From assembly GCF_014898075.1 (NCBI RefSeq), contig NZ_CP062976.1:1674001-1738000 (forward strand): 64,000 bases of DNA. The letters are read 5' to 3'. This DNA is from Neisseria yangbaofengii. GTDB lineage: Bacteria; Pseudomonadota; Gammaproteobacteria; Burkholderiales; Neisseriaceae. Shown here in pieces: positions 1 through 64,000 of this stretch; within the stretch, counting starts at the first letter, position 1; every line of letters begins with the position of its first letter. Below the pieces are notes generated by a model. It worked only from the letters and a program-made list of their open reading frames with translations. It was not told the origin of the DNA and ran no database searches. The translations under genes were made by a program, and so were the position numbers.

Positions 1-123
1 TCGGATGCTCTGAGTGCCTTTATGCAATCGGCGAAACCTCAAGCCGATGCCCGTACCAGCCTGCGCTTTGACGGCCTTGATCGCGTGGCGGCTGAAATCG
101 GCACCATTCTTAAAAACCATTAG
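1..123 (+). CDS. C-terminal end of a gene cut by the window edge
   Basis: An open frame runs from base 1 to a TAG at 121-123 and gives the last 40 residues of a protein, ending in GLDRVAAEIGTILKNH. The start lies outside the window. The stop is 32 bases before the chosen ATG of the first glycosyltransferase, with no terminator-like hairpin between, so it is probably an earlier member of the same surface-glycan operon. The fragment is too short to assign a function; a glycosyltransferase tail is possible but not shown. Confidence 0.55.
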   Translation, partial: SDALSAFMQSAKPQADARTSLRFDGLDRVAAEIGTILKNH

Positions 124-155
124 TTTTGATATCCCTATTGATAAGCGAAGATCTC

Positions 156-1409
156 ATGAATCCGCATACTGAACACTCCGCCACCCCACTTTACGTCGGC
201 TACGTTTTGAAACGCTACCCACGCTTTTCCGAAACCTTTGTCGTGAATGAAATTTTGGCACACGAACGTGAAAACTTGAAAATCGACATTTTTGCCTTGG
301 GGCCGGTTGAAGAAACCCATTTCCAAGACGGCATTTCCAAAGTGCGCGCACCGGTCACGCGTTACGACAACAAACAATACAAACCCGAAGCAGTATGGCA
401 ACTGTTTCAGACGGCCTTTAAAGAGTTGCCCGACTTTGGCAAACATTTAGCCGAAGCCAGCTGTAATGTGCATGAATTGGCACAAAGCATCATGTTGGCT
501 TTGCAGATCAAGATACGCGGTATTCAGCACCTGCATGCCCACTTCGGTACCCAAGCCACCACCGTTGCCAGACAAGCTGCTATTTTTGCGGGCATCAGCT
601 ACACCTTTACCGCCCACGCCAAAGACATTTATTTCCAATATGCCGAATCTGTCGAGCTGGATAAGAAAATGCGCGATGCCGCCGCTACCGTGACCGTATC
701 CGATTACAACTTGGCTTACTTGCGCGAGCAATACGGCGAAGATGCCTCTAACGCCCTGCGCATTTACAACGGCATGGATTTAGGCAAATTCCCTTACGCC
801 GAATTCGGTTCACGCGAACGCCACATTGTCGCCGTCGGCCGCTTAGTGCCGAAAAAAGGTTTTGACGTTTTGCTGGATGCTTTGGCTTTGCTGAAAAAAC
901 AAAATGTCGCGTTCCGCTGCACCCTGATTGGCGGCGGTCCATTGCAAGCGCCTTTGGCCGAGCAAATCGAAACCTTGGGTTTGGCCGGTTTAGTCACCAT
1001 GGTCGGCCCTATGCCGCAACCGGACATCATCGACTTGATGAAAAGTGCCAATATGGTGGTCGCACCTTGTGTCATCAGCGAAGACGGTGACCGCGACGGT
1101 TTACCGACCGTATTGCTCGAATCCATGGCTTTGGGTACGCCGGTGATTTCAACGCAAGTGGCCGGTATTCCGGAATTGGTTTCAGACGGCCTTACCGGTT
1201 TATGTGTGCCGGAACGCGATCCCCAAGCCTTAGCCGATGCCGTGCAGCGCTTGCTGGAAGACCATGATTTGTGCCGCACCTTGGCACAAAACGGCCGTCG
1301 GCTTATCGAGCAGGAATATGATGAAGACCTCAATACCGTCAAATTGCGTGCATTGTTTACCGATGCCGTTGCCCGACAATCTATCGCAAACCAAGGGAGC
1401 AAAACATGA
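156..1409 (+). CDS. GT4-family glycosyltransferase
   Basis: A cytoplasmic or membrane-associated sugar transferase of the GT-B fold. The N-terminal half has a FSETFVVNEI motif near residue 25, common in GT4 enzymes that start with an acceptor-binding domain. The C-terminal half carries the donor-binding domain: VAVGRLVPKKGFDVLLDAL, then the E-x7-E type stretch GLPTVLLESMALGTPVIS and a GIPELV segment. Length (417 aa) is normal for GT4. A TTG at 126 in the same frame would add ten residues, but the ATG at 156 has a GAAG just upstream and is preferred. It overlaps the next glycosyltransferase by 4 bases (ATGA), which implies translational coupling. The sugar donor cannot be read from sequence; UDP-glucuronate is a candidate because a UDP-glucose dehydrogenase ends the operon. 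Confidence 0.85.
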   Translation: MNPHTEHSATPLYVGYVLKRYPRFSETFVVNEILAHERENLKIDIFALGPVEETHFQDGISKVRAPVTRYDNKQYKPEAVWQLFQTAFKELPDFGKHLAEASCNVHELAQSIMLALQIKIRGIQHLHAHFGTQATTVARQAAIFAGISYTFTAHAKDIYFQYAESVELDKKMRDAAATVTVSDYNLAYLREQYGEDASNALRIYNGMDLGKFPYAEFGSRERHIVAVGRLVPKKGFDVLLDALALLKKQNVAFRCTLIGGGPLQAPLAEQIETLGLAGLVTMVGPMPQPDIIDLMKSANMVVAPCVISEDGDRDGLPTVLLESMALGTPVISTQVAGIPELVSDGLTGLCVPERDPQALADAVQRLLEDHDLCRTLAQNGRRLIEQEYDEDLNTVKLRALFTDAVARQSIANQGSKT

Positions 1410-2593
1410 GAGTAGCCTACATCTGCGCCGACCCCGGCATTCCCGTTTTCGGCACCAAAGGCGCTTCCGTACATGTACAGGAAGTGATTAAAGGCATGTT
1501 GCAAAAAGGGCTGGACGTGACCCTGTTTGCGCAACGCTTAGACGGCGATGTACCTGAAGAATTAAAAAACATCACCATCCGCCGCTTGGATAAATTACCG
1601 AAAGATTCCGCCGAAATCCGCGCCCGCGCCGCATTGGATGCCAATAACAAATTGGCCGCCATGCTGGAAGCGGAAGCTCCGTTCGACATAGTCTACGAGC
1701 GTTATTCACTGTGGAGCAATGCCGGTATGCAGTTTGCCAAACAACACGGCTGTGCAGGCATTTTGGAAGTGAACGCCCCTTTAATCGAAGAGCAGAAGAA
1801 GCACCGCGAATTGCCTTTGGAAGACGAAGCGCAAGCCATCGCCGAATCAGTGTTTGCCAATGCCGATGCCATGATTGCGGTGTCGCCGGGCGTAAAACAA
1901 TATTTGGAAACCTTTCCTAAAGCACAAGGCCGCGTGCATGTGGTGGCCAACGGCGTGTCTTTGGAACGTTTCGCCCCTGCCGCTGCGGCAAATGCATCGC
2001 GTTTAGACCGCCTGCACAGCAATGCGCCCGCTACCATCGGCTTTTTGGGCACGCTCAAACCGTGGCACGGCTTGGCGACTTTGGTGGAAGCATGGGCTTT
2101 GTTGCGCGCGAAAAAACCGCAAGCCGACCTGCTGATTGTCGGCGACGGGCCTGAGTATGAATCGGTAAAAAACCGCATCGACAGCCTCGGCCTTTCAGAC
2201 GGCGTGACCTTCAGTGGTGCGGTGCAGCCTGATGAAGTACCGCAATGGTTGGGAAAAATGGACATTGCCGTCGCACCTTATCCGCACATGGAACACTTCT
2301 ATTTCTCTCCATTGAAAATTTACGAATACATGGCCGCCGGTATTGCGCTGGTAGCCACACGTGTCGGCCATTTGGAAAGCGTGGTTTCAGACGGCCTCAA
2401 CGGCGTATTAGTCGAAGCGGAAAATCCTGAAGCCATGGCGCAATGTTTGCATGATTTGCTTGATCAGCCGGAACGCCTACGACAGCTCGGCCACAACGCC
2501 CGACTGACTGCCGAACGGTCGCACAGTTGGCTGGCTGTGGTAAACAAAATTTTAGAGATTGCCGCTGCTACAGGCCGTCTGAAAAACGCCTAA
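1406..2593 (+). CDS. second GT4-family glycosyltransferase
   Basis: A 395-residue GT-B glycosyltransferase. The start MRVAYICADPGIPVFG and the GASVHVQEV segment match the N-terminal Rossmann half of GT4 enzymes. The C-terminal half has GFLGTLKPWHGLATLVEAW, a DLLIVGDGPE strand and a PLKIYEYMAAG motif that replaces the usual E-x7-E glutamate region. It starts inside the stop of the previous gene. The last codons read through a DNA uptake sequence and encode GRLKNA. Two consecutive GT4 genes suggest successive sugar additions to one lipid or glycan. No membrane segment is apparent, so it probably works at the inner face of the cytoplasmic membrane. Confidence 0.85.
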   Translation: MRVAYICADPGIPVFGTKGASVHVQEVIKGMLQKGLDVTLFAQRLDGDVPEELKNITIRRLDKLPKDSAEIRARAALDANNKLAAMLEAEAPFDIVYERYSLWSNAGMQFAKQHGCAGILEVNAPLIEEQKKHRELPLEDEAQAIAESVFANADAMIAVSPGVKQYLETFPKAQGRVHVVANGVSLERFAPAAAANASRLDRLHSNAPATIGFLGTLKPWHGLATLVEAWALLRAKKPQADLLIVGDGPEYESVKNRIDSLGLSDGVTFSGAVQPDEVPQWLGKMDIAVAPYPHMEHFYFSPLKIYEYMAAGIALVATRVGHLESVVSDGLNGVLVEAENPEAMAQCLHDLLDQPERLRQLGHNARLTAERSHSWLAVVNKILEIAAATGRLKNA

Positions 2594-2611
2594 CCCACAA
2601 GATTGATACCA

Positions 2612-4561
2612 ATGCAAAACAACAATAATCAACACGACAAACCGCGCCTTTTCAGCCGGTGGCGTAAAACAATACCGAACGATGCGGCCGGCAGCTTGAC
2701 CAACAGCTCGTGGTGGAAAGTCGCTTACCGCTTCCGATCCTACATCCGTCCCGAGCGCTGGCTGATTGCCGGTTCGCTGCTCTCCCTGCTCACGGCAACC
2801 TTTGTACGCCTGCTCAAACCCTTGCCGTTGGCGTTTGCGGTCGACCATATTTTGGTGTCGGTCGTCGAACATGTCGACAAAATCGACGACGGCATCGCCA
2901 ATGAAACGGCCGTCAAAAATATCCAATTCGAGAACATGATGTTCGGCATGACGTTGGAATCCATCGATACGCAATATCTGCTGTTGGGCTGCAGCTTAGC
3001 GGTTATCCTGATTGCGCTGTTGATGGCAGCCGGCAACTATTTCAGCACCATCGGCTTATCGCTGGCAGGCAGCCGTATTTTGGCCAAAGTGCGCAGCGAT
3101 TTGTTCGCTCATTTGCTCGGTTTGTCGATGCGTTTTCACTCGAAAGCGAAAAACGGCGATTTGACCATGCGCTTGGTCAGTGACGTGGCCATGCTGCGCG
3201 AAGCAGTGGTAACGGCACTGATGCCGATGTTGGCGAATATTTTTGTGTTGAGCGGCATGCTCGGCGTAATGCTGTATTTGAATTGGAAGCTGGCTCTGTT
3301 TGCGATTGCCTCGCTGCCGCTGTTGTGGCTGACAACCAACCGTTCCGGCAAACGCATCCACCAAGTCAGCCGTGAACAGCGTAAAAAAGAAGGCAACCTG
3401 GCTTCCAAAGCCTCGGAATATTTTGCATCTATCCGCACCATTCAATCGCTGTCGCTGGAAGGCGAAACCATCCGAAGCTTTGAAGGCAACAACAGCCAAA
3501 GCCGCAAACAGGAAGTCAAATCTAAAAAGCTGGCGGCAGGTTTGGAGCGACGCGTCGATATTTTGGTGGCGTTCGTGACTGCTTTCGTGTTGTTTTACGG
3601 TGCCAATTCGGTATTGAAAAAACTGATGTCACCGGGCGAACTGATTGTGTTTATGTCGTATCTCAATAATTCGTTCCGTCCGGTGCGCGAATACGCCAAA
3701 TACACCGCACGTTTGTCGAAAGCCTTGGCAGCGGGCGAGCGCATTGTCGATGCGCTCGATCAGCAGTCGGATATCACCGACAAGCCGGGTGCAGAAGATT
3801 TAACCCATACCCGCGGCCAAATTCATTTTGACCACGTGCGCTTTACCTACCAAGATCCCGGCCAAAGTGAAACGGCTGTGCTGGAAGATGTAAATTTCCA
3901 CATTCTTTCCGGTGAAAGCGTGGCGATTGTCGGCCCTTCCGGCTCCGGCAAAACCACGCTGACCAGCCTGCTGCTGCGTCTGTACGAACCCCAAAGCGGT
4001 GCCGTGCGCATCGACGGGCAAGACATCCGCAATTACACCATCGCCAGCATGCGCAAACACATTGCCGTGGTGCCGCAAGACAATCTGCTGTTTGGCTTGA
4101 GCGTGCGCGATAACATTGCCTTGGGGGCGCTGCACAACAGCGGCGACGTTAAAGACGAAGAAATCATTGCCGCAGCCAAAATGGCCAATGCGCACGATTT
4201 CATCATGGCCATGCCCGAAGGTTACGACACGGTATTGAGTGAGCGCGGCGGTTCGCTTTCCGGCGGCCAACGCCAACGCATCGCCATCGCACGCGCAGCT
4301 ATCAACCGCAGCACCATCTTGGTGTTGGACGAACCTACCGTCGGCCTTGACCGTGAAAGTGAAAGCCATGTGATCAATGCATTGCATAAATTGATGAAAT
4401 CGCGCACCACCATTGTGATTACCCACGACTTGGCTTTTGCCGCCACCACCGACCGCATTATTTTCATTGAAAAAGGCGTGGTCATAGAACAAGGCAGCCA
4501 TGAACAACTGCTTGCCCGCGGCGGCCATTACGCCGGCTGGTGGAAAATGCAGATTAGTTAA
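2612..4561 (+). CDS. ABC exporter, fused membrane and ATPase domains
   Basis: A type IV ABC half-transporter of the MsbA/LmrA kind (649 aa from the ATG at 2612; an in-frame TTG at 2603 is less likely). The first about 370 residues carry the transmembrane domain with hydrophobic helices around residues 50-75, 120-150, 205-245 and 310-330. The ATPase follows: Walker A GPSGSGKTT near residue 442, signature LSGGQRQR, Walker B ILVLDEPT and the switch His in VITHD. The N-terminus is hydrophilic for about 45 residues. It lies between glycosyltransferases and a kinase-like gene with short gaps, so it probably flips the lipid-linked glycan made by its neighbours across the inner membrane. A peptide or drug exporter cannot be excluded. 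Confidence 0.85.
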   Translation: MQNNNNQHDKPRLFSRWRKTIPNDAAGSLTNSSWWKVAYRFRSYIRPERWLIAGSLLSLLTATFVRLLKPLPLAFAVDHILVSVVEHVDKIDDGIANETAVKNIQFENMMFGMTLESIDTQYLLLGCSLAVILIALLMAAGNYFSTIGLSLAGSRILAKVRSDLFAHLLGLSMRFHSKAKNGDLTMRLVSDVAMLREAVVTALMPMLANIFVLSGMLGVMLYLNWKLALFAIASLPLLWLTTNRSGKRIHQVSREQRKKEGNLASKASEYFASIRTIQSLSLEGETIRSFEGNNSQSRKQEVKSKKLAAGLERRVDILVAFVTAFVLFYGANSVLKKLMSPGELIVFMSYLNNSFRPVREYAKYTARLSKALAAGERIVDALDQQSDITDKPGAEDLTHTRGQIHFDHVRFTYQDPGQSETAVLEDVNFHILSGESVAIVGPSGSGKTTLTSLLLRLYEPQSGAVRIDGQDIRNYTIASMRKHIAVVPQDNLLFGLSVRDNIALGALHNSGDVKDEEIIAAAKMANAHDFIMAMPEGYDTVLSERGGSLSGGQRQRIAIARAAINRSTILVLDEPTVGLDRESESHVINALHKLMKSRTTIVITHDLAFAATTDRIIFIEKGVVIEQGSHEQLLARGGHYAGWWKMQIS

Positions 4562-4576
4562 ACCAGAAGGACCATC

Positions 4577-6883
4577 ATGTTGATTGAAGCTGATAAACGG
4601 ATTGTATCGCGCGACACCTGCCTGCCCGGGCTGGCTGCTTTGCTGGATACGGAATTGCTGTTGGAAAAGCTCAAAACCCTTGAGCCTTTCCAACATGCCG
4701 TCAAAGTAGAAATTCAATATCTGCGTTACAAACCCGGCAATAGCTGCGCAAGCACTTTGTATATCGAATTGGGCGACGGCCTTGGCTTGCGTTATTACGC
4801 CAAAGCCCTAACCCCCAAGCGTTTCCAAGAATCATGGAACAAACCTTCCCGCCAAAAGCTGGTGAAAAAAGGTGGGGATCATGCGCCTTTGGCCTTGCCT
4901 GAATTGTGCATCATGCTACTGCACCCGATACATGACCGCTCCATCGGCAAGATGGATTGGTTGGTTTCCGGCAATGCTCTGCGCCGCATGCTCAAAGCCT
5001 GCTCTCTGCCTGCTTTTGAAACAGGCAGACCCAAAGTCGATATTCTGCGCTACAAACCCGAGCGCCGTTTAGTGGCGAAAGTCAGCTACGGCGATGTACC
5101 TGTGGCTATCTTGCGCAGCAGCACGCCTGACGAATTCAGCAAAATGTTGATCGGCAGTGCTTTTGGGGTATCTCACGGCGGCGTGGTGTTGGCCGGTGCC
5201 GACGGCACCAGTTGTACCTTAGCCACGCGCTGGCAAAAAGGCGACAGCTTGTGTCCGGAAGAAGGCCGTGCGCCCGATGACCGGCTTGTCGCCGAATTGG
5301 GTAAGAAACTGGCCCGCATCCACAGCGCCGGTTATCAACACCCTACCCGCTATACGCTGGCCGACGAAATCCGTTCGGTTGGCGGCGTGGCGAATACCTT
5401 CCGCCATATTCTGCCCGAATACATCGATTGGTTTGAAACACTGCAAAACCGCATTACCTGCGACCTGACCCATTTGCCGGAGCAAGCGACGTTAATCCAC
5501 GGTGATTTTTCGCTTGACCAAGTGATTCGGCGCATCAGCAAAAACGGTGAAATCAAGCTGCATATTCTCGACTGGGATCGCTCCGCACAAGGTCATCCGC
5601 TATTGGATTTGGCCAGCTTTATCGCCCGATTGGAATTGCAGTTGATTGAAGGCTTGATAACGCGCCATGAAGCCGACCGACTTTCAGACGGCCTGTTGCA
5701 GAGTTATCGCCGGAAACGAGAGGCCGATGAAGCCGGTTTGCGCCTGTTTACCGCCTCGGCATTATTGCGCTTGGCTGCCGAGCCGTTTCGCAAACGCAGT
5801 CCGTATTGGGATCAATACACCCTGCAAATCCTGCAACGCACGCACGCCCTGCTGGATGCAGAAGATATTGTTTCTGCGCCTGCCCCTGCTCTCAACACGG
5901 ATTCGGTGCAAGAACCAATCATCGCCGATTTGCTCGATACCGCCAACATGCAGCCGCTGCTGCAACAAGCGGGCATTATCGGCGCAACAGAACATCTTGC
6001 TTCCGCATGCTTGCGCCATCACAAACCCGGCCGCCGCGCCTTGGTGGAATATGCCTTGCCTAAGCAAAACGGCAATCGGCGCTTTATCGGCAAATACCGT
6101 GCCAAAGGTTTAGACAAACATTCCCCGCGCATTCAACAAGCCTTGTGGCAAAAAGGCTTTGACAGGCCGTCTGAAACCGGCGTGCCGGAAGTGCTGGGCG
6201 TATTGCCTGAATTAAACACTTGGTTTCAAAGCCGCATCGACGGCCAAACTATCGGCTCGCTGCTGTATCCGGAAAACCGCCGCTTAGCCTTCTTAGGCAA
6301 AGCCGCTGCCAATGCCTTGATTGCCTTGCATCAAAGCGGTGTGGGCGATGATTTGGATTTACCTTGCTGGCAACCGGCAGACGAATGGACGGTGCTCGAT
6401 AAAGCCTTAACCGAAGCGCAAACCAAGCTGCCCCATTTGGCCGAACGCATTGCCAAAGTCGCAGCGCAATGCAAAACATTGATTGGTTCACTGCCTGAAA
6501 GGCCGTCTGAAATCCTGCACCGCGATTTCTACCAAGACCAAATCCTCGAACCCTACGGCACACCCGGCCGCATGGTGCTGCTGGATTTAGACTTGGCTTG
6601 CCGTGGCGATGGCGCATTGGATGCCGGCAATTATCTTGCCCACATTAAAGAGTTCGCCTTACGCCGCTATGGCAAAACAGATGCACTGTGCGCCCACGAA
6701 AGAGCGTTCGGACAACAATTCCTAACCCACAATCCACAAGCTGCAAATACTGTGGAAGCATATACAACATTAGCATTAGCGCGCCATATCCGCATCAGCA
6801 CCTTATTTGACGAACGCAGCCACACCACTGAGCCGCTGCTGCTGCTGTGCGAAAGCCGCCTGAATAACCTCAAACAACCATAA
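4577..6883 (+). CDS. tandem aminoglycoside-phosphotransferase-like protein
   Basis: A 768-residue protein with two copies of the APH/choline-kinase fold. In the first, the catalytic loop reads [10 protein letters not shown] near residue 308 and the metal-binding segment ILDWDR near 332. In the second, the loop reads LHRDFYQDQ near 648, followed by [19 protein letters not shown] near 668. Both keep the catalytic Asp and the D-x-D/D-W-D metal site, so both could be active kinases, although His-Gly-Asp has become His-Arg-Asp in the second. It sits 15 bases after the ABC exporter and 11 bases before UDP-glucose dehydrogenase. From context it probably phosphorylates a sugar or lipid headgroup for glycan assembly. 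The double-domain layout is unusual and I do not recognise a characterised homologue. Confidence 0.7.
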
Positions 6884-6894
6884 CGAGAAATACT

Positions 6895-8064
6895 ATGAAA
6901 ATTACCGTTGTCGGCGCAGGCTATGTCGGCCTGTCCAACGCCGTTTTATTTGCCCAACAACATGCCGTCACGCTTTTGGATGTCAATCAAGAGCGAGTGG
7001 ATTTAATCAACCGGAAAATCTCGCCGATTCAAGATGATGAAATCAGCAAATATTTGGCCGAACACACGCTCACGCTGCACGCCACTACTGATGCGTCCGG
7101 CGTATATGCCGATGCCGATTACGTTGTGGTGGCCACCCCGACCGACTATAATCCCGAAACCGATTATTTCAATACCGACTCGGTCGAATCTGTGTTGACC
7201 ACCGCTTTGGCGGCCAACAGTCACGGCCACATCATCATCAAATCCACCATTCCGGTCGGCTTTGTCGACAAAATGCGCGAACGGTTCCAAACCGACCGCA
7301 TCATTTTCTCACCGGAATTTTTGCGTGAAAGCAAAGCCTTATACGACAACCTTTACCCGTCTCGCATTGTCATGGGCGACACCGGCGAAGCAGCGCAAAA
7401 ATTTGCCGAAGCGTTGCGTGATTGCAGCCTGAAACCGGATACGCCGATTATCCTGACCCACCCGACCGAAGCCGAATCGATTAAACTGTTTTCCAATACT
7501 TACTTGGCTTTGCGCGTGGCTTTTTTTAACGAACTTGATTCGTTTGCCGCCACTTTCGACCTCAACACCGCCGACATTATCGGCGGCGTGTCTGCCGACC
7601 CGCGCATCGGCACGCATTACAACAATCCGTCGTTCGGCTACGGCGGCTACTGTCTGCCCAAAGACACCAAGCAATTGCTGGCCAATTACCAAAACATTCC
7701 GCAAAACCTGATTACGGCGATTGTCGAGTCTAACCGCACGCGCAAAGACTTTATCGCCGAAGACGTATTGCGCCACCGTCCGTCCACCGTCGGCATCTAC
7801 CGCCTGACCATGAAATCCGGTTCCGACAATTTCCGCAGCTCCAGCATTCAAGGCGTGATGAAGCGTATCAAAAAACACGGCGTGCCGGTGATTGTGTACG
7901 AACCCGAATACCACGGCAGTGACTTCTTCGGTTCGGAAGTAGTTCAGAATTTGGACGAATTCAAAAAACGCGCCGACATCATCTTGGCCAACCGTCTGCA
8001 TGAAAACTTGGAAGACGTCGCCGATAAAGTGTACACGCGCGATTTGAAAGGAAGCGATTTATAA
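6895..8064 (+). CDS. ugd: UDP-glucose 6-dehydrogenase
   Basis: Oxidises UDP-glucose to UDP-glucuronate with two NAD+. The NAD site is at the very N-terminus (GAGYVG, residues 7-12). The catalytic Cys is in [13 protein letters not shown] (Cys253), and the active-site Lys and Asn lie in the [20 protein letters not shown] helix. Length (389 aa) matches the short E. coli-type enzyme rather than the about 440-aa long form. It closes the glycan operon and is followed by an inverted uptake-sequence pair that looks like its terminator. The product would supply glucuronic acid, or pentoses derived from it, to the upstream glycosyltransferases. Confidence 0.93.
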
Positions 8065-8088
8065 AGCAAGCTTTTGAACCTATACACC

Positions 8089-8128
8089 TTTCAGACGGCC
8101 TGTTTAATCTAATCAAAGCCGTCTGAAA
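8089..8128. terminator. DUS inverted pair after ugd
   Basis: Two uptake sequences face each other (TTTCAGACGGC and GCCGTCTGAAA) around an 18-base loop, directly after ugd. It is a probable terminator for the glycan operon. Confidence 0.7.
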
Positions 8129-8195
8129 AGTTTTAAAACAGTATACAAACTCATCTATCCGCCACCGATTTGCTTATGCAAAGGCCGTCTAAAAC

Positions 8196-8204
8196 TGGTA
8201 CAAT
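8196..8204 (+). promoter_or_regulatory. extended -10 promoter of guaA
   Basis: TGGTACAAT matches an extended -10 element (TG-N-TATAAT) and lies about 65 bases before the guaA ATG. No good -35 is seen at normal spacing, as expected for an extended -10 promoter. Two uptake sequences flank it. Confidence 0.5.
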
Positions 8205-8269
8205 GTCGCCATTTTTCAGACGGCCTTTTATTGCGCCGCATTCTCTTTCATTCCACAAAGCCCAACATC

Positions 8270-9835
8270 ATGACCCAAGACAAAATCCTGATTCTCGACT
8301 TCGGCTCGCAAGTCACCCAGCTCATCGCCCGCCGCGTGCGCGAAGCACATGTTTACTGCGAGCTGCATTCGTTCGACATGCCGCTTGAAGACATCAAAGC
8401 CTTTAACCCGAAAGGCATTATTCTCTCCGGCGGCCCGAATTCTGTGTACGCCTCCGATTACCAAGCCGACACCGGCATTTTCGATTTGGGCATTCCCGTA
8501 TTGGGCATCTGTTACGGTATGCAGTTTATGGCGCACCACTTAGGCGGCGAAGTCAGCCCCGGCAACCAGCGTGAATTCGGTTATGCCCAAGTGAAAACCA
8601 TCGACAGCGAACTGACCCGAGGCATTCAGGATGAAGCACCGAACACACTCGACGTATGGATGAGCCACGGCGACAAAGTGTCCAAACTGCCCGAAGGTTT
8701 TGCCGTAATCGGCGACACTCCGTCCTGCCCGATTGCCATGATGGAAAACGCCGACAAACAGTTTTACGGTATCCAGTTCCACCCCGAAGTAACCCACACC
8801 AAGCAAGGCAGGGCTTTGTTGAACCGCTTTGTTTTAGACATCTGCGGCGCACAACCAAGCTGGACCATGCCCAATTATATTGAAGAAGCCGTCGCCAAAA
8901 TCCGCGAACAAGTCGGCAGCGACGAAGTGATTTTAGGCTTGTCCGGCGGCGTTGATTCCAGCGTTGCCGCCGCCCTGATTCACCGTGCCATCGGCGACCA
9001 ACTTACCTGTGTATTTGTCGATCACGGTCTCTTGCGCCTCAACGAAGGCAAAATGGTGATGGATATGTTCGCCCGCAACTTGGGCGTAAAAGTGATTCAC
9101 GTCGATGCCGAAACCCAGTTTATGGACAAACTCGCCGGCGTAACCGACCCCGAGAAAAAACGCAAAATCATCGGCGCAGAATTTATCGAAGTATTTGATA
9201 CTGAAGAGAAAAAACTCACCAACGCCAAATGGCTGGCGCAAGGCACGATTTATCCTGACGTAATCGAATCCGCCGGCGCCAAAACCAAAAAAGCCCATGC
9301 CATCAAGTCCCACCACAACGTCGGCGGTCTGCCGGAAAACATGAAGCTCAAATTGCTGGAGCCATTGCGCGATTTGTTTAAAGACGAAGTGCGCGAACTG
9401 GGCGTAGCGCTCGGTCTACCGCGCGAAATGGTGTATCGTCACCCGTTCCCGGGTCCCGGCTTGGGCGTGCGTATTTTAGGCGAAGTGAAAAAAGAATACG
9501 CCGACTTACTGCGCCAAGCCGACGATATTTTCATCCAAGAATTGCGCAACACCGCCGATGAAAACGGCACATCATGGTACGATCTTACCAGCCAGGCCTT
9601 TGCCGTATTCCTGCCGGTAAAATCCGTCGGCGTGATGGGCGATGGCCGCACCTACGATTATGTCGTCGCCTTACGCGCCGTAATCACCAGCGACTTCATG
9701 ACTGCTCATTGGGCGGAATTGCCGTATTCGCTGCTTGGTCGTGTATCCAACCGCATCATCAACGAAGTCAAAGGCATCAACCGCGTAGTGTACGATGTCA
9801 GCGGCAAACCGCCTGCCACAATCGAATGGGAATAA
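8270..9835 (+). CDS. guaA: GMP synthase (glutamine-hydrolysing)
   Basis: Converts XMP to GMP with glutamine and ATP, the last step of guanine nucleotide synthesis. The N-terminal class I glutamine amidotransferase has the nucleophile in GICYGMQFM near residue 85 and the His/Glu pair in QFHPEVTH near 175. The ATP pyrophosphatase P-loop SGGVDSS is near residue 225. The C-terminal dimerisation domain ends in the conserved PPATIEWE. The frame is open upstream to 8231, but [15 protein letters not shown] at 8270 is the standard N-terminus, giving 521 aa against 525 in E. coli. Monocistronic: preceded by its own extended -10 promoter and followed by a hairpin. Confidence 0.97.
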
Positions 9836-9866
9836 GCACTTGATGTTTATTAATCAAGTCTTAAAA

Positions 9867-9909
9867 AGGCCGTCTGAAAACATTCGCAATGAATGCTTTC
9901 AGACGGCCT
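9867..9909. terminator. DUS hairpin after guaA
   Basis: AGGCCGTCTGAAA and TTTCAGACGGCCT flank an inner CATTC/GAATG stem, 31 bases after the guaA stop. A probable intrinsic terminator. Confidence 0.75.
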
Positions 9910-9987
9910 GATGTAGAAAATCCCAGCGTTGTTTACACTTTTTCTTTTAGTGGCTGCCCTGAATAACCAGGACAAATTCTACTTTAC

Positions 9988-10093
9988 TATAGTAAATCCA
10001 CTTTAAAATAGGACAAGGCGGCGAGCCGAAGACGGTATAGATAATACGGCTAGGCAAGCCAACGCCGTACTATTTTAAAATGAATTCACTATA
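9988..10093. repeat. Correia-like mini-element with terminal inverted repeats
   Basis: About 106 bases bounded by TATAGTAAATCCACTTTAAA on the left and an inverted end finishing in AATTCACTATA on the right. The interior has the GGACAAGGCG...GCCGTACTATTTTAAAAT layout typical of Correia repeat enclosed elements in Neisseria. TA dinucleotides border both ends, as for TA-targeting mini-elements. It lies in the guaA-rluF gap (9836-10274), which otherwise holds only uptake sequences and the rluF promoter. Confidence 0.7.
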
Positions 10094-10238
10094 CTATGAA
10101 ATCCGTAAATAAAAATTAATATCAACCGTGTACTATACACGCTTAAAATTTGTCGTCTCATGCAGTTTTTCAGACGGCATATTATTTTTAGATGCCGTCT
10201 GAAACTCTGTTTCTCACGCAGCGAGTATGGTGCGTTAA

Positions 10239-10247
10239 TGCTATAAT
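10239..10247 (+). promoter_or_regulatory. extended -10 promoter of the pseudouridine synthase gene
   Basis: TGCTATAAT is a perfect extended -10 (TG-N-TATAAT), 28 bases before the chosen ATG at 10275. No strong -35 is visible. Confidence 0.55.
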
Positions 10248-10274
10248 GCGGCGATATTTTTTAAAGTGAACACC

Positions 10275-11015
10275 ATGGAATCCACAAACGAACCCATGCG
10301 TCTGTCGAAACGGATGGCGCAACTCGGTCTCTGTTCCCGCCGCGAAGCCGACAGCTATATCGAACAAGGCTGGGTCAAAGTCAATGGGCAAACCGCTGCA
10401 CTCGGCCAAAAAGTTACTGAAAACGACCGCATTGATTTAAACAAACAGGCGCATGAACAGCAGGCCAACCGCGTGACAATTTTACTGAATAAGCCGATGG
10501 GCTATGTCAGCGCGCAAGCGGAAAAAGGTTATAAAGCAGCGGCTGAATTGATTACCGCCGAAAACCAATGGGAAGGCGACGACAGTCGCATTACGTTTAG
10601 CGGGAAACACAAATTCGGCCTCGCTCCCGCCGGGCGTTTGGATATTGATTCGGTAGGTTTGCTGGTGTTGACGCAAGATGGCCGCATCGCGAAGCAGTTA
10701 ATCGGCGAAAGCAGTAACAGCGAAAAAGAATATTTGGTGCGTGTGCGCGGCAAATTAGACGGCAACGGTTTGGCATTACTGAACCACGGCTTGAGCTTGG
10801 ACGGTGAAAAACTGCGTCCGGCCAAAGTCGAATGGCAAAACGAAGACCAACTGCGCTTTATTTTGAAACAAGGTAAGAAACGCCAAATCCGCCGCATGTG
10901 CGAACTGGTAGGCCTACGCGTGGTCGGTTTGAAACGTATCCGAATGGGTAAAGTGAAATTGGGCAAACTGCCGCCGGGCAAATGGCGTTATTTAAAAACC
11001 AATGAATCATTTTGA
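10275..11015 (+). CDS. rluF: 23S rRNA pseudouridine synthase, RluF-like
   Basis: Isomerises a uridine in rRNA. An N-terminal S4 RNA-binding domain ([20 protein letters not shown]) is followed by the RsuA-family catalytic domain. The catalytic Asp is in [17 protein letters not shown] near residue 125, and the family signature [12 protein letters not shown] is near 200. Of the RsuA family (RsuA, RluB, RluE, RluF) it looks most like RluF: the S4 domain is present, LNKPMG opens the catalytic domain and the C-terminus is short and basic. The long Lys/Arg tail of E. coli RluF is absent. Start: ATG at 10275; an in-frame GTG at 10266 and an ATG at 10296 are alternatives. The exact target uridine is inferred only. 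Confidence 0.8.
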
Positions 11016-11033
11016 TTGAGTTACATGGATTAG

Positions 11034-11057
11034 GCCGTCTGAAGCATTTCAGACGGC
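11034..11057. terminator. DUS hairpin after rluF
   Basis: GCCGTCTGAA and TTCAGACGGC separated by 4 bases, 19 bases after the rluF stop. A probable terminator. Confidence 0.65.
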
Positions 11058-11094
11058 ATGATTTCATTAATTTCAATTATTTAATTGCCATTAA

Positions 11095-11129
11095 AAAAAG
11101 CCGTCCGAACATTATTCGGACGGCTTTTT
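11095..11129. terminator. bidirectional terminator between rluF and adhP
   Basis: A perfect 15-bp stem (AAAAAGCCGTCCGAA and its complement) with a 5-base loop and U-runs on either strand. The core GCCGTCCGAA is a one-base variant of the uptake sequence. It lies between convergent genes and can stop both. Confidence 0.85.
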
Positions 11130-11150
11130 AATCTTTATAAACGGATCAGA

Positions 11151-12191
11151 TTAACGATCGTGACCGCAAGCGCATTTCATATCAATCACCATGCGGCCGG
11201 TAATTTTGCCTTCGCGCATTTCTTGGAAAATTGCAGGTGCTTCATCCAAATTGCGCAATTGTACTTTCGGCACTACCAAACCTTCGGCACCGAATTGGAA
11301 GGCTTCGGCCAAGTCTTGGCGTGTACCCACTAAAGAGCCTACCACTTCAATACCGTCTAATACCAAGCGTGGAATCGACAAGTCCATAGACTCAGGCGGT
11401 AAGCCGATTGCAACCACGCGGCCACCGGCACGCACGGCATTCACGGCCGAATTAAACGCAGCAGAAGATACGGCAGTCACAATCGCGGCATGTGCGCCAC
11501 CGACTTTTTCTTGAATCACTTTGGCTGCGTCTTCTTTTTGCGGGTTAATCACCAAATCAGCGCCGGTTTCTTTGGCAAATTCCAGTTTGTCGTCATTAAT
11601 ATCGATGGCAATCACATGCGCACCAAATACTTTTTTCGCGTATTGCACACCCAAGTTACCCAAACCACCGGCACCATACACCGCAATCCATTGACCGGGA
11701 CGTACATTCGATACTTTCACGCCTTTATAAGTGGTCACACCGGCGCAAGTAATCGAGCTGGCTTGTGCAGGATCCAGACCATCCGGCACTTTCACCGCGT
11801 AATCGGCAGTTACGATACAGTGTGTCGCCATACCGCCATCCGCAGTATAACCGGCGTTCACCACGCTACGGCACAAGGTTTCACGGCCGGTATTACAATA
11901 TTCGCAAGAGCCGCAGCTTTCAAACAGCCATGCGATACTCACGCGGTCGCCGACTTTCAGGCTTTTCACGTCATCAGCCACTTTGCTGACCTTACCAATG
12001 CCTTCGTGACCCAAAACCCGCCCCGGTTTTTCACCGTAATCACCGGCAGCAACGTGCAAGTCGGTATGACACACGCCGCAATATTCAACTTCTACCAAAG
12101 CTTCACCCGCTTCCAATTCACGGATGTCGCGCTCTACAACTTCTACATCACCTTCAACAGCTTGATTCACTACCACTGCACGCATTTTCAT
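11151..12191 (-). CDS. adhP: zinc-dependent alcohol dehydrogenase AdhP
   Basis: Medium-chain, NAD-linked alcohol dehydrogenase (346 aa) that interconverts ethanol and acetaldehyde in the cytoplasm. Catalytic zinc ligands are in [10 protein letters not shown] and GHEG near residue 60. The structural zinc knot is [15 protein letters not shown] near 92-106. The NAD fold has [14 protein letters not shown] near 172. The C-terminus MKCACGHDR is short and Cys-rich. An AAGGAG sits 6 bases before the ATG. The neighbouring aldehyde dehydrogenase is transcribed divergently and would take acetaldehyde on to acetate. A palindrome TATGAT-N7-ATCATA lies in the shared promoter region. Confidence 0.92.
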
Positions 12192-12641
12192 GGTAACACT
12201 CCTTGTTTGGCTTATTGACAGAACGGTATTTCATTGTAATAACGGGATGCACGCATTCAATCATACATAAATCATGCGCCCGATGATTTTGTTCGTTGCA
12301 TCACGATTTAAGTATGTACTTTAGAATCTCTCTCGTCAAGTCATAGACTGCTGAATTTATTATGATTTATTATATCATAACATTATTAGTCTATTTTCCG
12401 GTTGAAAAAACCAACCGATTTTATTTAAATGAAATACAATGATTTTTTCAGACGGCCTAAATAATCTGCCCACTTGATTTTATTGAACCAATCAACTTTC
12501 TAACGTGCGCTTCCAGTTTGTTAATTCATGTTTCTTTGCATTTTTAGCGCTTGAACTCCATAACAAAAAATACTATGCTAACCCTTAAGCGTTTCGCTTA
12601 CAGTCAACTACAACTGCACTAAAAACACAGGAGACAGCATC
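12192..12641. promoter_or_regulatory. divergent control region between adhP and the aldehyde dehydrogenase
   Basis: A 450-base, AT-rich gap without a credible gene. It must hold both promoters. A 21-base dyad TTATGAT-N7-ATCATAA lies at 12360-12380, one reverse uptake sequence lies at about 12450-12460, and a good Shine-Dalgarno (AGGAGA) precedes the aldehyde dehydrogenase ATG. I could not identify a clear -35/-10 pair for either gene. Confidence 0.5.
12360..12380. promoter_or_regulatory. operator-like dyad TATGAT-N7-ATCATA
   Basis: Seven-base arms TTATGAT and ATCATAA around a 7-base centre. The same TATGAT-N7-ATCATA arrangement occurs at 25729-25747 upstream of the glutathione S-transferase gene with a different centre. 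This suggests a shared dimeric regulator. The regulator is not in the window. Confidence 0.45.
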
Positions 12642-14123
12642 ATGGCAAAAGATTTAAACGTTTTTGACAAAGAATACGGCTTATTAATCAACGGCGAATG
12701 GACCAAAGGCAGCGAAGGCAGATTATTGACTTCCACCAATCCGGCCAATGGCGAAGAATTGGCGAAATTCGTTGATGCCAGCAATGCTGACGTGGATGCC
12801 GCCGTTGCCGCCGCGCAAGAAGCATTCAAAACCTGGAAAAAAACCACCGTTGCCGAACGCGCTGCAATTCTGAACAAAATCGCCGACATTATTGATGAAA
12901 ACGCCGAATTGTTCGCCCTGCAAGAAACCCTCGACAATGGCAAACCGATTCGCGAAACCCGTGCTGCCGACATTCCGTTGGCTTCCGACCACTTCCGCTA
13001 TTTTGCGGGCGTAATTCGCGGCGAAGAAGGCACTGCGACCCAATTGGACGAAGAAGATTTATCGCTGATTCTGCGCGAACCAATCGGCGTGGTCGGTCAA
13101 ATCATTCCGTGGAACTTCCCATTCTTGATGGCAGCCTGGAAAATCGCCCCTGCTTTGGCCGCCGGTTGCACCATCGTATTGCACCCTTCTTCCAGCACCT
13201 CGCTGAGCCTGCTGTCTTTTGCGCAAAAAGTGAACGATGTGTTGCCAAAAGGCGTGTTCAACGTCATCACCGGTAAAGGTTCGAAATCCGGCGAATACAT
13301 GCTGCATCACAAAGGTTTCAACAAACTGGCCTTTACCGGTTCGACTGAAGTCGGCCGCCGCATCGGTATCGCCGCCGCAGAAATGTTGATTCCGGCCACT
13401 TTGGAATTGGGCGGCAAATCAGCCAACATTTTCTTCGACGACATGCCGTTTGACAAAGCACTTGAAGGTGCTCAAAAAGGTATTTTGTTCAACCAAGGCC
13501 AAGTGTGCTGCGCCGGTTCGCGTATTTTCGTGCAAGAAGGCATTTACGACAAATTCGTTGAAGCCTTGGCGGAAGAATTCAAAAAAGTTAAAGTCGGTCT
13601 GCCTTGGGAAGACGATACCCAAATGGGCGCGCAAGTCAACGCCGGCCAATTGGAAACCATTTTGAAATACGTGAAAATCGGTGAGCAAGAAGGCTGCCGA
13701 ATCATTACCGGCGGTAAAAAAGCCGAAGGCTATTTGGCCGATGGCGCATTCTTGGAGCCGACTCTGATCGAAGCCAGAGACAACGCTGCCCGCGTCGCAC
13801 AAGAAGAAATCTTCGGCCCGGTGGCGACCGTTATCAAGTTCAAAACCGAAGAAGAAGTCATCAAAATGGCCAACGATTCGGAATACGGCTTGGGCGGCGG
13901 CGTTTGGAGTAAAGACATCAACCGCTGCTTGCGCGTATCACGCGCCTTGGAAACCGGCCGCGTTTGGGTAAACTGCTACAACCGTCTGCCTGCACACGCA
14001 CCGTTTGGCGGTTATAAAACTTCCGGTATCGGTCGTGAAACCCACAAAATGATGTTGGCTGCTTACACCCAAGTGAAAAACATCTACATTTCGACCCGCG
14101 AAGAGCGCGAAGGTATGTATTGA
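12642..14123 (+). CDS. NAD-dependent aldehyde dehydrogenase
   Basis: Oxidises aldehydes, most likely acetaldehyde, to the acid. The 493 aa give the full ALDH fold: NAD-binding IPWNFPFLMAAWKIAPALA near residue 155, GSTEVGR near 233, the general-base Glu in LELGGKSANI near 255 and the catalytic Cys in NQGQVCCAGSR near 288. The C-terminal PFGGYKTSGIGRE is also canonical. It is closest in layout to the AldB/ExaC-type enzymes paired with ethanol oxidation. AGGAGACAGCATC precedes the ATG, giving a strong ribosome site. It diverges from adhP and ends in a hairpin, so it is probably monocistronic and co-regulated with adhP. Confidence 0.92.
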   Translation: MAKDLNVFDKEYGLLINGEWTKGSEGRLLTSTNPANGEELAKFVDASNADVDAAVAAAQEAFKTWKKTTVAERAAILNKIADIIDENAELFALQETLDNGKPIRETRAADIPLASDHFRYFAGVIRGEEGTATQLDEEDLSLILREPIGVVGQIIPWNFPFLMAAWKIAPALAAGCTIVLHPSSSTSLSLLSFAQKVNDVLPKGVFNVITGKGSKSGEYMLHHKGFNKLAFTGSTEVGRRIGIAAAEMLIPATLELGGKSANIFFDDMPFDKALEGAQKGILFNQGQVCCAGSRIFVQEGIYDKFVEALAEEFKKVKVGLPWEDDTQMGAQVNAGQLETILKYVKIGEQEGCRIITGGKKAEGYLADGAFLEPTLIEARDNAARVAQEEIFGPVATVIKFKTEEEVIKMANDSEYGLGGGVWSKDINRCLRVSRALETGRVWVNCYNRLPAHAPFGGYKTSGIGRETHKMMLAAYTQVKNIYISTREEREGMY

Positions 14124-14146
14124 TTTTTCATGATTGATTAATATCG

Positions 14147-14177
14147 GGCCGTCTGAACAGGTATTGTTCAGACGGCC
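14147..14177. terminator. DUS hairpin after the aldehyde dehydrogenase
   Basis: GGCCGTCTGAAC and GTTCAGACGGCC with a 7-base loop, 23 bases after the stop. A probable terminator. Confidence 0.75.
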
Positions 14178-14215
14178 GAAACCTTTGCAAAACTTGTAAA
14201 TTTCCAAAAATCTTT

Positions 14216-14326
14216 AAGCCGTCATTCCCGTGCAGGCGGGAATTTGGAACTTCAAATTACTGTCATAACGAAATATTCCTGAACCGATAGGTCAAGATTT
14301 CCGCCTGTGCGGCAATGACGGCAGGC
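14216..14326. repeat. dRS3-containing inverted repeat (NIME-type)
   Basis: At 14224-14243 the sequence is ATTCCC-N8-GGGAAT, an exact match to the 20-bp Neisseria dRS3 consensus. It is the left arm of a larger imperfect inverted repeat. AGCCGTCATTCCCGTGCAGG on the left is mirrored by CCTGTGCGGCAATGACGGC near 14303-14321. This fits a Neisseria intergenic mosaic element. It occupies most of the gap between the aldehyde dehydrogenase and ybaB. Confidence 0.75.
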
Positions 14327-14381
14327 ATAGTTTCCTTGGTGCAAGCTGAATTGTGCGAAAGTCTTTTTCAGTAAATCAATC

Positions 14382-14420
14382 AAAAACCGCTGTTTCTACC
14401 TAAGCGAAACAGCGGTTTTC
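14382..14420 (-). terminator. intrinsic terminator of ybaB
   Basis: AAAACCGCTGTTTC and GAAACAGCGGTTTT flank a short loop, about 33 bases past the ybaB stop. It is not built from uptake sequences. Confidence 0.8.
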
Positions 14421-14452
14421 TGATTTATTGGGAATGAACGGCTTTTACTTGG

Positions 14453-14788
14453 TTAGCGGAAAAAATCACCCATTCCTGCCGGTAACCCTTGGGTAAACGC
14501 GCCCATGGTTTTGTTGCTGGTTTCTTCGGCTTTGGCAGACGCATCGTTTACCGCGGCCAAAATCAAATCCTCCAACATTTCTTTGTCATCAGCCGCTTCT
14601 TTAATCAAGTCTTCGCTGATGTCGAGTTTGCGTACCACATGCGCGCAAGTCATGGTCACTTTGACCAAACCGTTGCCCGCTTCTCCGCTCACTTCGGTTT
14701 CCGCCAATTTGGCTTGGGCTTTTTTCATGTTTTCCTGCATTTGTTGGGCTTGCTTCATCAGCCCGCCTAATCCGGCTTTTCCGAACAT
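14453..14788 (-). CDS. ybaB: nucleoid-associated protein, YbaB/EbfC family
   Basis: A small (111 aa) DNA-binding protein of the nucleoid. It has the family's Gly/Met-rich start ([21 protein letters not shown]), a coiled-coil N-terminal helix, a central sheet and a Gly-rich end ([11 protein letters not shown]). In many bacteria it is encoded between dnaX and recR. Here dnaX lies upstream but recR does not follow, and a DUS hairpin separates the two genes, so ybaB may also use its own promoter. The family binds DNA as a dimer. Confidence 0.9.
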
Positions 14789-14886
14789 CGTATGCTCCTA
14801 ATTTGCGTGTATAAGAAAATTATTCAGGACGAATCCTATCAGGTTTTGCTCCTACTTGCACGGGCTAATGAATGAAATATGATTTA

Positions 14887-14933
14887 AGGCCGTCTGAACG
14901 TATGTTTTTGCGGCAAACCGTTTCAGACGGCCT
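14887..14933. terminator. DUS inverted pair between dnaX and ybaB
   Basis: AGGCCGTCTGAA and TTCAGACGGCCT flank a 23-base loop in the dnaX-ybaB gap. It could attenuate transcription of ybaB from the dnaX promoter. Confidence 0.55.
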
Positions 14934-14957
14934 CATGCAATCTATTGATTTGCCGGT

Positions 14958-16982
14958 TTATGACTCATCCGTTTGCTTCAATTCCAGCGTATCCGGCAGC
15001 CATTGCGCTTCAAAGGTTTGCAAAATCTGCTGTGCGGTCGGGTCTGCGTCCAATAAATCTTGTGCCTGCTGCCGTCCTTCTTGCTGTAAACGCTGGCGGC
15101 GCATGGTCGGTGTCTCCCAACCTTGGCCGTCTTGCCACGGTTGAGTTTGCAGCTTGAGTGGCAAATTATAGGCTGCAGCCAACACGTTTTGGATTTTGTC
15201 CAAACGCTCTTTATTGGTGGTGACTTTGGCTTCACTGGTGAGCGACAAAGTCATCAAATGCGTGTCGGAATTGTAATCCACCCAAGCAGCATGCTGCGCC
15301 AACATTTGCGCGGCACCGAGCTTTTTTGCAAAACGCTGCACCAACAACGCCCAATTTTCCGGCTTGAAATCGGGCAAGGCAATAAATTGCGGCTCATCTT
15401 CTTCCTCATCATCGGCTTCAGGACTTTCATCCGCAATCGGTGGCACAGACGGCGTATCAGGCTCTGTGACAAAAGCATACGAATCTTCACCGGAATAAGG
15501 TGGCGGCATGTCTTCATCTTCGGGGTCGGACGGCTGATAAGATTCGTCGGATGTTGTCTGAATTTCTGCTGAGAAATGCAAAGAAATACTTTCAGCTTCA
15601 ACGGCTTGCAGATTATTTTCCGACACAACCGCGGACGGCTCGTCAGAATCCGAGGCCATCTGAAGCGGCTCGGTTTTTACCGTTTCATTTATCGGCCGCT
15701 CTTCCCAAGGAGGAATGTCTTTTGCTTGAGGTTGGCTTTCAGACGGCATGGCCGCATCGGCAAAGGCCGTCTGAATATTGTTTTGGTTTTCAGACGATGT
15801 CGGAATCGTCAGCGGCTTTTTTGCAGCGGTTTCCTTATGCTCCACTTCCTGCAATTGCGTGTGTTCAACCACATCATTCATGCCGTGCACTTGAGCGGCA
15901 AAGGGCGCAAATGCCAGCATACGCAGCAAAGTCATCACAAATCCGGCGTATTCGTCGGGCGCCAGACTCAAATCCTGCTTGCCGTGAATTGCGCATTGGT
16001 AATACAACTGAATCTGCTCGCCGCTCATGGCTTGGCTCAATTGCAGCAGGGCTTCGCGTTCGGGGTCATCGTTGGTTACGGCTGAAGGCACTGCCTGAAC
16101 CAGTGCCAAACGTTGCAACAGCATCGCCAACTCGTTCAATGCGCTGTCGAAACCGATTGCGCGGGCAGCCATTTCTTGCGCTTGGTTCAGCAGGGCCCGG
16201 CCATCTTGATTAACCACGCTTTGCAGCAATTCATACAAATAGCGTTTATCGACCGCACCAATCATCTGGCGCACATCGTGTTCGGCCACTTTGCCCGAAC
16301 CCATCGCAATCGCCTGATCAAGCAAACTCAAAGCATCGCGCATCGAGCCTGCCGCCGCCCTACCCAACAATTGCAAGGCAGTGGTTTCGTAAGGAATGTT
16401 TTCACTGTCTAACACATGCGCCAAATGGCCGGCCACTTGCTGCGTGGTCATGTTGCGCAACACAAACTGCAAACAGCGGCTCAATACGGTAATAGGTACT
16501 TTATGCGGGTCGGTGGTCGCCAAAATGAATTTCACATGCTCCGGCGGCTCTTCCAGCGTTTTCAGCATGGCGTTGAATGCACTTTTCGACAGCATGTGCA
16601 CTTCGTCAATGATATAGACTTTGTATTTACCGGCGGTCGGTGCGTATTGCGCGTTTTCCAATACTTCCCGGATGTTGTCGATACCGGTATTTGAGGCGGC
16701 ATCGATTTCCAGCAAATCAACGTAGCGACCGGCATCAATTTGGGTGCAGCTTTGGCACACGCCACACGGTTCGCCATGGTCGCCATGCTCGCAGTTGAGG
16801 CTTTTAGCCAAAATACGCGCAATAGTGGTTTTACCGACGCCGCGCGTACCGGTCAAGAGATAGGCATGGTGCAGACGGCCTTCGCCCAAAGCGTTGCGCA
16901 GTGCTTTGACAACGTGTTCCTGACCGACTAAATCGGCAAATGTTTTCGGACGCCATTTACGGGCAAGCACTTGATAAGCCAT
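14958..16982 (-). CDS. dnaX: DNA polymerase III subunits tau and gamma
   Basis: Clamp-loader ATPase and organiser of the replisome (674 aa). The AAA+ domain has Walker A GTRGVGKTT near residue 45, a zinc knot at Cys64, Cys73, Cys76 and Cys79, Walker B with DEVHM near 126-130 and the SRC arginine-finger motif near 168. The conserved collar domain ends near 365. A long acidic, Pro/Ser-rich linker (about 380-560) leads to the tau-specific C-terminus that binds polymerase and helicase. At codons 387-389 there is an A AAA AAG heptamer with an upstream AAGGA and a downstream hairpin, described separately. Minus-one shifting there would give a gamma-like 397-residue product. Confidence 0.96.
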   Translation of the reverse strand: MAYQVLARKWRPKTFADLVGQEHVVKALRNALGEGRLHHAYLLTGTRGVGKTTIARILAKSLNCEHGDHGEPCGVCQSCTQIDAGRYVDLLEIDAASNTGIDNIREVLENAQYAPTAGKYKVYIIDEVHMLSKSAFNAMLKTLEEPPEHVKFILATTDPHKVPITVLSRCLQFVLRNMTTQQVAGHLAHVLDSENIPYETTALQLLGRAAAGSMRDALSLLDQAIAMGSGKVAEHDVRQMIGAVDKRYLYELLQSVVNQDGRALLNQAQEMAARAIGFDSALNELAMLLQRLALVQAVPSAVTNDDPEREALLQLSQAMSGEQIQLYYQCAIHGKQDLSLAPDEYAGFVMTLLRMLAFAPFAAQVHGMNDVVEHTQLQEVEHKETAAKKPLTIPTSSENQNNIQTAFADAAMPSESQPQAKDIPPWEERPINETVKTEPLQMASDSDEPSAVVSENNLQAVEAESISLHFSAEIQTTSDESYQPSDPEDEDMPPPYSGEDSYAFVTEPDTPSVPPIADESPEADDEEEDEPQFIALPDFKPENWALLVQRFAKKLGAAQMLAQHAAWVDYNSDTHLMTLSLTSEAKVTTNKERLDKIQNVLAAAYNLPLKLQTQPWQDGQGWETPTMRRQRLQQEGRQQAQDLLDADPTAQQILQTFEAQWLPDTLELKQTDES
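15790..15836 (-). promoter_or_regulatory. predicted -1 ribosomal frameshift cassette in dnaX
   Basis: On the dnaX coding strand, in order: AAGGA (15836-15832), nine bases, the slippery heptamer A AAA AAG (15822-15816) in the reading GCA AAA AAG, five bases, then a 6-bp hairpin GACGAT-TCCGAC-ATCGTC (15810-15793). After a -1 slip the frame reads eight more codons and stops at TGA (15792-15790), directly after the hairpin. These are the three elements of the E. coli dnaX signal with nearly the same spacing. The stem is short, so efficiency is uncertain. Confidence 0.65.
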
Positions 16983-17007
16983 GTTTTTTCTCTACTTCAT
17001 GATAATC

Positions 17008-17042
17008 GGGCCGTCTGAATACCATATTCTTTCAGACGGCCC
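17008..17042. terminator. DUS inverted pair between mltB and dnaX
   Basis: GGGCCGTCTGAA and TTCAGACGGCCC, 26 bases upstream of the dnaX ATG. It may back up the mltB terminator. Confidence 0.55.
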
Positions 17043-17111
17043 ATTGAAAGATGGTGCATTTTAACATTTTTGGCGCATAAACGTACAAATGCATTGTTTA
17101 TTGCCATAAAC

Positions 17112-17144
17112 AAAACCACTTTGTCCAGACAACAAAGTGGTTTT
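17112..17144 (-). terminator. intrinsic terminator of mltB
   Basis: A perfect 13-bp stem AAAACCACTTTGT with a 7-base loop, 14 bases beyond the mltB stop. It has a U-rich 3' arm on the minus strand and is not a DUS structure. Confidence 0.85.
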
Positions 17145-17157
17145 GGCATGAATCGGA

Positions 17158-18243
17158 TTACAAACCGGCAGGGCCGACGGCATTGGCGATGTCGCGCACG
17201 GCAGTCACATACATGCGGCTGTTGTTGTATTTCCAAACGCTGTAGAAATTATTCAAGCCCAAATAATATTCATACACGCCCGGGCCGGTTTCCAAACGGT
17301 ACAACACTGCTTTTTCATGATCGGCAACCGGAATTTGCGGCATCACGCCTAAAGCTTTGAAATCAGCCACGGTTCGGGTAAGCGCAGTTTTCTCATCGAT
17401 AATCGCCTGCAAGTGCGGCGTGATGTTCAGGTGTACAGGCACCACCATTTTACCGCCGGTCTGCCAGCCGTGTTGTTTCATATAATTCGCGACCGAGGCG
17501 GCCACATCGCCGATATTGTTCCAAATATCACGGCGGCCGTCGCCATCATAATCCACCGCCCATTTGCGGAAGCTCGACGGCATGAATTGCGGCATACCCA
17601 TCGCACCGGCGTAGCTGCCTTTAAAACCGAAGACGTCACTGTTTTCTTCCTTCGCCATCAACAGCAATTCGCTCAATTCATTTTGGAAAAACTCGGCACG
17701 CCGTGGATAATCAAATGCCAAAGTGCTCAAAGCATCGGCCGTGCGGAAGCTGCCGGTATTGCGGCCGTAATTGGTTTCAATACCGATAATCGCGACAATC
17801 AGCTCAGCCGGTACGCCGTATTTGCGCGCCACATCATCAATCACCGCGCGGTTGGCGGCATAGAATTGACGGCCATTATTGGATTTGGCTGCACCTGAAT
17901 TACCGGTTCGGAATTCATACCATGGACGTGACGTACCCGGGCGGTACACAATATTAATGATGTTGCCTTTGTACACCACACCATCAAAGAAATTTTGCAA
18001 TTCAGCGGCGCTCAAGCGGCCTTTGGCGGCTTCATAACGGATAAAATTCTGCACATTGGGATTGGCATTGAAACCGCTGCTTGCCACTGATTCAGCCGCT
18101 GCATCAAAAGTCGGACGTTTTTCGGCCTGTTTGATAGGTTTCAATGGTTGCGCATCGCGGGTGATGCCCGGTTTGTCAGGCGTGCTGCATGCAGCCAATG
18201 CCGCGATAACGGCAGCAGAAAGGAATACAAAAGACTTTTTCAT
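17158..18243 (-). CDS. mltB: membrane-bound lytic murein transglycosylase B
   Basis: Cleaves the MurNAc-GlcNAc bond in peptidoglycan, forming 1,6-anhydro ends, at the periplasmic face. The N-terminus is a lipoprotein signal with lipobox LAAC (Cys19). The SLT-like catalytic domain has the active Glu in IIGIETNYGRNTG near residue 153. It is followed by the MltB-specific segments SYAGAMGMPQFMPSSFRKWA and DYDGDGRRDIWNN. Length (361 aa) equals that of E. coli MltB. It stands alone, with its own terminator. Confidence 0.93.
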   Translation of the reverse strand: MKKSFVFLSAAVIAALAACSTPDKPGITRDAQPLKPIKQAEKRPTFDAAAESVASSGFNANPNVQNFIRYEAAKGRLSAAELQNFFDGVVYKGNIINIVYRPGTSRPWYEFRTGNSGAAKSNNGRQFYAANRAVIDDVARKYGVPAELIVAIIGIETNYGRNTGSFRTADALSTLAFDYPRRAEFFQNELSELLLMAKEENSDVFGFKGSYAGAMGMPQFMPSSFRKWAVDYDGDGRRDIWNNIGDVAASVANYMKQHGWQTGGKMVVPVHLNITPHLQAIIDEKTALTRTVADFKALGVMPQIPVADHEKAVLYRLETGPGVYEYYLGLNNFYSVWKYNNSRMYVTAVRDIANAVGPAGL

Positions 18244-18388
18244 GAGATATCCGTAAATGTGATGAAGGGCTTGAGTGTAACAAAATTAAACGCTTAGATA
18301 AACCCTTTGAGATTAAGCGGGAAATATTTGAATTGATATCAGGCCGTCTGAAAAACAATGCCTGAGAACTTTACCGGCACCATAAACA

Positions 18389-18422
18389 AAAAAAGGCCGT
18401 CTGAATTTCAGACGGCCTTTTT
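18389..18422 (-). terminator. terminator of the rpsF-rplI operon
   Basis: Two uptake sequences facing each other form a stem of about 15 bp with a 3-base loop and flanking A5/T5 runs, 24 bases after the rplI stop. A further single DUS lies at about 18341-18352. Confidence 0.9.
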
Positions 18423-18445
18423 AATCAATCACGATTCATCAATGA

Positions 18446-18898
18446 TTATTCGGCAGCAGAAACCACCACAACATTGATTTTCGCTACGGCATCAGTGTGC
18501 AGTGCCACTTCCACTTCGTATTCGCCAACAGCTTTCAACGGACCGTTTGGCAGACGTACGTTGGCTTTGGCTGCTTGAATGCCTGAAGCAACGATGGCTT
18601 CGGCGATGTCGGCATTGGTAACAGAACCGAACAGACGACCGTCCACACCGGCTTTTTGTGCGATGGTAACGGTTTGGCCGTCCAATTTGGCTTGGCGTGC
18701 TTGTGCATCAGCCAAAATTTCGGCTTGTTTGGCTTCCAATTCGGCACGGCGTGCTTCGAATTCTTTCATGTTGGCTTCGGTAGCACGTTTTGCTTTGCCT
18801 GACGGAATCAGGAAGTTGCGGGCGTAGCCGTTTTTCACGGTTACGATGTCGCCCAGATTACCCAAACCGCCGATTTTTTCTAACAGAATAATTTGCAT
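18446..18898 (-). CDS. rplI: 50S ribosomal protein L9
   Basis: L9 (150 aa) binds 23S rRNA near the L1 stalk and restrains frameshifting. The N-terminal domain [19 protein letters not shown] with [15 protein letters not shown] is the L9 signature. A long central helix (about residues 41-75, rich in Ala, Glu and Lys) links to the C-terminal domain. Last gene of the S6-PriB-S18-L9 operon, 14 bases after rpsR. Confidence 0.98.
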
Positions 18899-18912
18899 GA
18901 TTTAAGCTCCAA

Positions 18913-19143
18913 TTATTTGTGTTGGTCGGTGTAAGGCAACAGAGCCAGGAAACGGGCACGTTTTACGGCAACTGCCAACTGACGTTGGTAGTGTGCTTTG
19001 GTACCGGTAATGCGGGCAGGGATGATTTTGCCGTTTTCAGAGATGAAGTCTTTCAACAAATCAACTTGTTTGTAATCAACTTCTTGGATTTTTTCAGCCG
19101 TAAAACGGCAGAATTTTCTGCGTTTGAATGATTGACGAGCCAT
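18913..19143 (-). CDS. rpsR: 30S ribosomal protein S18
   Basis: S18 (76 aa) pairs with S6 on the platform of the small subunit. Signature residues are visible in [20 protein letters not shown], the basic N-terminus and [13 protein letters not shown] at the end. It sits between priB (6-base gap) and rplI. Confidence 0.98.
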
Positions 19144-19149
19144 TGTCGT

Positions 19150-19446
19150 TTAACCTTTATATTCTTTAATGTTCTGTATCCGCAATATCGGGCGGGGGAA
19201 GCGTTGGCTGCGTTGTGCTAAAAAGCCTTCTACTTCGACCATTATCTGCTGCCGATATTGCCATTGTTCAGCCTGCCTACCCAACAGCCTTGCCGGAATT
19301 TCAAATTTAACCAGACATTTTTGTCCGTTTTCTTCCTGCCAGGATTCGTGTTCCAACATCAAATCCAGCACCGGAATACCTGCCGGCGTGTATCGCAAAC
19401 TGCCTGCTTTGGCAATTTGTGCGGTAAGCGATAAGAGATTATTCAA
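19150..19446 (-). CDS. priB: primosomal replication protein PriB
   Basis: A 98-residue single OB-fold protein. It binds single-stranded DNA and helps PriA reload the replicative helicase at stalled forks. It looks like a short [21 protein letters not shown] near residue 18, then the [13 protein letters not shown] strand-helix. Its place between rpsF and rpsR is the standard location in Betaproteobacteria and Gammaproteobacteria. The ATG lies 2 bases after the rpsF stop. Confidence 0.94.
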
Positions 19447-19448
19447 TC

Positions 19449-19820
19449 TTATTCGGCTGCTGCAACTTCTTCAGCCGCACCGTTGAGCAGGTTTTTTGCT
19501 TTTTCGCCACCCAGCATTGGAGAGGCTTCGGTTACAGCGTGTTTGGTTTTGATGGTCAGATGACGCAATACGGCATCATTGAAGCGGAATGCGGTTTCCA
19601 GCTCTTCAACCACTTCAGGAGTGGTTTCGATGTTCATCAAAACATAGTGTGCTTTGTGGATTTTGTTGATTGGGTAAGCCAGTTGGCGGCGACCCCAGTC
19701 TTCCAAGCGGTGGATTTTACCGTTGGCTTCGGTAATCATGGTTTTGTAACGTTCAACCATTGCAGGCACTTGCTCGCTTTGATCAGGATGAACGATAAAC
19801 ACGATCTCGTAATGACGCAT
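19449..19820 (-). CDS. rpsF: 30S ribosomal protein S6
   Basis: S6 (123 aa) starts [18 protein letters not shown] and has the conserved [10 protein letters not shown]...HYVLMN segment. The C-terminal Glu/Ala-rich tail is typical. First gene of the operon. Its leader has a 9-bp hairpin at 19848-19875 and a sigma-70 promoter at 19894-19922. AAGGAGATAAC precedes the ATG. Confidence 0.98.
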
Positions 19821-19847
19821 GTTATCTCCTTATGGATTAAATAAACA

Positions 19848-19875
19848 GCCTTCTGCCATGCGAAAAGCAAAAGGC
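19848..19875 (-). promoter_or_regulatory. hairpin in the rpsF leader
   Basis: On the minus strand, GCCTTTTGC and GCAGAAGGC form a 9-bp stem (one G-U pair) with a 10-base loop, about 28 bases before the rpsF start. Many bacteria carry an S6:S18-binding leader here that gives autoregulation. This one has the right place but I did not see the expected CCG box clearly. Confidence 0.45.
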
Positions 19876-19893
19876 AAGGTTGCAAAACGCTCG

Positions 19894-19922
19894 ATTATAA
19901 CGTTTATAGCTTGAGTACACAA
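19894..19922 (-). promoter_or_regulatory. sigma-70 promoter of rpsF operon
   Basis: On the minus strand, TTGTGT (19922-19917), a 17-base spacer, then a perfect TATAAT (19899-19894). It lies about 75 bases before the rpsF start. The left end of the IS630 element is only about 40 bases upstream of the -35. Confidence 0.7.
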
Positions 19923-20016
19923 GCTATTGATGATTTTAAATGTTGCGTTTTGGCAGATTTGTATAGTATATTAAAATAAGAATTCCCAAATCAACACTGA
20001 ATATTTAGAGTCCAAA

Positions 20017-20367
20017 ATGTCATACTCAATAGAACTACGAGAAAAAGCATACCAATACTATCAGGCATGCAAAAATGCTAGCGAAGTTTGCAAAGCATAC
20101 CAAATTGACCCAAAAACATTTCGAAGTTGGAGAAAACGCTATGAGCAAACTGGTTCATTTGAACATCAAGTCAAAGGTGGCAATGCAACCAAAGTCAATA
20201 AAAACCTGCTCATAGAATATGTTAAAGAACACCCTGATGCATACCAGCATGAAATTGCAGCTCATTTTGGGTGTACACCGGCTAATATTTGTTATTTGTT
20301 CAAAGTATTGGGTATGACGCGTAAAAAAAGACCACGAGCTACAAAGAACAAAAACCGGAACAGGTAG
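20017..20367 (+). CDS. IS630-family transposase, N-terminal frame
   Basis: First 116 residues of the transposase: a helix-turn-helix domain (ELREKAYQYYQACKNASEVC, then PKTFRSWRKRYEQTGSF) and a second one (HPDAYQHEIAAHFGCTPANI). The frame ends at 20367, but the rest of the protein continues in the -1 frame after an A7 run at 20323-20329. IS630 elements often make the full enzyme by frameshifting at such a run. Confidence 0.88.
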   Translation: MSYSIELREKAYQYYQACKNASEVCKAYQIDPKTFRSWRKRYEQTGSFEHQVKGGNATKVNKNLLIEYVKEHPDAYQHEIAAHFGCTPANICYLFKVLGMTRKKRPRATKNKNRNR

Positions 20368-20870
20368 CCGCTTATCAACAAGCATTAAATCAATATGCTG
20401 ATTATCAAGTTGTTTTCCTTGATGAAACAGGATTTGATACTTTTTACTACCGTCCTTATGCCTATTCACCAAAAGGGCTTCCGGTTAAAGCGCAAATCAG
20501 TGGTAAACGATACCGGCGCACATCACCGGTTGCAGCTCAAATCAAAGACCAAAGTAATCTAATTGCACCCATGATTTATTCAGGCACGATGGATAGTCGT
20601 TTATTTGAAGCATGGTTTGAAGGCGTATTGCTGCCTGAATTAACTGAACAATCTGTTATCGTGATGGATAATGCCCGCTTTCATCGGATGTCTGTTTTAG
20701 CAGAGATTTCAGAAAAAGAGGGGCATAAAATCTTAGCTCTTGCACCTTATTCGCCAGAGCTTAATCCGATTGAAAAAGCATGGGCGAACATTAAAAAGCA
20801 TCTACGAAAAGTGCTGCCTGAAATGGGCAATTTTATGGCCGCACTAATGAGTAGTTTTTATTTTAATTAA
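20325..20870 (+). CDS. IS630-family transposase, DDE catalytic frame
   Basis: Open in the -1 frame from just after TAA at 20322-20324. It holds all three catalytic acids: Asp in FLDETGFDTFYY, Asp in VIVMDNARFHR and Glu in LNPIEKAWANIKKH. The end ALMSSFYFN is typical of the family. There is no convincing independent start, so it is probably expressed by a -1 slip or transcript slippage on A7 from the upstream frame. Because the DDE triad is intact the element may still move. Confidence 0.85.
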   Translation, partial: KKTTSYKEQKPEQVAAYQQALNQYADYQVVFLDETGFDTFYYRPYAYSPKGLPVKAQISGKRYRRTSPVAAQIKDQSNLIAPMIYSGTMDSRLFEAWFEGVLLPELTEQSVIVMDNARFHRMSVLAEISEKEGHKILALAPYSPELNPIEKAWANIKKHLRKVLPEMGNFMAALMSSFYFN

Positions 20871-20875
20871 CTATA

Positions 20876-21115
20876 TCATTTCAAAATGATGTAACAGTTT
20901 GTAACATTTCCTTGAATTTGTCACGAAACTTCACCTCTTACCTCTTGAGCCGAGTTTCTACCGGTTGGAAAGGCCAAGTCGGTGTTACACCATCGGTGAC
21001 AAAGCAGCTCAAAAACTGGATTTATGTGCCTTTGCCTGGTATGTCAAGAATAAGCCAATGATGAAAACGGCCAGGCGGTTTTCACTGAATAATGTATGAA
21101 TCAGGCCGTCTGAAA
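20876..21115. other. gap between the IS and pstB remnant
   Basis: About 240 bases with no intact gene. Short stretches in two frames look protein-like (for example RVSTGWKGQVGVTPSVTKQL) but stop quickly, so it is probably the remnant of another gene. A DUS at about 21103-21114 marks the junction with the pstB homology. Confidence 0.4.
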
Positions 21116-21616
21116 GCAAAAATATTTCAAAATCCGATGCCGTTTGCGATGTCGATTTACGATAACACCGCCTTCGGTGTGAAACTGTATGAAAAAACCC
21201 AGTCGCAGCGAATTGGACGACCGTGTAGAATGGGCATTAAACAAATCGGCTTTATGGGGCGAAGTAAAAGGCAAACTCAAGTAAAGCGGCAATTCGTTAT
21301 CCGGCGGCCAGCAGCATCGTTTGCGCATTGCCCGCGCGATTACCACCAAACCCGAAGTTTTCTGCCGGATGAGCCGACTCCCGTACTTGACCCGATTTTG
21401 ACTGCCTGTATTGAAGAATTGGTGACCGAATTGAAACACGATTACACCATCGCCATTGTCAGCCACAATATACAGCAGGCCGCGCGCGCGTCCGGCATCA
21501 CGGCGTATGCGTATTTGGGCGGGCAGGCCGAAGTGGACGATACCAAAACCATCTTCACCAAGCGGGGCAAAAAAGAAACCGAAGACTACATCATCGGTAA
21601 ATTTGGTCAAGCCTAA
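21116..21616 (+). pseudogene. pstB: decayed phosphate ABC transporter ATPase PstB
   Basis: Homology starts mid-gene at [24 protein letters not shown] (N-terminus and Walker A are missing) and then shifts frame. [20 protein letters not shown] and the signature SGNSLSGGQQHRLRIARAI are in a second frame that also carries a TAA (21280-21282). It shifts back for DEPTPVLDPI and ELKHDYTIAIVSHNIQQAAR. The tail TKTIFTKRGKKETEDYIIGKFG is the usual PstB C-terminus. There are at least two frameshifts and a stop, so it is not functional. pstS, pstC, pstA and phoU are absent here although phoB-phoR follow intact. Confidence 0.88.
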
Positions 21617-21679
21617 CCGCTTAAACCTTTAATAACATGCCGTCTGAAAGCCAAACGCAACCAACAAAGAGAGAAAAAC

Positions 21680-22375
21680 ATGTCCGCCTATATCCTGATT
21701 GTAGAAGATGAGCCGGCCATTGCCACCTTGATTCGTTTCAATCTCGAAGCCGCCGGTTACCGCACGGCCGCCGCCGAACGCGTGAGCGATGCCGGGGAAC
21801 TTTTGAAAAACGAATTGCCCGATCTTATCTTGATGGACTATATGCTGCCCGATGTCTCCGGCGTCGAATACATCCAACAATTGCGCAGCCAAACCCGCAC
21901 GCAAAACCTGCCCATTATCATGCTTACCGCCCGCAGCGAAGAGAGTGACAAAGAGCGGGGCTTGAACATCGGTGCCGACGACTACGTCACCAAACCTTTC
22001 TCACCGCGCGAACTCATTGCCCGCATCAACGCCTTGTTACGCCGCACAGCTCCTCAAAAAAGCAAACAGGTTTTGGAAATTTTCGGCATCCGCTTGGATG
22101 CGGAAAACCGCAAAGCCAGCACCAGCGAAGGCATTGAATTGCAACTTAACCCAAGCGAATTCAAAATCTTACACTTTTTTATGGCGCACCCCAACCGCCT
22201 CTACAGCCGCAACCAGCTGCTTGACATGATTTGGGGCGACCACGTCTTTATCGAAGAGCGTACCGTCGACGTGCACATCCGCCGTTTGCGCCAAGGTTTG
22301 GAAAAAGCCCGACTCGCCCATTTAGTGCAAACCGTCCGCGGCAGCGGCTACCGTTTCGGCAACAACAATGAATAA
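21680..22375 (+). CDS. phoB: phosphate regulon response regulator PhoB
   Basis: OmpR-type transcription factor (231 aa) that activates phosphate-starvation genes. The receiver domain has the acidic pair in VEDEPA, the phospho-acceptor Asp in LILMDYMLPD (about residue 54), Thr in MLTAR and Lys in VTKPFSP. The winged-helix output domain ends ERTVDVHIRRLRQGLEK...VRGSGYRF. GAGAGAAAAAC precedes the ATG. It overlaps phoR by 8 bases. Confidence 0.93.
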   Translation: MSAYILIVEDEPAIATLIRFNLEAAGYRTAAAERVSDAGELLKNELPDLILMDYMLPDVSGVEYIQQLRSQTRTQNLPIIMLTARSEESDKERGLNIGADDYVTKPFSPRELIARINALLRRTAPQKSKQVLEIFGIRLDAENRKASTSEGIELQLNPSEFKILHFFMAHPNRLYSRNQLLDMIWGDHVFIEERTVDVHIRRLRQGLEKARLAHLVQTVRGSGYRFGNNNE

Positions 22376-23705
22376 TCTCGTTTACCTGATTCCTTCCATC
22401 CTCTGCATTTTGTTTGCCGCAGCCGCCGGACTGGCCTTTTGGGGCGTATCCGGCGCGTTTATTGCCGCCTTTGCCGCACTCAGCTTCATCAGCTTGCTGC
22501 ACATCCGTCAGATGTACAAACTGCTCGACTGGCTGAAGAACCCCGAGCCGGAATCCATTCCCTTTGCCAGCGGCATTTGGGACGAAGTGTTTTCCACCCT
22601 GCTCAAGCAAAGCCGTAACCGCCGCAAACAAAAACGCAAACTCAAAAATGCGTTAATGCGTTTCAACCGCGCCGCCGAAGCCTTGCCCACCGGTGTGATG
22701 ATTTTGGATAAAGAAATGCGCATCGAATGGCAAAACCGCCTTTCCGCCACCCATTTCAACCTCAACCGCGAGCACGACCGCAACGGCATTTTGCCCAACC
22801 TCGTCCGCCTGCCTGAGTTTCATGCTTTTATGGAACAAAGCGGGCAGGTACAAATCCGCTTGGCAGTGCCGCAAAACCATCCGATTCCACGCACGCTGCT
22901 GATTACCCGCTGCCCGTTTGAAAAAAACACTCAAATGCTCATCAGCCAAGACGTCAGCACCATTGAGCAAGTGCAGGCCAGCCACACCAGCTTTATCGCC
23001 AATGTCTCGCACGAATTGCGCACGCCGTTAACCGTCATCAACGGCTTTTTGGAAACCATGCGCGACATGCCCGATATTCCTGATGAACAACGCCGGCAAT
23101 TCATCTCCCTGATGCAAAAAGAAGGCAGCCGCATGCTTGATTTGCTCAACGATTTGCTGACCTTGTCAAAACTTGAAAGCCGGCATCACCAAGAGCAAAA
23201 CAAAGAGCTGCTCAACCTAAGTCTGCTGAGCCGGCAATTGTTTGAAAGCACCAAAACCTTTTCAGACGGCCGCCACTACATTACCGAAGAAGTCGAGCCG
23301 GAATTAAGCGTCCGCGGCATTCAGCATGTGCTGTACAGCGCCTTAAGCAATCTTACGTTCAACGCCGTGCGCTATACGCCGGAAGGCGGCAAAATACACA
23401 TCAGCCTTAAACCGGAAGGCGACCGCCACGTCCGCTTCAGCGTCAGCGACACCGGCCCCGGCATCGCCCCAGAACACATCCCGCGCCTGACCGAACGCTT
23501 CTACCGCGTCGACACCGGCCGCTCGCGCCAAAGCGGCGGCACCGGCTTAGGCCTTGCCATCGCCAAACACGCTTTGGCCGCGCACGGCACTAAAATCGAA
23601 GTGGAAAGCACATTGGGCGAAGGCAGCACCTTTTCCGCATTGTTTGAATTGGCCGCGCAGCAGCCTACTGAAATTGTAGGTTTGCATAAAGCAAAGGCCG
23701 TCTGA
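22368..23705 (+). CDS. phoR: phosphate regulon sensor kinase PhoR
   Basis: Membrane histidine kinase (445 aa) that phosphorylates PhoB. Two membrane helices occupy the first about 45 residues with almost no periplasmic loop, as in E. coli PhoR. A basic segment, a PAS-like domain (about 95-190), the H-box SHELRTPLTVINGF near 222 and the ATPase (NLTFNAVRYTPEGG, DTGPGI, GTGLGLAIAKHAL) follow. In E. coli signalling goes through PstSCAB-PhoU. Here the adjacent pstB is dead, so the input is unclear unless another transporter exists elsewhere. The stop codon lies inside a DUS, so the protein ends in KAKAV. Confidence 0.92.
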   Translation: MNNLVYLIPSILCILFAAAAGLAFWGVSGAFIAAFAALSFISLLHIRQMYKLLDWLKNPEPESIPFASGIWDEVFSTLLKQSRNRRKQKRKLKNALMRFNRAAEALPTGVMILDKEMRIEWQNRLSATHFNLNREHDRNGILPNLVRLPEFHAFMEQSGQVQIRLAVPQNHPIPRTLLITRCPFEKNTQMLISQDVSTIEQVQASHTSFIANVSHELRTPLTVINGFLETMRDMPDIPDEQRRQFISLMQKEGSRMLDLLNDLLTLSKLESRHHQEQNKELLNLSLLSRQLFESTKTFSDGRHYITEEVEPELSVRGIQHVLYSALSNLTFNAVRYTPEGGKIHISLKPEGDRHVRFSVSDTGPGIAPEHIPRLTERFYRVDTGRSRQSGGTGLGLAIAKHALAAHGTKIEVESTLGEGSTFSALFELAAQQPTEIVGLHKAKAV

Positions 23706-23727
23706 AAATATTTCAGACGGCCTTTGC
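23691..23727. terminator. DUS hairpin overlapping the end of phoR
   Basis: GCAAAGGCCGTCTGAAA and its complement form a stem of about 17 bp with a tiny loop. The phoR TGA (23703-23705) is within the left arm. It also faces the minus-strand ohr gene. Confidence 0.85.
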
Positions 23728-23775
23728 TTTGAATAAACGGTTAAATCAACTTCAAATCAAATATTTTCTTTTCAA

Positions 23776-24207
23776 TTACAAATCAAACGATCGAATCAAG
23801 TTCACATGCAAACGCGTGTCTACATTCCTGCGCACTGCATTGGAATACGGACACACTTCATGCGCCTTTTCAATCAGTTTGCGTGCTTCAGCTTCGCTCA
23901 AGCCTTTTACAGTGATGGTGATGTCCAAATCCAAGCTGAATGCACCACCGGCTTTTTGACCGATACCCACTGCAACGGTGGTGGAAGACTGCTCCGGCTT
24001 CAAGCCCAAAGTCGGGGCAACGTGGTTCATCGCGCTGTCGAAACAAGCCGCATAGCCCATGGCAAAAAGCTGCTCGGGGTTGGTGCCGGTTTTGCCGCCT
24101 TCGTTTTGAAAGCCGACCAAATCAAAACCGATTGAACCATCGTCAACTTGAGTGTGGCCATCGCGGCCTCCGGTAGCTGTGGCCGAAGTGTGGTAGAAAA
24201 TTTTCAT
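23776..24207 (-). CDS. ohr: organic hydroperoxide resistance protein
   Basis: Thiol peroxidase of the Ohr/OsmC family (143 aa) that reduces organic and fatty-acid hydroperoxides. The two catalytic cysteines are in YAACFDSAM (about residue 55) and EVCPYSNAVRRN (about residue 119), and the active Arg is in the N-terminal region. The start KIFYHTSATATGGRDGHT is typical of the Ohr rather than OsmC branch. No ohrR regulator gene is adjacent and no TACAATT-type OhrR box was seen. A ferritin-like gene and a GST gene follow upstream on the same strand, giving a small stress-defence group. Confidence 0.93.
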   Translation of the reverse strand: MKIFYHTSATATGGRDGHTQVDDGSIGFDLVGFQNEGGKTGTNPEQLFAMGYAACFDSAMNHVAPTLGLKPEQSSTTVAVGIGQKAGGAFSLDLDITITVKGLSEAEARKLIEKAHEVCPYSNAVRRNVDTRLHVNLIRSFDL

Positions 24208-24264
24208 ATTACGTTCCTTTCAATTTAATAAGTTGGGAAATCAAAAATAAACTTAAAACTCAAA

Positions 24265-24717
24265 TTACATTCTTTTCGAAAGATAAAGCGGCTCGCCCAG
24301 TTTTTCCAGTAAATTCAACTCTTGCTCCAGCCAAGACAAATGCTCTTCTTCGTCTGCTAAAATCTCTTCAATCAAGATGCGCGTGGTTGCATCGTGTTCG
24401 CTGCTTGCTGTTTCTGCCCATTGATTTAAACCGATACGCGCATTTTTTTGCAGCTCATAATCATTTTCCAGAGCTTCGCGCAGATTTGTACCGATGTTGG
24501 GCTGCTTGACGGTAAAACGAATTTGTCCACCCAAATCAAGCAGCCGATTTTGCAGCTTAATAATCGTTTCCGGTTCATCGGCAATTTTCTTTTCCATTTC
24601 AGTCGCCAGCAAACTTGCGCCTTCCGCATCAATCACCGCCACATGGCTGCGGTGTTGAATACTTGCCGACCAATAAACCGCCAACATCTCATTTAATAAA
24701 TCGTAAATTTTATTCAT
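24265..24717 (-). CDS. ferritin-like (bacterioferritin-type) protein
   Basis: A 150-residue four-helix-bundle protein. The last helix EEILADEEEHLSWLEQELNL matches bacterioferritin, with the E-x-x-H metal pair, and the start KIYDLLNEMLAVYWSASIQH matches helix A with its Glu. In helix B, where bacterioferritin has E-M-K-H, this protein reads ATEMEKKIADE, so the expected His ligand is not evident; the haem-ligand Met may be kept. It could be an iron store with a modified ferroxidase site or a Dps-like protectant. An AT-rich motif at 24773-24796 lies 56 bases upstream and recurs before the GST gene. Confidence 0.65.
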   Translation of the reverse strand: MNKIYDLLNEMLAVYWSASIQHRSHVAVIDAEGASLLATEMEKKIADEPETIIKLQNRLLDLGGQIRFTVKQPNIGTNLREALENDYELQKNARIGLNQWAETASSEHDATTRILIEEILADEEEHLSWLEQELNLLEKLGEPLYLSKRM

Positions 24718-25020
24718 TTGCTTACTCCAAATTTAGACAGTAAAAACATTATATCCATAAATTAAATTTTTTACAATATAATTTTATAAAATTTTTAATT
24801 CGGCAGATAAATACTCATTAAATATTCCACACTACCATTAAACCCTGAGCTGCCCGGCTCAAGTTTACTCGGGCATATCGCTGCTCATCAGAAAAATCAG
24901 GCAGCCTGATCACCTATGCAACAACAAGACAATTTTTAAGCAGTTCGCCGTTGTTGGGTTTAAATAAAGCCAATAAGTTGCTTTGATTTTCTGTTATTTC
25001 AGGCCGTCTGAAAATTTGAA
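24718..25020. promoter_or_regulatory. promoter region of the ferritin-like gene
   Basis: About 300 bases, strongly AT-rich near the gene. It holds the 24-base motif at 24773-24796 and one DUS at about 25002-25013. No gene is seen. Confidence 0.45.
24773..24796. repeat. 24-base AT-rich motif, copy 1
   Basis: Identical over 24 bases to 25767-25790. The centre AATTTTATAAAATT is a perfect 14-base palindrome. It could be an operator or an UP-type promoter element. Confidence 0.5.
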
Positions 25021-25647
25021 TCAGAATTGGTTTAAGCACAATTCGCAACCGGTTTTCTCCGCCACGCGCTGATAAGCCGGACGCGATTCAATTTGCTGCA
25101 CATAGCGCACAATATTCGGATAATCGGCCGGATTCACCTGACCCAAACCCCATTGCAAGGGAAAACTCAAGGCAAAGTCGGCACCGGTCAGCTGCTCGCC
25201 GGTAATCCACATTTTGCCGTTAAGCGTTTGTTCGACATGATTAAAATACAAAGCAACCTGCCCTGAAGCGTAATCGTTGTAGGCACCGAAATCGAATTTT
25301 TTCGCCATCATACCCAATAAATTGGCGGAAAACATTGAAGCCGATATGCTCAGCCAATAAGCGAATTGCGAATAGGCATCGCTTTTTGCAGCAGGCGTAA
25401 AGCAGCGTTCGCCATCATAGCGGTCGAGCAAATGCAAAATCATCGCATTGCCTTCTGCCAAGGTAAGTGCACCATCCTGCAACACCGGCGCTTTACCCAA
25501 AGGATGCAGCGCTTTTAATTCATCTGGCGCAAGATTGGTCTCCGGCAGACGGTGATACACCGCCACATCATAATCCACACCCAATTCTTCCAACAACCAC
25601 GCGATTCGGTGCGAACAAGAGTTGTTTAAGTAATGCAATTTAATCAT
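25021..25647 (-). CDS. glutathione S-transferase
   Basis: Cytosolic GST (208 aa). The N-terminal thioredoxin fold begins MIKLHYLNNSCSHRIAWLLE, with Ser/Cys near the catalytic position, and has the cis-Pro motif GKAPVLQDG and the Glu-Gly-Asn glutathione-binding stretch LAEGNAMILHLLDRY. The helical C-terminal domain includes WITGEQLTGADFALSFPL. It probably conjugates or reduces electrophiles. Its upstream region carries a TATGAT-N7-ATCATA dyad that is also found at the adhP promoter. Confidence 0.88.
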   Translation of the reverse strand: MIKLHYLNNSCSHRIAWLLEELGVDYDVAVYHRLPETNLAPDELKALHPLGKAPVLQDGALTLAEGNAMILHLLDRYDGERCFTPAAKSDAYSQFAYWLSISASMFSANLLGMMAKKFDFGAYNDYASGQVALYFNHVEQTLNGKMWITGEQLTGADFALSFPLQWGLGQVNPADYPNIVRYVQQIESRPAYQRVAEKTGCELCLNQF

Positions 25648-25728
25648 GGTATTTACTCCAAATTGTCGTCAGATAGATTTTCGGGAACACAATCTTTCTT
25701 TTCTTAAAAACCAAACCGGCTGTTTTTA

Positions 25729-25747
25729 TATGATGGAGGCCATCATA
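25729..25747. promoter_or_regulatory. operator-like dyad TATGATGG-N3-CCATCATA
   Basis: Eight-base perfect arms with a 3-base centre, 82 bases upstream of the GST start. Written as TATGAT-N7-ATCATA it matches the dyad at 12361-12379. Confidence 0.5.
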
Positions 25748-25766
25748 CGCTTAAATTATATTTAAC

Positions 25767-25790
25767 ACAATATAATTTTATAAAATTTTT
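25767..25790. repeat. 24-base AT-rich motif, copy 2
   Basis: Exact second copy of the motif at 24773-24796, here 120 bases before the GST start. Confidence 0.5.
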
Positions 25791-25971
25791 CAAAAATGCT
25801 AAATAAACCCAAAAAGCTGTCTACACTTTTCAGACGGCCCCTCCTACGCCTTTTCTTATAATAACTTTAAAGCCGTCTGCTTTATTTCACCTGAGAAATG
25901 CTAAAATCACTTATCTGCCTGCCGTCTGTTAATTTATCAACCGGCAGGCCTATTCCGACCCATTCACGAGA

Positions 25972-27441
25972 ATGCTTATGCTTTTTTCATTTACCAATGC
26001 GGCTAACACCATCAACGTCACTGCCGATAACCTTTTGCAATCGACCGGCAACGGTTTGAAAGAATTTTTCTTTAATCTGTTTGCGCGCAACCAATTTACT
26101 TCCCACCTGCTGGAACGCAGCTTCAGTGAACCGATCGGCTGGTTGGAAATCGGCATCACGATTGTGCTGTTGACAGCCACTTATTATTTGTCGGAATTTA
26201 TTATCCGCAAATATCCGATTTTGCCCGGCAAAAAATGGGCAAGCGTCCGCCATATCGGCAACCGCTTGCTGTGGCCTTTCCTGCTGCTGATTTTTTCAAT
26301 TATCGCGCTTTATACATGGAATCTGTTCGAATTGCGTTCGGTATGGCTGCGCCTGCTCATTATGGCGGCGCGCTGGATGATTCTAATCCGCTTGGTGTTG
26401 TCTTTGGTACATGCCGCATTGCCGAGCCATAAAGTGACCGACTGGCTGGAACGCTTCTTATCCGGTGCATTGTGGGTATGTTTCGTGATTTGGCTGTCTG
26501 GTATCGATGACTTGCTCATTGATATTTTGAAAGATACCAAGCTCAGCATGGGCTCGATTAATTTAAGCATCTATACCATTCTCACCGGCTTGATATGGGT
26601 AGCGGTGGTGTTAGCGTTTGCCTTGTGGCTGGGCCGCCTGATTGAAGGCTGGCTGATGAAAAACAATCACATGGACATAAACTTGCGCATCGTGATGTCA
26701 AAAATCATCAAAGCATTTTTGACCGTGTTGGCGATTTTGATTGCGCTGCCGCTGGTGGGCATTGATTTGACCGTGTTGTCGGTATTCGGCGGCGCACTCG
26801 GTGTCGGCATCGGTTTCGGTCTGCAAAAAGTCGCCAGCAACTATATTTCGGGTTTTATTATTTTGGGCGACCGCTCCATCCGCCCCGGCGACCGGCTGAC
26901 GGTCAATAATTTTACCGGTTATGTAACCAAAATTACCGCCCGATTTGTGGTGTTGCGCAGCAGCAAAGGCGGCGAGGCATTAATTCCGAACGAAACCTTC
27001 ATCACGTCCACGGTGATTAACGAATCCTATACCGCCAAATCGCTGTGGCAAAGTCTGGATATTCAAGTTGCCTACCACACCGATTTGACGCTTGCCATGC
27101 AGATTATGGTCGAAGCGGCGCAGGCTCAGGAGCGGGTGCAGAACGATCCCGCACCCAAAGCCTATCTCACCAATTTCGGCGAAAACGGTGTCGATTTGCG
27201 GCTGGGTTTTTGGGTAACCGATCCCGAAAATGGCTTTGCTGGACTGTTTTCCAATATTCTGCTGGATATTTGGAAACGCTTTAACGAAAACCACATCGAA
27301 TTTCCGTATCCGCAGCGGGAAGTGCGGATTTTGCAGGAAGAGCGTGCGCCCGACGACACCGCCATCAGCCGTGCAGCCGCCGAAGTCAAACGGGATACCC
27401 GCTCCGACCGCCGCTTTGACGACCCCGAACAGGAAAACTGA
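25972..27441 (+). CDS. mechanosensitive ion channel, MscS family
   Basis: A 489-residue inner-membrane channel that opens under tension to release solutes on hypo-osmotic shock. Several hydrophobic helices precede the MscS core (about 60-80, 95-115, 130-150, 165-185, 205-225, 250-265). The pore helix is Gly/Ala-rich: SVFGGALGVGIGFGLQKVAS near residue 265-284. The beta domain starts GDRSIRPGDRLTV and is followed by the alpha/beta cytoplasmic domain. It is larger than E. coli MscS (286 aa) because of extra N-terminal helices. Two in-frame ATGs (25972, 25978) are possible starts. Its TGA overlaps the nudB ATG by one base. Confidence 0.88.
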   Translation: MLMLFSFTNAANTINVTADNLLQSTGNGLKEFFFNLFARNQFTSHLLERSFSEPIGWLEIGITIVLLTATYYLSEFIIRKYPILPGKKWASVRHIGNRLLWPFLLLIFSIIALYTWNLFELRSVWLRLLIMAARWMILIRLVLSLVHAALPSHKVTDWLERFLSGALWVCFVIWLSGIDDLLIDILKDTKLSMGSINLSIYTILTGLIWVAVVLAFALWLGRLIEGWLMKNNHMDINLRIVMSKIIKAFLTVLAILIALPLVGIDLTVLSVFGGALGVGIGFGLQKVASNYISGFIILGDRSIRPGDRLTVNNFTGYVTKITARFVVLRSSKGGEALIPNETFITSTVINESYTAKSLWQSLDIQVAYHTDLTLAMQIMVEAAQAQERVQNDPAPKAYLTNFGENGVDLRLGFWVTDPENGFAGLFSNILLDIWKRFNENHIEFPYPQREVRILQEERAPDDTAISRAAAEVKRDTRSDRRFDDPEQEN

Positions 27442-27902
27442 TGGGCAAACCGCTGAAATATCCCGTTTCCGCCTTAGTTGTCCTGCACGACGGCAACGGC
27501 AATATCCTGTTAATCGAACGCACCAAGCCCGCCGGTTTTTGGCAATCGGTAACCGGAAGCCTCGAACCCGGCGAAACCGTTGCCCAAACCGCCCGCCGCG
27601 AAGTTTGGGAAGAAACCGGCATTGCGCTGGGCGAAAACCAGTTGCACGACTGGCACGACAGCAGCGTATACGAAATCTACCACCACTGGCGGCACCGCTA
27701 TCCGCCGGGCGTATTTGAAAACCGGGAACACGTTTTCTCCGCCCGCATCGACCGCCAAACGCCGGTTATCCTCAACCCGCAGGAACACACCGCCTACGGC
27801 TGGTTTGCCGCAGCAGAAGCTGCCGCAAAAGTGTTCTCACCGTCCAACAAAACAGCCATTCTCAACCTGCTGCGCCGTCAGGCCGCAGGCGAGGCCGTCT
27901 GA
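27441..27902 (+). CDS. nudB: dihydroneopterin triphosphate diphosphatase
   Basis: Nudix hydrolase (153 aa) removing pyrophosphate from dihydroneopterin triphosphate in folate synthesis. The Nudix box reads GSLEPGETVAQTARREVWEE followed by TG. Downstream, HHWRHRYPPGVFENREHVF closely matches the NudB-specific region, which separates it from other Nudix enzymes. It overlaps the MscS stop by one base, so it is co-translated. The C-terminus EAV-stop is encoded by a DUS. Confidence 0.87.
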   Translation: MGKPLKYPVSALVVLHDGNGNILLIERTKPAGFWQSVTGSLEPGETVAQTARREVWEETGIALGENQLHDWHDSSVYEIYHHWRHRYPPGVFENREHVFSARIDRQTPVILNPQEHTAYGWFAAAEAAAKVFSPSNKTAILNLLRRQAAGEAV

Positions 27903-27932
27903 AAATTCGCTCCCTTCATTTTCAGACGGCCT
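27892..27932. terminator. DUS hairpin overlapping the nudB stop
   Basis: AGGCCGTCTGAAAA and TTTTCAGACGGCCT flank a 13-base loop. The nudB TGA lies in the left arm. Confidence 0.75.
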
Positions 27933-28011
27933 TATCGCTGCTATACTTAGCGTTTTATGTTTCATGCAATTTAAGCGCTGCACCCAAGCAGCCCAATCAA
28001 GGATAACCATC

Positions 28012-28545
28012 ATGGCAGACTTTAATCAGATTCTGACTCCGGGCAACGTCGAAGAAGGCATTATCAACGTTGTGAACGAAATCCCTTGCGGCAGCAACCA
28101 CAAAATCGAATGGAACCGCAAACTGGCCGCCTTCCAACTCGACCGTGTCGAACCGGCCATTTTCGCCAAGCCGACCAACTACGGCTTTATCCCGCAAACC
28201 TTGGACGAAGACGGCGACGAATTGGACGTATTGCTGGTAACCGAACAGCCGCTGGCAACCGGCGTATTCTTAGAAGCCCGGGTTATCGGCGTGATGAAAT
28301 TCGTTGATGACGGCGAAGTGGACGACAAAATCGTCTGCGTGCCCGCCGACGACCGCAACAACGGCAACGCCTACAAAACCCTCGCCGATTTGCCGCAACA
28401 ACTGATCAAACAAATCGAATTCCACTTCAACCACTACAAAGACCTGAAAAAAGCCGGCACCACCAAAGTCGAATCTTGGGGCGATGTAGAAGAAGCCAAA
28501 AAAGTGATTCACGAATCCATCGAACGCTGGAACAAACAGGCTTAA
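28012..28545 (+). CDS. ppa: inorganic pyrophosphatase
   Basis: Family I soluble pyrophosphatase (177 aa). The signature DGDELDVLL is near residue 65-73, and the metal and phosphate ligands are in EIPCGSNHKIEW, NYGFIPQT and PADDRNN. The frame is open upstream to 27580, but AAGGATAACCATC before the ATG at 28012 and the normal family length fix the start. Cytoplasmic; pulls biosynthetic reactions forward by removing pyrophosphate. Followed by a hairpin. Confidence 0.96.
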   Translation: MADFNQILTPGNVEEGIINVVNEIPCGSNHKIEWNRKLAAFQLDRVEPAIFAKPTNYGFIPQTLDEDGDELDVLLVTEQPLATGVFLEARVIGVMKFVDDGEVDDKIVCVPADDRNNGNAYKTLADLPQQLIKQIEFHFNHYKDLKKAGTTKVESWGDVEEAKKVIHESIERWNKQA

Positions 28546-28564
28546 TCGGGTTTGGAAATAAACA

Positions 28565-28597
28565 AGGCCGTCTGAAAACCAGATTTTCAGACGGCCT
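28565..28597. terminator. DUS hairpin after ppa
   Basis: AGGCCGTCTGAAAA and TTTTCAGACGGCCT with a short loop, 20 bases after the ppa stop. Confidence 0.8.
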
Positions 28598-28695
28598 CAT
28601 GTCCGAGTACCGGACTGAGAACCCTTACCTTGTTTTTCATTAAACAGATTGAGGATATGGAAGTATCCCCCCTATTGTTAGCCGAAAAAAACAGT

Positions 28696-29217
28696 ATGAA
28701 AATTTTAAAAAGTATTTTACCCGCCTTAATGGTTTCATCAAGCCTGATATTCCTCAGCCCGTCCGCATCCGCCGCACCCAAACAGAAACCTGCCACCGCA
28801 GAGCAAGCCGACAGGATGTATATTGCCGACAAAATCGGACAAAATGATTTATACGGATTTTGGGGTTATGCGGCAGAAAATGAAGAAGGTTCGCTGATTA
28901 ACACAACGGCCATGCATCCCGACGGCACAGGTGTGGACATAATGATTTTGACGGTGAAGGACGAAGGCAAACCCGTTATCATCAAACAGAAATTCACTTG
29001 GACATTTGATGAAAATCGGCAGGCGTTGCAGCAGACTGTTACCGATTATCGGGTTTTGAAAGATGGCAGAGAACAGCGGGACAAGAAAGAAATCGGGAAG
29101 AAAAGTACAGCTAAAGTCAGGATGCTTGTTGTGGATAACAAGCTGAGTATGTTGGAACTGACCGATGAGACAAACGGCAGTCAGATGTCTTATTTCAAGC
29201 AAGATATGGATTATTAA
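28696..29217 (+). CDS. secreted protein of unknown function
   Basis: A 173-residue protein with a Sec signal peptide (MKILKSILPALMVSSSLIFL) and a likely cleavage after ASA near residue 27. The frame is open from 28630, but only the ATG at 28696 puts the signal peptide at the N-terminus. The mature part has an YGFWGYAAENEEGSL motif, a beta-rich middle (KFTWTFDENRQALQQTVTDY) and a Lys-rich segment. The alternating hydrophobic strands suggest a small lipocalin-like or barrel-type periplasmic protein, but I do not recognise the family. Alone between the ppa terminator and a repeat. Confidence 0.7.
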   Translation: MKILKSILPALMVSSSLIFLSPSASAAPKQKPATAEQADRMYIADKIGQNDLYGFWGYAAENEEGSLINTTAMHPDGTGVDIMILTVKDEGKPVIIKQKFTWTFDENRQALQQTVTDYRVLKDGREQRDKKEIGKKSTAKVRMLVVDNKLSMLELTDETNGSQMSYFKQDMDY

Positions 29218-29224
29218 GAGATAC

Positions 29225-29448
29225 TATAGTGAATCCACTTTAAAAGTATTACAACGTAAACGGCCAGTTCCCAATTTTCAGACGGCATCAATGAGAGTTA
29301 AAGAACCCGTGCGTGCTTTGGCACGCACCCTACCGTTGGCGGGAAGGGATTAGCTGTCGTAGGGTGGGCAACTTGTTGCCCACCAAAACCATATTTCAAC
29401 TATCATTGATTTACTGGTTTGTACAGAAAATTTGGTTGATTCACTATA
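29225..29448. repeat. composite Correia-like repeat with two hairpins
   Basis: The left end TATAGTGAATCCACTTTAAA and the right end GATTCACTATA match the ends of the element at 9988-10093. The 224-base interior holds a reverse DUS and two strong hairpins: GTGCGTGC-TTTG-GCACGCAC (29309-29328) and GGTGGGCAA-N4-TTGCCCACC (29363-29384). Similar GTAGGGTGGGC modules are a common Neisseria intergenic repeat. The second hairpin may end pip transcription coming from the right. Confidence 0.6.
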
Positions 29449-29467
29449 TATCAGCCTCCAACTTCCC

Positions 29468-30403
29468 CTACCAATCCGCCTTTGCCGCCATTTCGTCCGC
29501 CGCCTGCACCAAAGCTGCTGCCAGCGGCGGGTCGAATGCGGAATGTCCGGCCTGAATAATCCGTAACTCCGCTTCGGGAAAGGCTTGGCTCAATTCCCAT
29601 GCGCTTTGTGTCGGCGTACAGATATCGTAGCGGCCTTGGCAGATAATGGTCGGAATATGGCGGATTTTGTCGATATTGGCCAAAATCGCCCGCCCGCCTT
29701 GCAGCCAGCCTTTATTGACAAAATAATGGTTTTCCAAACGGGCGATGGCCAGCGAAGCATGCGGGTCTTCGTCCACCGGCTGCGGTTCGAAGCGCACCAG
29801 ATAACTTTCCCAATCCGCCCACGCTTTGGCTGCTTTCAAACAGATGTTTTCATCTTCGGCAAACAGCATTTCGTGATACGCCGCAATCAGCGTGCTGCGT
29901 TGTTCAGGCGCAACCGGCACAATAAAATTCTGCCATTGCGCCGGATAAATCCGGCTTGCGCCACCTTCTTCGTTAAGCCACGCCATTTCAGACGGCCTGC
30001 ACAGGAAAATCCCCCGCAACACCAATCCTGCCACCCGTTCGGGGTGGCTTTGTGCATAAGCCAACGACAATGTGCTGCCCCACGAACCGCCGAACACCAG
30101 CCATTTTTCAATACCCAGCATGGTGCGGACTTGTTCGATGTCCGCCACCAAATCCCAAGTGGTATTGTCTTCGGCGCAGGCATACGGCAACGAGCGGCCG
30201 CAACCCCGCTGGTCGATAATGATGATTCGGTAAACATCGGGATTGAAAAAGCCCCGACAGGCCGGCGAAGCCCCTGCGCCCGGCCCGCCGTGTAAAAAAA
30301 TCACCGGCAAGCCCTGCGGATTGCCTGATTCCTCCCAATAAATCTGATGAACAGCAGACACTTGCAGCCGGCCGCTGCGCAAAGGTTCCCGAATCGGATA
30401 CAT
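29468..30403 (-). CDS. pip: proline iminopeptidase
   Basis: Alpha/beta hydrolase (311 aa) that removes N-terminal proline from peptides. The oxyanion region HGGPGAG is near residue 38, the nucleophile Ser is in FGGSWGSTLSLAYAQ near 105, the acid Asp is in QGRYDICTP and the His in QAGHSAFDPP. This is the monomeric Neisseria/Xanthomonas-type enzyme. Cytoplasmic. Diverges from the yciA gene across an inverted uptake-sequence pair. Confidence 0.95.
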   Translation of the reverse strand: MYPIREPLRSGRLQVSAVHQIYWEESGNPQGLPVIFLHGGPGAGASPACRGFFNPDVYRIIIIDQRGCGRSLPYACAEDNTTWDLVADIEQVRTMLGIEKWLVFGGSWGSTLSLAYAQSHPERVAGLVLRGIFLCRPSEMAWLNEEGGASRIYPAQWQNFIVPVAPEQRSTLIAAYHEMLFAEDENICLKAAKAWADWESYLVRFEPQPVDEDPHASLAIARLENHYFVNKGWLQGGRAILANIDKIRHIPTIICQGRYDICTPTQSAWELSQAFPEAELRIIQAGHSAFDPPLAAALVQAADEMAAKADW

Positions 30404-30449
30404 TGGAAAATCCTAATCAAATATGGAACAAAATTTTAGCATTGAAAAC

Positions 30450-30488
30450 AGGCCGTCTGAAACCTTTATTCCGACTTTCAGACGGCCT
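30450..30488. other. DUS inverted pair in the pip-yciA divergent promoter region
   Basis: AGGCCGTCTGAAA and TTTCAGACGGCCT lie between two divergent starts, so this pair cannot be an ordinary terminator for either gene. It may serve uptake only or shape the promoters. Confidence 0.5.
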
Positions 30489-30538
30489 GTTTTCATCGTA
30501 AAATGCAGTTTGATTCGGATGACAACAAAGGAAGAAAC

Positions 30539-30994
30539 ATGACTGAAAATCAAACCGCACACGCCAAGCCCGAAGGCGAATTGATGCTGCGCACGGTCGC
30601 GCGGCCGAAAGACACCAACACCAATTTAGATGTTTTCGGCGGCTGGATTATGTCACAGATGGATTTGGGCGGAGGCATTTTGGCGGCGGAAATCGCGCAG
30701 GGGCGGATTGTCACGGTTTCGGTGCAGGAAATGAGTTTTCTGCGGCCGGTAAAAGTCGGCCATGTGGTCGGCGTGTATGCGCGTTGTTTAGGCGTGGGCA
30801 ATACATCGCTGAAGATCGAAGTAGAAGTGTGGGTGAAACCGTTTGTCGCCGATGAGCCGAATATTCCGCTCGAGCTGGTGACGGAAGCGGTGTTCACCTT
30901 CGTCGCCATCGACCACGAAGGCCGTCCGCGCCCGATTCCACGCGACAATAATCCGCGCTTGGATGCGTTTCTCGCACCGAAACAGGCCGTCTGA
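30539..30994 (+). CDS. yciA: acyl-CoA thioesterase, YciA type
   Basis: Hot-dog fold thioesterase (151 aa) hydrolysing acyl-CoAs to free CoA. The family segment NLDVFGGWIMSQMDLGGGI, with its catalytic Asp, is near residue 27-45. The C-terminal part EAVFTFVAIDHEGRPRPIP is typical. The frame is open from 30503, but AAGGAAGAAAC before the ATG at 30539 fixes the start. Its stop lies within a DUS (ending KQAV), and the next gene begins 2 bases later, so the two are co-transcribed. Confidence 0.88.
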   Translation: MTENQTAHAKPEGELMLRTVARPKDTNTNLDVFGGWIMSQMDLGGGILAAEIAQGRIVTVSVQEMSFLRPVKVGHVVGVYARCLGVGNTSLKIEVEVWVKPFVADEPNIPLELVTEAVFTFVAIDHEGRPRPIPRDNNPRLDAFLAPKQAV

Positions 30995-30996
30995 AC

Positions 30997-31356
30997 ATGG
31001 ATAAGGCAACTTTATTGAACGGCATTGCAGAACGCTTCGATGCCGAGCCTCAATATTTGTGGGCAAAATTTCCCGAATACGCCGTGTTCCGCCATACCGG
31101 GGACAAACAGAAATGGTTCGGCGCCTATATGCCGGTGGCCGCTGAAAAAATCGGCTACAAAAGCGGTGGCAATGTGGCCTTGTTGAACGTGAAATGCCCG
31201 CCGGAAATGGTCGGCGGATTGCGACGGATGCAAGGAGTTTTGCCGGCTTACCATATGAACAAAACGCATTGGGTGAGCTTGGTGTTGGCGGAAGCGGATG
31301 CAGATTTGGTGTGGGAATTGCTGGCGCAGAGTTTTGTGCTGACAAAAAGCCGATGA
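30997..31356 (+). CDS. MmcQ/YjbR family protein
   Basis: A 119-residue protein of the YjbR (DUF419) double-wing family. The signature is KWFGAYMPV with W and conserved aromatic residues, and PAYHMNKTHWVSLVL near the end. Members have a CyaY-like fold and are often called DNA-binding, but their role is not established. It starts 2 bases after yciA, so it is the second gene of that operon. Confidence 0.78.
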   Translation: MDKATLLNGIAERFDAEPQYLWAKFPEYAVFRHTGDKQKWFGAYMPVAAEKIGYKSGGNVALLNVKCPPEMVGGLRRMQGVLPAYHMNKTHWVSLVLAEADADLVWELLAQSFVLTKSR

Positions 31357-31385
31357 AACGTAAATCTCTTTCTTTAGAAAAATAA

Positions 31386-31418
31386 TCATGCCGTCTGAAC
31401 AATTTTCAGACGGCATGA
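31386..31418. terminator. hairpin of two ATGCCGTCTGAA copies
   Basis: TCATGCCGTCTGAA and its complement around a 5-base loop, 30 bases after the YjbR-like gene. Here the AT dialect of the uptake sequence is used. Confidence 0.75.
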
Positions 31419-31443
31419 TGCAGTGCTGCCGGCCTTTAAATCG

Positions 31444-31905
31444 CTAAACCGCATAACGCAAGCCGCTGTTGCCTTCGGTGAGGTATGGCGTGTCAATTCT
31501 CGCCGAATTGCCCAGACACAACACTTTCGTGCTTTTGCCTGCGCGGGTAATCAGGGTTTTCATTTGACTGGCGGTCAGGTTTTGCGCTTCATCGATAATG
31601 ACGAATTTGTTTTGAAAGTGCGCCAGCACACAAAATCGAGTGGGCGCACTTTAATGCGGGCGCGGATTAAATCGGACGTGGCTTTTGCCACCGGTTTGTC
31701 GGCTCAAAACTCAGGCAAGCCGGCTTGCGCCATTTCGGTTTGCAGAAACAATTCAATCTTGACGTAGGCATGCCCCATTACATTCAGCGCAATGACTGAT
31801 GCAGCCCGTTCTTCCCTGCATTGAGAGGGATCGTACAACATCACATTGGTGTTGAGAATAAACAACCGGCTGCCACCACCGGTGAAGCTTTGGAGACATT
31901 ATGCG
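31444..31905 (-). pseudogene. remnant of a PIN-PhoH family ATPase
   Basis: Reading on the minus strand, SRLFILNTNVMLYDPSQ near 31860 resembles the start of the N-terminal PIN domain. FQNKFVIIDEAQNLTASQMK and LITRAGKSTKVLCLGN at 31629-31520, then TPYLTEGNSGLRY, match the C-terminal half of the PhoH ATPase, including Walker B (IIDEAQ). The middle, with the Walker A region, is deleted and stops intervene. A functional family member has about 450-470 residues; this spans only about 460 bases. Confidence 0.8.
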
Positions 31906-32022
31906 TTCCTTTTTGTGGTTGCGTTGAGATCGCATTCAGTTCGGCAAAGCCGTGTTACAGCAGCATAAAAAAATCAAACACCTTGGTTTTATTGGATTTA
32001 CAGATTGATTGTGACAAATATG

Positions 32023-32059
32023 AAAGGCCGTCTGAAAAAATAGTTTTCAGACGGCCTTT
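32023..32059 (-). terminator. DUS hairpin after fumarase
   Basis: AAAGGCCGTCTGAAAA and TTTTCAGACGGCCTTT with a 5-base loop, 17 bases beyond the minus-strand fumarase stop. Confidence 0.85.
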
Positions 32060-32075
32060 GATGATTTAAGCCCGA

Positions 32076-33599
32076 TTAGCTTTCAACCGGAATAATGCCG
32101 ATTTTTGCCTGCCATTGTTTCGGCGCTTGGGCGTGAATCGACTCGCCGTTGCTGTCCACAGCCACGGTTACCGGCATGTCTTTGACTTCAAACTCATAAA
32201 TCGCTTCCATGCCCAATTCGGGGAATGCCAAAACTTTGGACGATTTAATGGCTTTGGCAACCAGATAGGCTGCGCCGCCGACTGCCATCAGATACACGGC
32301 TTTGTTATCGGCAATGGCTTCGCAGGTGGCTGCGCCCCGTTCGGATTTGCCGATCATGCCCAACAGGCCGGTTTGTTCCAGCATTTGGCGGGTGAATTTG
32401 TCCATACGGGTGGCGGTGGTCGGACCGGCCGGGCCGACCACTTCATCGCCCACCGGATCAACCGGGCCGACATAGTAAATCAGGCGGTTGGTAAAATCGA
32501 CGGGCAATGTTTCGCCTTTGTTCAACATATCTACCAAGCGTTTGTGAGCGGCATCACGGCCGGTGAGGATTTTACCGTTGAGCAGCAAAACATCGCCGGT
32601 TTTCCAGCTTGCAACTTCTTCTTTGGTCAGATTATCGACATCGACACGTTTGCCGTTGTCCGGGCTGTAGGTCAAATCCGGCCAGTCTTCCACGCTCGGC
32701 GGGGTCAGCTCGACAGGGCCCGAACCGTCCAATTCAAATTCGACGTGGCGGGTGGCGGCGCAGTTCGGAATCATGGCCACCGGTTTGGAAGCCGCATGGG
32801 TCGGATAATCGAGGATTTTTACGTCCAACACGGTAGTTAAACCGCCCAGACCCTGCGCACCGATGCCCAAGGCGTTCACTTTTTCAAACAGTTCCAAACG
32901 CAGGGCTTCAACTGTGCTTAATTCAGCACCGGAAGCGGCTTTTTCCTGCAATTCGTGAATATCGATATGGCTCATCAGCGATTCTTTTGCCAGCAGCGCC
33001 GCTTTTTCAGGCGTACCGCCGATACCGATACCCAAAATACCCGGCGGACACCAGCCCGCACCCATGGTCGGCACGGCTTTCAATACCCAATCGACAATGT
33101 TATCAGACGGATTGAGCATGGCGAGTTTGGATTTATTCTCTGAACCGCCGCCTTTGGCAGCGCAGGTTACTTCGACTTTATCGCCCGGCACAATGCTCAT
33201 GTGGATTACCGCAGGCGTGTTGTCTTTGGTGTTTTGGCGTTTGCCCGCAGGGTCGGCCAACACGGAAGCACGCAGGGTATTGCCTTCCCAAGTGTAGGCA
33301 CGGCGCACGCCCTCGTTTACCATTTCTTCCACGCTCATATCGCTGTCCCACCGCACATTCATGCCGACTTTCAAAAAGACGGTGGCAATGCCGGTATCTT
33401 GGCAAATCGGGCGGTGGCCTTCGGCACACATGCGGCTGTTGACCAAAATCTGCGTCATCGCATCTTTGGCCGCCGGATTTTCCTCTTTCTGCCACGCTTT
33501 ATAGAGTGCGTCGATATAGTCTTTGGGGTGGTAATAGCTGATAAACTGGAAAGCATCGCAAATGCTGCGGATGAAATCTTCTTGTTTGATGATGGTCAT
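32076..33599 (-). CDS. fumarate hydratase, class I (iron-sulfur)
   Basis: Interconverts malate and fumarate. The 507 residues cover both the alpha and beta halves of the class I enzyme. The [4Fe-4S] ligands are in ICQDTGIATVF (about residue 66), GWCPPGILGIGIGG (about 184) and IPNCAATRH (about 279). The C-terminal half has NGKILTGRDAAHKRL and YYVGPVDPVGDEVVGPAGPT. This oxygen-sensitive type suits low-oxygen metabolism. It diverges from the NADH-linked fumarate reductase-like operon, and both reactions meet at fumarate. AAGGAAC precedes the ATG. Confidence 0.93.
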   Translation of the reverse strand: MTIIKQEDFIRSICDAFQFISYYHPKDYIDALYKAWQKEENPAAKDAMTQILVNSRMCAEGHRPICQDTGIATVFLKVGMNVRWDSDMSVEEMVNEGVRRAYTWEGNTLRASVLADPAGKRQNTKDNTPAVIHMSIVPGDKVEVTCAAKGGGSENKSKLAMLNPSDNIVDWVLKAVPTMGAGWCPPGILGIGIGGTPEKAALLAKESLMSHIDIHELQEKAASGAELSTVEALRLELFEKVNALGIGAQGLGGLTTVLDVKILDYPTHAASKPVAMIPNCAATRHVEFELDGSGPVELTPPSVEDWPDLTYSPDNGKRVDVDNLTKEEVASWKTGDVLLLNGKILTGRDAAHKRLVDMLNKGETLPVDFTNRLIYYVGPVDPVGDEVVGPAGPTTATRMDKFTRQMLEQTGLLGMIGKSERGAATCEAIADNKAVYLMAVGGAAYLVAKAIKSSKVLAFPELGMEAIYEFEVKDMPVTVAVDSNGESIHAQAPKQWQAKIGIIPVES

Positions 33600-34421
33600 G
33601 GCAGTTCCTTTTTAGATAAAAAAGTTTGGTTTGTGTTGTTTTGGGCAGAACCTGTTTTCAGACGGCCTATTTGTAGGCTGTATAGTGCTTGTTTTTAAGG
33701 CAGAAAAACAGTCTGTATTTGCTAATCTTTTGATTTAACTTCAATTTAATAATTGATAAATTCACTCGGAATTTGAGAACATAAATCTTTTATCTGCATA
33801 TCAATTTGGAATAATCTTACATTTCATCAAGGCAAGGGTTAAACTTTGCCTATGCCACCCAATAAATCGAATACCGGGCCGTTTTCAAGCCTAATTCGCT
33901 ATCATTCTGTTTTCAGATGGCATTTTGCTATAATTTAAACTACATAATCGCAAAATATTTGTCATCTTTTTAATAACAGTATTTGACCAACATCAAATTA
34001 CATGCGATTAATGAAATTAAATAACATAGTCATACGCCAGCCCTAAATTTCATTTTTTATAATAATATTCAATTAATTATGAAAATTTCCGATTTATAAA
34101 TAATGATATTTATTCTTAAAAATAACCCTGTTTTTCCTGATTTCCCAGTTATCATGAAATTATTTTTCTTTGATAATCAGTTTTTTAGTGTCCAGACGGC
34201 TGAAATCACGCTTTTTTTTGTTCACAACCCTTCAAACGGCCTCTCCGCCTCTCCCCGCCATCCAATCACCTTCGATTTCTGCTACACTTATCCCATTGAA
34301 TAAGCCTTGATTTATAACGCAAAATTCCTGACAAATTTACTCAGGCTTTTAAAATCAAAGTCGTGTAATAAAAATACAAAATAACACACCCCCATTACTT
34401 TTTTTCAACAGGACACAACCC
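33600..34421. promoter_or_regulatory. long AT-rich control region between fumarase and the reductase operon
   Basis: About 820 bases, much richer in A+T than the genes around it. Signals seen: an extended -10 TGCTATAAT at 33926-33934, an FNR-like box at 33983-33996 and degenerate uptake sequences near 33656-33668 and 34191-34200. A 66-codon frame at 34103-34303 has no ribosome site or recognisable content and is not called. Confidence 0.5.
33983..33996. promoter_or_regulatory. FNR/CRP-type box TTGAC-N4-ATCAA
   Basis: TTGACCAACATCAA differs from the FNR consensus TTGAT-N4-ATCAA at one base. It is 384 bases upstream of the fumarase start and 426 bases upstream of the reductase operon. A weak -10-like TAACAT at 34022-34027 would place it near -43 of a rightward transcript. 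Confidence 0.5.
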
Positions 34422-35057
34422 ATGAGTGATTTGATTACCCTCACCATCGACGGCCACGAAGTACACGCTTCGCCCGACTCGTCCATTATTCAGGCCTATG
34501 CCCGTGCCGGCTGTGCCATTACCGCCAACGTCGGCTGTATGGGTCAAGGCGTATGCGGCTCGTGCCGCTGCATGGTACGCAAAGAAGGCGAACGCGATGT
34601 CACCACCGCCCTTGCCTGCGAAACCAAAGTCGAAGCCGGTATGCAGGTAAGCTTTATTGATTACTTTATCCCCGAGCATATTCAATATTACGACATCAAA
34701 GAAATCGGTGACGGCTGGAACTGGCTCGACGACACTGCCAAATCTTTCCCCGAAGCACAAAACTGCCGCCACTGCGGCGGTTGCAACCGCGCCTGCCCGA
34801 AAGGCCTGCAAGTCGAAAACGGCGTGGCGCAAGTGGTATTGGGCGATTTCGGAGCAGCAGCCGACACCTTCGACCAATGTGTGATGTGCAATTTATGCAC
34901 GCTTGCCTGCCCGGAACACATCCGTCCCAATCATCTGGGCTTGTTTGCGCGCCGCATGAAAGCCGCGCGCACGCTGCGCCCGGTAGATTTAATGCGTCGC
35001 CTGCGCGAAATCGACAGCGGCAAAATGCGCGTGGAATTTGAAGAGGAGGCCGTCTGA
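34422..35057 (+). CDS. SdhB/FrdB-like iron-sulfur subunit
   Basis: A 211-residue electron carrier. Residues 1-80 form a [2Fe-2S] beta-grasp domain with Cys in VGCMGQGVCGSCRCM and a later Cys in ALACET. Residues 110-170 form an alpha-helical ferredoxin with two complete sets, CRHCGGCNRACP and CVMCNLCTLACP. This equals SdhB/FrdB in layout, except that both C-terminal clusters have four Cys. It would pass electrons between the NuoF-like and flavoprotein subunits. First gene of the operon. It ends EEEAV through a DUS that also separates it from the next ATG by one base. No SdhC/SdhD-like membrane anchor is encoded nearby. Confidence 0.85.
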   Translation: MSDLITLTIDGHEVHASPDSSIIQAYARAGCAITANVGCMGQGVCGSCRCMVRKEGERDVTTALACETKVEAGMQVSFIDYFIPEHIQYYDIKEIGDGWNWLDDTAKSFPEAQNCRHCGGCNRACPKGLQVENGVAQVVLGDFGAAADTFDQCVMCNLCTLACPEHIRPNHLGLFARRMKAARTLRPVDLMRRLREIDSGKMRVEFEEEAV

Positions 35058-35058
35058 A

Positions 35059-36687
35059 ATGGAAAAGCAAGTAACAGGTATTGATTACGAAACCGCATTG
35101 GCCAATCTGCGTGAATCATCATTGGAAATGCGCACCGATTTGCCGCCGAAAGACGAATTATTAAGCCGCTTCCACCCCGATTACCAACCGAGCGCACGCG
35201 TGAAGCTGCCGATCGGTCCGAATGCCGGCGACTATTGCCATCCTGATTTGGCCAAACTCTTAATCAGCCGGCCTTTGATTGACGATTACGATTTATCGCG
35301 CGCCGGACACGTCAACACCGATGTACTGGTGATTGGCGGCGGCGGTGCAGGTGCGGCGGCGGCTTTGTCGGCCAGTGAAACCGGCGCCCGCGTGATGATG
35401 GCGAACAAACTGCGTATCGGCGACAGCAATACCGTGATGGCCGAAGGCGGCATTCAAGCAGCAGTCGGCGCGGAAGACAGTCTGCAACAACACTTTGACG
35501 ATACCATCAAAGGCGGCCACAACGCAGCGAAAAAAGCCTTGGTTGCACAAATGGTGACTGATGCACCATCGGCCATCCGTTGGCTGATTGGCTTGGGCAT
35601 GACCTTCGATTTGGCGCAAGGCGCCGACAGCAACGGCCATTTGAGCCGCAAACGCGCCGGCGGCACCACCGTACCGCGCATTCTGCACTACCGCGACTTT
35701 ACCGGCCTGGAAATGATGCGCGTGTTGCGTGAAGCGGTGGAGCTTGATGAAAACATCACCCAGCTCAACCGCCATCCGGCCATTGAATTGTTGTCTGACG
35801 AACACGGCCGCTGCGTGGGTGCGATTTTGTACGATTTGGAAAAACGCAGCCTGATGTTGGTACACGCCAAAGCCGTGGTGCTGGCAACCGGCGGTTCAGG
35901 CCGCCTGCACTTGCAGGGGTTTGCCACGTCCAACCACTATGGTGCAACCGCTGATGGTTTGGTGATGGCCTACCGCATCGGCGTGAAATTGCGCGATGTC
36001 GATTCCTTCCAATACCACCCGACCGGAGTGGCGCATCCGCCGTATTTGGCCGGTGCTTTGATTTCGGAAGCCGTGCGTTCGGCCGGTACTAAATTGGTCA
36101 ACGGTTTGGGCGAGCGTTTTGTCGATGAACTGCAACCCCGCGACATCGTCGCCGCCGCGATTTTGCGCGAAGTGGCCGAAGGCCGCGGCGTGGTGCGCGA
36201 CGGTCAAGTGGGCGTGTTCTTGGATACCCCGCGCCTGATTGAAAACGATCCCGAGGTGTTGAACCGTTTGGTCACTTTAGGCCACGTCGCCCACAAATGC
36301 GGCGTGAATCCGAAAGTGGAACCGATGATGGTTCACCCGACGCTGCACTACCAAAACGGTGGCATAGAAATCAACAGCGACGGCTCGACCACCGTACCGG
36401 GTTTATATGCGGCAGGCGAAATCACCGGCGGCATTCACGGCCGCAACCGATTGATGGGTAATGCCCTGCTCGACATCATCAGCTTCGGCCGGCGTGCCGG
36501 CGCGGCAGCGGCCAACTGCGGCTTACCTTTAAAAAAAGTGCGCGGCGGTGTCGATCATGTGCATGATTTGCAACGTGAAATGACACGCGCCGGTTTGACC
36601 GGCGATATCAAAGCTCCGGTATTGTATCCGGATTACGGTACATTCGATTTACGCGAACACGCAGGCTTGCAGGAGATGCAATCATGA
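35059..36687 (+). CDS. SdhA/FrdA-like flavoprotein, probable fumarate reductase subunit
   Basis: A 542-residue FAD enzyme. The dinucleotide fold VLVIGGGGAGAAAA is near residue 90, and AEGGIQAAVG follows. The His that binds FAD covalently in SdhA/FrdA is replaced by Asn124 (DSNTVMAEGG), so FAD should be non-covalent. Substrate residues are kept: FQYHPTG (His about 320), LQPRD (Arg about 361), HPTLHY and GRNRLMGNALL. E. coli FrdA variants lacking the covalent His still reduce fumarate but oxidise succinate poorly, so this enzyme probably works as a reductase. L-aspartate oxidase is an alternative, but the iron-sulfur partner argues against it. Start at 35059 after GAGGAGG. Overlaps the next gene by 4 bases. 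Confidence 0.8.
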   Translation: MEKQVTGIDYETALANLRESSLEMRTDLPPKDELLSRFHPDYQPSARVKLPIGPNAGDYCHPDLAKLLISRPLIDDYDLSRAGHVNTDVLVIGGGGAGAAAALSASETGARVMMANKLRIGDSNTVMAEGGIQAAVGAEDSLQQHFDDTIKGGHNAAKKALVAQMVTDAPSAIRWLIGLGMTFDLAQGADSNGHLSRKRAGGTTVPRILHYRDFTGLEMMRVLREAVELDENITQLNRHPAIELLSDEHGRCVGAILYDLEKRSLMLVHAKAVVLATGGSGRLHLQGFATSNHYGATADGLVMAYRIGVKLRDVDSFQYHPTGVAHPPYLAGALISEAVRSAGTKLVNGLGERFVDELQPRDIVAAAILREVAEGRGVVRDGQVGVFLDTPRLIENDPEVLNRLVTLGHVAHKCGVNPKVEPMMVHPTLHYQNGGIEINSDGSTTVPGLYAAGEITGGIHGRNRLMGNALLDIISFGRRAGAAAANCGLPLKKVRGGVDHVHDLQREMTRAGLTGDIKAPVLYPDYGTFDLREHAGLQEMQS

Positions 36688-37940
36688 ACCAGGCCAACCA
36701 AAATTTATTACACCCTGCCCGCCGGGTGGGCGCGGATTTAGCCGCTTGGCGCAATGTCGGCGGCGGCGAAGGCTTACTGGCGGCGTTGGCCGACCCGCAA
36801 AATATTGTGTCCAAGCTGCAAGAAGCCAACTTGTGCGGCATGGGCGGCGCCGGTTTCCCGACTTGGCGAAAATGGGAAGCGGCAGTCGCAGCGCAAAGCA
36901 AAAACGGCGACAAATACGTCGTGTGCAACGCCAATGAAGACGAACCGGGCACTTTTAAAGACCGTGTCTTACTGGCGCAAACCCCGCACCAAGTAATTGA
37001 AGGCGTATTGATTGCGGCGGTAGCCTGCCGCGCCAACAAAGCGGTGTTGTATGTGAACCCGCATCAAACCGAATCGATTGCTTCGTTGGCTCCGGCGATT
37101 GAGCAATGGAAACAAAGTGATTTGTTTATCCGCATTGAAAATTATCTCGGCAAGCCGTTGGATTTGCAGCTGGTGGAAACATCCGGCCGCTACATCGGCG
37201 GTGAAGAAACCGCGGTGATTTCGTGGTTGGAAGGCGGTTTCCCGTTCCCGCGCCGCAAGCCGCCATTCCCTGCCGAAAGCGGTGTCAACGGCGAACCGAC
37301 ACTGATTAACAACACCGAAACCTTCGCCAATATTCCGCAGATTTTGGCCAAAGGCGCAGAATGGTACCGCAACTTAGGTTTGGGCGATGCGGTCGGCACC
37401 AAACTGTATTCGTTATCGGGCGACGTGTTGAACCCGGGCTTATACGAATTGCCGATGGGCACCACACTTTATACGCTGATTTTCGAGTACGGAGGCGGTA
37501 TGCTCGAAGGCCGCACCTTCAAGGCCGTGTTTACCGGCGGCCCGTCAAATACCTTGCTGACGGCTAAAGATTTGGATGTACCGCTGGATTTTGTGTCCGT
37601 GCGCGAACGCAAATCCAGCCTCGGTACCGGTGCGATGATTGTGATTTCGGAAGGCACCAGTGTGGTGCGCAAGGTGTCGGAATACGTGGAATTTTTCGCA
37701 GCCAATTCTTGCGGCCAATGCCCACCATGCAAAGGCGGTACGTTCCAACTGTCGCGCCTGCTCAACCGTGTGGACACCGGCATCGGTACCGCTGACGACT
37801 TGCGCGCTTTACAAAGCCTGTGCCAACTGCTGCCGAAAAGCGGCCGCTGCGGCTTGATTGACGGCGCGGTCACCGTATTGCAAAGCTCATTGCGCACCTT
37901 CCCTGAAGAATACGGTTTGGCACCGAACGAGCACGAGTAA
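36684..37940 (+). CDS. NuoF-like NADH-binding flavoprotein subunit
   Basis: A 418-residue homologue of the 51-kDa subunit of complex I. The FMN/NADH site has GMGGAGFPTWRKWE near residue 50 and CNANEDEPGTFKDR near 90, then GRYIGGEETAVISWLEG near 170, where NuoF usually has a Cys. The C-terminal [4Fe-4S] ligands are CGQCPPC and a Cys in SGRCGLIDG. It would accept a hydride from NADH on FMN and feed the iron-sulfur subunit. Its NuoE partner and the rest of complex I are not here, so it belongs to this three-gene enzyme. It overlaps the flavoprotein gene (ATGA). Confidence 0.85.
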   Translation: MNQANQNLLHPARRVGADLAAWRNVGGGEGLLAALADPQNIVSKLQEANLCGMGGAGFPTWRKWEAAVAAQSKNGDKYVVCNANEDEPGTFKDRVLLAQTPHQVIEGVLIAAVACRANKAVLYVNPHQTESIASLAPAIEQWKQSDLFIRIENYLGKPLDLQLVETSGRYIGGEETAVISWLEGGFPFPRRKPPFPAESGVNGEPTLINNTETFANIPQILAKGAEWYRNLGLGDAVGTKLYSLSGDVLNPGLYELPMGTTLYTLIFEYGGGMLEGRTFKAVFTGGPSNTLLTAKDLDVPLDFVSVRERKSSLGTGAMIVISEGTSVVRKVSEYVEFFAANSCGQCPPCKGGTFQLSRLLNRVDTGIGTADDLRALQSLCQLLPKSGRCGLIDGAVTVLQSSLRTFPEEYGLAPNEHE

Positions 37941-38251
37941 ACCTACCTTTCAGACGGCCTTTAAACCATGCATTGTCAAAAAGACCGTCTGAAAATTGAT
38001 GTATGTCATTAATCCTTTTGCGTTTGCTCACGATTTCAGACGGCCTCGAAGTTTTGCGCTGCGATGCCGCCCGAATCGCTACCAAACATAAAAACCACAC
38101 CAAAACAGACTGCCCGGTTTCTTTTAAGGCCGTCTGAAAACATAAGAAAAACATCAAACTGCACATTCCTTTAATCTTTCGGACGGCCTGGTGATTTAAA
38201 ACAAGGCCGTCTGAAAACAGTTTTGACGATACTTCTGATTGGAGATGAAAC
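37941..38251. repeat. gap packed with uptake sequences
   Basis: A 311-base gap with an imperfect inverted pair at 37948-37994, single copies at about 38034-38045 and 38128-38140, a degenerate TTTCGGACGGCC near 38177 and another at about 38203-38214. Only the first pair looks like a terminator for the reductase operon. The transporter gene is preceded by GGAGATGAAAC. Confidence 0.65.
37948..37994. terminator. imperfect DUS hairpin after the reductase operon
   Basis: TTTCAGACGGCCTTT and AAAGACCGTCTGAAA around a 17-base loop. One arm has GACC instead of GGCC. Confidence 0.6.
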
Positions 38252-39733
38252 ATGGGTTTTAAACCTATCCCTGCGGCAGTCGCGCTGGCGCTGGCGCTGC
38301 TGATTTGGTTCGGCATTCCGGTGCCGGAAGGCGTGTCACCGCAAGCGTGGCATTTGTTGGCTTTGTTTGTCGGCATCATTGCGGGCATTATCGGTAAAGC
38401 CATGCCGATTGGCGCGATGGCGATGCTGGCGATTACCTTGGTGGCACTCACCGGCATAACCGTACCTGAATTGGTTGACGGCGAACCGGTGAAAAATCCG
38501 GCCGGCCAAGCCATGAAAGATGCTTTGAGCAGCTTGAATAACTCGCTGATTTGGATGATTGGCGTCGCCATCATGATTTCACGCGGCCTGTTGAAAACCG
38601 GCTTGGGCGCGCGCATCGGTTATCTGTTGATTTCATGGTTCGGCAAACGCACCTTGGGCGTGGGCTACAGCTTGGCGATTGCCGATCTGTTTATCGCACC
38701 GGTCACCCCGAGCAACACCGCACGCGGCGGCGCGATTGTGCACCCGATTATGAAATCCATTGCCTTGAGCTTTGATTCCAATCCGGAAAACGGCACCGAA
38801 GGCAAAATCGGCAAATATCTGGCCTTGGTCAACTACCATGCCAACATCATCACCTGCTGTATCTTCATCACCGCCACCGCGCCTAACCCTTTGGTGGTCG
38901 AGCTGGTTGCCAAAGCCACCAATTCCGACATCCACCTGACTTGGGGCACTTGGTTTACGGCGATGGTCGTGCCGGGTTTGACCGCCTTGCTGATTATGCC
39001 TTTGGTGCTGTATTTCCTGTATCCGCCTGAAATCAAGCAAACACCGAACGCCACTTCTTTGGCTAAAGAAGAATTGCACAAAATGGGCCCGATGCAGCGC
39101 AACGAAAAAATCATGTTGGCGATTTTCTTGCTGCTGCTGGCATTGTGGGCGGGCGTGCCGGAAATGCTGTTCGGCGTGAAAATCAACGCAACTGCCACCA
39201 CTTTCTTAGGCTTTTCATTGTGTCTGCTCACCGGCGTATTGACTTGGGAAGATGCGTTGAAAGAAAAAGGCGCGTGGGATACTATTGTTTGGTTTGCCGC
39301 CTTGGTGATGATGGCCAACTTCTTAAACAAACTGGGTTTAATCGGCTGGCTGTCTGATTACCTGCAAGCCGGTATTTCCGGCATGGGCTTGGATTGGGTC
39401 GGCGGCTGTGCCTTATTGGTGGCGGCTTATGTGTATTCACACTATATGTTCGCCAGCGGCACCGCCCACGTTACCGCCATGTTCGGCGCATTCTACGCCG
39501 CAGGTTTAGCCTTGGGCGCGCCGCCTATGCTGTTTGCCTTGGTGATGGCCGCTTCGACCGGCATCATGATGTCGCTCACCCACTACGCTTCCGGTTCGTC
39601 ACCGGTGATTTACGGCTCCAATTTCGTCACCATGCAAGAATGGTGGAAAGCGGGCTTTATCATGAGTGTGTTGGAATTGCTGATTTTCGGCACCATCGGC
39701 ATTATGTGGTGGAAGGTGTTGGGTTACTGGTAA
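38252..39733 (+). CDS. DASS-family anion/dicarboxylate transporter
   Basis: A 493-residue inner-membrane carrier with about twelve hydrophobic segments. The DASS (SLC13-like) signatures are SLNNSLIWMIGVAIMISRG, TPSNTARGGAI, TATAPNPLV and, in the second half, GTAHVTAMFGAF and GSSPVIYGSNF. The two SNT/TAP-type repeats form the substrate site. It is closest to the 2-oxoglutarate/malate and CitT-like bacterial branch. Next to fumarase and a fumarate reductase-like operon it probably exchanges malate or fumarate for succinate. The exact substrate and coupling (antiport or sodium symport) are not visible. Confidence 0.85.
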   Translation: MGFKPIPAAVALALALLIWFGIPVPEGVSPQAWHLLALFVGIIAGIIGKAMPIGAMAMLAITLVALTGITVPELVDGEPVKNPAGQAMKDALSSLNNSLIWMIGVAIMISRGLLKTGLGARIGYLLISWFGKRTLGVGYSLAIADLFIAPVTPSNTARGGAIVHPIMKSIALSFDSNPENGTEGKIGKYLALVNYHANIITCCIFITATAPNPLVVELVAKATNSDIHLTWGTWFTAMVVPGLTALLIMPLVLYFLYPPEIKQTPNATSLAKEELHKMGPMQRNEKIMLAIFLLLLALWAGVPEMLFGVKINATATTFLGFSLCLLTGVLTWEDALKEKGAWDTIVWFAALVMMANFLNKLGLIGWLSDYLQAGISGMGLDWVGGCALLVAAYVYSHYMFASGTAHVTAMFGAFYAAGLALGAPPMLFALVMAASTGIMMSLTHYASGSSPVIYGSNFVTMQEWWKAGFIMSVLELLIFGTIGIMWWKVLGYW

Positions 39734-39760
39734 TCAACACAGTAAACCGACCTCAAACCG

Positions 39761-39822
39761 GCAAAGGCCGTCTGAAAATTCGTTTTTGCTTCGCAGAAAC
39801 TTCGTTTTCAGACGGCCTTTGC
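39761..39822. terminator. DUS hairpin after the DASS transporter
   Basis: GCAAAGGCCGTCTGAAAA and TTTTCAGACGGCCTTTGC enclose an inner GAA/TTC-rich loop of about 26 bases. Confidence 0.8.
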
Positions 39823-39865
39823 TATACAATATCCGCATTCTTTTTATTGACTCAAAATCCATACC

Positions 39866-41272
39866 GTGAAAATCCTCATTCTCGGCAGCGGCCAAGTCGG
39901 TTCAACCGTTGCCCAAAACCTTGCTTCCCTACCCGGCAACGACGTTACCATCGTCGATGTCGATGAAAAAGCCCTACACCAGCTCAGCAGTAAGCTCGAT
40001 GTGCAAACCATCATCGGCAACGGCGCATCACCTTCCGTATTGGAGCGTGCCGACGCTGCCGATTCCGATTTACTGCTCGCGCTGACCCGCAGCGACGAAA
40101 CCAACATCGTTGCCTGTAAAATCGCTGCCGATATTTTCAACGTGCCCAACCGCATCGCGCGCGTGCGTTCGAGCGAATATTTGGAATATAACTTTCCCGA
40201 TAAAGAAGGCGAAGACAGCAACAGCCTGAATATTTTCGACATCACCGAAACCATCAGCCCCGAGCAATTGGTCACCGAGCAATTGGTCGGCCTGCTCAGC
40301 TACAGCAGCGCGTTGCAGGTTTTGAATTTTGCCGGCAATAAAGTGCAGATGGTCATCGTGCAGGCGCGTCAAGGCGGTTTGCTGGTCGGCAAAGAAATCG
40401 CCGACATCAATGCCCACCTGCCCGAAGGCATCGACTGCCAAATCTGCGCCATCTACCGCAACAACCACCTGATTGTGCCGTCATCGAAAACCGTCATTAT
40501 CGAAGGCGACGAAGTATTTTTTGTCGCCAACATCGACAACATTGATGCCATCATCCGCGAATTGCGCCCGAAAGAGCAACGCAGCCGCCGCATCATGATT
40601 GCCGGTGGCGGCAACATCGGTTATCGCCTGGCCAAAAAACTGGAAAACAAATACGACATTAAAATCATTGAATACAACGCCACCCGCGCCGAATGGCTGG
40701 CGGAAAATCTCGACAATACTTTAGTGTTGCATGGTTCGGCCAACGATGAATCGCTGCTCAACGAAGAATACATCGACGAAATCGATATCTATTGCGCGCT
40801 GACCAACGATGATGAAAACAACATTATGTCGAGCCTGCTGGCGAAAAATCTCGGCGCCAAACGAGTGATTGCCATCGTCAATCGCTCCAGCTACGTTGAT
40901 TTACTGGAAGGCAACAAAATCGATATCGTGATTTCCCCCCACCTGACCACCATCGGCTCGATTTTGGCGCACATCCGCCGCGGCGATGTCGTCGCCGTCC
41001 ACCCGTTGCGCCGCGGTACGGCCGAAGCCATCGAAGTCATCGTCCACGGCGACCAACACACCTCCGCCATCGTCGGACGGAAAATCAGCGGCATCGCATG
41101 GCCGGCCGGCTGCCATTTCGCCGCCCTCGTCCGCGGCGAACAAGTCATCATGGGACACCACGCCGAAGAGGTTCTGCAGGAAGGCGACCACGTGATTTTC
41201 TTCGTCTCGCGCCGCCGCGTATTACGCGAACTGGAAAAGCTGATTCAAGTCAAAATGGGCTTCTTCGGCTGA
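39866..41272 (+). CDS. trkA: Trk potassium uptake regulatory protein TrkA
   Basis: Peripheral NAD(H)-binding gating subunit of the Trk potassium channel (468 aa). It has two tandem RCK units: GSGQVGSTVAQNLA at the start and IAGGGNIGYRLAKKLE near residue 245, each followed by a TrkA-C domain. It begins with GTG at 39866 (GTG AAA ATC), at the point where the Rossmann strand KILILGSG begins. No trkH/trkG gene is in the window. Terminated by a tight DUS hairpin. Confidence 0.94.
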   Translation: MKILILGSGQVGSTVAQNLASLPGNDVTIVDVDEKALHQLSSKLDVQTIIGNGASPSVLERADAADSDLLLALTRSDETNIVACKIAADIFNVPNRIARVRSSEYLEYNFPDKEGEDSNSLNIFDITETISPEQLVTEQLVGLLSYSSALQVLNFAGNKVQMVIVQARQGGLLVGKEIADINAHLPEGIDCQICAIYRNNHLIVPSSKTVIIEGDEVFFVANIDNIDAIIRELRPKEQRSRRIMIAGGGNIGYRLAKKLENKYDIKIIEYNATRAEWLAENLDNTLVLHGSANDESLLNEEYIDEIDIYCALTNDDENNIMSSLLAKNLGAKRVIAIVNRSSYVDLLEGNKIDIVISPHLTTIGSILAHIRRGDVVAVHPLRRGTAEAIEVIVHGDQHTSAIVGRKISGIAWPAGCHFAALVRGEQVIMGHHAEEVLQEGDHVIFFVSRRRVLRELEKLIQVKMGFFG

Positions 41273-41274
41273 AC

Positions 41275-41302
41275 AGGCCGTCTGAAAATTTTCAGACGGC
41301 CT
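41275..41302. terminator. DUS hairpin after trkA
   Basis: AGGCCGTCTGAAAA immediately followed by TTTTCAGACGGCCT, 3 bases after the trkA stop. Confidence 0.8.
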
Positions 41303-41364
41303 TACATCATTTTTCGTCGGAATATGCTAGATTATCGTTATATGACTTCCCAAAGGAGCAACCC

Positions 41365-42075
41365 ATGTTACGCCCGACCTTAACCGCTTTATTGCTGGCC
41401 GCCGCCTTTCCCGTGACTGCCGAACCCCTAAATTACAACGTTGTAGAATTTTCCGAAAGCGCGGGAACGGAAGTACCTCGCGACACCATGACCGCCCGTT
41501 TCCAAATACGCGCCGAAGGAAAAGACCGCCAATCGGTCAACACCGCGTTCACCCAAAAATTCAACAGCTTCAACCGCAAAGCCAAAAACAGCGCATTTAA
41601 AACCGAGTTGCTCAACCGCAACGTCTCCCCCCGCTACCAATACAACAACGGCAAGCGTACCCTGACAGGCTGGGAAGAATATGCCGAATTCAAAGTGGAA
41701 AGCAAAGATTTTGCCGCGCTCAACCGCCTGATTGCCGAAACCCAAAACGAATCCCATGTCGAATACACCGCATTCGGCGTGTCCAAAGAAAAACGCGAAG
41801 CGGTGATTGACGAAGTGAGCAAATCGGCCATCAACCGCTTCAAACAGCGCGCGCAAATCCTGGCCGAAACCTTAGGCCACCACAGCTATAAAATCGTCAA
41901 ACTGAATTTGGGACACATTGGCAACGGTACCGTCAGCCAAAACGAATCCGTTCAGACCAAAATGTACCGCAGCGCAGTACCTATGGCCGCAAGCATGAAT
42001 ACCGATGCAGTCGAAACCGCCTCCCCGGGTTCGGAAGAAATCAGCATTACCGTGAACGGCACGGTTCAAATGTAA
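41365..42075 (+). CDS. periplasmic SIMPL-domain protein
   Basis: A 236-residue exported protein with signal peptide MLRPTLTALLLAAAFPVTAE, probably cleaved after TAE or PVTA. The mature part is a SIMPL (DUF541) domain: EVPRDTMTARFQIRAEGKDR, a central GWEEYAEFKVESKDF and the C-terminal EEISITVNGTVQM strand. Homologues are outer-envelope proteins, some linked to oxidative stress, but the function is not known. AAAGGAGCAACCC precedes the ATG. The longer frame upstream overlaps trkA and is not used. Confidence 0.85.
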   Translation: MLRPTLTALLLAAAFPVTAEPLNYNVVEFSESAGTEVPRDTMTARFQIRAEGKDRQSVNTAFTQKFNSFNRKAKNSAFKTELLNRNVSPRYQYNNGKRTLTGWEEYAEFKVESKDFAALNRLIAETQNESHVEYTAFGVSKEKREAVIDEVSKSAINRFKQRAQILAETLGHHSYKIVKLNLGHIGNGTVSQNESVQTKMYRSAVPMAASMNTDAVETASPGSEEISITVNGTVQM

Positions 42076-42082
42076 GCAGACA

Positions 42083-42128
42083 AAACAGAGAGGCCGTCTG
42101 AAAATATTTTCAGACGGCCTCTCTGTTT
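42083..42128. terminator. strong DUS hairpin after the SIMPL gene
   Basis: AAACAGAGAGGCCGTCTGAAAA and its complement give a stem of over 20 bp with almost no loop, beginning 7 bases after the stop. Confidence 0.9.
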
Positions 42129-42172
42129 GTTCGGGCCACTCTTTACACGCCTGCCATATCCATCATCTGCCA

Positions 42173-42692
42173 CTACTTTCCGGCCATCTGCACTACCGGC
42201 AAAGGAAAATCGCTTTCAAAATAATAGCGCAGTAAAATCAGCACCGGCGAGGCGTAAAGCTCTGCCTGATAATCCCACGCTTCGGGCGGTACGCTTGATG
42301 AGTAACACCTTGTTTAATCAGGGCAAACATATCGGCATACAGATAATGGCGTTTGCTTTCGATTTTCCACAACGCCCGCAACAATTTGCGTTGCTAAAAC
42401 AATTCGGGAGCAAGCTGCAGTATGGCCAAATCTGCATTGCCGCTAAACCGCTGCGCTGCCAATCTGCTGTAGCGGCGTTTGAAATCGGCAATCATCGCCC
42501 CTGCCGGCGCGCTTTTGCCCGAATAATATTTGTAAAGCATGTTGCGGCTGATGAGCGCGCACCCAAGGATTTCTTGCACAGTGATGCCCTCACTTGCACA
42601 GTGATGCTTTATAGGATTTCCCGTGCAAAGGCGGCACGAATATCGCGATGGCTTTTGAAGACACGGCGACTGGCAGCGGTTTCAGACGGCAT
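42173..42692 (-). pseudogene. decayed TetR-family regulator
   Basis: The minus strand starts ATG within a DUS (MPSETAASRRVF), reads HRDIRAAFAREIL and then hits TAA. A 20-base tandem duplication (CTTGCACAGTGATGC at 42573 and 42593) follows and shifts the frame. EILGCALISRNMLYKYYSGK is the helix-turn-helix of a TetR regulator, LWKIESKRHYLYADMFALIK the core, and after another shift WDYQAELYASPVLILLRYYF is the C-terminus, with a stop at 42175-42173. At least three lesions make it inactive. Its former target may be the adjacent SIMPL or protease gene. Confidence 0.8.
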
Positions 42693-42711
42693 TGCTATCG
42701 TTTTTCCGTTC

Positions 42712-43482
42712 TCAACGTTTGTTCCGTTCATAAACCGGCATCACTTCAGGCAGCATTTTTCTGATGGCATTGATGCGTGCATTATTGGCCGGATGAGTAG
42801 ATAAAATCGAAATCGACGTGTCGCTTTGCACACGGTTCATTTTTTCCCATACGCTGATGGCAGCCTGCGGATTGTAACCCGCCTGCGCCATCAGCCGCAC
42901 ACCGCCGGCATCGGCCTCATTTTCCTGCCGGCGGGAAAACGGCTTGGCTGCGGCCAAGTCGGCACCCAGGCCGATCAAATTGCCGTCGATACCGGTAGCA
43001 CCGGCCAAAATCGAACTGCCGATACCGGTTAATACTTGGCTGCCGATGGCTTTTTTGCTGTGTTCTAATAAAGCATGGGTCATTTCATGACCGACCACGG
43101 CCGCAATTTCATCATCAGTAAGTTTCAAACGCTCCACCATACCAGTGTACATCACCATTTTCCCGCCCGGCATCGCCCATGCGTTCATTTCGTTGCTGCG
43201 GATAACGTTCATCTGCCAATCAAACCTTACGCCGGTCCGGTTCGCCCGTTCGGCATAAGGCTTCAAGCGGTTGAACACCGTATGGACGCGGTGGGCGGTT
43301 GGCGAGCCGGTATCCACCAGCCGCTGGCTTTGCGCCTTCTGCACCACTTGGCTGTAATTCTTTGCCGCACTTTTATTCAAGGTGGCAGAATCATAACCGA
43401 CCATATCCGCAACCGAAGTACAACCGGCTACCGCACATACGGCAGCGGTAAACATTGCGTAGTGTTTTTTCTGAATCGTCAT
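42712..43482 (-). CDS. M48-family zinc metalloprotease lipoprotein
   Basis: A LoiP/YggG-like periplasmic protease (256 aa). The start at 43482 gives MTIQKKHYAMFTAAVCAVAG with a lipobox ending in Cys21. An upstream in-frame ATG (43509) would bury this signal. Zinc ligands are HEMTH (about residue 130) and the Glu in RRQENEADAGGVRLM. The last part, SILSTHPANNARINAIRKML, is the M48 C-terminal signature. Homologues act in envelope protein quality control. Monocistronic, between the tetR remnant and pbpG. Confidence 0.9.
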   Translation of the reverse strand: MTIQKKHYAMFTAAVCAVAGCTSVADMVGYDSATLNKSAAKNYSQVVQKAQSQRLVDTGSPTAHRVHTVFNRLKPYAERANRTGVRFDWQMNVIRSNEMNAWAMPGGKMVMYTGMVERLKLTDDEIAAVVGHEMTHALLEHSKKAIGSQVLTGIGSSILAGATGIDGNLIGLGADLAAAKPFSRRQENEADAGGVRLMAQAGYNPQAAISVWEKMNRVQSDTSISILSTHPANNARINAIRKMLPEVMPVYERNKR

Positions 43483-43560
43483 AAACGCTCTCAATAAATT
43501 TAAAGACAATCAAGATTCGACGTTTTTGCGCAAGTGGCTTTTCCGGATATAAATAAAGAG

Positions 43561-43610
43561 AGGCCGTCTGAAACATATTCCGACCTTTCGACAATATATT
43601 CAGACGGCCT
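43561..43610 (-). terminator. DUS inverted pair after pbpG
   Basis: AGGCCGTCTGAA and TTCAGACGGCCT around a 26-base loop, in the gap after the minus-strand pbpG gene. Confidence 0.65.
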
Positions 43611-43632
43611 TCCCAATGATTAAAAAAAGGAA

Positions 43633-44574
43633 TTACGAACGGGTTTGTAGCATCCACGACTCAATGCGCCGTGCATCGTTCACGCGCGTGGTCGAACTTG
43701 GCGCATTCAGTAAAACAATGGTAATCGGCTGATTTTTCACATTGGCCTTCACTACCATCGAACGGCCGGCCTCACGGATATAGCCGGTTTTCTGCAACTC
43801 GATATTCCAACTGCCCTCGCGCACCAAAGCATTGGAGTTTTTATAATTCTGGCGGCCGCGAACCGTATAAACCGAACCGTAATTAGATGTCGAATTCGAA
43901 CGGATTTGCGGATATTTGCTGGCGGCCGCCACCAAACGGCTCAAATCGTGCGCAGTCGATACGTTACGGTAATCCAGGCCGGTCGGCTCATAGAAACGGC
44001 TGTTGGCCATTCCCAAACTTTGTGCCTTGGCATTCATGGCCGCTACAAATGCACCCATGCCGCCCGGATAAGTGCGCCCCAATGCGTGGGTCGCACGGTT
44101 TTCGCTGCTCATCAGACTCAAATGCAGCAATTCGCTGCGGGTTAAGGTAGTGCCGATACCCAAGCGGCTGCCGGTACCTTTCAAACGGTCGATTTCATCC
44201 GGCGTAATTTCAACCATCTGGTTCATGTCCAATTTGGCATCCAAAATCACCATTGCACTCATCAATTTGGAAATCGACGCAATCGGCATCACGCGGTTGG
44301 CGTTTTTCTGATACAACACCTCGCCCGTACGGTTATTCAGAATCAGCGCAGATTGCGACGACAACAACGGCCCCGCCATCATGGCTTGGGCTTCTACCTT
44401 GCCGGCCTGCGTTTCGGCAAATGCGCCCAACGGGTCTTGCTGGGTCGGGAAATTCTGTTCTAAAAACTGACCCAATACATCCATATCATCGGCGGCAGCC
44501 GGAAAAACAGTTGCCGCAAGCGCCACGCCCAAGCAGGCCGCACTTAATTTGTTACACCATTTTTTTACTGACAT
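43633..44574 (-). CDS. pbpG: D-alanyl-D-alanine endopeptidase (PBP7 type)
   Basis: Periplasmic penicillin-binding protein (313 aa) that cuts peptidoglycan cross-links. The start MSVKKWCNKLSAACLGVALA is a signal peptide. A longer start at 44610 adds a hydrophilic stretch and is less likely. Active-site motifs are S-x-x-K (ASISKLMSAM), S-x-N (LMSSENRATHAL) and KTG (LQKTGYIREAG), in the order and spacing of class C low-mass PBPs. The C-terminus RIESWMLQTRS is short, without an obvious amphipathic anchor. Confidence 0.92.
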   Translation of the reverse strand: MSVKKWCNKLSAACLGVALAATVFPAAADDMDVLGQFLEQNFPTQQDPLGAFAETQAGKVEAQAMMAGPLLSSQSALILNNRTGEVLYQKNANRVMPIASISKLMSAMVILDAKLDMNQMVEITPDEIDRLKGTGSRLGIGTTLTRSELLHLSLMSSENRATHALGRTYPGGMGAFVAAMNAKAQSLGMANSRFYEPTGLDYRNVSTAHDLSRLVAAASKYPQIRSNSTSNYGSVYTVRGRQNYKNSNALVREGSWNIELQKTGYIREAGRSMVVKANVKNQPITIVLLNAPSSTTRVNDARRIESWMLQTRS

Positions 44575-44745
44575 AGCGGTATCTTTCACGGATTTGTTCC
44601 AACATTTCAATCAATATATATCCCGACATTTTGTGCAATTTTCAAAAAAATGTAAAGCAAGTCATTGAATCTTTGCGTTTGTTTGCAAGCTTTCCCCCAA
44701 ACTTTAATGCGATGTGGAATTTTTCGCAACAATCCGCCGGCAAAT

Positions 44746-44774
44746 TTGATAAACCCAGCGATACTTATTATACT
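44746..44774 (+). promoter_or_regulatory. sigma-70 promoter of clpX
   Basis: TTGATA, a 17-base spacer, then TATACT, about 75 bases before the clpX ATG. Each hexamer is one base from consensus. Confidence 0.7.
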
Positions 44775-44848
44775 GAACAGCTTTACCAAGAAATCATTCT
44801 AAAAAGATTTCTTCGCAGCTCTCACATTAATATCTTAAAGAATAAATT

Positions 44849-46147
44849 ATGTCTGAAGAAAAACGCTCATGCTCGTTCTGCGGCAAGTCAGAACACGAAG
44901 TCAAAAATTTGATTGAAGGCGAGCACGCTTTTATTTGTAATGAATGCGTGGAGACCTGCAGTGTCATGCTGCAAGATTCCGATGGCAGTACACCTGCCGA
45001 ATCAAGCGACAACAAAGCCACTGAAAGCGGCGCCCTGCCTACCCCTGCCGAAATTGTTGCCAATCTCGATGACCACGTTATCGGTCAAGAACACGCGAAA
45101 AAAGCCTTGGCGGTTGCCGTTTACAACCATTACAAACGCTTGCGCCACCCCAACGCCAACGGCAATGTTGAATTATCCAAATCCAATATCCTGCTGATTG
45201 GCCCGACCGGTTCGGGTAAAACCTTGCTGGCGCAATCCTTGGCGCGTAAATTGGACGTACCTTTCGTAATGGCCGATGCCACCACCTTAACCGAAGCCGG
45301 TTATGTGGGTGAAGACGTAGAGCAAATCATCACCAAGCTGTTGGGCAAATGCGATTTCGATGTCGAAAAAGCCCAGCGCGGTATTGTTTACATTGACGAA
45401 ATCGACAAAATTTCCCGCAAGAGCGACAATCCTTCCATCACCCGCGACGTATCGGGCGAAGGCGTGCAACAAGCCTTGCTGAAACTGATTGAAGGCACCG
45501 TTGCCAGCGTTCCGCCGCAAGGTGGCCGCAAGCACCCGAATCAGGAATTTATCAACGTCGATACCACCAATATCCTGTTTATCTGCGGCGGTGCATTTGC
45601 GGGTTTGGAAAAAGTCATCCGCCAACGCACGGAAAAAGGCGGCATCGGCTTTGGCGCAGCGGTACACAGCAAAGATGAAAATACCAATATTTCCGAATTG
45701 TTCGAAACCGTCGAGCCGGAAGACTTAATCAAATTCGGCCTGATTCCTGAATTAATCGGCCGTTTACCGGTGATCGCCACCTTGGCCGAATTAGACGAAG
45801 ATGCCCTGATTAATATTCTGACCGAGCCGAAAAACGCTTTGGTTAAACAATACCAAATCTTGTTCGGTATGGAAGGTGTTGAATTGGAAATCGAAGAAGA
45901 TGCCCTGCGCAGCATTGCCAAACAAGCCATGGAACGCAAAACCGGTGCACGCGGCTTACGCTCGATTGTCGAACGCCGCCTGCTCGACACCATGTATCAA
46001 CTGCCTGATTTAAAAGATGTAAAAAAGGTTGTCATCAATCAAAACGCCATCGACAAAGGCGAAGCACCAAAATTACTGCTGGCTGACGGCAGCGAATACA
46101 AAGAGCCGGAAGCAGCCGCGAAAAAAACACGTAAAGACAACAAATAA
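44849..46147 (+). CDS. clpX: ATP-dependent Clp protease unfoldase ClpX
   Basis: AAA+ unfoldase (432 aa) that recognises tagged proteins and feeds them to ClpP. The N-terminal zinc domain has [11 protein letters not shown]...[10 protein letters not shown]. Walker A is GPTGSGKT near residue 120, Walker [10 protein letters not shown], the pore loop GYVGEDVE and the [18 protein letters not shown] segment. IGF-type loop and sensor-2 region [10 protein letters not shown] are present. Unlike in many bacteria, clpP is not upstream, so the partner is elsewhere. Confidence 0.97.
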
Positions 46148-46174
46148 TCCGCAATATCAAATCATTGCATAAAC

Positions 46175-46238
46175 AGGCCGTCTGAAAAAATCTGTTGCCT
46201 AAAGTTTCACTTACGCACAGATTTTTTTCAGACGGCCT
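46175..46238. terminator. DUS hairpin after clpX
   Basis: AGGCCGTCTGAAAAAAATCTG and its near complement surround a loop of about 22 bases, 27 bases after the clpX stop. Confidence 0.8.
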
Positions 46239-46395
46239 AATTCTTTAATATGAGAAAAATCTTTATTACATCTTACAACAAGAGTATTTTCAATTCTTTA
46301 AAATTAGTCTATGATAATAAAGAAGGATTGTTCACAATCTTTAACGCAAACTTTTGCAATCCCTCAGAAGAAAAACACCATAAAGGAACGAAGAG

Positions 46396-48981
46396 ATGTT
46401 AGAAGCCTATCGCAAAGCCGCTGCCGAGCGTGCCGCCCTTGGTATTCCTGCCCTCCCGCTTGATGCACAGCAAACTGCCGACTTGATCGAGCTGTTGAAA
46501 AACCCGCCTGAAGGCGAAGGTGAATTCTTGGTTGACCTGTTGGTTAACCGTGTTCCGCCTGGCGTGGATGATGCTGCGAAAGTGAAAGCCTCTTTCTTGG
46601 CCGCGGTGGCCGAAGGAAGTGCTTCCAGCCCGTTGATTTCTGCCGAATACGCCACCGAATTGCTCGGCACCATGCTCGGCGGTTACAACATTCATCCGTT
46701 AATCGAATTGCTAGACAATGACCGGTTGGCGCCTATCGCTGCCAAAGGTCTGAAACATACCTTGTTAATGTTCGATTCATTCCATGATGTTCAGGAAAAA
46801 GCCGACAAAGGCAATACACACGCTAAAGAAGTATTGCAATCATGGGCTGATGCCGAATGGTTTACTTCTCGCGAAGCTGTTCCTGAAAAAATTACCGTAA
46901 CCGTGTTTAAGGTTGACGGCGAAACCAACACCGATGACTTGTCTCCTGCACCTGATGCATGGAGCCGCCCGGACATTCCTCTGCATGCCTTGGCTATGCT
47001 GAAAAACCCACGCGACGGTATCAACCCTGACAAACCGGGCGAAGTGGGTCCAATCAAATTATTGGAAGAATTGAAAGCCAAAGGCCATCCGGTTGCCTAC
47101 GTCGGCGACGTGGTCGGCACCGGCTCTTCACGCAAATCTGCCACTAACTCGGTGATTTGGCATACCGGCGAAGACATTCCTTTCGTACCGAACAAACGCT
47201 TCGGCGGCGTATGCTTGGGCGGTAAAATTGCTCCGATTTTCTTCAATACCCAAGAAGACTCCGGTGCATTGCCAATCGAAGTAGACGTATCTGCCCTGAA
47301 AATGGGTGACGTTGTCGACATCTTGCCATACGAAGGCAAAATCGTGAAAAACGGCGAAACCGTTGCCGAATTTGCGCTGAAATCTCAAGTATTGCTGGAC
47401 GAAGTGCAAGCCGGCGGCCGCATTAACCTGATTATCGGCCGTGGCTTGACTGCCAAAGCCCGTGAAGCATTGGGTCTGCCCGCTTCCGACAAATTCCGTC
47501 TGCCTCAAGCGCCTGCCGAAAGCAAGGCAGGCTTCTCGCTGGCACAAAAAATGGTCGGTCGTGCCTGCGGCCTGCCGGAAGGTCAAGGCGTACGCCCCGG
47601 CACTTACTGCGAACCCCGCATGACAACCGTCGGCTCTCAAGACACCACCGGCCCGATGACCCGTGATGAATTGAAAGACTTGGCATGTTTGGGCTTCTCC
47701 GCCGACATGGTAATGCAGTCATTCTGCCACACCGCCGCCTATCCGAAACCGGTGGACGTGAAAACCCATAAAGAACTGCCTGAATTTATTTCCACCCGCG
47801 GCGGCGTATCGCTGCGTCCGGGCGACGGCGTAATCCACTCATGGCTCAACCGCCTGCTGCTGCCTGATACCGTCGGCACCGGCGGCGACAGCCACACCCG
47901 TTTCCCGATCGGTATTTCCTTCCCTGCCGGTTCTGGTTTGGTAGCCTTTGCCGCCGCCACCGGCGTAATGCCTTTGGATATGCCGGAATCCGTGTTGGTA
48001 CGCTTCAGCGGCAAACTGCAACCGGGCGTAACCCTGCGCGACTTGGTAAACGCCATTCCGCTTTACGCCATTAAACAAGGCTTGCTGACCGTTGCCAAAG
48101 CCGGTAAGAAAAACATCTTCTCCGGCCGTATTCTGGAAATCGAAGGCCTGCCTGATTTGAAAGTCGAACAGGCATTCGAGCTGACCGATGCTTCTGCCGA
48201 ACGCTCTGCCGCCGGCTGTACCGTGAAGCTCAACAAAGAGCCGATTATCGAATACATGACTTCCAACATCGTGCTGATGAAAAACATGATTGCCGACGGT
48301 TATAAAGATGCCCGAACTTTGGAGCGCCGCATTAAAGCCATGGAGGCTTGGCTGGCTGATCCGCAATTGTTGGAAGGCGATGCCGATGCCGAATACGCAG
48401 CGGTTATCGAAATCAACATGGACGACATCAAAGAGCCAATCATCGCCTGCCCGAACGATCCGGACGACGTATGCTTCATGTCTGAAAAATCCGGCACCGT
48501 GATTGACGAAGTGTTTATCGGTTCATGTATGACCAACATCGGCCACTTCCGTGCCGCTTCCAAACTGCTGGAAGGCAAAACCGATACACCGGTTCGTCTG
48601 TGGATTGCACCACCAACCAAAATGGACGCGAAACAATTGTCTGACGAAGGCCACTACGGCGTATTGGGCCGTGCCGGCGCGCGTATGGAAATGCCGGGCT
48701 GCTCGCTGTGTATGGGTAACCAAGCACAAGTGCGCGAAGGTGCAACCGTAATGTCCACTTCTACCCGCAACTTCCCGAACCGCTTGGGTAAAAACACTAA
48801 CGTGTTCTTGGGTTCGGCAGAATTGGCCGCGATTTGCTCGAAACTGGGCAAAATCCCAACCATCGAAGAATACCAAGCCAACATCGGTATCATCGATGAA
48901 AACGGTGACAAAATCTACCGCTACATGAACTTCAACGAAATCGACAGCTATAACGAAGTTGCCGAAAAAGTGAATGTATAA
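46396..48981 (+). CDS. acnB: aconitate hydratase B
   Basis: TCA-cycle enzyme converting citrate to isocitrate (861 aa). The N-terminal HEAT-like domain (residues 1-160, [20 protein letters not shown]) marks the AcnB class. The swivel domain follows, then the catalytic core with [4Fe-4S] ligands Cys711 ([10 protein letters not shown]), Cys769 and Cys772 (CSLCMGN), positions that match E. coli AcnB almost exactly. [11 protein letters not shown]-type substrate residues are near 790. AAAGGAACGAAGAG precedes the ATG. Confidence 0.97.
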
Positions 48982-49002
48982 TTTAGCGTAGGCTAAATCA
49001 TT

Positions 49003-49040
49003 AAAGGCCGTCTGAAAGTATTTGCTTTCAGACGGCCTTT
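49003..49040. terminator. DUS hairpin after acnB
   Basis: AAAGGCCGTCTGAAAG and CTTTCAGACGGCCTTT with a 6-base loop, 21 bases after the stop. Confidence 0.85.
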
Positions 49041-49093
49041 CAGCGTAATTGCCATTAATCAATCTGTAATAGTTACTTGGAGAGTAAAATCAC

Positions 49094-49130
49094 AAAGCCG
49101 TCTGAAACCTATATTTCAGACGGCTTTTTT
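49094..49130 (-). terminator. DUS hairpin after the second alcohol dehydrogenase
   Basis: AAAGCCGTCTGAAA and TTTCAGACGGCTTT, about 32 bases past the minus-strand stop. Together with the previous hairpin it insulates two convergent genes. Confidence 0.8.
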
Positions 49131-49161
49131 TATCAACGTCTATTAAATCACATTGTAATGA

Positions 49162-50202
49162 TTAATCCGCAGTCAATACCACTTTCATGGCTTGGTTTTC
49201 AGACGCGTGTTTGAACACATCATACGCCTCTTCCAATTCGCTGAATTTAAAGCGGTGGGTAATCATCTTGGTGTAATCTACCGAGCTGGTCGAAATCGCT
49301 TTCATCAGCATTTCGGTTGTATTACTGTTCACCAAACCGGTGGTAATGGCAAGGTTTTTGATCCACAGTTTTTCCAGTTTGAAATCAACCGGCTGGCCGT
49401 GTACGCCCACCACCGCGATATGACCACCCGGCTTCACGATTTCTTGACACATATCCCAAGTGGCCGGAATACCGACTGCCTCAATCGCACAATCCACGCC
49501 GTCTTCGCCGACAATATCGAATACTTGTTTTTCCACATTGCCCGAGCTTGGATTAATTACATGGGTTGCACCCAATTCTTTCGCCATTTTCAAACGGTTT
49601 TCATCCATATCACACACAATCAATGCAGCAGGGCTGTAAAGCTGTGCAGTCAGCAAAGCCGACATACCCACAGGGCCGGCGCCGGCGATAAACACGGTAT
49701 CGCCCGGCTTCACATCGCCATATTGCACGCCGATTTCATGCGCGGTCGGCAGCGCGTCGCTCAACAGCAAAGCTACCTCTTCATTTACCAAATCCGACAA
49801 TGGAATCAAGCTGTTGTCGGCATAAGGCGTGCGCACGTATTCGGCTTGCGTACCGTCAATCATGTAGCCTAAAATCCAACCGCCGTTGCGGCAGTGTGAA
49901 TAAAGTTGTTTTTTACAGTTATCGCAGGTACAACATTTGCTCACGCAAGAGATGATGACTTTGTCGCCTACCTTGATATTTTTTACAGCCGAACCCACTT
50001 CCTCTACAATAGCCACACCTTCGTGGCCGAGAATGCGACCGTCGGCTACTTCAGGGTTTTTACCTTTCCAAATGCCCAAGTCGGTACCGCAAATCGTGGT
50101 TTTAACGATTTTTACCACCGCATCGGTCGGATCGATAATTTCAGGGCGCGGTTTTTCTTCAAAACGGATATCATTCGCTCCGTGATACACCATAGCTTTC
50201 AT
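49162..50202 (-). CDS. zinc-containing alcohol dehydrogenase
   Basis: A 346-residue medium-chain dehydrogenase distinct from AdhP. Catalytic zinc ligands are in ICGTDLGIWKG and ILGHEGVAIV, the structural zinc in SKCCTCDNCKKQLYSHC, and the NAD fold is FIAGAGPVGMSALLTAQ near residue 173. The sequence resembles secondary-alcohol or butanediol-type dehydrogenases more than ethanol enzymes, but the substrate cannot be fixed. AGGAGCTGTACT precedes the ATG. The region it shares with mutY carries a perfect 17-base palindrome at 50312-50328. Confidence 0.85.
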   Translation of the reverse strand: MKAMVYHGANDIRFEEKPRPEIIDPTDAVVKIVKTTICGTDLGIWKGKNPEVADGRILGHEGVAIVEEVGSAVKNIKVGDKVIISCVSKCCTCDNCKKQLYSHCRNGGWILGYMIDGTQAEYVRTPYADNSLIPLSDLVNEEVALLLSDALPTAHEIGVQYGDVKPGDTVFIAGAGPVGMSALLTAQLYSPAALIVCDMDENRLKMAKELGATHVINPSSGNVEKQVFDIVGEDGVDCAIEAVGIPATWDMCQEIVKPGGHIAVVGVHGQPVDFKLEKLWIKNLAITTGLVNSNTTEMLMKAISTSSVDYTKMITHRFKFSELEEAYDVFKHASENQAMKVVLTAD

Positions 50203-50311
50203 AGTACAGCTCCTTTTATTGTTTGATGAAACGAAAAAAATGAAACTTCACATTACGGCATATCCTATTTATAGCCCTACTACTAATGAAAGTCAATTTC
50301 AGTTTTGTTGC

Positions 50312-50328
50312 ATGTTATAATATAACAT
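50312..50328. promoter_or_regulatory. palindrome ATGTTATA-A-TATAACAT
   Basis: A perfect 8+1+8 dyad in the 181-base region between the divergent alcohol dehydrogenase and mutY genes. It overlaps a possible -10 (TATAAT) and looks like a repressor operator. Confidence 0.5.
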
Positions 50329-50383
50329 CTTGTTTTTAAACTATTTTTGATATAACGCAAACTCCTGATCCAAATCTGAAGCC

Positions 50384-51433
50384 ATGCCCCAATCCCCTGC
50401 TTTTTCAAATCGCCTGATTGAATGGCAACGCCGACACGGCCGCCATCATCTGCCTTGGCAAGTCAAAAACCCTTATGCCGTTTGGCTGTCGGAAATCATG
50501 CTCCAGCAAACACAAGTCACCACCGTATTGGATTATTACCCGCGCTTTTTAAACCGCTTCCCCGATATTGAACGTTTGGCCAATGCTGCCGAAGATGAAG
50601 TTTTATCGCTTTGGGCAGGCTTGGGTTATTACAGCCGCGCGCGCAATTTGCACAAAGCCGCCAAGCAAGTAGTGGAACAATTTGGCGGTACATTTCCGCA
50701 AACCCGAATCGAATTGGAAACCCTGTGCGGCATCGGCCGCAGCACCGCCGCCGCCATTTCCGCCTTTGCCTTTAATCAACGCGAAACCATCTTAGACGGC
50801 AACGTCAAACGCGTGTTATGCCGCGTATATGCGCTTGACGGCAATCCACAAGATAAGAAATTTGAAAACCAACTTTGGCAGCTTGCCGAAAGTCTGTTGC
50901 CGTCTGAAAACAGCGATATGCCTGACTACACCCAAGGCTTGATGGATTTGGGCGCAACCGTGTGCAAACGCACCAAACCATTCTGCCACGAATGTCCGAT
51001 GAGCGATATTTGCGAAGCCAAAAAACAAAACCGCATTGCCGAGTTGCCGCGCAAAAAAACGGCGGTTGAAGTACACACTCTGCCGCTGTATTGGCTGGTT
51101 GTGCGCAACCAGGACAATCAAATCCTGCTGCACAAACGCCCTGCGAAAGGCATTTGGGGCGGCCTGTATTGCGTGCCGTGCTTCGAAAACTTAGCAGATT
51201 TGTACCAATACATCCAAACCCTCAATCTGGGTTCAGACGGCCTCAATGAGCAAACCGCATTCACCCACCGCCTGACCCATCGCCTTTTGATGATTACCCC
51301 GTTTACCGCAGACGGAAGGCCGTCTGAAAACATTTCAGACGGCCTGTGGGTCGCGCAAGAAGATTTGGCTGATTACGGCCTACCCAAACCTTTATTGAAT
51401 TATCTTAACCAAGCACAAAAAAGCTTGTTTTAA
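50384..51433 (+). CDS. mutY: A/G-specific adenine DNA glycosylase
   Basis: Removes adenine mispaired with 8-oxoguanine (349 aa). Catalytic Glu is in LSEIMLQQTQV (about residue 38), the helix-hairpin-helix is LCGIGRSTAAAI, and the Asp is in ILDGNVKRV (about 140). The [4Fe-4S] loop is C-x6-C-x2-C-x5-C (CKRTKPFCHECPMSDIC). The C-terminal MutT-like 8-oxoG recognition domain begins around 225. Two uptake sequences are translated inside the C-terminal domain as SDGL and RPSEN. Confidence 0.95.
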   Translation: MPQSPAFSNRLIEWQRRHGRHHLPWQVKNPYAVWLSEIMLQQTQVTTVLDYYPRFLNRFPDIERLANAAEDEVLSLWAGLGYYSRARNLHKAAKQVVEQFGGTFPQTRIELETLCGIGRSTAAAISAFAFNQRETILDGNVKRVLCRVYALDGNPQDKKFENQLWQLAESLLPSENSDMPDYTQGLMDLGATVCKRTKPFCHECPMSDICEAKKQNRIAELPRKKTAVEVHTLPLYWLVVRNQDNQILLHKRPAKGIWGGLYCVPCFENLADLYQYIQTLNLGSDGLNEQTAFTHRLTHRLLMITPFTADGRPSENISDGLWVAQEDLADYGLPKPLLNYLNQAQKSLF

Positions 51434-51446
51434 TTTTTTTTGGTTC

Positions 51447-51488
51447 AAAAAAGGCCGCCTGAAACATTGAAGTTTCAGACGGCCTTTT
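51447..51488. terminator. DUS-type hairpin between mutY and the permease gene
   Basis: AAAAGGCCGCCTGAAAC and GTTTCAGACGGCCTTTT with a 6-base loop. One arm has the variant GCCGCCTGAA. It serves two convergent genes. Confidence 0.85.
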
Positions 51489-51499
51489 CTATCATTTAA

Positions 51500-52246
51500 T
51501 CAACGATGTACTACATTATAACGCTTTTCCAAACGCAGGAAGAACCAGCCCAAGCAAGTCGTCATCAACAAATAAATCAGCGCCACGGTATACAGCGGCT
51601 CTTCATACACTGAATAGCGGCCGGAAATCGTGTTTTGCACATAGGCCAACTCGGCCACCGCAATCGCCGACAACAGCGAGCTGTCTTTCAGCAAGGTAAT
51701 GAATTCATTTGCCAAAGGCGGCAACATACGGCGCAAAGCCTGCGGCAAAATCACATATCGCATGGCTTGCGGATAAGTTAAACCCAACGAGCGCGCCGCT
51801 TCGATTTGGCCTTTGTCAATCGATTGAATACCCGCACGGAAAATCTCGGTGATGTATGCACCCGCGTTCGCCATCAACGCCAGCGTACCGGCAATCAGCG
51901 CACCATAACCGCGACGCAATTGCACCGCCTCATCGCCACTCACCAACCAACCGTCGGTCGGGTGAATCAACGCAACCACCCAAATGAAGTACCAAATAAA
52001 AATCTGTACAAACAAAGGCGTACCGCGAAACAGCGTCACATACACCAGCGACAACGTGCGCAACAGCCATGCTGCCGCTTTAAGCAACACGCCGCCTTTT
52101 TCAAAATGCACCAATCGCGCCAGCGCACCAATCAAACCCAATATCGTGCCGCCCAAAGTCGCCACCAAAGTCAAACCCAGCGTGGTCAACGCGCCATAAA
52201 AGAACATCCAGCGATATTCATAAATAATGTCAAAACGAAAATCCAT
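51500..52246 (-). CDS. polar amino-acid ABC transporter permease
   Basis: A 248-residue inner-membrane subunit of the HisMQ/GlnP class. Hydrophobic helices lie near residues 18-40, 60-80, 115-135, 165-190 and 215-240. The EAA loop that docks the ATPase is IEAARSLGLTYPQAMRYVIL followed by PQALRRMLPPL. It probably imports glutamine, glutamate, histidine or a relative. The periplasmic binding protein and ATPase that must partner it are not adjacent, so it is an orphan here. Confidence 0.87.
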   Translation of the reverse strand: MDFRFDIIYEYRWMFFYGALTTLGLTLVATLGGTILGLIGALARLVHFEKGGVLLKAAAWLLRTLSLVYVTLFRGTPLFVQIFIWYFIWVVALIHPTDGWLVSGDEAVQLRRGYGALIAGTLALMANAGAYITEIFRAGIQSIDKGQIEAARSLGLTYPQAMRYVILPQALRRMLPPLANEFITLLKDSSLLSAIAVAELAYVQNTISGRYSVYEEPLYTVALIYLLMTTCLGWFFLRLEKRYNVVHR

Positions 52247-52621
52247 ATCCCGCTCTTATTCAGAAGTTTCCGCCACGCCTTAACTACATGGCGCTAAATC
52301 GTGGCAAATAAACCAGACATTTTACAAGAAAATACAAACTTTGAATGCTTTTTATCGCACAAATTTGATTTCAGACGGCCTTTTTACACTTACACAGGCT
52401 GTCTGAAACTACGGTTTCAATTTTTACCGCCCAAAACCATCTAATCATACAAGCCTTGTTTACTATGTAAAAACCAAGCAAAACAACGCTGAAGCCGCCG
52501 ATGAAAATTGACCCCCCTAGCAAAAAAGCGGATAATCCGCCCATTCCGATTAATTTTATTTCAGACGGCCCAAGCGTATTTCAAGGCCGTCTGAAAACAT
52601 TTATAAAACAAAGAACACAAG
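52247..52621. promoter_or_regulatory. gap upstream of the permease and trhP genes
   Basis: A 375-base divergent region holding uptake sequences near 52368-52382 and 52558-52594 and a GCGGAT-A-ATCCGC dyad at 52528-52540. No gene or clear promoter pair was found. Confidence 0.4.
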
Positions 52622-53977
52622 ATGAAAGCACCTGAATTACTTCTCCCTGCCGGCGGTTTGGAACGCATGCGCGCCGCTTACGATTTCGGCGCTGATGCCG
52701 TGTATGCCGGTTCGCCGCGCTACTCGCTGCGCGCACGCAACAACGAGTTTGCCAAGCTCGATGTGTTGGCGCAGGGCATTAAAGAAGCGCACGAACGCAA
52801 TAAAAAATTCTTCTTAACTGTCAATACCCTTCCGCACAATTCCAAGCTGAAAACCTTTGTTGCCGATATGGAGCCTTTAATCGCCATGCAGCCCGATGCG
52901 CTGATTATGGCCGACCCCGGCTTGATTATGACCGTACGCGAAAAATGGCCGGATATGCCGATTCACTTATCTGTACAGGCCAACACCACCAACTATTGGG
53001 GCGTGAAATTCTGGGAGAAAATCGGTGTTGAACGCATTATCCTGTCACGCGAATTAAGCATGGATGAAATCGCCGAAATCCGCCAAGAGTGCCCCGACAT
53101 CGAATTGGAAGTATTTATTCACGGCGCATTGTGTATTGCCTACTCAGGCCGTTGTTTATTATCGGGTTATTTCAACCACCGTGACCCTAATCAAGGCACC
53201 TGCACCAACTCTTGCCGCTGGGATTACAAAGTACACAATGCAGAAACCGACGACATGGGCGATGCCAAGATGTTACAGGGCTTCAACTTTGAAAAAGCGC
53301 AGGAAGAAGCCAACCAAAACTTCGAAGGCATCAACGGCCAGCAGCGCCACCCTGCCGCCAACAAAGTATTCCTGATTGAAGAAAGCAACCGCCCGGGCGA
53401 ATTCATGCCGATTATGGAAGACGAACACGGCACATACATCATGAATTCCAAAGACTTACGCGGCATCGAAGTGGTCGGCAAGCTCACCGAAATCGGCGTC
53501 GACAGCCTCAAAGTAGAAGGCCGCACCAAATCGCTGTATTACGTTGCCCGCGTGGCGCAAAGCTACCGCAAAGCGATTGATGATGCCGTCGCCGGCCGGC
53601 CGTTTGACTTAAGCCTGTTAAGCGAGCTCGAAGGCTTGGCCAACCGTGGTTACACCTCCGGCTTTTTAGAGCGCCACAAAACGCAAGATTATCAAAACTA
53701 CCTCAACGGCCATTCCGTCGCCAAACAAAGCCAATACGTCGGCCATGTGACCGAAATCGACAACGAAGGCTGGGCAACCATTGAAGTGAAAAACCGCTTT
53801 GCCGTGGGCGATACCATCGAAATCATTCACCCTGCCGGCAACCAAACCATCACGCTTGAACAGATGACCCGCAAAGGCGAAGCCGTGGATGTCGCACCGG
53901 GCAACGGTATTCAGGTGAAAATCCCGAACATGCAAGGCAAAGAAAAAGCCTTAGTAGCACGGATTATTAATCCTTAA
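52622..53977 (+). CDS. trhP: tRNA uridine-34 hydroxylase, peptidase U32 family
   Basis: Homologue of E. coli YegQ/TrhP (451 aa), which hydroxylates wobble uridine of some tRNAs using prephenate-dependent chemistry. The U32 core has PELLLPAGGLERMRAAYDFG at the start, an ANTTNYWG segment and the family signature EVFIHGALCIAYSGRCLLSG near residue 165-185. Conserved cysteines (GTCTNSCRWDY) could bind an iron-sulfur cluster. The older name peptidase U32 is misleading for this branch. Ends in a very strong hairpin. Confidence 0.88.
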   Translation: MKAPELLLPAGGLERMRAAYDFGADAVYAGSPRYSLRARNNEFAKLDVLAQGIKEAHERNKKFFLTVNTLPHNSKLKTFVADMEPLIAMQPDALIMADPGLIMTVREKWPDMPIHLSVQANTTNYWGVKFWEKIGVERIILSRELSMDEIAEIRQECPDIELEVFIHGALCIAYSGRCLLSGYFNHRDPNQGTCTNSCRWDYKVHNAETDDMGDAKMLQGFNFEKAQEEANQNFEGINGQQRHPAANKVFLIEESNRPGEFMPIMEDEHGTYIMNSKDLRGIEVVGKLTEIGVDSLKVEGRTKSLYYVARVAQSYRKAIDDAVAGRPFDLSLLSELEGLANRGYTSGFLERHKTQDYQNYLNGHSVAKQSQYVGHVTEIDNEGWATIEVKNRFAVGDTIEIIHPAGNQTITLEQMTRKGEAVDVAPGNGIQVKIPNMQGKEKALVARIINP

Positions 53978-53981
53978 ACGG

Positions 53982-54028
53982 ATTAAAGAAAAGGCCGTCT
54001 GAAATATTCAGACGGCCTTTTCTTTAAT
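53982..54028. terminator. very strong DUS hairpin after trhP
   Basis: ATTAAAGAAAAGGCCGTCTGAA and its complement form a stem of about 22 bp with a 3-base loop, 5 bases after the stop. Confidence 0.92.
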
Positions 54029-54045
54029 TTAATCAAACAATAAAC

Positions 54046-54063
54046 TATAGTAGATTCACTATA
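54046..54063. repeat. 18-bp palindrome TATAGTA-GATT-CACTATA
   Basis: Differs by one base from the 18-mer at 57907-57924. Both halves match the outer ends of the Correia-like elements at 9988 and 29225. Confidence 0.6.
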
Positions 54064-54065
54064 AT

Positions 54066-55109
54066 TTATCTTACGGTACGGTTCTCACTAATCCGATTAT
54101 GGCTGCCTTCGTCACGAATCATTCTAAGGGTGGGTAAACGGTAGATTTGGTTGTTTTCGACCACATTAAAATCGGCAAAGTCACGGTTATCCAAACTGCT
54201 GCCAAACGCATAGCCCGCATCCGCTTCGCAATAATTACGGTTACCATGGCGTGCGCCCAGCCATACTGCCGGCAACCGTCCTCCATATTTATTATAGTAG
54301 AACACATTTTGGCTTAGCGTATTGTAAGACGGCGTTTGATGGCGGATGGTGGCGCCTTCGCCGCAATTGCGGTAAAAATAGATTCCACCATGATTGAGCG
54401 CGGAAAAACGGTTATGGCTAAAAGTATTATGCGCCGAGCCGTCAACGGCAATCAATTCCCGCTTTGATGTTTTGGCATCAATGGTATTGCGGGTAAACGT
54501 ATTGTAACCGCTTTCTGCGTCCAGATAGACGGCAACGCTCTTGCTATACCCTGTAATGCGGCTGTCGGCAACGGTCACATGATTCGCGCCCGGTGCCAAA
54601 TACAAAGGAATACGGCCCTGTCCGACGATATTCATCCTTTCCAAACGGATACGGCTTGGTGCCGCTGCTTGCGCACGCTCCGTATGTCCTGATTCACGCG
54701 AAGACAGCCGGACTGCCTCTGCTTCTCCGTTTGCTCCCATTCCCATCACACGTACCGATCCTGCCACTTTACAGCCGCGAATGGTTAAGTTTTCCGGACG
54801 AAGCCATTGGTTTTGCCGCTTCTCCGAACGAATCACCATACTGTCTCCGCCCATAATATGGGTAGGCGAAACCATATTGCCATTGCAGTCAAACACCTGA
54901 TTACTCGCTGCCTCACCGGTAAAATACAGACGTTTGCTGATGGCACGGTTTTTCGGCAACGTGGCCGAGCAAGCAACCTCTACGCTGTTTTGCTGAGCGG
55001 TTGCCTGTGCCAAAATCTCGTCTAATTGTGCCGGTGTGCAAGTCGTCGCCCATACCGAAAACGCAGCCATCGCTCCACCTAAGCCTGCTAAAATTTTGAT
55101 AGATTTCAT
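54066..55109 (-). CDS. exported right-handed beta-helix protein
   Basis: A 347-residue secreted protein with signal peptide MKSIKILAGLGGAMAAFSVW (cleavage after the following ATT or A). Residues 70-340 have repeated short turns with Asn and Gly (NHVTVADSRITGY, NTFTRNTIDA, HNTFSHNRFSA, YNTLSQNVFYY, FNVVENNQIYR), typical of a right-handed parallel beta-helix that stacks Asn ladders. Such folds are found in polysaccharide lyases and surface proteins. No lyase active site is evident and there is no outer-membrane anchor or autotransporter barrel. Cys residues at about 24, 47, 74 and 112 may form disulfides. Function unknown. Confidence 0.72.
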   Translation of the reverse strand: MKSIKILAGLGGAMAAFSVWATTCTPAQLDEILAQATAQQNSVEVACSATLPKNRAISKRLYFTGEAASNQVFDCNGNMVSPTHIMGGDSMVIRSEKRQNQWLRPENLTIRGCKVAGSVRVMGMGANGEAEAVRLSSRESGHTERAQAAAPSRIRLERMNIVGQGRIPLYLAPGANHVTVADSRITGYSKSVAVYLDAESGYNTFTRNTIDAKTSKRELIAVDGSAHNTFSHNRFSALNHGGIYFYRNCGEGATIRHQTPSYNTLSQNVFYYNKYGGRLPAVWLGARHGNRNYCEADAGYAFGSSLDNRDFADFNVVENNQIYRLPTLRMIRDEGSHNRISENRTVR

Positions 55110-55248
55110 TTTTTATTGATTAATCATAAGAATAAAACACACAGCAGGCCGTCTGAAAAACCTGCCTGCCGACTTCAGACGGCTTTCTATCACAATATCC
55201 GGTATTTTTCAAAACAAACCCGACCACGCATTCAGACGGCCTTGATTC

Positions 55249-55277
55249 TTGACACTATTTCACATTTTCGCTACTAT
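55249..55277 (+). promoter_or_regulatory. sigma-70 promoter of metNIQ
   Basis: TTGACA, a 17-base spacer and TACTAT: a perfect -35 and a -10 one base from consensus. The start would be near 55284, leaving a leader of about 130 bases before metN. Confidence 0.75.
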
Positions 55278-55302
55278 TTCCCATTCACACTTTTATGCCG
55301 AT

Positions 55303-55385
55303 TTGACACAGCTTGCGGGCACAAACAGCTAAAGCGTTTGCAGACAACATTTTATTTCGACTGCAAAACCGGCCCGTTGTGTCAG
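55303..55385 (+). ncRNA. structured leader of metNIQ (candidate regulatory RNA)
   Basis: In the transcript, TGACACA (55304-55310) pairs with TGTGTCA (55378-55384). CGGGC (55316-55320) pairs with GCCCG (55372-55376), stacked above. TTTGCAG (55337-55343) pairs with CTGCAAA (55361-55367) as an inner hairpin. Together they form a bulged stem-loop of about 80 bases ending 31 bases before the metN start. I do not recognise a known SAM or SAH riboswitch in it. Confidence 0.4.
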
Positions 55386-55415
55386 ACATCGGGCTTTGTT
55401 GTATTTGAGAACATT

Positions 55416-56153
55416 ATGATTATTTTAGACAAGGTTTCCAAACGCTACCAAACGCGCGATAAATCGTGGTTTACGGCGGTGGAGCCGACCAGTTTGGAAA
55501 TTAAAGCCGGTGAGATTTTCGGCCTGATGGGCTATTCCGGCGCGGGCAAATCGACGTTGTTGCGGCTGATTAATCTGCTGGAACGGCCGGATTCAGGCAG
55601 GGTTTTGGTCGGTAATCAGGATTTAATGGCACTTAACGGCGCGCAGTTGCGCCAAGCGCGGCAGAATATCGGCATGGTGTTTCAGCAGTTTAACCTGTTG
55701 AGCAACCGCACGGTGGCGGATAATGTGGCTTTTCCGTTGGAAATTGCCGGATGGCCGTCTGAAAAGATTCGTGCGCGCGTGGCGGAATGTTTGGAAATTG
55801 TCGGCTTGCAGGAGCGTACCGGTCATTTTCCTGCCCAGCTTTCGGGCGGACAAAAGCAGCGTGTCGGCATTGCCCGTGCGTTGGCACCTAATCCGCAAGT
55901 GATTTTAGCCGACGAGCCGACTTCTGCTCTCGACCCTGCCACAACTCGCAGCGTGTTGCAATGTCTGGAAGACATCAACAAACGCTTCAATGTGACTATC
56001 GTCATCGTGACCCACGAAATGAGCGTAATCCGCCGCTTGTGCGACCGCGCAGCCTTACTGGATAACGGCTGCCTGCTGGAAGTGGTGGAAGTGAACAACA
56101 ATCAAATCCACGCCCAATCGGAAATCGGGCGCGAACTGATTCGGGAGGATTGA
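55416..56153 (+). CDS. metN: methionine ABC transporter ATPase
   Basis: Cytoplasmic ATPase of the methionine importer (245 aa). Walker A is GYSGAGKST near residue 41, Q-loop FQQFNLL, signature LSGGQKQR and Walker B VILADEPTSALD, with His in VTHEMSV. The frame is open upstream to 55116, but MIILDKVSKRYQT at 55416 is the normal start. Unlike the E. coli protein (343 aa) it stops right after the nucleotide-binding domain, so the C-terminal methionine-sensing domain that causes trans-inhibition is absent. An in-gene DUS encodes WPSEK. Confidence 0.93.
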   Translation: MIILDKVSKRYQTRDKSWFTAVEPTSLEIKAGEIFGLMGYSGAGKSTLLRLINLLERPDSGRVLVGNQDLMALNGAQLRQARQNIGMVFQQFNLLSNRTVADNVAFPLEIAGWPSEKIRARVAECLEIVGLQERTGHFPAQLSGGQKQRVGIARALAPNPQVILADEPTSALDPATTRSVLQCLEDINKRFNVTIVIVTHEMSVIRRLCDRAALLDNGCLLEVVEVNNNQIHAQSEIGRELIRED

Positions 56154-56154
56154 G

Positions 56155-56841
56155 ATGGCGGATTTAACTTTTTCCAAAGCTCTCGCCACCATCAGCGGCA
56201 TGAAAGGCGAAATTTACCAAGCTTTGGGCGAAACCTTTATCATGGTGGGCTTATCCACACTGTTTGCCGTTGTATTCGGCACCTTATTGGGCGTGTTGCT
56301 GTTTGTCAGCTCTAATCGGCAATTACACTACAACAAACCGCTGAATTTCATATTGGATAACTTGGTCAACTTAATGCGCGCGTTTCCGTTTGTGATTTTG
56401 ATGATTGCGCTGATTCCGGTCACCCGCGCCATCATCGGCAGCACCATCGGCCCTTACGCCGCTTCGTTGGTATTGAGCGTATCCGGCCTGTTTTATTTTG
56501 CCCGTTTGGTTGAGCAAAACCTGCGCGAAGTGCCGCGCGGCGTGATTGAAGCGTCGATCAGCATGGGGGCGGCACCGCTCACCATCATCCGCAAAGTGCT
56601 GCTCAATGAAGCACGCGCCGGCATGGTTTCCAGCATTACCGTATTGGCCATCGGCCTGCTCTCTTACAGCGCGGCGGCCGGCATGATCGGCGGCGGCGGC
56701 TTGGGCGACTTGGCCATCCGCTACGGCTATTACCGCTACCAAACCGAAGTCATCATCTTCATCGTAGCGATTCTGGTGCTGATGGTGATTGCCATGCAGG
56801 GGCTGGGCAACTGGATTTCGCGCCGTCTCGACAAACGGTAG
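56155..56841 (+). CDS. metI: methionine ABC transporter permease
   Basis: Inner-membrane permease (228 aa) with about five helices (residues 25-50, 65-90, 95-110, 160-185, 195-220). The coupling helix to MetN is EASISMGAAPLTIIRKVLLN. The loop SYSAAAGMIGGGGLGDLAIR is a MetI signature. GGGAGGATTGAG leads into the ATG, one base after metN. Confidence 0.93.
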   Translation: MADLTFSKALATISGMKGEIYQALGETFIMVGLSTLFAVVFGTLLGVLLFVSSNRQLHYNKPLNFILDNLVNLMRAFPFVILMIALIPVTRAIIGSTIGPYAASLVLSVSGLFYFARLVEQNLREVPRGVIEASISMGAAPLTIIRKVLLNEARAGMVSSITVLAIGLLSYSAAAGMIGGGGLGDLAIRYGYYRYQTEVIIFIVAILVLMVIAMQGLGNWISRRLDKR

Positions 56842-56858
56842 AAGGATCGTTTATATAG

Positions 56859-56894
56859 GCCGTCTGAAAAATCATTAAGCTTTTTTCAGACGGC
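56859..56894 (+). terminator. DUS hairpin between metI and metQ
   Basis: GCCGTCTGAAAAA and TTTTTCAGACGGC around a 10-base loop, inside the operon. Partial termination or RNA protection here would let metQ be expressed at a different level from metNI. Confidence 0.65.
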
Positions 56895-56934
56895 ATGTTA
56901 TGATTTCTGCCACACACATTTAAGGAGTATTGTT

Positions 56935-57861
56935 ATGAACGTAAACAGCGTATTGAAAACCTTCTCAGCCGCCGCTCTGGCCTTGGCTTTGGCCGCTTGC
57001 GGCGGTCAAAAACAGGAAGCCGCCCCGGCCGCTTCCGCCGCTTCACCGGCTGCCGGCAACACCGCCGCCAAGAAAGAAATCGTCTTCGGCACTACTGTCG
57101 GCGACTTCGGCGACATGGTAAAAGAACAAATCCAACCGGCTTTGGAAAAACAAGGCTACACCGTGAAATTAATCGAATTCACCGATTACGTGCGCCCTAA
57201 CTTGGCTTTAGCCGAAGGTGAAATCGACATCAACGTCTTCCAACACAAACCATACTTGGAAGATTTCCGCAAAGAACACAAATTAGACATCACGGAAGCC
57301 TTCCAAGTGCCGACCGCGCCATTGGGCCTGTATCCGGGCAAATTGGCCTCATTGGATGATGTGAAAGAAGGCAGCAGCGTTTCCGCACCAAACGACCCGT
57401 CAAATTTCGCCCGCGCTTTGGTAATGTTGAACGAATTGGGCTGGGTGAAACTGAAAGACGGCATCAACCCATTGACCGCCTCTAAAAACGACATCGCCGA
57501 AAACCTGAAAAAAATCAAAATCGTCGAGCTGGAAGCCGCACAACTGCCCCGCAGCCGCGCCGATGTTGATTTTGCAGTGGTAAACGGCAACTATGCCATG
57601 AGCAGCGGCATGAAATTAACCGAAACCCTGTTCCAAGAGCCTAGCTTTGCCTATGTCAACTGGGCAGCCGTGAAAACCGCCGACAAAGACGCGCAATGGT
57701 TGAAAGACGTAGAAGCCGCCTACAATTCGGAAGAATTTAAATCTTACGCCAAACAACGCTTTGCCGGTTACAAATACCCTGCCGCATGGGATAGCCAAGC
57801 CGCTGACGAAGCCGCAGCCGCTACCGCTGAAGCCGCTTCGGAAGCGTCTGCCGCACAATAA
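56935..57861 (+). CDS. metQ: methionine-binding lipoprotein MetQ
   Basis: Substrate-binding lipoprotein of the importer (308 aa), equivalent to the surface antigen known as GNA1946 in meningococci. The lipobox ALAAC has its Cys near residue 21, followed by an Ala/Pro/Gln linker. The binding fold has EIVFGTTVGDFGDMVKEQIQ, VRPNLALAEGEIDINVFQHK, APNDPSNFARAL and NGNYAMSSGM. The last about 20 residues are an Ala/Glu-rich low-complexity tail. AAGGAG is 8 bases before the ATG. Separated from metI by a hairpin. Confidence 0.95.
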   Translation: MNVNSVLKTFSAAALALALAACGGQKQEAAPAASAASPAAGNTAAKKEIVFGTTVGDFGDMVKEQIQPALEKQGYTVKLIEFTDYVRPNLALAEGEIDINVFQHKPYLEDFRKEHKLDITEAFQVPTAPLGLYPGKLASLDDVKEGSSVSAPNDPSNFARALVMLNELGWVKLKDGINPLTASKNDIAENLKKIKIVELEAAQLPRSRADVDFAVVNGNYAMSSGMKLTETLFQEPSFAYVNWAAVKTADKDAQWLKDVEAAYNSEEFKSYAKQRFAGYKYPAAWDSQAADEAAAATAEAASEASAAQ

Positions 57862-57894
57862 TTTTTTGATTAAGTATTAGCCGGCCATAATAAG

Positions 57895-57940
57895 GCCGTC
57901 TGAAAGTATAGTGGATTCACTATACAATCTTTCAGACGGC
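57895..57940. terminator. DUS hairpin after metQ with an 18-bp palindrome in its loop
   Basis: GCCGTCTGAAAG and CTTTCAGACGGC enclose TATAGTG-GATT-CACTATA (57907-57924). The loop palindrome is described as a separate repeat. Confidence 0.75.
57907..57924. repeat. 18-bp palindrome TATAGTG-GATT-CACTATA
   Basis: Near-identical to 54046-54063 and made of the outer ends of Correia-like elements joined together. It looks like an internally deleted element or an excision product. Confidence 0.6.
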
Positions 57941-58050
57941 TTTTGTTTATTGAATCATATTTCTACCTAAATTGCAGGTTGAATCTCAATCCGACACTTT
58001 TCAATATTTCTGTTTTGTTGGGATTTACCCAACCTTCAACAAATAAAAAC

Positions 58051-58088
58051 AAAATGCCGTCTGAAAAATACGTTTCAGACGGCATTTT
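58051..58088. terminator. hairpin of two ATGCCGTCTGAA copies before the end of speB
   Basis: AAAATGCCGTCTGAAA and its complement with a 6-base loop, 42 bases past the minus-strand speB stop. AT-dialect uptake sequences. Confidence 0.85.
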
Positions 58089-58129
58089 TATTCAACCTGA
58101 TTTATGGTTCAACCATCAAACCACGCCAA

Positions 58130-59056
58130 TCAACCTTTTTTCGCACCTTGCAAATACAGCATTTCCAGTGCAATGGTTGCACCGGCCAAGGCGGTGATAT
58201 CGGCTTGGTCGTAAGACGGGGCAACTTCGACCACGTCCATGCCGACAATGTTCAAATCAGTCAGGCCGCGCAGGATTTTCAGGGCACGGTCGGTGGTCAG
58301 GCCGCCGCACACAGGGGTGCCGGTGCCGGGTGCAAAAGCGGGGTCGATGCAGTCGATGTCGAAGGTCAGGTAAACCGGCATATCGCCGACGGTTTCTTTG
58401 ATCTTTGCCACAGTGGTGCCGACGCTGTCATCATTGACTTGCGGTGCGCTCAAGACGGTAAACGGCAATGATTTGTCGTATTCGGTGCGGATACCGATTT
58501 GCACCGAGCGCGACGGGTCGATTAAGCCTTCTTTCGGCGCGGTGTGGAACATGGTGCCGTGGTCGAATTCACTGCCGTTGGCGTAGGTATCGGTATGGGC
58601 ATCGAAATGCACCAAGGCAAGTTTGCCGAAATGTTTGGCGTGGGCGCGCAATAACGGCAGGGTCACGAAATGGTCGCCGCCCAAGCCCAAGCATTTTTTA
58701 CCGGCTTGGAGCAATTGCAATGCGTGGGCTTCGAGTTTTTCGACAAAATCACGGCTGTCGCCGAAGGAATAAACCAAGTCGCCGCAATCAACAATGTTCA
58801 AGCGTTCGCGCACGTCGAATGTCCAAGGAAAGCGCTTGTGTTCCCACGTCAGGTTAACTGAGGCGCGGCGGATGGATTCGGGGCCGAAACGCGCGCCCGG
58901 GCGGCCGGATACGGCGATGTCGTAAGGAATGCCAGTGATTACCCACTCGGCATTGCTTTCGTAAGGGTTGAAATCAAGCGGCAGGCGCAGGAAGCCGAAA
59001 TTGTTGGAAACCAGTGAATTGTCGGTTTTACCGGCAAGGGTGGTATAAGGGCTCAT
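58130..59056 (-). CDS. speB: agmatinase
   Basis: Hydrolyses agmatine to putrescine and urea (308 aa). The binuclear manganese site is seen in [22 protein letters not shown] and [16 protein letters not shown], the standard ureohydrolase motifs. The N-terminal [20 protein letters not shown] is also conserved. It follows speA on the same strand across an inverted DUS pair, so the two give the arginine to putrescine route. Confidence 0.94.
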
Positions 59057-59089
59057 TCTGTGTCCTTTAATATGTAACAGTTTTGTTTT

Positions 59090-59122
59090 CAGACGGCCTT
59101 GATATCTTAATCAGGCCGTCTG
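59090..59122. terminator. DUS inverted pair between speA and speB
   Basis: CAGACGGCCT and AGGCCGTCTG with a 13-base loop, in the speA-speB gap. Probably an attenuator. Confidence 0.55.
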
Positions 59123-59126
59123 GACA

Positions 59127-61019
59127 TTATTCTTCTTCCAAATAAGTATAGCCGTTCAGCCCGATTTCCAGCTCTTTCAAAAACGCCATTGCTTGCGAAG
59201 CCGGCAAATCGGAATGTTCGATTTGTTCGCGGTAGCGGCGCATCAGCTCCTCGGGGTCTTGGTACACATATTCGAGCATATCGGCAACGGTGTTGCCTTC
59301 GTCGTAGTCGACCACTTCGAATTCGTTTTCACCGTGTACAATCACATCAATGGTGGCGGTGTCGCCGAACAAATTGTGCATATTGCCCAAAATTTCCTGA
59401 TATGCGCCGACCATGAAAAAGCCCAACAGCGGCGGATTGTCGGCAGGATAATCGGGCATCGGCATGGTGGTGGCAATACCGTCGCCGTCGATGTAGTGAT
59501 CGATGGTGCCGTCTGAATCGCAGGTAATGTCCAGCAGCACAGCGCGGCGGGCGACTTTTTCGTTCAGGCCGGTAAGCGGGCAAACGGGGAACAGTTGGTC
59601 AATGCCCCACACGTCGGGCAACGATTGGAACAGCGAAAAATTCACATACAGTTTATCGGCAAAACGCTCTTGCAATTCATCGATAATGGTGCGGTGAGAA
59701 CGGTGTTTTTCGTTGAACAATTCGCCCACTTCGCGGCAGATATTCAGATAAAGCTGCTCTGCCCACGCACGTTGCTCGAGGCTCAGCAGACCGACGTTGT
59801 ATTGATTGTGCACGTCCGACAAATCAAACTGGCTTTCGTGCACCCAGCTTCTGAGCGAACGCTTTTCGCGCGAATCGAAAATATCCGTCCACGTTTCCCA
59901 CATGCTGTGCAACACGCGCGGGTCGTCTTCAAACGGCGCGCCCAATTCTTGCGGCGTGTAGCGTTCCGCCCCAATCACGTTCGCCACCAACACGGCATGA
60001 TGCGCGGTAATGCCGCGGCCGCTTTCGGTGATGATGGTCGGGTGCGGCAGATTGTGTTCGCGACAGGCTTGGCCTATGCCCCACACCACCGTTTCCGCAT
60101 ATTCGGTCAGGCTGTAATTAACCGAGCAATCCGATTGCGTGCGGTTGCCCTCGTAATCCACACCCAAACCGCCGCCCACGTCGAAGCATTGAATATTCAC
60201 GCCGAGTTTGTGCAATTCCACATAAAACCGTGCCGATTCGCGCACACCGGTGGCCACATCGCGGATATTGCCCAGTTGAGAACCGAGATGGAAATGCAAA
60301 AGTTGCAGGCACTCTAAGCGGTTGCTTTGTTTCAACACATCAACCAAATGCAGCACTTGCGAAGCCGACAAGCCGAATTTTGACTTATCGCCGCCCGAGG
60401 CCTGCCATTTGCCCGAACCTTGCGAAGCCAAACGCGCACGCACGCCCAAGCGCGGTTTCACGCCTAACTTTTCCGCTTCTTCCAGCACCATTTCGATTTC
60501 GGAAATTTTTTCAATTACCAAATAAACCTGATGACCGAGCTTCTCGCCCATCAAAACAAAGCGGATGTATTCGCGGTCTTTATAGCCGTTGCAGACAATC
60601 AGCGTCTGCGTGGTGCCGGCGTGTGCCAACACGGCCATCAGCTCCGCTTTCGAGCCCGCTTCCAAACCGTGCGGCTGCCGGCTGTGAATCAGCGTTTCAA
60701 TCACGCGGCGGTGCTGGTTGACCTTAATCGGATACACCAGGCAATAATCGCCTTCATAGTCAAAGCCGTTTCTGGCCGTCTGAAACGCCTGATTAATCGA
60801 TCGCAGGCGGTGTTGCAGAATTTGCGGAAAGCAAAACAAAATCGGCAGCCGCGCGCCCTGCTGTTTCTGCACCGATTCAGCCAGCTTCTGCAGCGACACG
60901 GTTTTCTCCGGCTCGGCCGGGTTCGGGCGTACAATCACCTCGCCCTTATCATCGGCATCATAATAATTAATGCCCCAATAACGGATATTGCAGACCTCGC
61001 TGATGGTCGGTGCAGCCAT
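59127..61019 (-). CDS. speA: biosynthetic arginine decarboxylase
   Basis: PLP-dependent enzyme (630 aa) converting arginine to agmatine. The PLP-lysine is in [13 protein letters not shown] near residue 98. The alanine-racemase-type barrel carries [14 protein letters not shown] and [14 protein letters not shown]. The C-terminal sheet domain has [13 protein letters not shown] and the family tail [11 protein letters not shown]. Length is close to E. coli SpeA (658 aa). AGGGAAGCGAAC precedes the ATG. Confidence 0.96.
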
Positions 61020-61179
61020 GTTCGCTTCCCTTCAAATAGAATGATTACGCTAAACCCAAAACGCGATTATAAAACCAATTGGCGACAAAATAAGGATTTT
61101 TTCGGCGTTTTAAAAATTATTCAGCGATATTTTGACAATAATTACCGGCAAATATTCACATTGTCCGAACCATGACAAA

Positions 61180-61206
61180 AGGCCGTCTGAAACGTTCAGA
61201 CGGCCT
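61180..61206 (-). terminator. DUS hairpin after the universal stress gene
   Basis: AGGCCGTCTGAA and TTCAGACGGCCT with a 3-base loop, 26 bases past the minus-strand stop. Confidence 0.85.
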
Positions 61207-61231
61207 GTGTCCAACTCAGCTTAAAAAAGCA

Positions 61232-61696
61232 TTATTCTTCTTCGGCTTTGCTGCGAATCACCAACAATGGCAAGTGGCTTTGGCGCATCACGGTTTCGGC
61301 AAAGCTGCCCATCAGCAAATGCATGAGACCGGTACGGCCGTGCGTACCCAACACCAGCAAATCGGCACCGTTGGCATCGGCGTAATCCACCAATTCCTGC
61401 GCCATTTCGCGTGCGCCTTTGTTGGCCACCAGCAAGTGTTTCACGATATTGGTTACACCGTTCTCACGCACTGATTTTTCGGCAAATTCCAATACTTCGT
61501 TACCCTGCGCCACCGCAGCAGCTTCGTAGCTTTCGTGTTGCAAAAACTCAGGAGCCAAAGCCATGTATTCCGCCGGATTAGCCACATGCACCAAAGTCAA
61601 GCGGGATTCGTTAACGCCGGCCAAATCAGCCGCATGTCTCAACGCGTTCAAAGAGGTTTCACTACCATCAACGGCAACAACCAAATGCTTATACAT
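61232..61696 (-). CDS. universal stress protein, ATP-binding type
   Basis: UspA-fold protein (154 aa). VVAVDGSETSLNAL opens it, and the ATP-binding G-x2-G-x9-G-(S/T) loop is seen in GTHGRTGLMHLLMGS near residue 125. So it belongs to the nucleotide-binding (UspFG/MJ0577-like) group. Two ATGs are 6 bases apart. The Shine-Dalgarno GGAAGGAG directly abuts the first (61702), so the second (61696, MYKHLVV), with 6 bases of spacing, is preferred. Confidence 0.9.
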   Translation of the reverse strand: MYKHLVVAVDGSETSLNALRHAADLAGVNESRLTLVHVANPAEYMALAPEFLQHESYEAAAVAQGNEVLEFAEKSVRENGVTNIVKHLLVANKGAREMAQELVDYADANGADLLVLGTHGRTGLMHLLMGSFAETVMRQSHLPLLVIRSKAEEE

Positions 61697-61883
61697 CGTC
61701 ATCTCCTTCCAATGCCTTTTTGCGGCACGATATTTTCAAGTGATGGGATTATAGACTGTTTTTTCAGCTTTACACAACAGCCTTCATGGTTCAAGTATAA
61801 TACGTCTTTGGCTTTTTGCGATGAATTTTTGCTTCGCAACGCCGCCTTTTCATTTGTTTTTTTGATTTATCGCAAGGTTGACC

Positions 61884-62660
61884 ATGTCCGAGATTGATTC
61901 CCTGTCGTTACGCCGTTTCGGCGGCATTGGCCGATTGTATGGCGATTCGGCATTACAACGCTTCCGTCAGGCGCATGTATGCGTAGTCGGCGTCGGCGGC
62001 GTCGGCTCATGGGCGGTAGAAGCATTGGCACGCAGCGGCATCGGCCGTTTAACTTTGATTGATTTGGATAATGTTGCCGAATCCAATGTCAACCGCCAGC
62101 TTCATGCGCTGACCGATGATTTCGGCAAGGCCAAAGTCAGCGCTTTGCACGAGCGCATTGTACAAATCAATCCGGCTTGCCGAGTAGTTGAAATCGAAGA
62201 TTTTGTAACCGAAGAAAACCTGCCCGATTTGTTTTCGGACGGCTTTGATTTTGTAATTGATGCCATCGACCAAGTGCGCGTAAAAGCAGCGATGGCAGCT
62301 TATTTTGTGCAACACAGGCAGCCGTTTATCTTAAGCGGCGGCGCGGGCGGACAAAAAAATCCGGCCTTGATTCGGACTGCCGATTTAAGCAAAGCCACCC
62401 ACGACCCTTTACTGGCCAATCTGCGCTACACCTTACGCAAACGCCACGGCTTCAGCCGCAACACTGCCGACAAAATGAGTGTACCGTGTGTGTATTCCAC
62501 CGAGAACATTATCCCGCCGCAATCAGGCGAAGCCTGTGCGACAGATGCTGCGCCGCAAGGTTTATCGTGCGCCGGTTATGGTGCGAGTATGCTGGTAACC
62601 GCCGGTTTCGGCCTGTATTGTGCGCAAGCGGCGATTGACCATATTGCGGGTGGCAAATGA
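61884..62660 (+). CDS. tcdA: tRNA threonylcarbamoyladenosine dehydratase
   Basis: E1-like, ATP-dependent enzyme (258 aa) that cyclises t6A37 in tRNA to ct6A. The nucleotide loop is VVGVGGVGSWAVEALARSG near residue 35, metal/ATP residues DLDNVAESNVNRQ, and a catalytic-type Cys in SVPCVYSTE. This is the YgdL/CsdL-type layout. An in-frame TTG at 61878 is less likely than the ATG at 61884 (AAGGTTGACC upstream). Overlaps scpA by 4 bases. Confidence 0.9.
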   Translation: MSEIDSLSLRRFGGIGRLYGDSALQRFRQAHVCVVGVGGVGSWAVEALARSGIGRLTLIDLDNVAESNVNRQLHALTDDFGKAKVSALHERIVQINPACRVVEIEDFVTEENLPDLFSDGFDFVIDAIDQVRVKAAMAAYFVQHRQPFILSGGAGGQKNPALIRTADLSKATHDPLLANLRYTLRKRHGFSRNTADKMSVPCVYSTENIIPPQSGEACATDAAPQGLSCAGYGASMLVTAGFGLYCAQAAIDHIAGGK

Positions 62661-63517
62661 ATACTGCCGAGATGACGAGGCCGTCTGAAAGCGCAGTGGC
62701 GTATGTGTTCGGCCAACCCGTCACCGACATCCCACAGGATTTGTTTATCCCGCCCGATGCGCTGGAAGTGGTGTTGTCGGGCTTTCAAGGACCGCTGGAT
62801 TTGCTGCTGTATTTAATCCGCAAGCAGAATATTGATGTACTCGATATTCCGATGGTGAAAATCACCGAGCAATATCTGCACTATATTGCACAAATAGAAG
62901 CCTATCAATTTGATTTGGCAGCGGAATATTTATTGATGGCAGCTATGCTGATTGAAATCAAATCACGCCTGCTGCTGCCACGCCCCGAAGAAATCGAGGA
63001 CGAAGAAGCCGACCCGCGCGCCGAATTGGTACGCCGCCTGCTGGCTTACGAACAAATGAAGCTGGCCGCACAAGGTTTGGATGCCCTGCCCCGCGCCGGC
63101 CGCGATTTCGCATGGGTGTACCTGCCTTTGGAAATTGCTGCCGAAACGAAGCTGCCTGATGTCGCCGTAGCCGATTTAACGCAGGCTTGGCTTGGCATTT
63201 TATCGCGTGCCAAACACACGCGCAGCCATGAAGTGGTACGCGAAGCCATTTCCGTGCGCGCGCAGATGACGATGATTTTACGCCGTCTGAACGAGTACGG
63301 TTTCAGCCGTTTTTCCACTTTATTCAAGCCGGAACAAGGCGCGGCTTATGTGGTGGTAAATTTCATCGCGCTGCTGGAATTGGCCAAAGAAGGCTTGGTG
63401 CGCATTGTACAGGAAAGTGGTTTCGGCGAAATCGAAATCCACTTAAAACAGGCCGAAACCGAGCAAATCGAGTTGCCCGAACCGCTTTCAGACGGCCTCA
63501 ATGCCCAAAATCCATAA
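62657..63517 (+). CDS. scpA: segregation and condensation protein A
   Basis: Kleisin subunit (286 aa) that bridges the SMC heads in chromosome condensation. Signature segments are FQGPLDLLLYLIRKQNIDVL near residue 44-63, the acidic region EEIEDEEADPRAEL and the C-terminal winged helix with VVVNFIALLELAKEG. It starts in the tcdA stop (ATGA). Uptake sequences are translated near both ends (RPSES and LSDGL). scpB is not in the window. Confidence 0.92.
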   Translation: MNTAEMTRPSESAVAYVFGQPVTDIPQDLFIPPDALEVVLSGFQGPLDLLLYLIRKQNIDVLDIPMVKITEQYLHYIAQIEAYQFDLAAEYLLMAAMLIEIKSRLLLPRPEEIEDEEADPRAELVRRLLAYEQMKLAAQGLDALPRAGRDFAWVYLPLEIAAETKLPDVAVADLTQAWLGILSRAKHTRSHEVVREAISVRAQMTMILRRLNEYGFSRFSTLFKPEQGAAYVVVNFIALLELAKEGLVRIVQESGFGEIEIHLKQAETEQIELPEPLSDGLNAQNP

Positions 63518-63593
63518 AAGTTTGTAAACTTCCAGTCATCTTGGCCGCCAAACGTGTTTTAATACTTTATCGCCCGTAAATGAGAACATCTTT

Positions 63594-64000
63594 ATGACCT
63601 CACACGACCCCATCATCAAATCGCTGCTCGACACCGATTTATACAAATTCACCATGCTGCAGGTGATTTTGCACCAATTCCCGCAAACTCACAGCCTGTA
63701 TGAATTCCGTTGCCGCAACAAAGAAATGGTTTACCCGCTGGCCGACATTCAAGAAGAATTCGAACGCGAATTGGATGCCCTTTGCCAACTGCGCTTTACC
63801 GACGACGAATTGGATTACCTGCGCCGCCTGCGCTTTATCAAAAGCGACTTTGTCGATTACCTCGAGCTTTTCCAACTGAAACGCCGATTTGTCAAAGTGC
63901 GTTCCGACGCACAGGGCCGTCTGCACATCCGTATTGAAGGCCCGATGATTCAGGCAATGTTCTTTGAAATCTTCATCTTGGCGATTGTGAACGAACTTTT
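63594..64000 (+). CDS. pncB: nicotinate phosphoribosyltransferase, N-terminal part
   Basis: The frame starts ATG at 63594 and runs off the window after 135 complete codons. [20 protein letters not shown], then [14 protein letters not shown], is the unmistakable N-terminus of PncB, which salvages nicotinate into NAD synthesis. The first catalytic regions visible include [20 protein letters not shown]. The C-terminal about two-thirds lie outside. Confidence 0.92.

Follow-up and report, generated by a model that had tools for sequence, protein, structure and literature searches.

A candidate soluble NADH:fumarate oxidoreductase of three subunits encoded by one gene cluster in Neisseria and other bacteria

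Three consecutive genes of Neisseria yangbaofengii encoding an iron-sulfur (FeS) subunit, a flavoprotein of fumarate reductase type, and a NuoF-like protein probably specify a soluble three-subunit NADH:fumarate oxidoreductase, to which we assign a probability of about 0.72. The trio was identified in a window of 64,000 nucleotides (the whole stretch of DNA analyzed), where it is flanked by genes for a class I fumarase and a DASS carrier (Table 1). The features expected of this functional class, namely an NADH site, an FeS relay, and a fumarate site with no membrane part, were all recognizable from sequence alone. Coordinates and Pfam domains agreed with a previous sequence-only reading that placed five ORFs at 32076-39733, including the divergent fumarase on one side of the trio and the carrier on the other.

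Table 1. Genes and sequence elements of the fumarase-trio-carrier region, in window coordinates.
Feature	Position	Strand	Remarks
Class I (Fe-S) fumarase gene	32076-33599	-	Pfam Fumerase and Fumerase_C in one chain; divergent
FNR/CRP-type palindrome TTGACCAACATCAA	33983-33996		Between the divergent fumarase and FeS genes; candidate site of anaerobic control
FeS subunit gene, 211 aa	34422-35057	+	Pfam Fer2_4/Fer2 and Fer4_9 (4Fe-4S dicluster)
Flavoprotein gene, fumarate reductase type	35059-36687	+	FAD_binding_2
NuoF-like gene, 418 aa	36684-37940	+	Complex1_51K and NADH_4Fe-4S; SLBB just over/under cut-off
Inverted DUS-type pair	37948-37994		3' of NuoF-like gene; possible terminator
Inverted DUS-type pair, second	38177-38216		Just 5' of DASS gene
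DASS carrier gene	38252-39733	+	Pfam Na_sulph_symp; TIGR00785 over cut-off

In the proposed complex, the NuoF-like subunit would oxidize NADH at its FMN and pass electrons through its [4Fe-4S] cluster to the two [4Fe-4S] and one [2Fe-2S] clusters of the FeS subunit, then to a non-covalent FAD in the flavoprotein, where fumarate would be reduced to succinate at a complex II-type site. Electron transfer from NADH to fumarate releases energy (about -67 kJ/mol from textbook potentials) and the step would be strongly downhill and one-way in practice, such that NADH electrons could be disposed of without a quinone or membrane. Malate would be converted to fumarate by the Neisseria fumarase, with import of a C4 acid and export of succinate handled by the DASS exchanger.

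The genes had been read as three overlapping frames, which holds for the flavoprotein/NuoF-like pair (4-base overlap); the FeS and flavoprotein genes are separated by a 1-base gap, and a DNA uptake sequence (DUS) at this junction contains the TGA stop and directly touches the ATG. No candidate anchor gene was seen in the region: all other listed ORFs of at least 100 aa within 32076-39733 overlap one of the five genes, and the Escherichia coli SdhC, SdhD, FrdC, FrdD, and NuoE queries gave no match in this interval at E 1. The claimed absence of an SdhC/D anchor was thereby upheld.

The flavoprotein carries the FAD_binding_2 fold and the dicarboxylate-site residues of E. coli FrdA/SdhA (H320, E337, R361, H430, and R464), which were invariant in 34/34 orthologs (36 loci minus the fragment L037 and L038, a 36% match from another family), and its description as SdhA/FrdA-like stands. 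We take the roles of these His, Glu, Arg, His, and Arg residues to be those of the flavoprotein dicarboxylate site. The position of the covalent-FAD His was occupied by Asn in 34/34 orthologs, and the FAD is predicted to be non-covalent. Covalent attachment is described as raising the FAD potential by ~100 mV and as required for succinate oxidation (PMC10238741), so that the change from His to Asn would favor reduction over succinate oxidation. The protein also has a conserved N-terminal extension of ~85 residues and is missing the C-terminal helical domain of SdhA/FrdA. A quinol-linked complex II was ruled out by the absent anchors together with the absent covalent-FAD His.

The best NCBIfam model for the flavoprotein was TfrA, at 342 bits against a cut-off of 718, followed by NadB (TIGR00551) at 290 bits against 453. 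The rank of NadB and a host genome with no NadB over cut-off would fit an NAD-linked replacement of L-aspartate oxidase feeding quinolinate/NAD synthesis, but the position of the NadB marker Glu121 was Ala, Pro, or Val in 34/34 orthologs, neither the host nor 13/25 trio genomes had a NadA match, and the other 12/25 encode NadA and NadB over cut-off in addition to the trio. Replacement of NadB was ruled out by the missing Glu121 and the 13/25 genomes with no NadA match, and an aspartate-oxidizing role is largely refuted, with almost no probability left to it.

The substrate pocket is not identical to that of the characterized enzymes: the residue equivalent to Phe117 of E. coli FrdA was Ala, Pro, or Val in the trio flavoproteins and L429 and M466 near the site are unlike FrdA, SdhA, and NadB, all with the qualification that the stretches are partly indel-prone. 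As these three near-site positions differ, a bulkier enoate is a possible substrate, and the same architecture might act on a different unsaturated dicarboxylate such as mesaconate, maleate, or itaconate, in which case the fumarase-family enzyme would convert the corresponding hydroxy acid. At the family level, several C4/C5 acids are substrates of class I fumarases and of DASS carriers, which adds to this alternative; it is nevertheless rather unlikely given that the five carboxylate-binding and catalytic residues are all kept, that the sister clade described below occurs with succinyl-CoA ligase, and that distant trio loci have neighbors of C4-acid metabolism. The latter include malic enzyme and an AspT antiporter in L013 (each over cut-off), malic enzyme in L014 and L016 (assigned by clustering, with the domain scan covering L013 only), and the succinyl-CoA:acetate CoA-transferase ScpC in L026 (834 bits against a cut-off of 500). 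An AEC carrier frame was also among the trio neighbors in L013, and in L020 and L027 the FeS gene has a DASS gene beside it. A carrier of dicarboxylate/hydroxycarboxylate type was found near only 9/24 non-Neisseriaceae trio loci (four contigs < 9 kb; neighbors scanned in part), and the other scanned neighbors were unrelated. Fumarate remains the likeliest substrate, and the originally suggested flow from NADH to fumarate in a soluble three-subunit enzyme draws support from the dicarboxylate site, the lost FAD His, the NuoF-like motifs, and these distant neighbors.

The third gene was confirmed to encode a NuoF-like NADH/FMN subunit, having both diagnostic domains and intact [4Fe-4S] ligands (C343, C346, C349, and C389) that were invariant in 19/19 aligned rows (the window plus 18/33 loci). 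It shares 40% identity with E. coli NuoF and scored 382 bits on nuoF_fam, under the cut-off of 559. A separate NuoF gene elsewhere in the genome scored 658 bits, over that cut-off, which rules out the trio as a complex I fragment. The lack of a NuoE-like partner counts against the proposed enzyme.

The FeS subunit contains a plant-type [2Fe-2S] motif (C39, C45, C48, and C66) and two [4Fe-4S] motifs (C115-C125 and C153-C163), whose twelve Cys were invariant in 24/24 aligned rows (the window, 22/34 trio loci, and one sister-clade locus); its AF2 model had a pLDDT of 78 and a pTM of 0.54. The proposed likeness to SdhB/FrdB survives in a weak form, as E. coli FrdB matched only at E 0.063 and SdhB gave no match at E 1, while a profile of the FeS family reached FrdB at 9e-6 over 30 residues. 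The last cluster has the complete CxxCxxCxxxCP motif of [4Fe-4S] type, in contrast to the [3Fe-4S] type of SdhB/FrdB. Tfr oxidizes thiols at a CCG/HdrB-type domain, and Pfam found no such domain in the 211 residues of the FeS subunit.

The absence of this domain bears on whether the same enzyme might draw on a different electron partner (e.g., thiols or reduced ferredoxin), the NuoF-like subunit then serving only as a side entry. TfrA as the nearest flavoprotein family points that way, as do 20 sister-clade stretches with ferredoxin-linked oxidoreductase-type genes and no NuoF-like gene, but the NuoF-like gene was present in 33/33 trio loci with a contig long enough and the thiol-oxidizing part is missing, so that such a partner appears improbable. 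Less probable still is an electron-bifurcating enzyme in which the NADH drop would be split at the FMN, with both fumarate and, via a [4Fe-4S] branch of the FeS subunit, ferredoxin being reduced; if true, a fermentation-like route from malate to succinate would supply heterotrophs with low-potential electrons. NADH remains the predicted donor and fumarate the predicted acceptor.

The search for the same gene order in other genomes, proposed as a check on the sequence-only reading, found FeS, flavoprotein, and NuoF-like genes in this order in 33/34 relatives, far above chance. The relatives included Neisseriaceae, Azorhizobium, Xanthobacter, Azospirillum, the Roseomonas group, Paraburkholderia, and others. 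Within the Neisseriaceae the trio occurred in 26/83 genomes and 3/12 genera, a patchy spread that makes presence/absence comparisons feasible. A sister clade has FeS-flavoprotein pairs in operons followed by SucCD-type (succinyl-CoA ligase) and 2-oxoacid:ferredoxin oxidoreductase-type genes, and in its member L078 a split class I fumarase lies directly upstream of the pair. The branching of trio and sister clades within the family is tentative: in a tree whose outgroup comprised only four rows with long branches, the trio label needed two changes, with one change in 70% of bootstrap trees.

The carrier belongs by sequence to the DASS exchanger (DiT1/LaINDY) branch: the only solved structures matching it at E < 0.001 were DiT1, DiT2.1, and LaINDY, and VcINDY entries (named in PMC7553777) were not among these matches. 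Exchange by LaINDY is itself called tentative by its authors (PMC7553777). The exchanger-type relatives lend weight to the suggested export of succinate, and malate or fumarate in and succinate out is the probable direction. The carrier gene adjoins the trio in 25/25 trio-bearing Neisseria genomes (counted by hand); co-transcription at the window locus is doubtful because the 311-base spacer between it and the NuoF-like gene contains two inverted DUS-type repeats. The solved relatives of the fumarase were mostly fumarate hydratases, and the enzyme was found in 38/46 Neisseria genomes. Its standing as a dedicated partner is weakened by its occurrence in 16/21 trio-less Neisseria genomes and by the lack of a match in 3/25 trio-bearing ones; it likely supplies fumarate, yet is not specific to the trio. 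The portrayal of the locus as self-contained is correspondingly weaker, with a fumarase not tied to the trio and a carrier set apart by the inverted repeats.

The candidate control site in the divergent intergenic region has a TTGA-N6-TCAA core that occurs within the 600 bases preceding the FeS gene at the window locus and at 9/10 Neisseriaceae loci, compared with 0/22 non-Neisseriaceae loci checked. Four exact cores were found in the window against 1.5 expected (6/100 shuffles as high). The pattern TTGAT-N4-ATCAA with ≤2 mismatches was too loose (71 matches in the window against 39 expected) and only the exact core and its conservation were therefore used; a sigma-70 promoter scan found nothing above chance (4 against 4.5 expected). 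The conserved FNR/CRP-type site suggests low-oxygen use in Neisseria, giving some support to this part of the original proposal, which does not extend to the 22/22 other loci with no core. Many trio relatives are presumably aerobes, and a low-oxygen sink consequently fits them only loosely. In gonococcus, anaerobic RNA-seq showed the sdh genes and fumC to be down anaerobically (PMC3032703); the passages of that study examined make no mention of the trio.

The trio would represent a compact, single-cluster coupling of NADH to fumarate that joins a complex I front module to a complex II back module, and an overlooked redox outlet in bacteria usually described as respirers. It would make the succinate output of trio bacteria testable, and the enzyme would be of interest for NADH-driven succinate production.

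Among the titles and abstract openings surveyed in the open-licence literature, none described this subunit set in Neisseria. A soluble, NADH-dependent fumarate reductase is known from Hydrogenobacter thermophilus TK-6 (Miura et al., 2008, J Bacteriol 190:7170; as cited in PMC12743299 and PMC10521678). The proposed trio enzyme is likened to it by description and not by sequence, both being soluble and reducing fumarate with NADH as donor. The H. thermophilus enzyme reportedly has five subunits encoded by scattered genes, compared to three subunits and one gene cluster for the trio, and we know of no trio bacterium with a reductive TCA cycle. Putative tfrAB genes are noted in gammaproteobacterial rTCA clusters (PMC6315080). 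The trio resembles TfrAB, the thiol:fumarate reductase of methanogens, in its FeS-flavoprotein pair and nearest flavoprotein model, but falls far under the TfrA cut-off, has no thiol-oxidizing part in the FeS subunit, and includes the additional NuoF-like subunit. The carrier is related by sequence to the DASS exchangers LaINDY and chloroplast DiT1. With complex II (FrdABCD and SdhABCD) the flavoprotein shares its fold family and dicarboxylate site, whereas the trio is devoid of membrane subunits and the C-terminal helical domain, its FAD is predicted to be non-covalent, and its last cluster motif is of [4Fe-4S] type. The FMN/NADH/[4Fe-4S] module is that of the NuoF/diaphorase subunits of complex I, NADH-dependent hydrogenases, and formate dehydrogenases, but in the trio it is found with no NuoE partner and is joined to a fumarate reductase core.

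ORF coordinates and Pfam domains bore out the five genes of the locus at the places where the sequence-only reading had put them, on a host genome consisting of a single contig of 2.65 Mb. The nearest named relatives at the locus were Neisseria iguanae and N. weixii (flavoprotein identity 95-96%). The overlap claimed for the three genes of the trio held for the flavoprotein and NuoF-like genes, which share four bases, but not for the FeS and flavoprotein genes, which are separated by one base. The proposed absence of an SdhC/D membrane anchor was upheld, with E. coli SdhC, SdhD, FrdC, and FrdD giving no match at the locus (E 1), and an E. coli NuoE query was also without a match there (E 1); the few matches of these queries elsewhere in the window were all at E 0.3 or worse. 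The DNA uptake sequence (DUS) GCCGTCTGAA occurred in 98 copies in the window vs. 0.15 expected, and the 311 bases between the NuoF-like and DASS carrier genes contained two inverted DUS-type repeats.

Features of the trio locus in the window
Feature	Position	Strand	Remark
Class I fumarase gene	32076-33599	-	
FNR/CRP-type palindrome	33983-33996		divergent intergenic region
FeS gene	34422-35057	+	
DNA uptake sequence	35049-35058		contains FeS-gene stop codon, adjoins flavoprotein start codon
Flavoprotein gene	35059-36687	+	
Flavoprotein N-terminal extension	35059-35310	+	residues 1-85, conserved
NuoF-like gene	36684-37940	+	
DASS carrier gene	38252-39733	+	

The flavoprotein contained an FAD_binding_2 domain (237 bits) and its best curated models were TfrA (342 bits, cut-off 718), NadB (290, cut-off 453), and SdhA/FrdA (283, cut-off 567), such that it fell under the cut-off of all three; the only other flavoprotein match in the host genome at E 0.001 was one SdhA-type protein. 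Alignment of the orthologues with E. coli FrdA, SdhA, and NadB plus the host SdhA placed H320, E337, R361, H430, and R464 (invariant in 34/34 orthologues) at the positions of residues with substrate-binding and catalytic roles in the E. coli enzymes. The covalent-FAD His of FrdA/SdhA was replaced by Asn in 34/34 orthologues and the NadB Glu121 position was occupied by Ala, Pro, or Val. According to excerpts of a review (PMC10238741), FAD that is covalently bound has a potential ~100 mV higher, and succinate oxidation depends on this bond. Together with this role of covalent FAD, the kept site residues, the lost His, and the absent Glu121 point to a predicted dicarboxylate enoate reductase working mainly in the reducing direction. 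The FrdA F117 position, L429, and M466 differ in the flavoprotein and the exact substrate is therefore putative. Within the N-terminal extension, H39-P40-D41 was kept also in three aligned sister-clade rows and C60 and D78 were invariant only when these rows were left out; the extension could be a docking part for the NuoF-like subunit. Quinolinate synthesis is patchy across the 46 Neisseria genomes, with NadA in 21 and NadB over the cut-off in 20, and neither was found in the host.

The FeS subunit combined [2Fe-2S] and 4Fe-4S dicluster domains, with weak matches to RnfC, CODH/ACS alpha, HoxU, and TfrB, and to FrdB by profile. Its twelve Cys were invariant in all 24 rows of an alignment that covered the window, 22 of 34 trio loci, and one sister-clade locus. 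The single-chain AF2 model of this subunit had a mean pLDDT of 78 and pTM of 0.54. The NuoF-like protein carried NADH/FMN and [4Fe-4S] domains and scored 382 bits, under the nuoF cut-off of 559, while a separate NuoF elsewhere in the host genome scored 658 bits and exceeded it. C343, C346, C349, C389, and the EPGTFKDR stretch, also compared with E. coli NuoF, were invariant in all 19 rows aligned, which comprised the window plus 18 of 33 loci. Bifurcating HydB-type proteins have additional FeS domains, and the domain scan of the NuoF-like chain showed the NuoF set and nothing further; this counts against the very improbable reading of the trio as an electron-bifurcating enzyme. The best reading of the sequence features is a predicted soluble NADH:fumarate oxidoreductase.

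A scan of genome contigs yielded 36 loci, of which 34 were used after dropping a fragment (L037) and a 36% match from another family (L038). The search for the same gene order proposed in the sequence-only reading recovered FeS, flavoprotein, and NuoF-like genes in 33/34 loci; in L022 the contig stops within the flavoprotein, and the FeS gene was matched only in part, close to the contig start, in L024 and L028. Trio holders were Neisseriaceae (10 loci), Xanthobacteraceae, Azospirillum, Rhodospirillales, the Roseomonas group, Paraburkholderia, and one MAG each of Ectothiorhodospiraceae and Acidimicrobiia. The flavoprotein was present in 25/46 Neisseria genomes (E 1e-100), including a broken copy in G021, and in 26/83 Neisseriaceae genomes from 3/12 genera at a stricter cut-off failed by G021. 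A phylum sample of 398 genomes gave 31 matches at E 1e-110, one being the host itself and the other 30 having 45-51% identity; the 20 of these examined carry a different gene set. The flavoprotein gene was split in two pieces with stops in G021, the carrier gene was split in two pieces in G037, and one stop was flagged within the flavoprotein match of G005, all being signs of module decay.

By hand count, the Neisseria trio genomes had a DASS gene beside the flavoprotein in 25/25 and fumarase in 22/25 (no match in G010, G022, and G029); fumarase was also present in 16/21 trio-less Neisseria genomes and a DASS gene of at least 74% identity in one (G035, 77%). Solved DASS relatives at E <0.001 were DiT1, DiT2.1, and LaINDY, which excerpts of PMC7553777 place in the exchanger branch while calling LaINDY exchange tentative. 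A second DASS carrier in the host genome (G000:C1:649236-650690) had 69% identity to the trio-side one, and in the Neisseria genome G039 two equal-scoring fumarase copies flank the trio and carrier, one on each side. Outside the Neisseriaceae, a dicarboxylate/hydroxycarboxylate-type carrier lay near the trio in 9/24 loci, leaving out TctC-type receptor genes (L019, L021, L029, and L030). In the Roseomonas relatives L020 and L027, a DASS gene was directly upstream of the FeS gene (in two frames in L027); in L025 it was ~1 kb upstream. Weaker DASS/CitMHS carriers occurred in L021 and L023. Malic enzyme (scanned in L013, assigned by clustering in L014 and L016) and an aspartate-alanine-type antiporter lay around the trio in L013, L014, and L016. 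Further neighbors were an AEC carrier in L013, a 2-hydroxycarboxylate carrier in L015, an L-lactate dehydrogenase-type gene in L013-L015, and a dCache-type histidine kinase plus sigma-54 response regulator in L013-L016. A succinyl-CoA:acetate CoA-transferase was directly downstream in L026; remaining neighbors were unrelated, e.g., glutathione synthetase, amidase, and glucokinase.

The palindrome TTGACCAACATCAA is presumably an FNR-type site by its consensus. Its TTGA-N6-TCAA core was invariant in 7/7 aligned Neisseria regions (mean column identity 69%), three of which had a perfect TTGAC-N4-GTCAA palindrome. When the stretch up to 600 bases ahead of the FeS gene was subsequently searched, the core was present in 9/10 other Neisseriaceae loci at 337-445 bases upstream (L012 was without it) and in 0/22 non-Neisseriaceae loci checked, two of the 24 being without a usable FeS start. 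Four cores occurred in the window vs. 1.5 by chance, and 6/100 shuffles had as many. An FNR-type control role is only suggested.

Twenty stretches around more distant flavoprotein matches (L073-L092) represented the sister clade. The FeS gene was present in 19/20 and the flavoprotein was followed by genes of the same two families in 19/20, which were succinyl-CoA ligase beta and alpha in L089, the one representative scanned; 2-oxoacid:ferredoxin oxidoreductase subunits came after these ligase-type genes. The NuoF-like gene was not found in the 20 stretches at E 1e-4. In L078, the FeS gene was directly preceded by a class I fumarase in split form (42-48% identity), and a conserved upstream gene of ~270 aa occurred in 13/20 clusters, with no Pfam match in L089. 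In the tree, the trio plus sister clade split from FrdA/SdhA/NadB (100/100) and the Neisseriaceae rows stayed together (100/100); a single origin of the trio is not decided by the tree. The sister-clade clusters resemble the rTCA clusters with putative tfrAB described for tubeworm symbionts (PMC6315080 and PMC11636981).

The putative trio enzyme would probably serve as an outlet for redox equivalents, with C4 acids as its supply. Titles and abstract openings in the open-licence literature searched yielded no description of a three-subunit, single-cluster architecture with a NuoF-like front. Soluble NADH-dependent fumarate reduction is reportedly already known as a function in Hydrogenobacter thermophilus.
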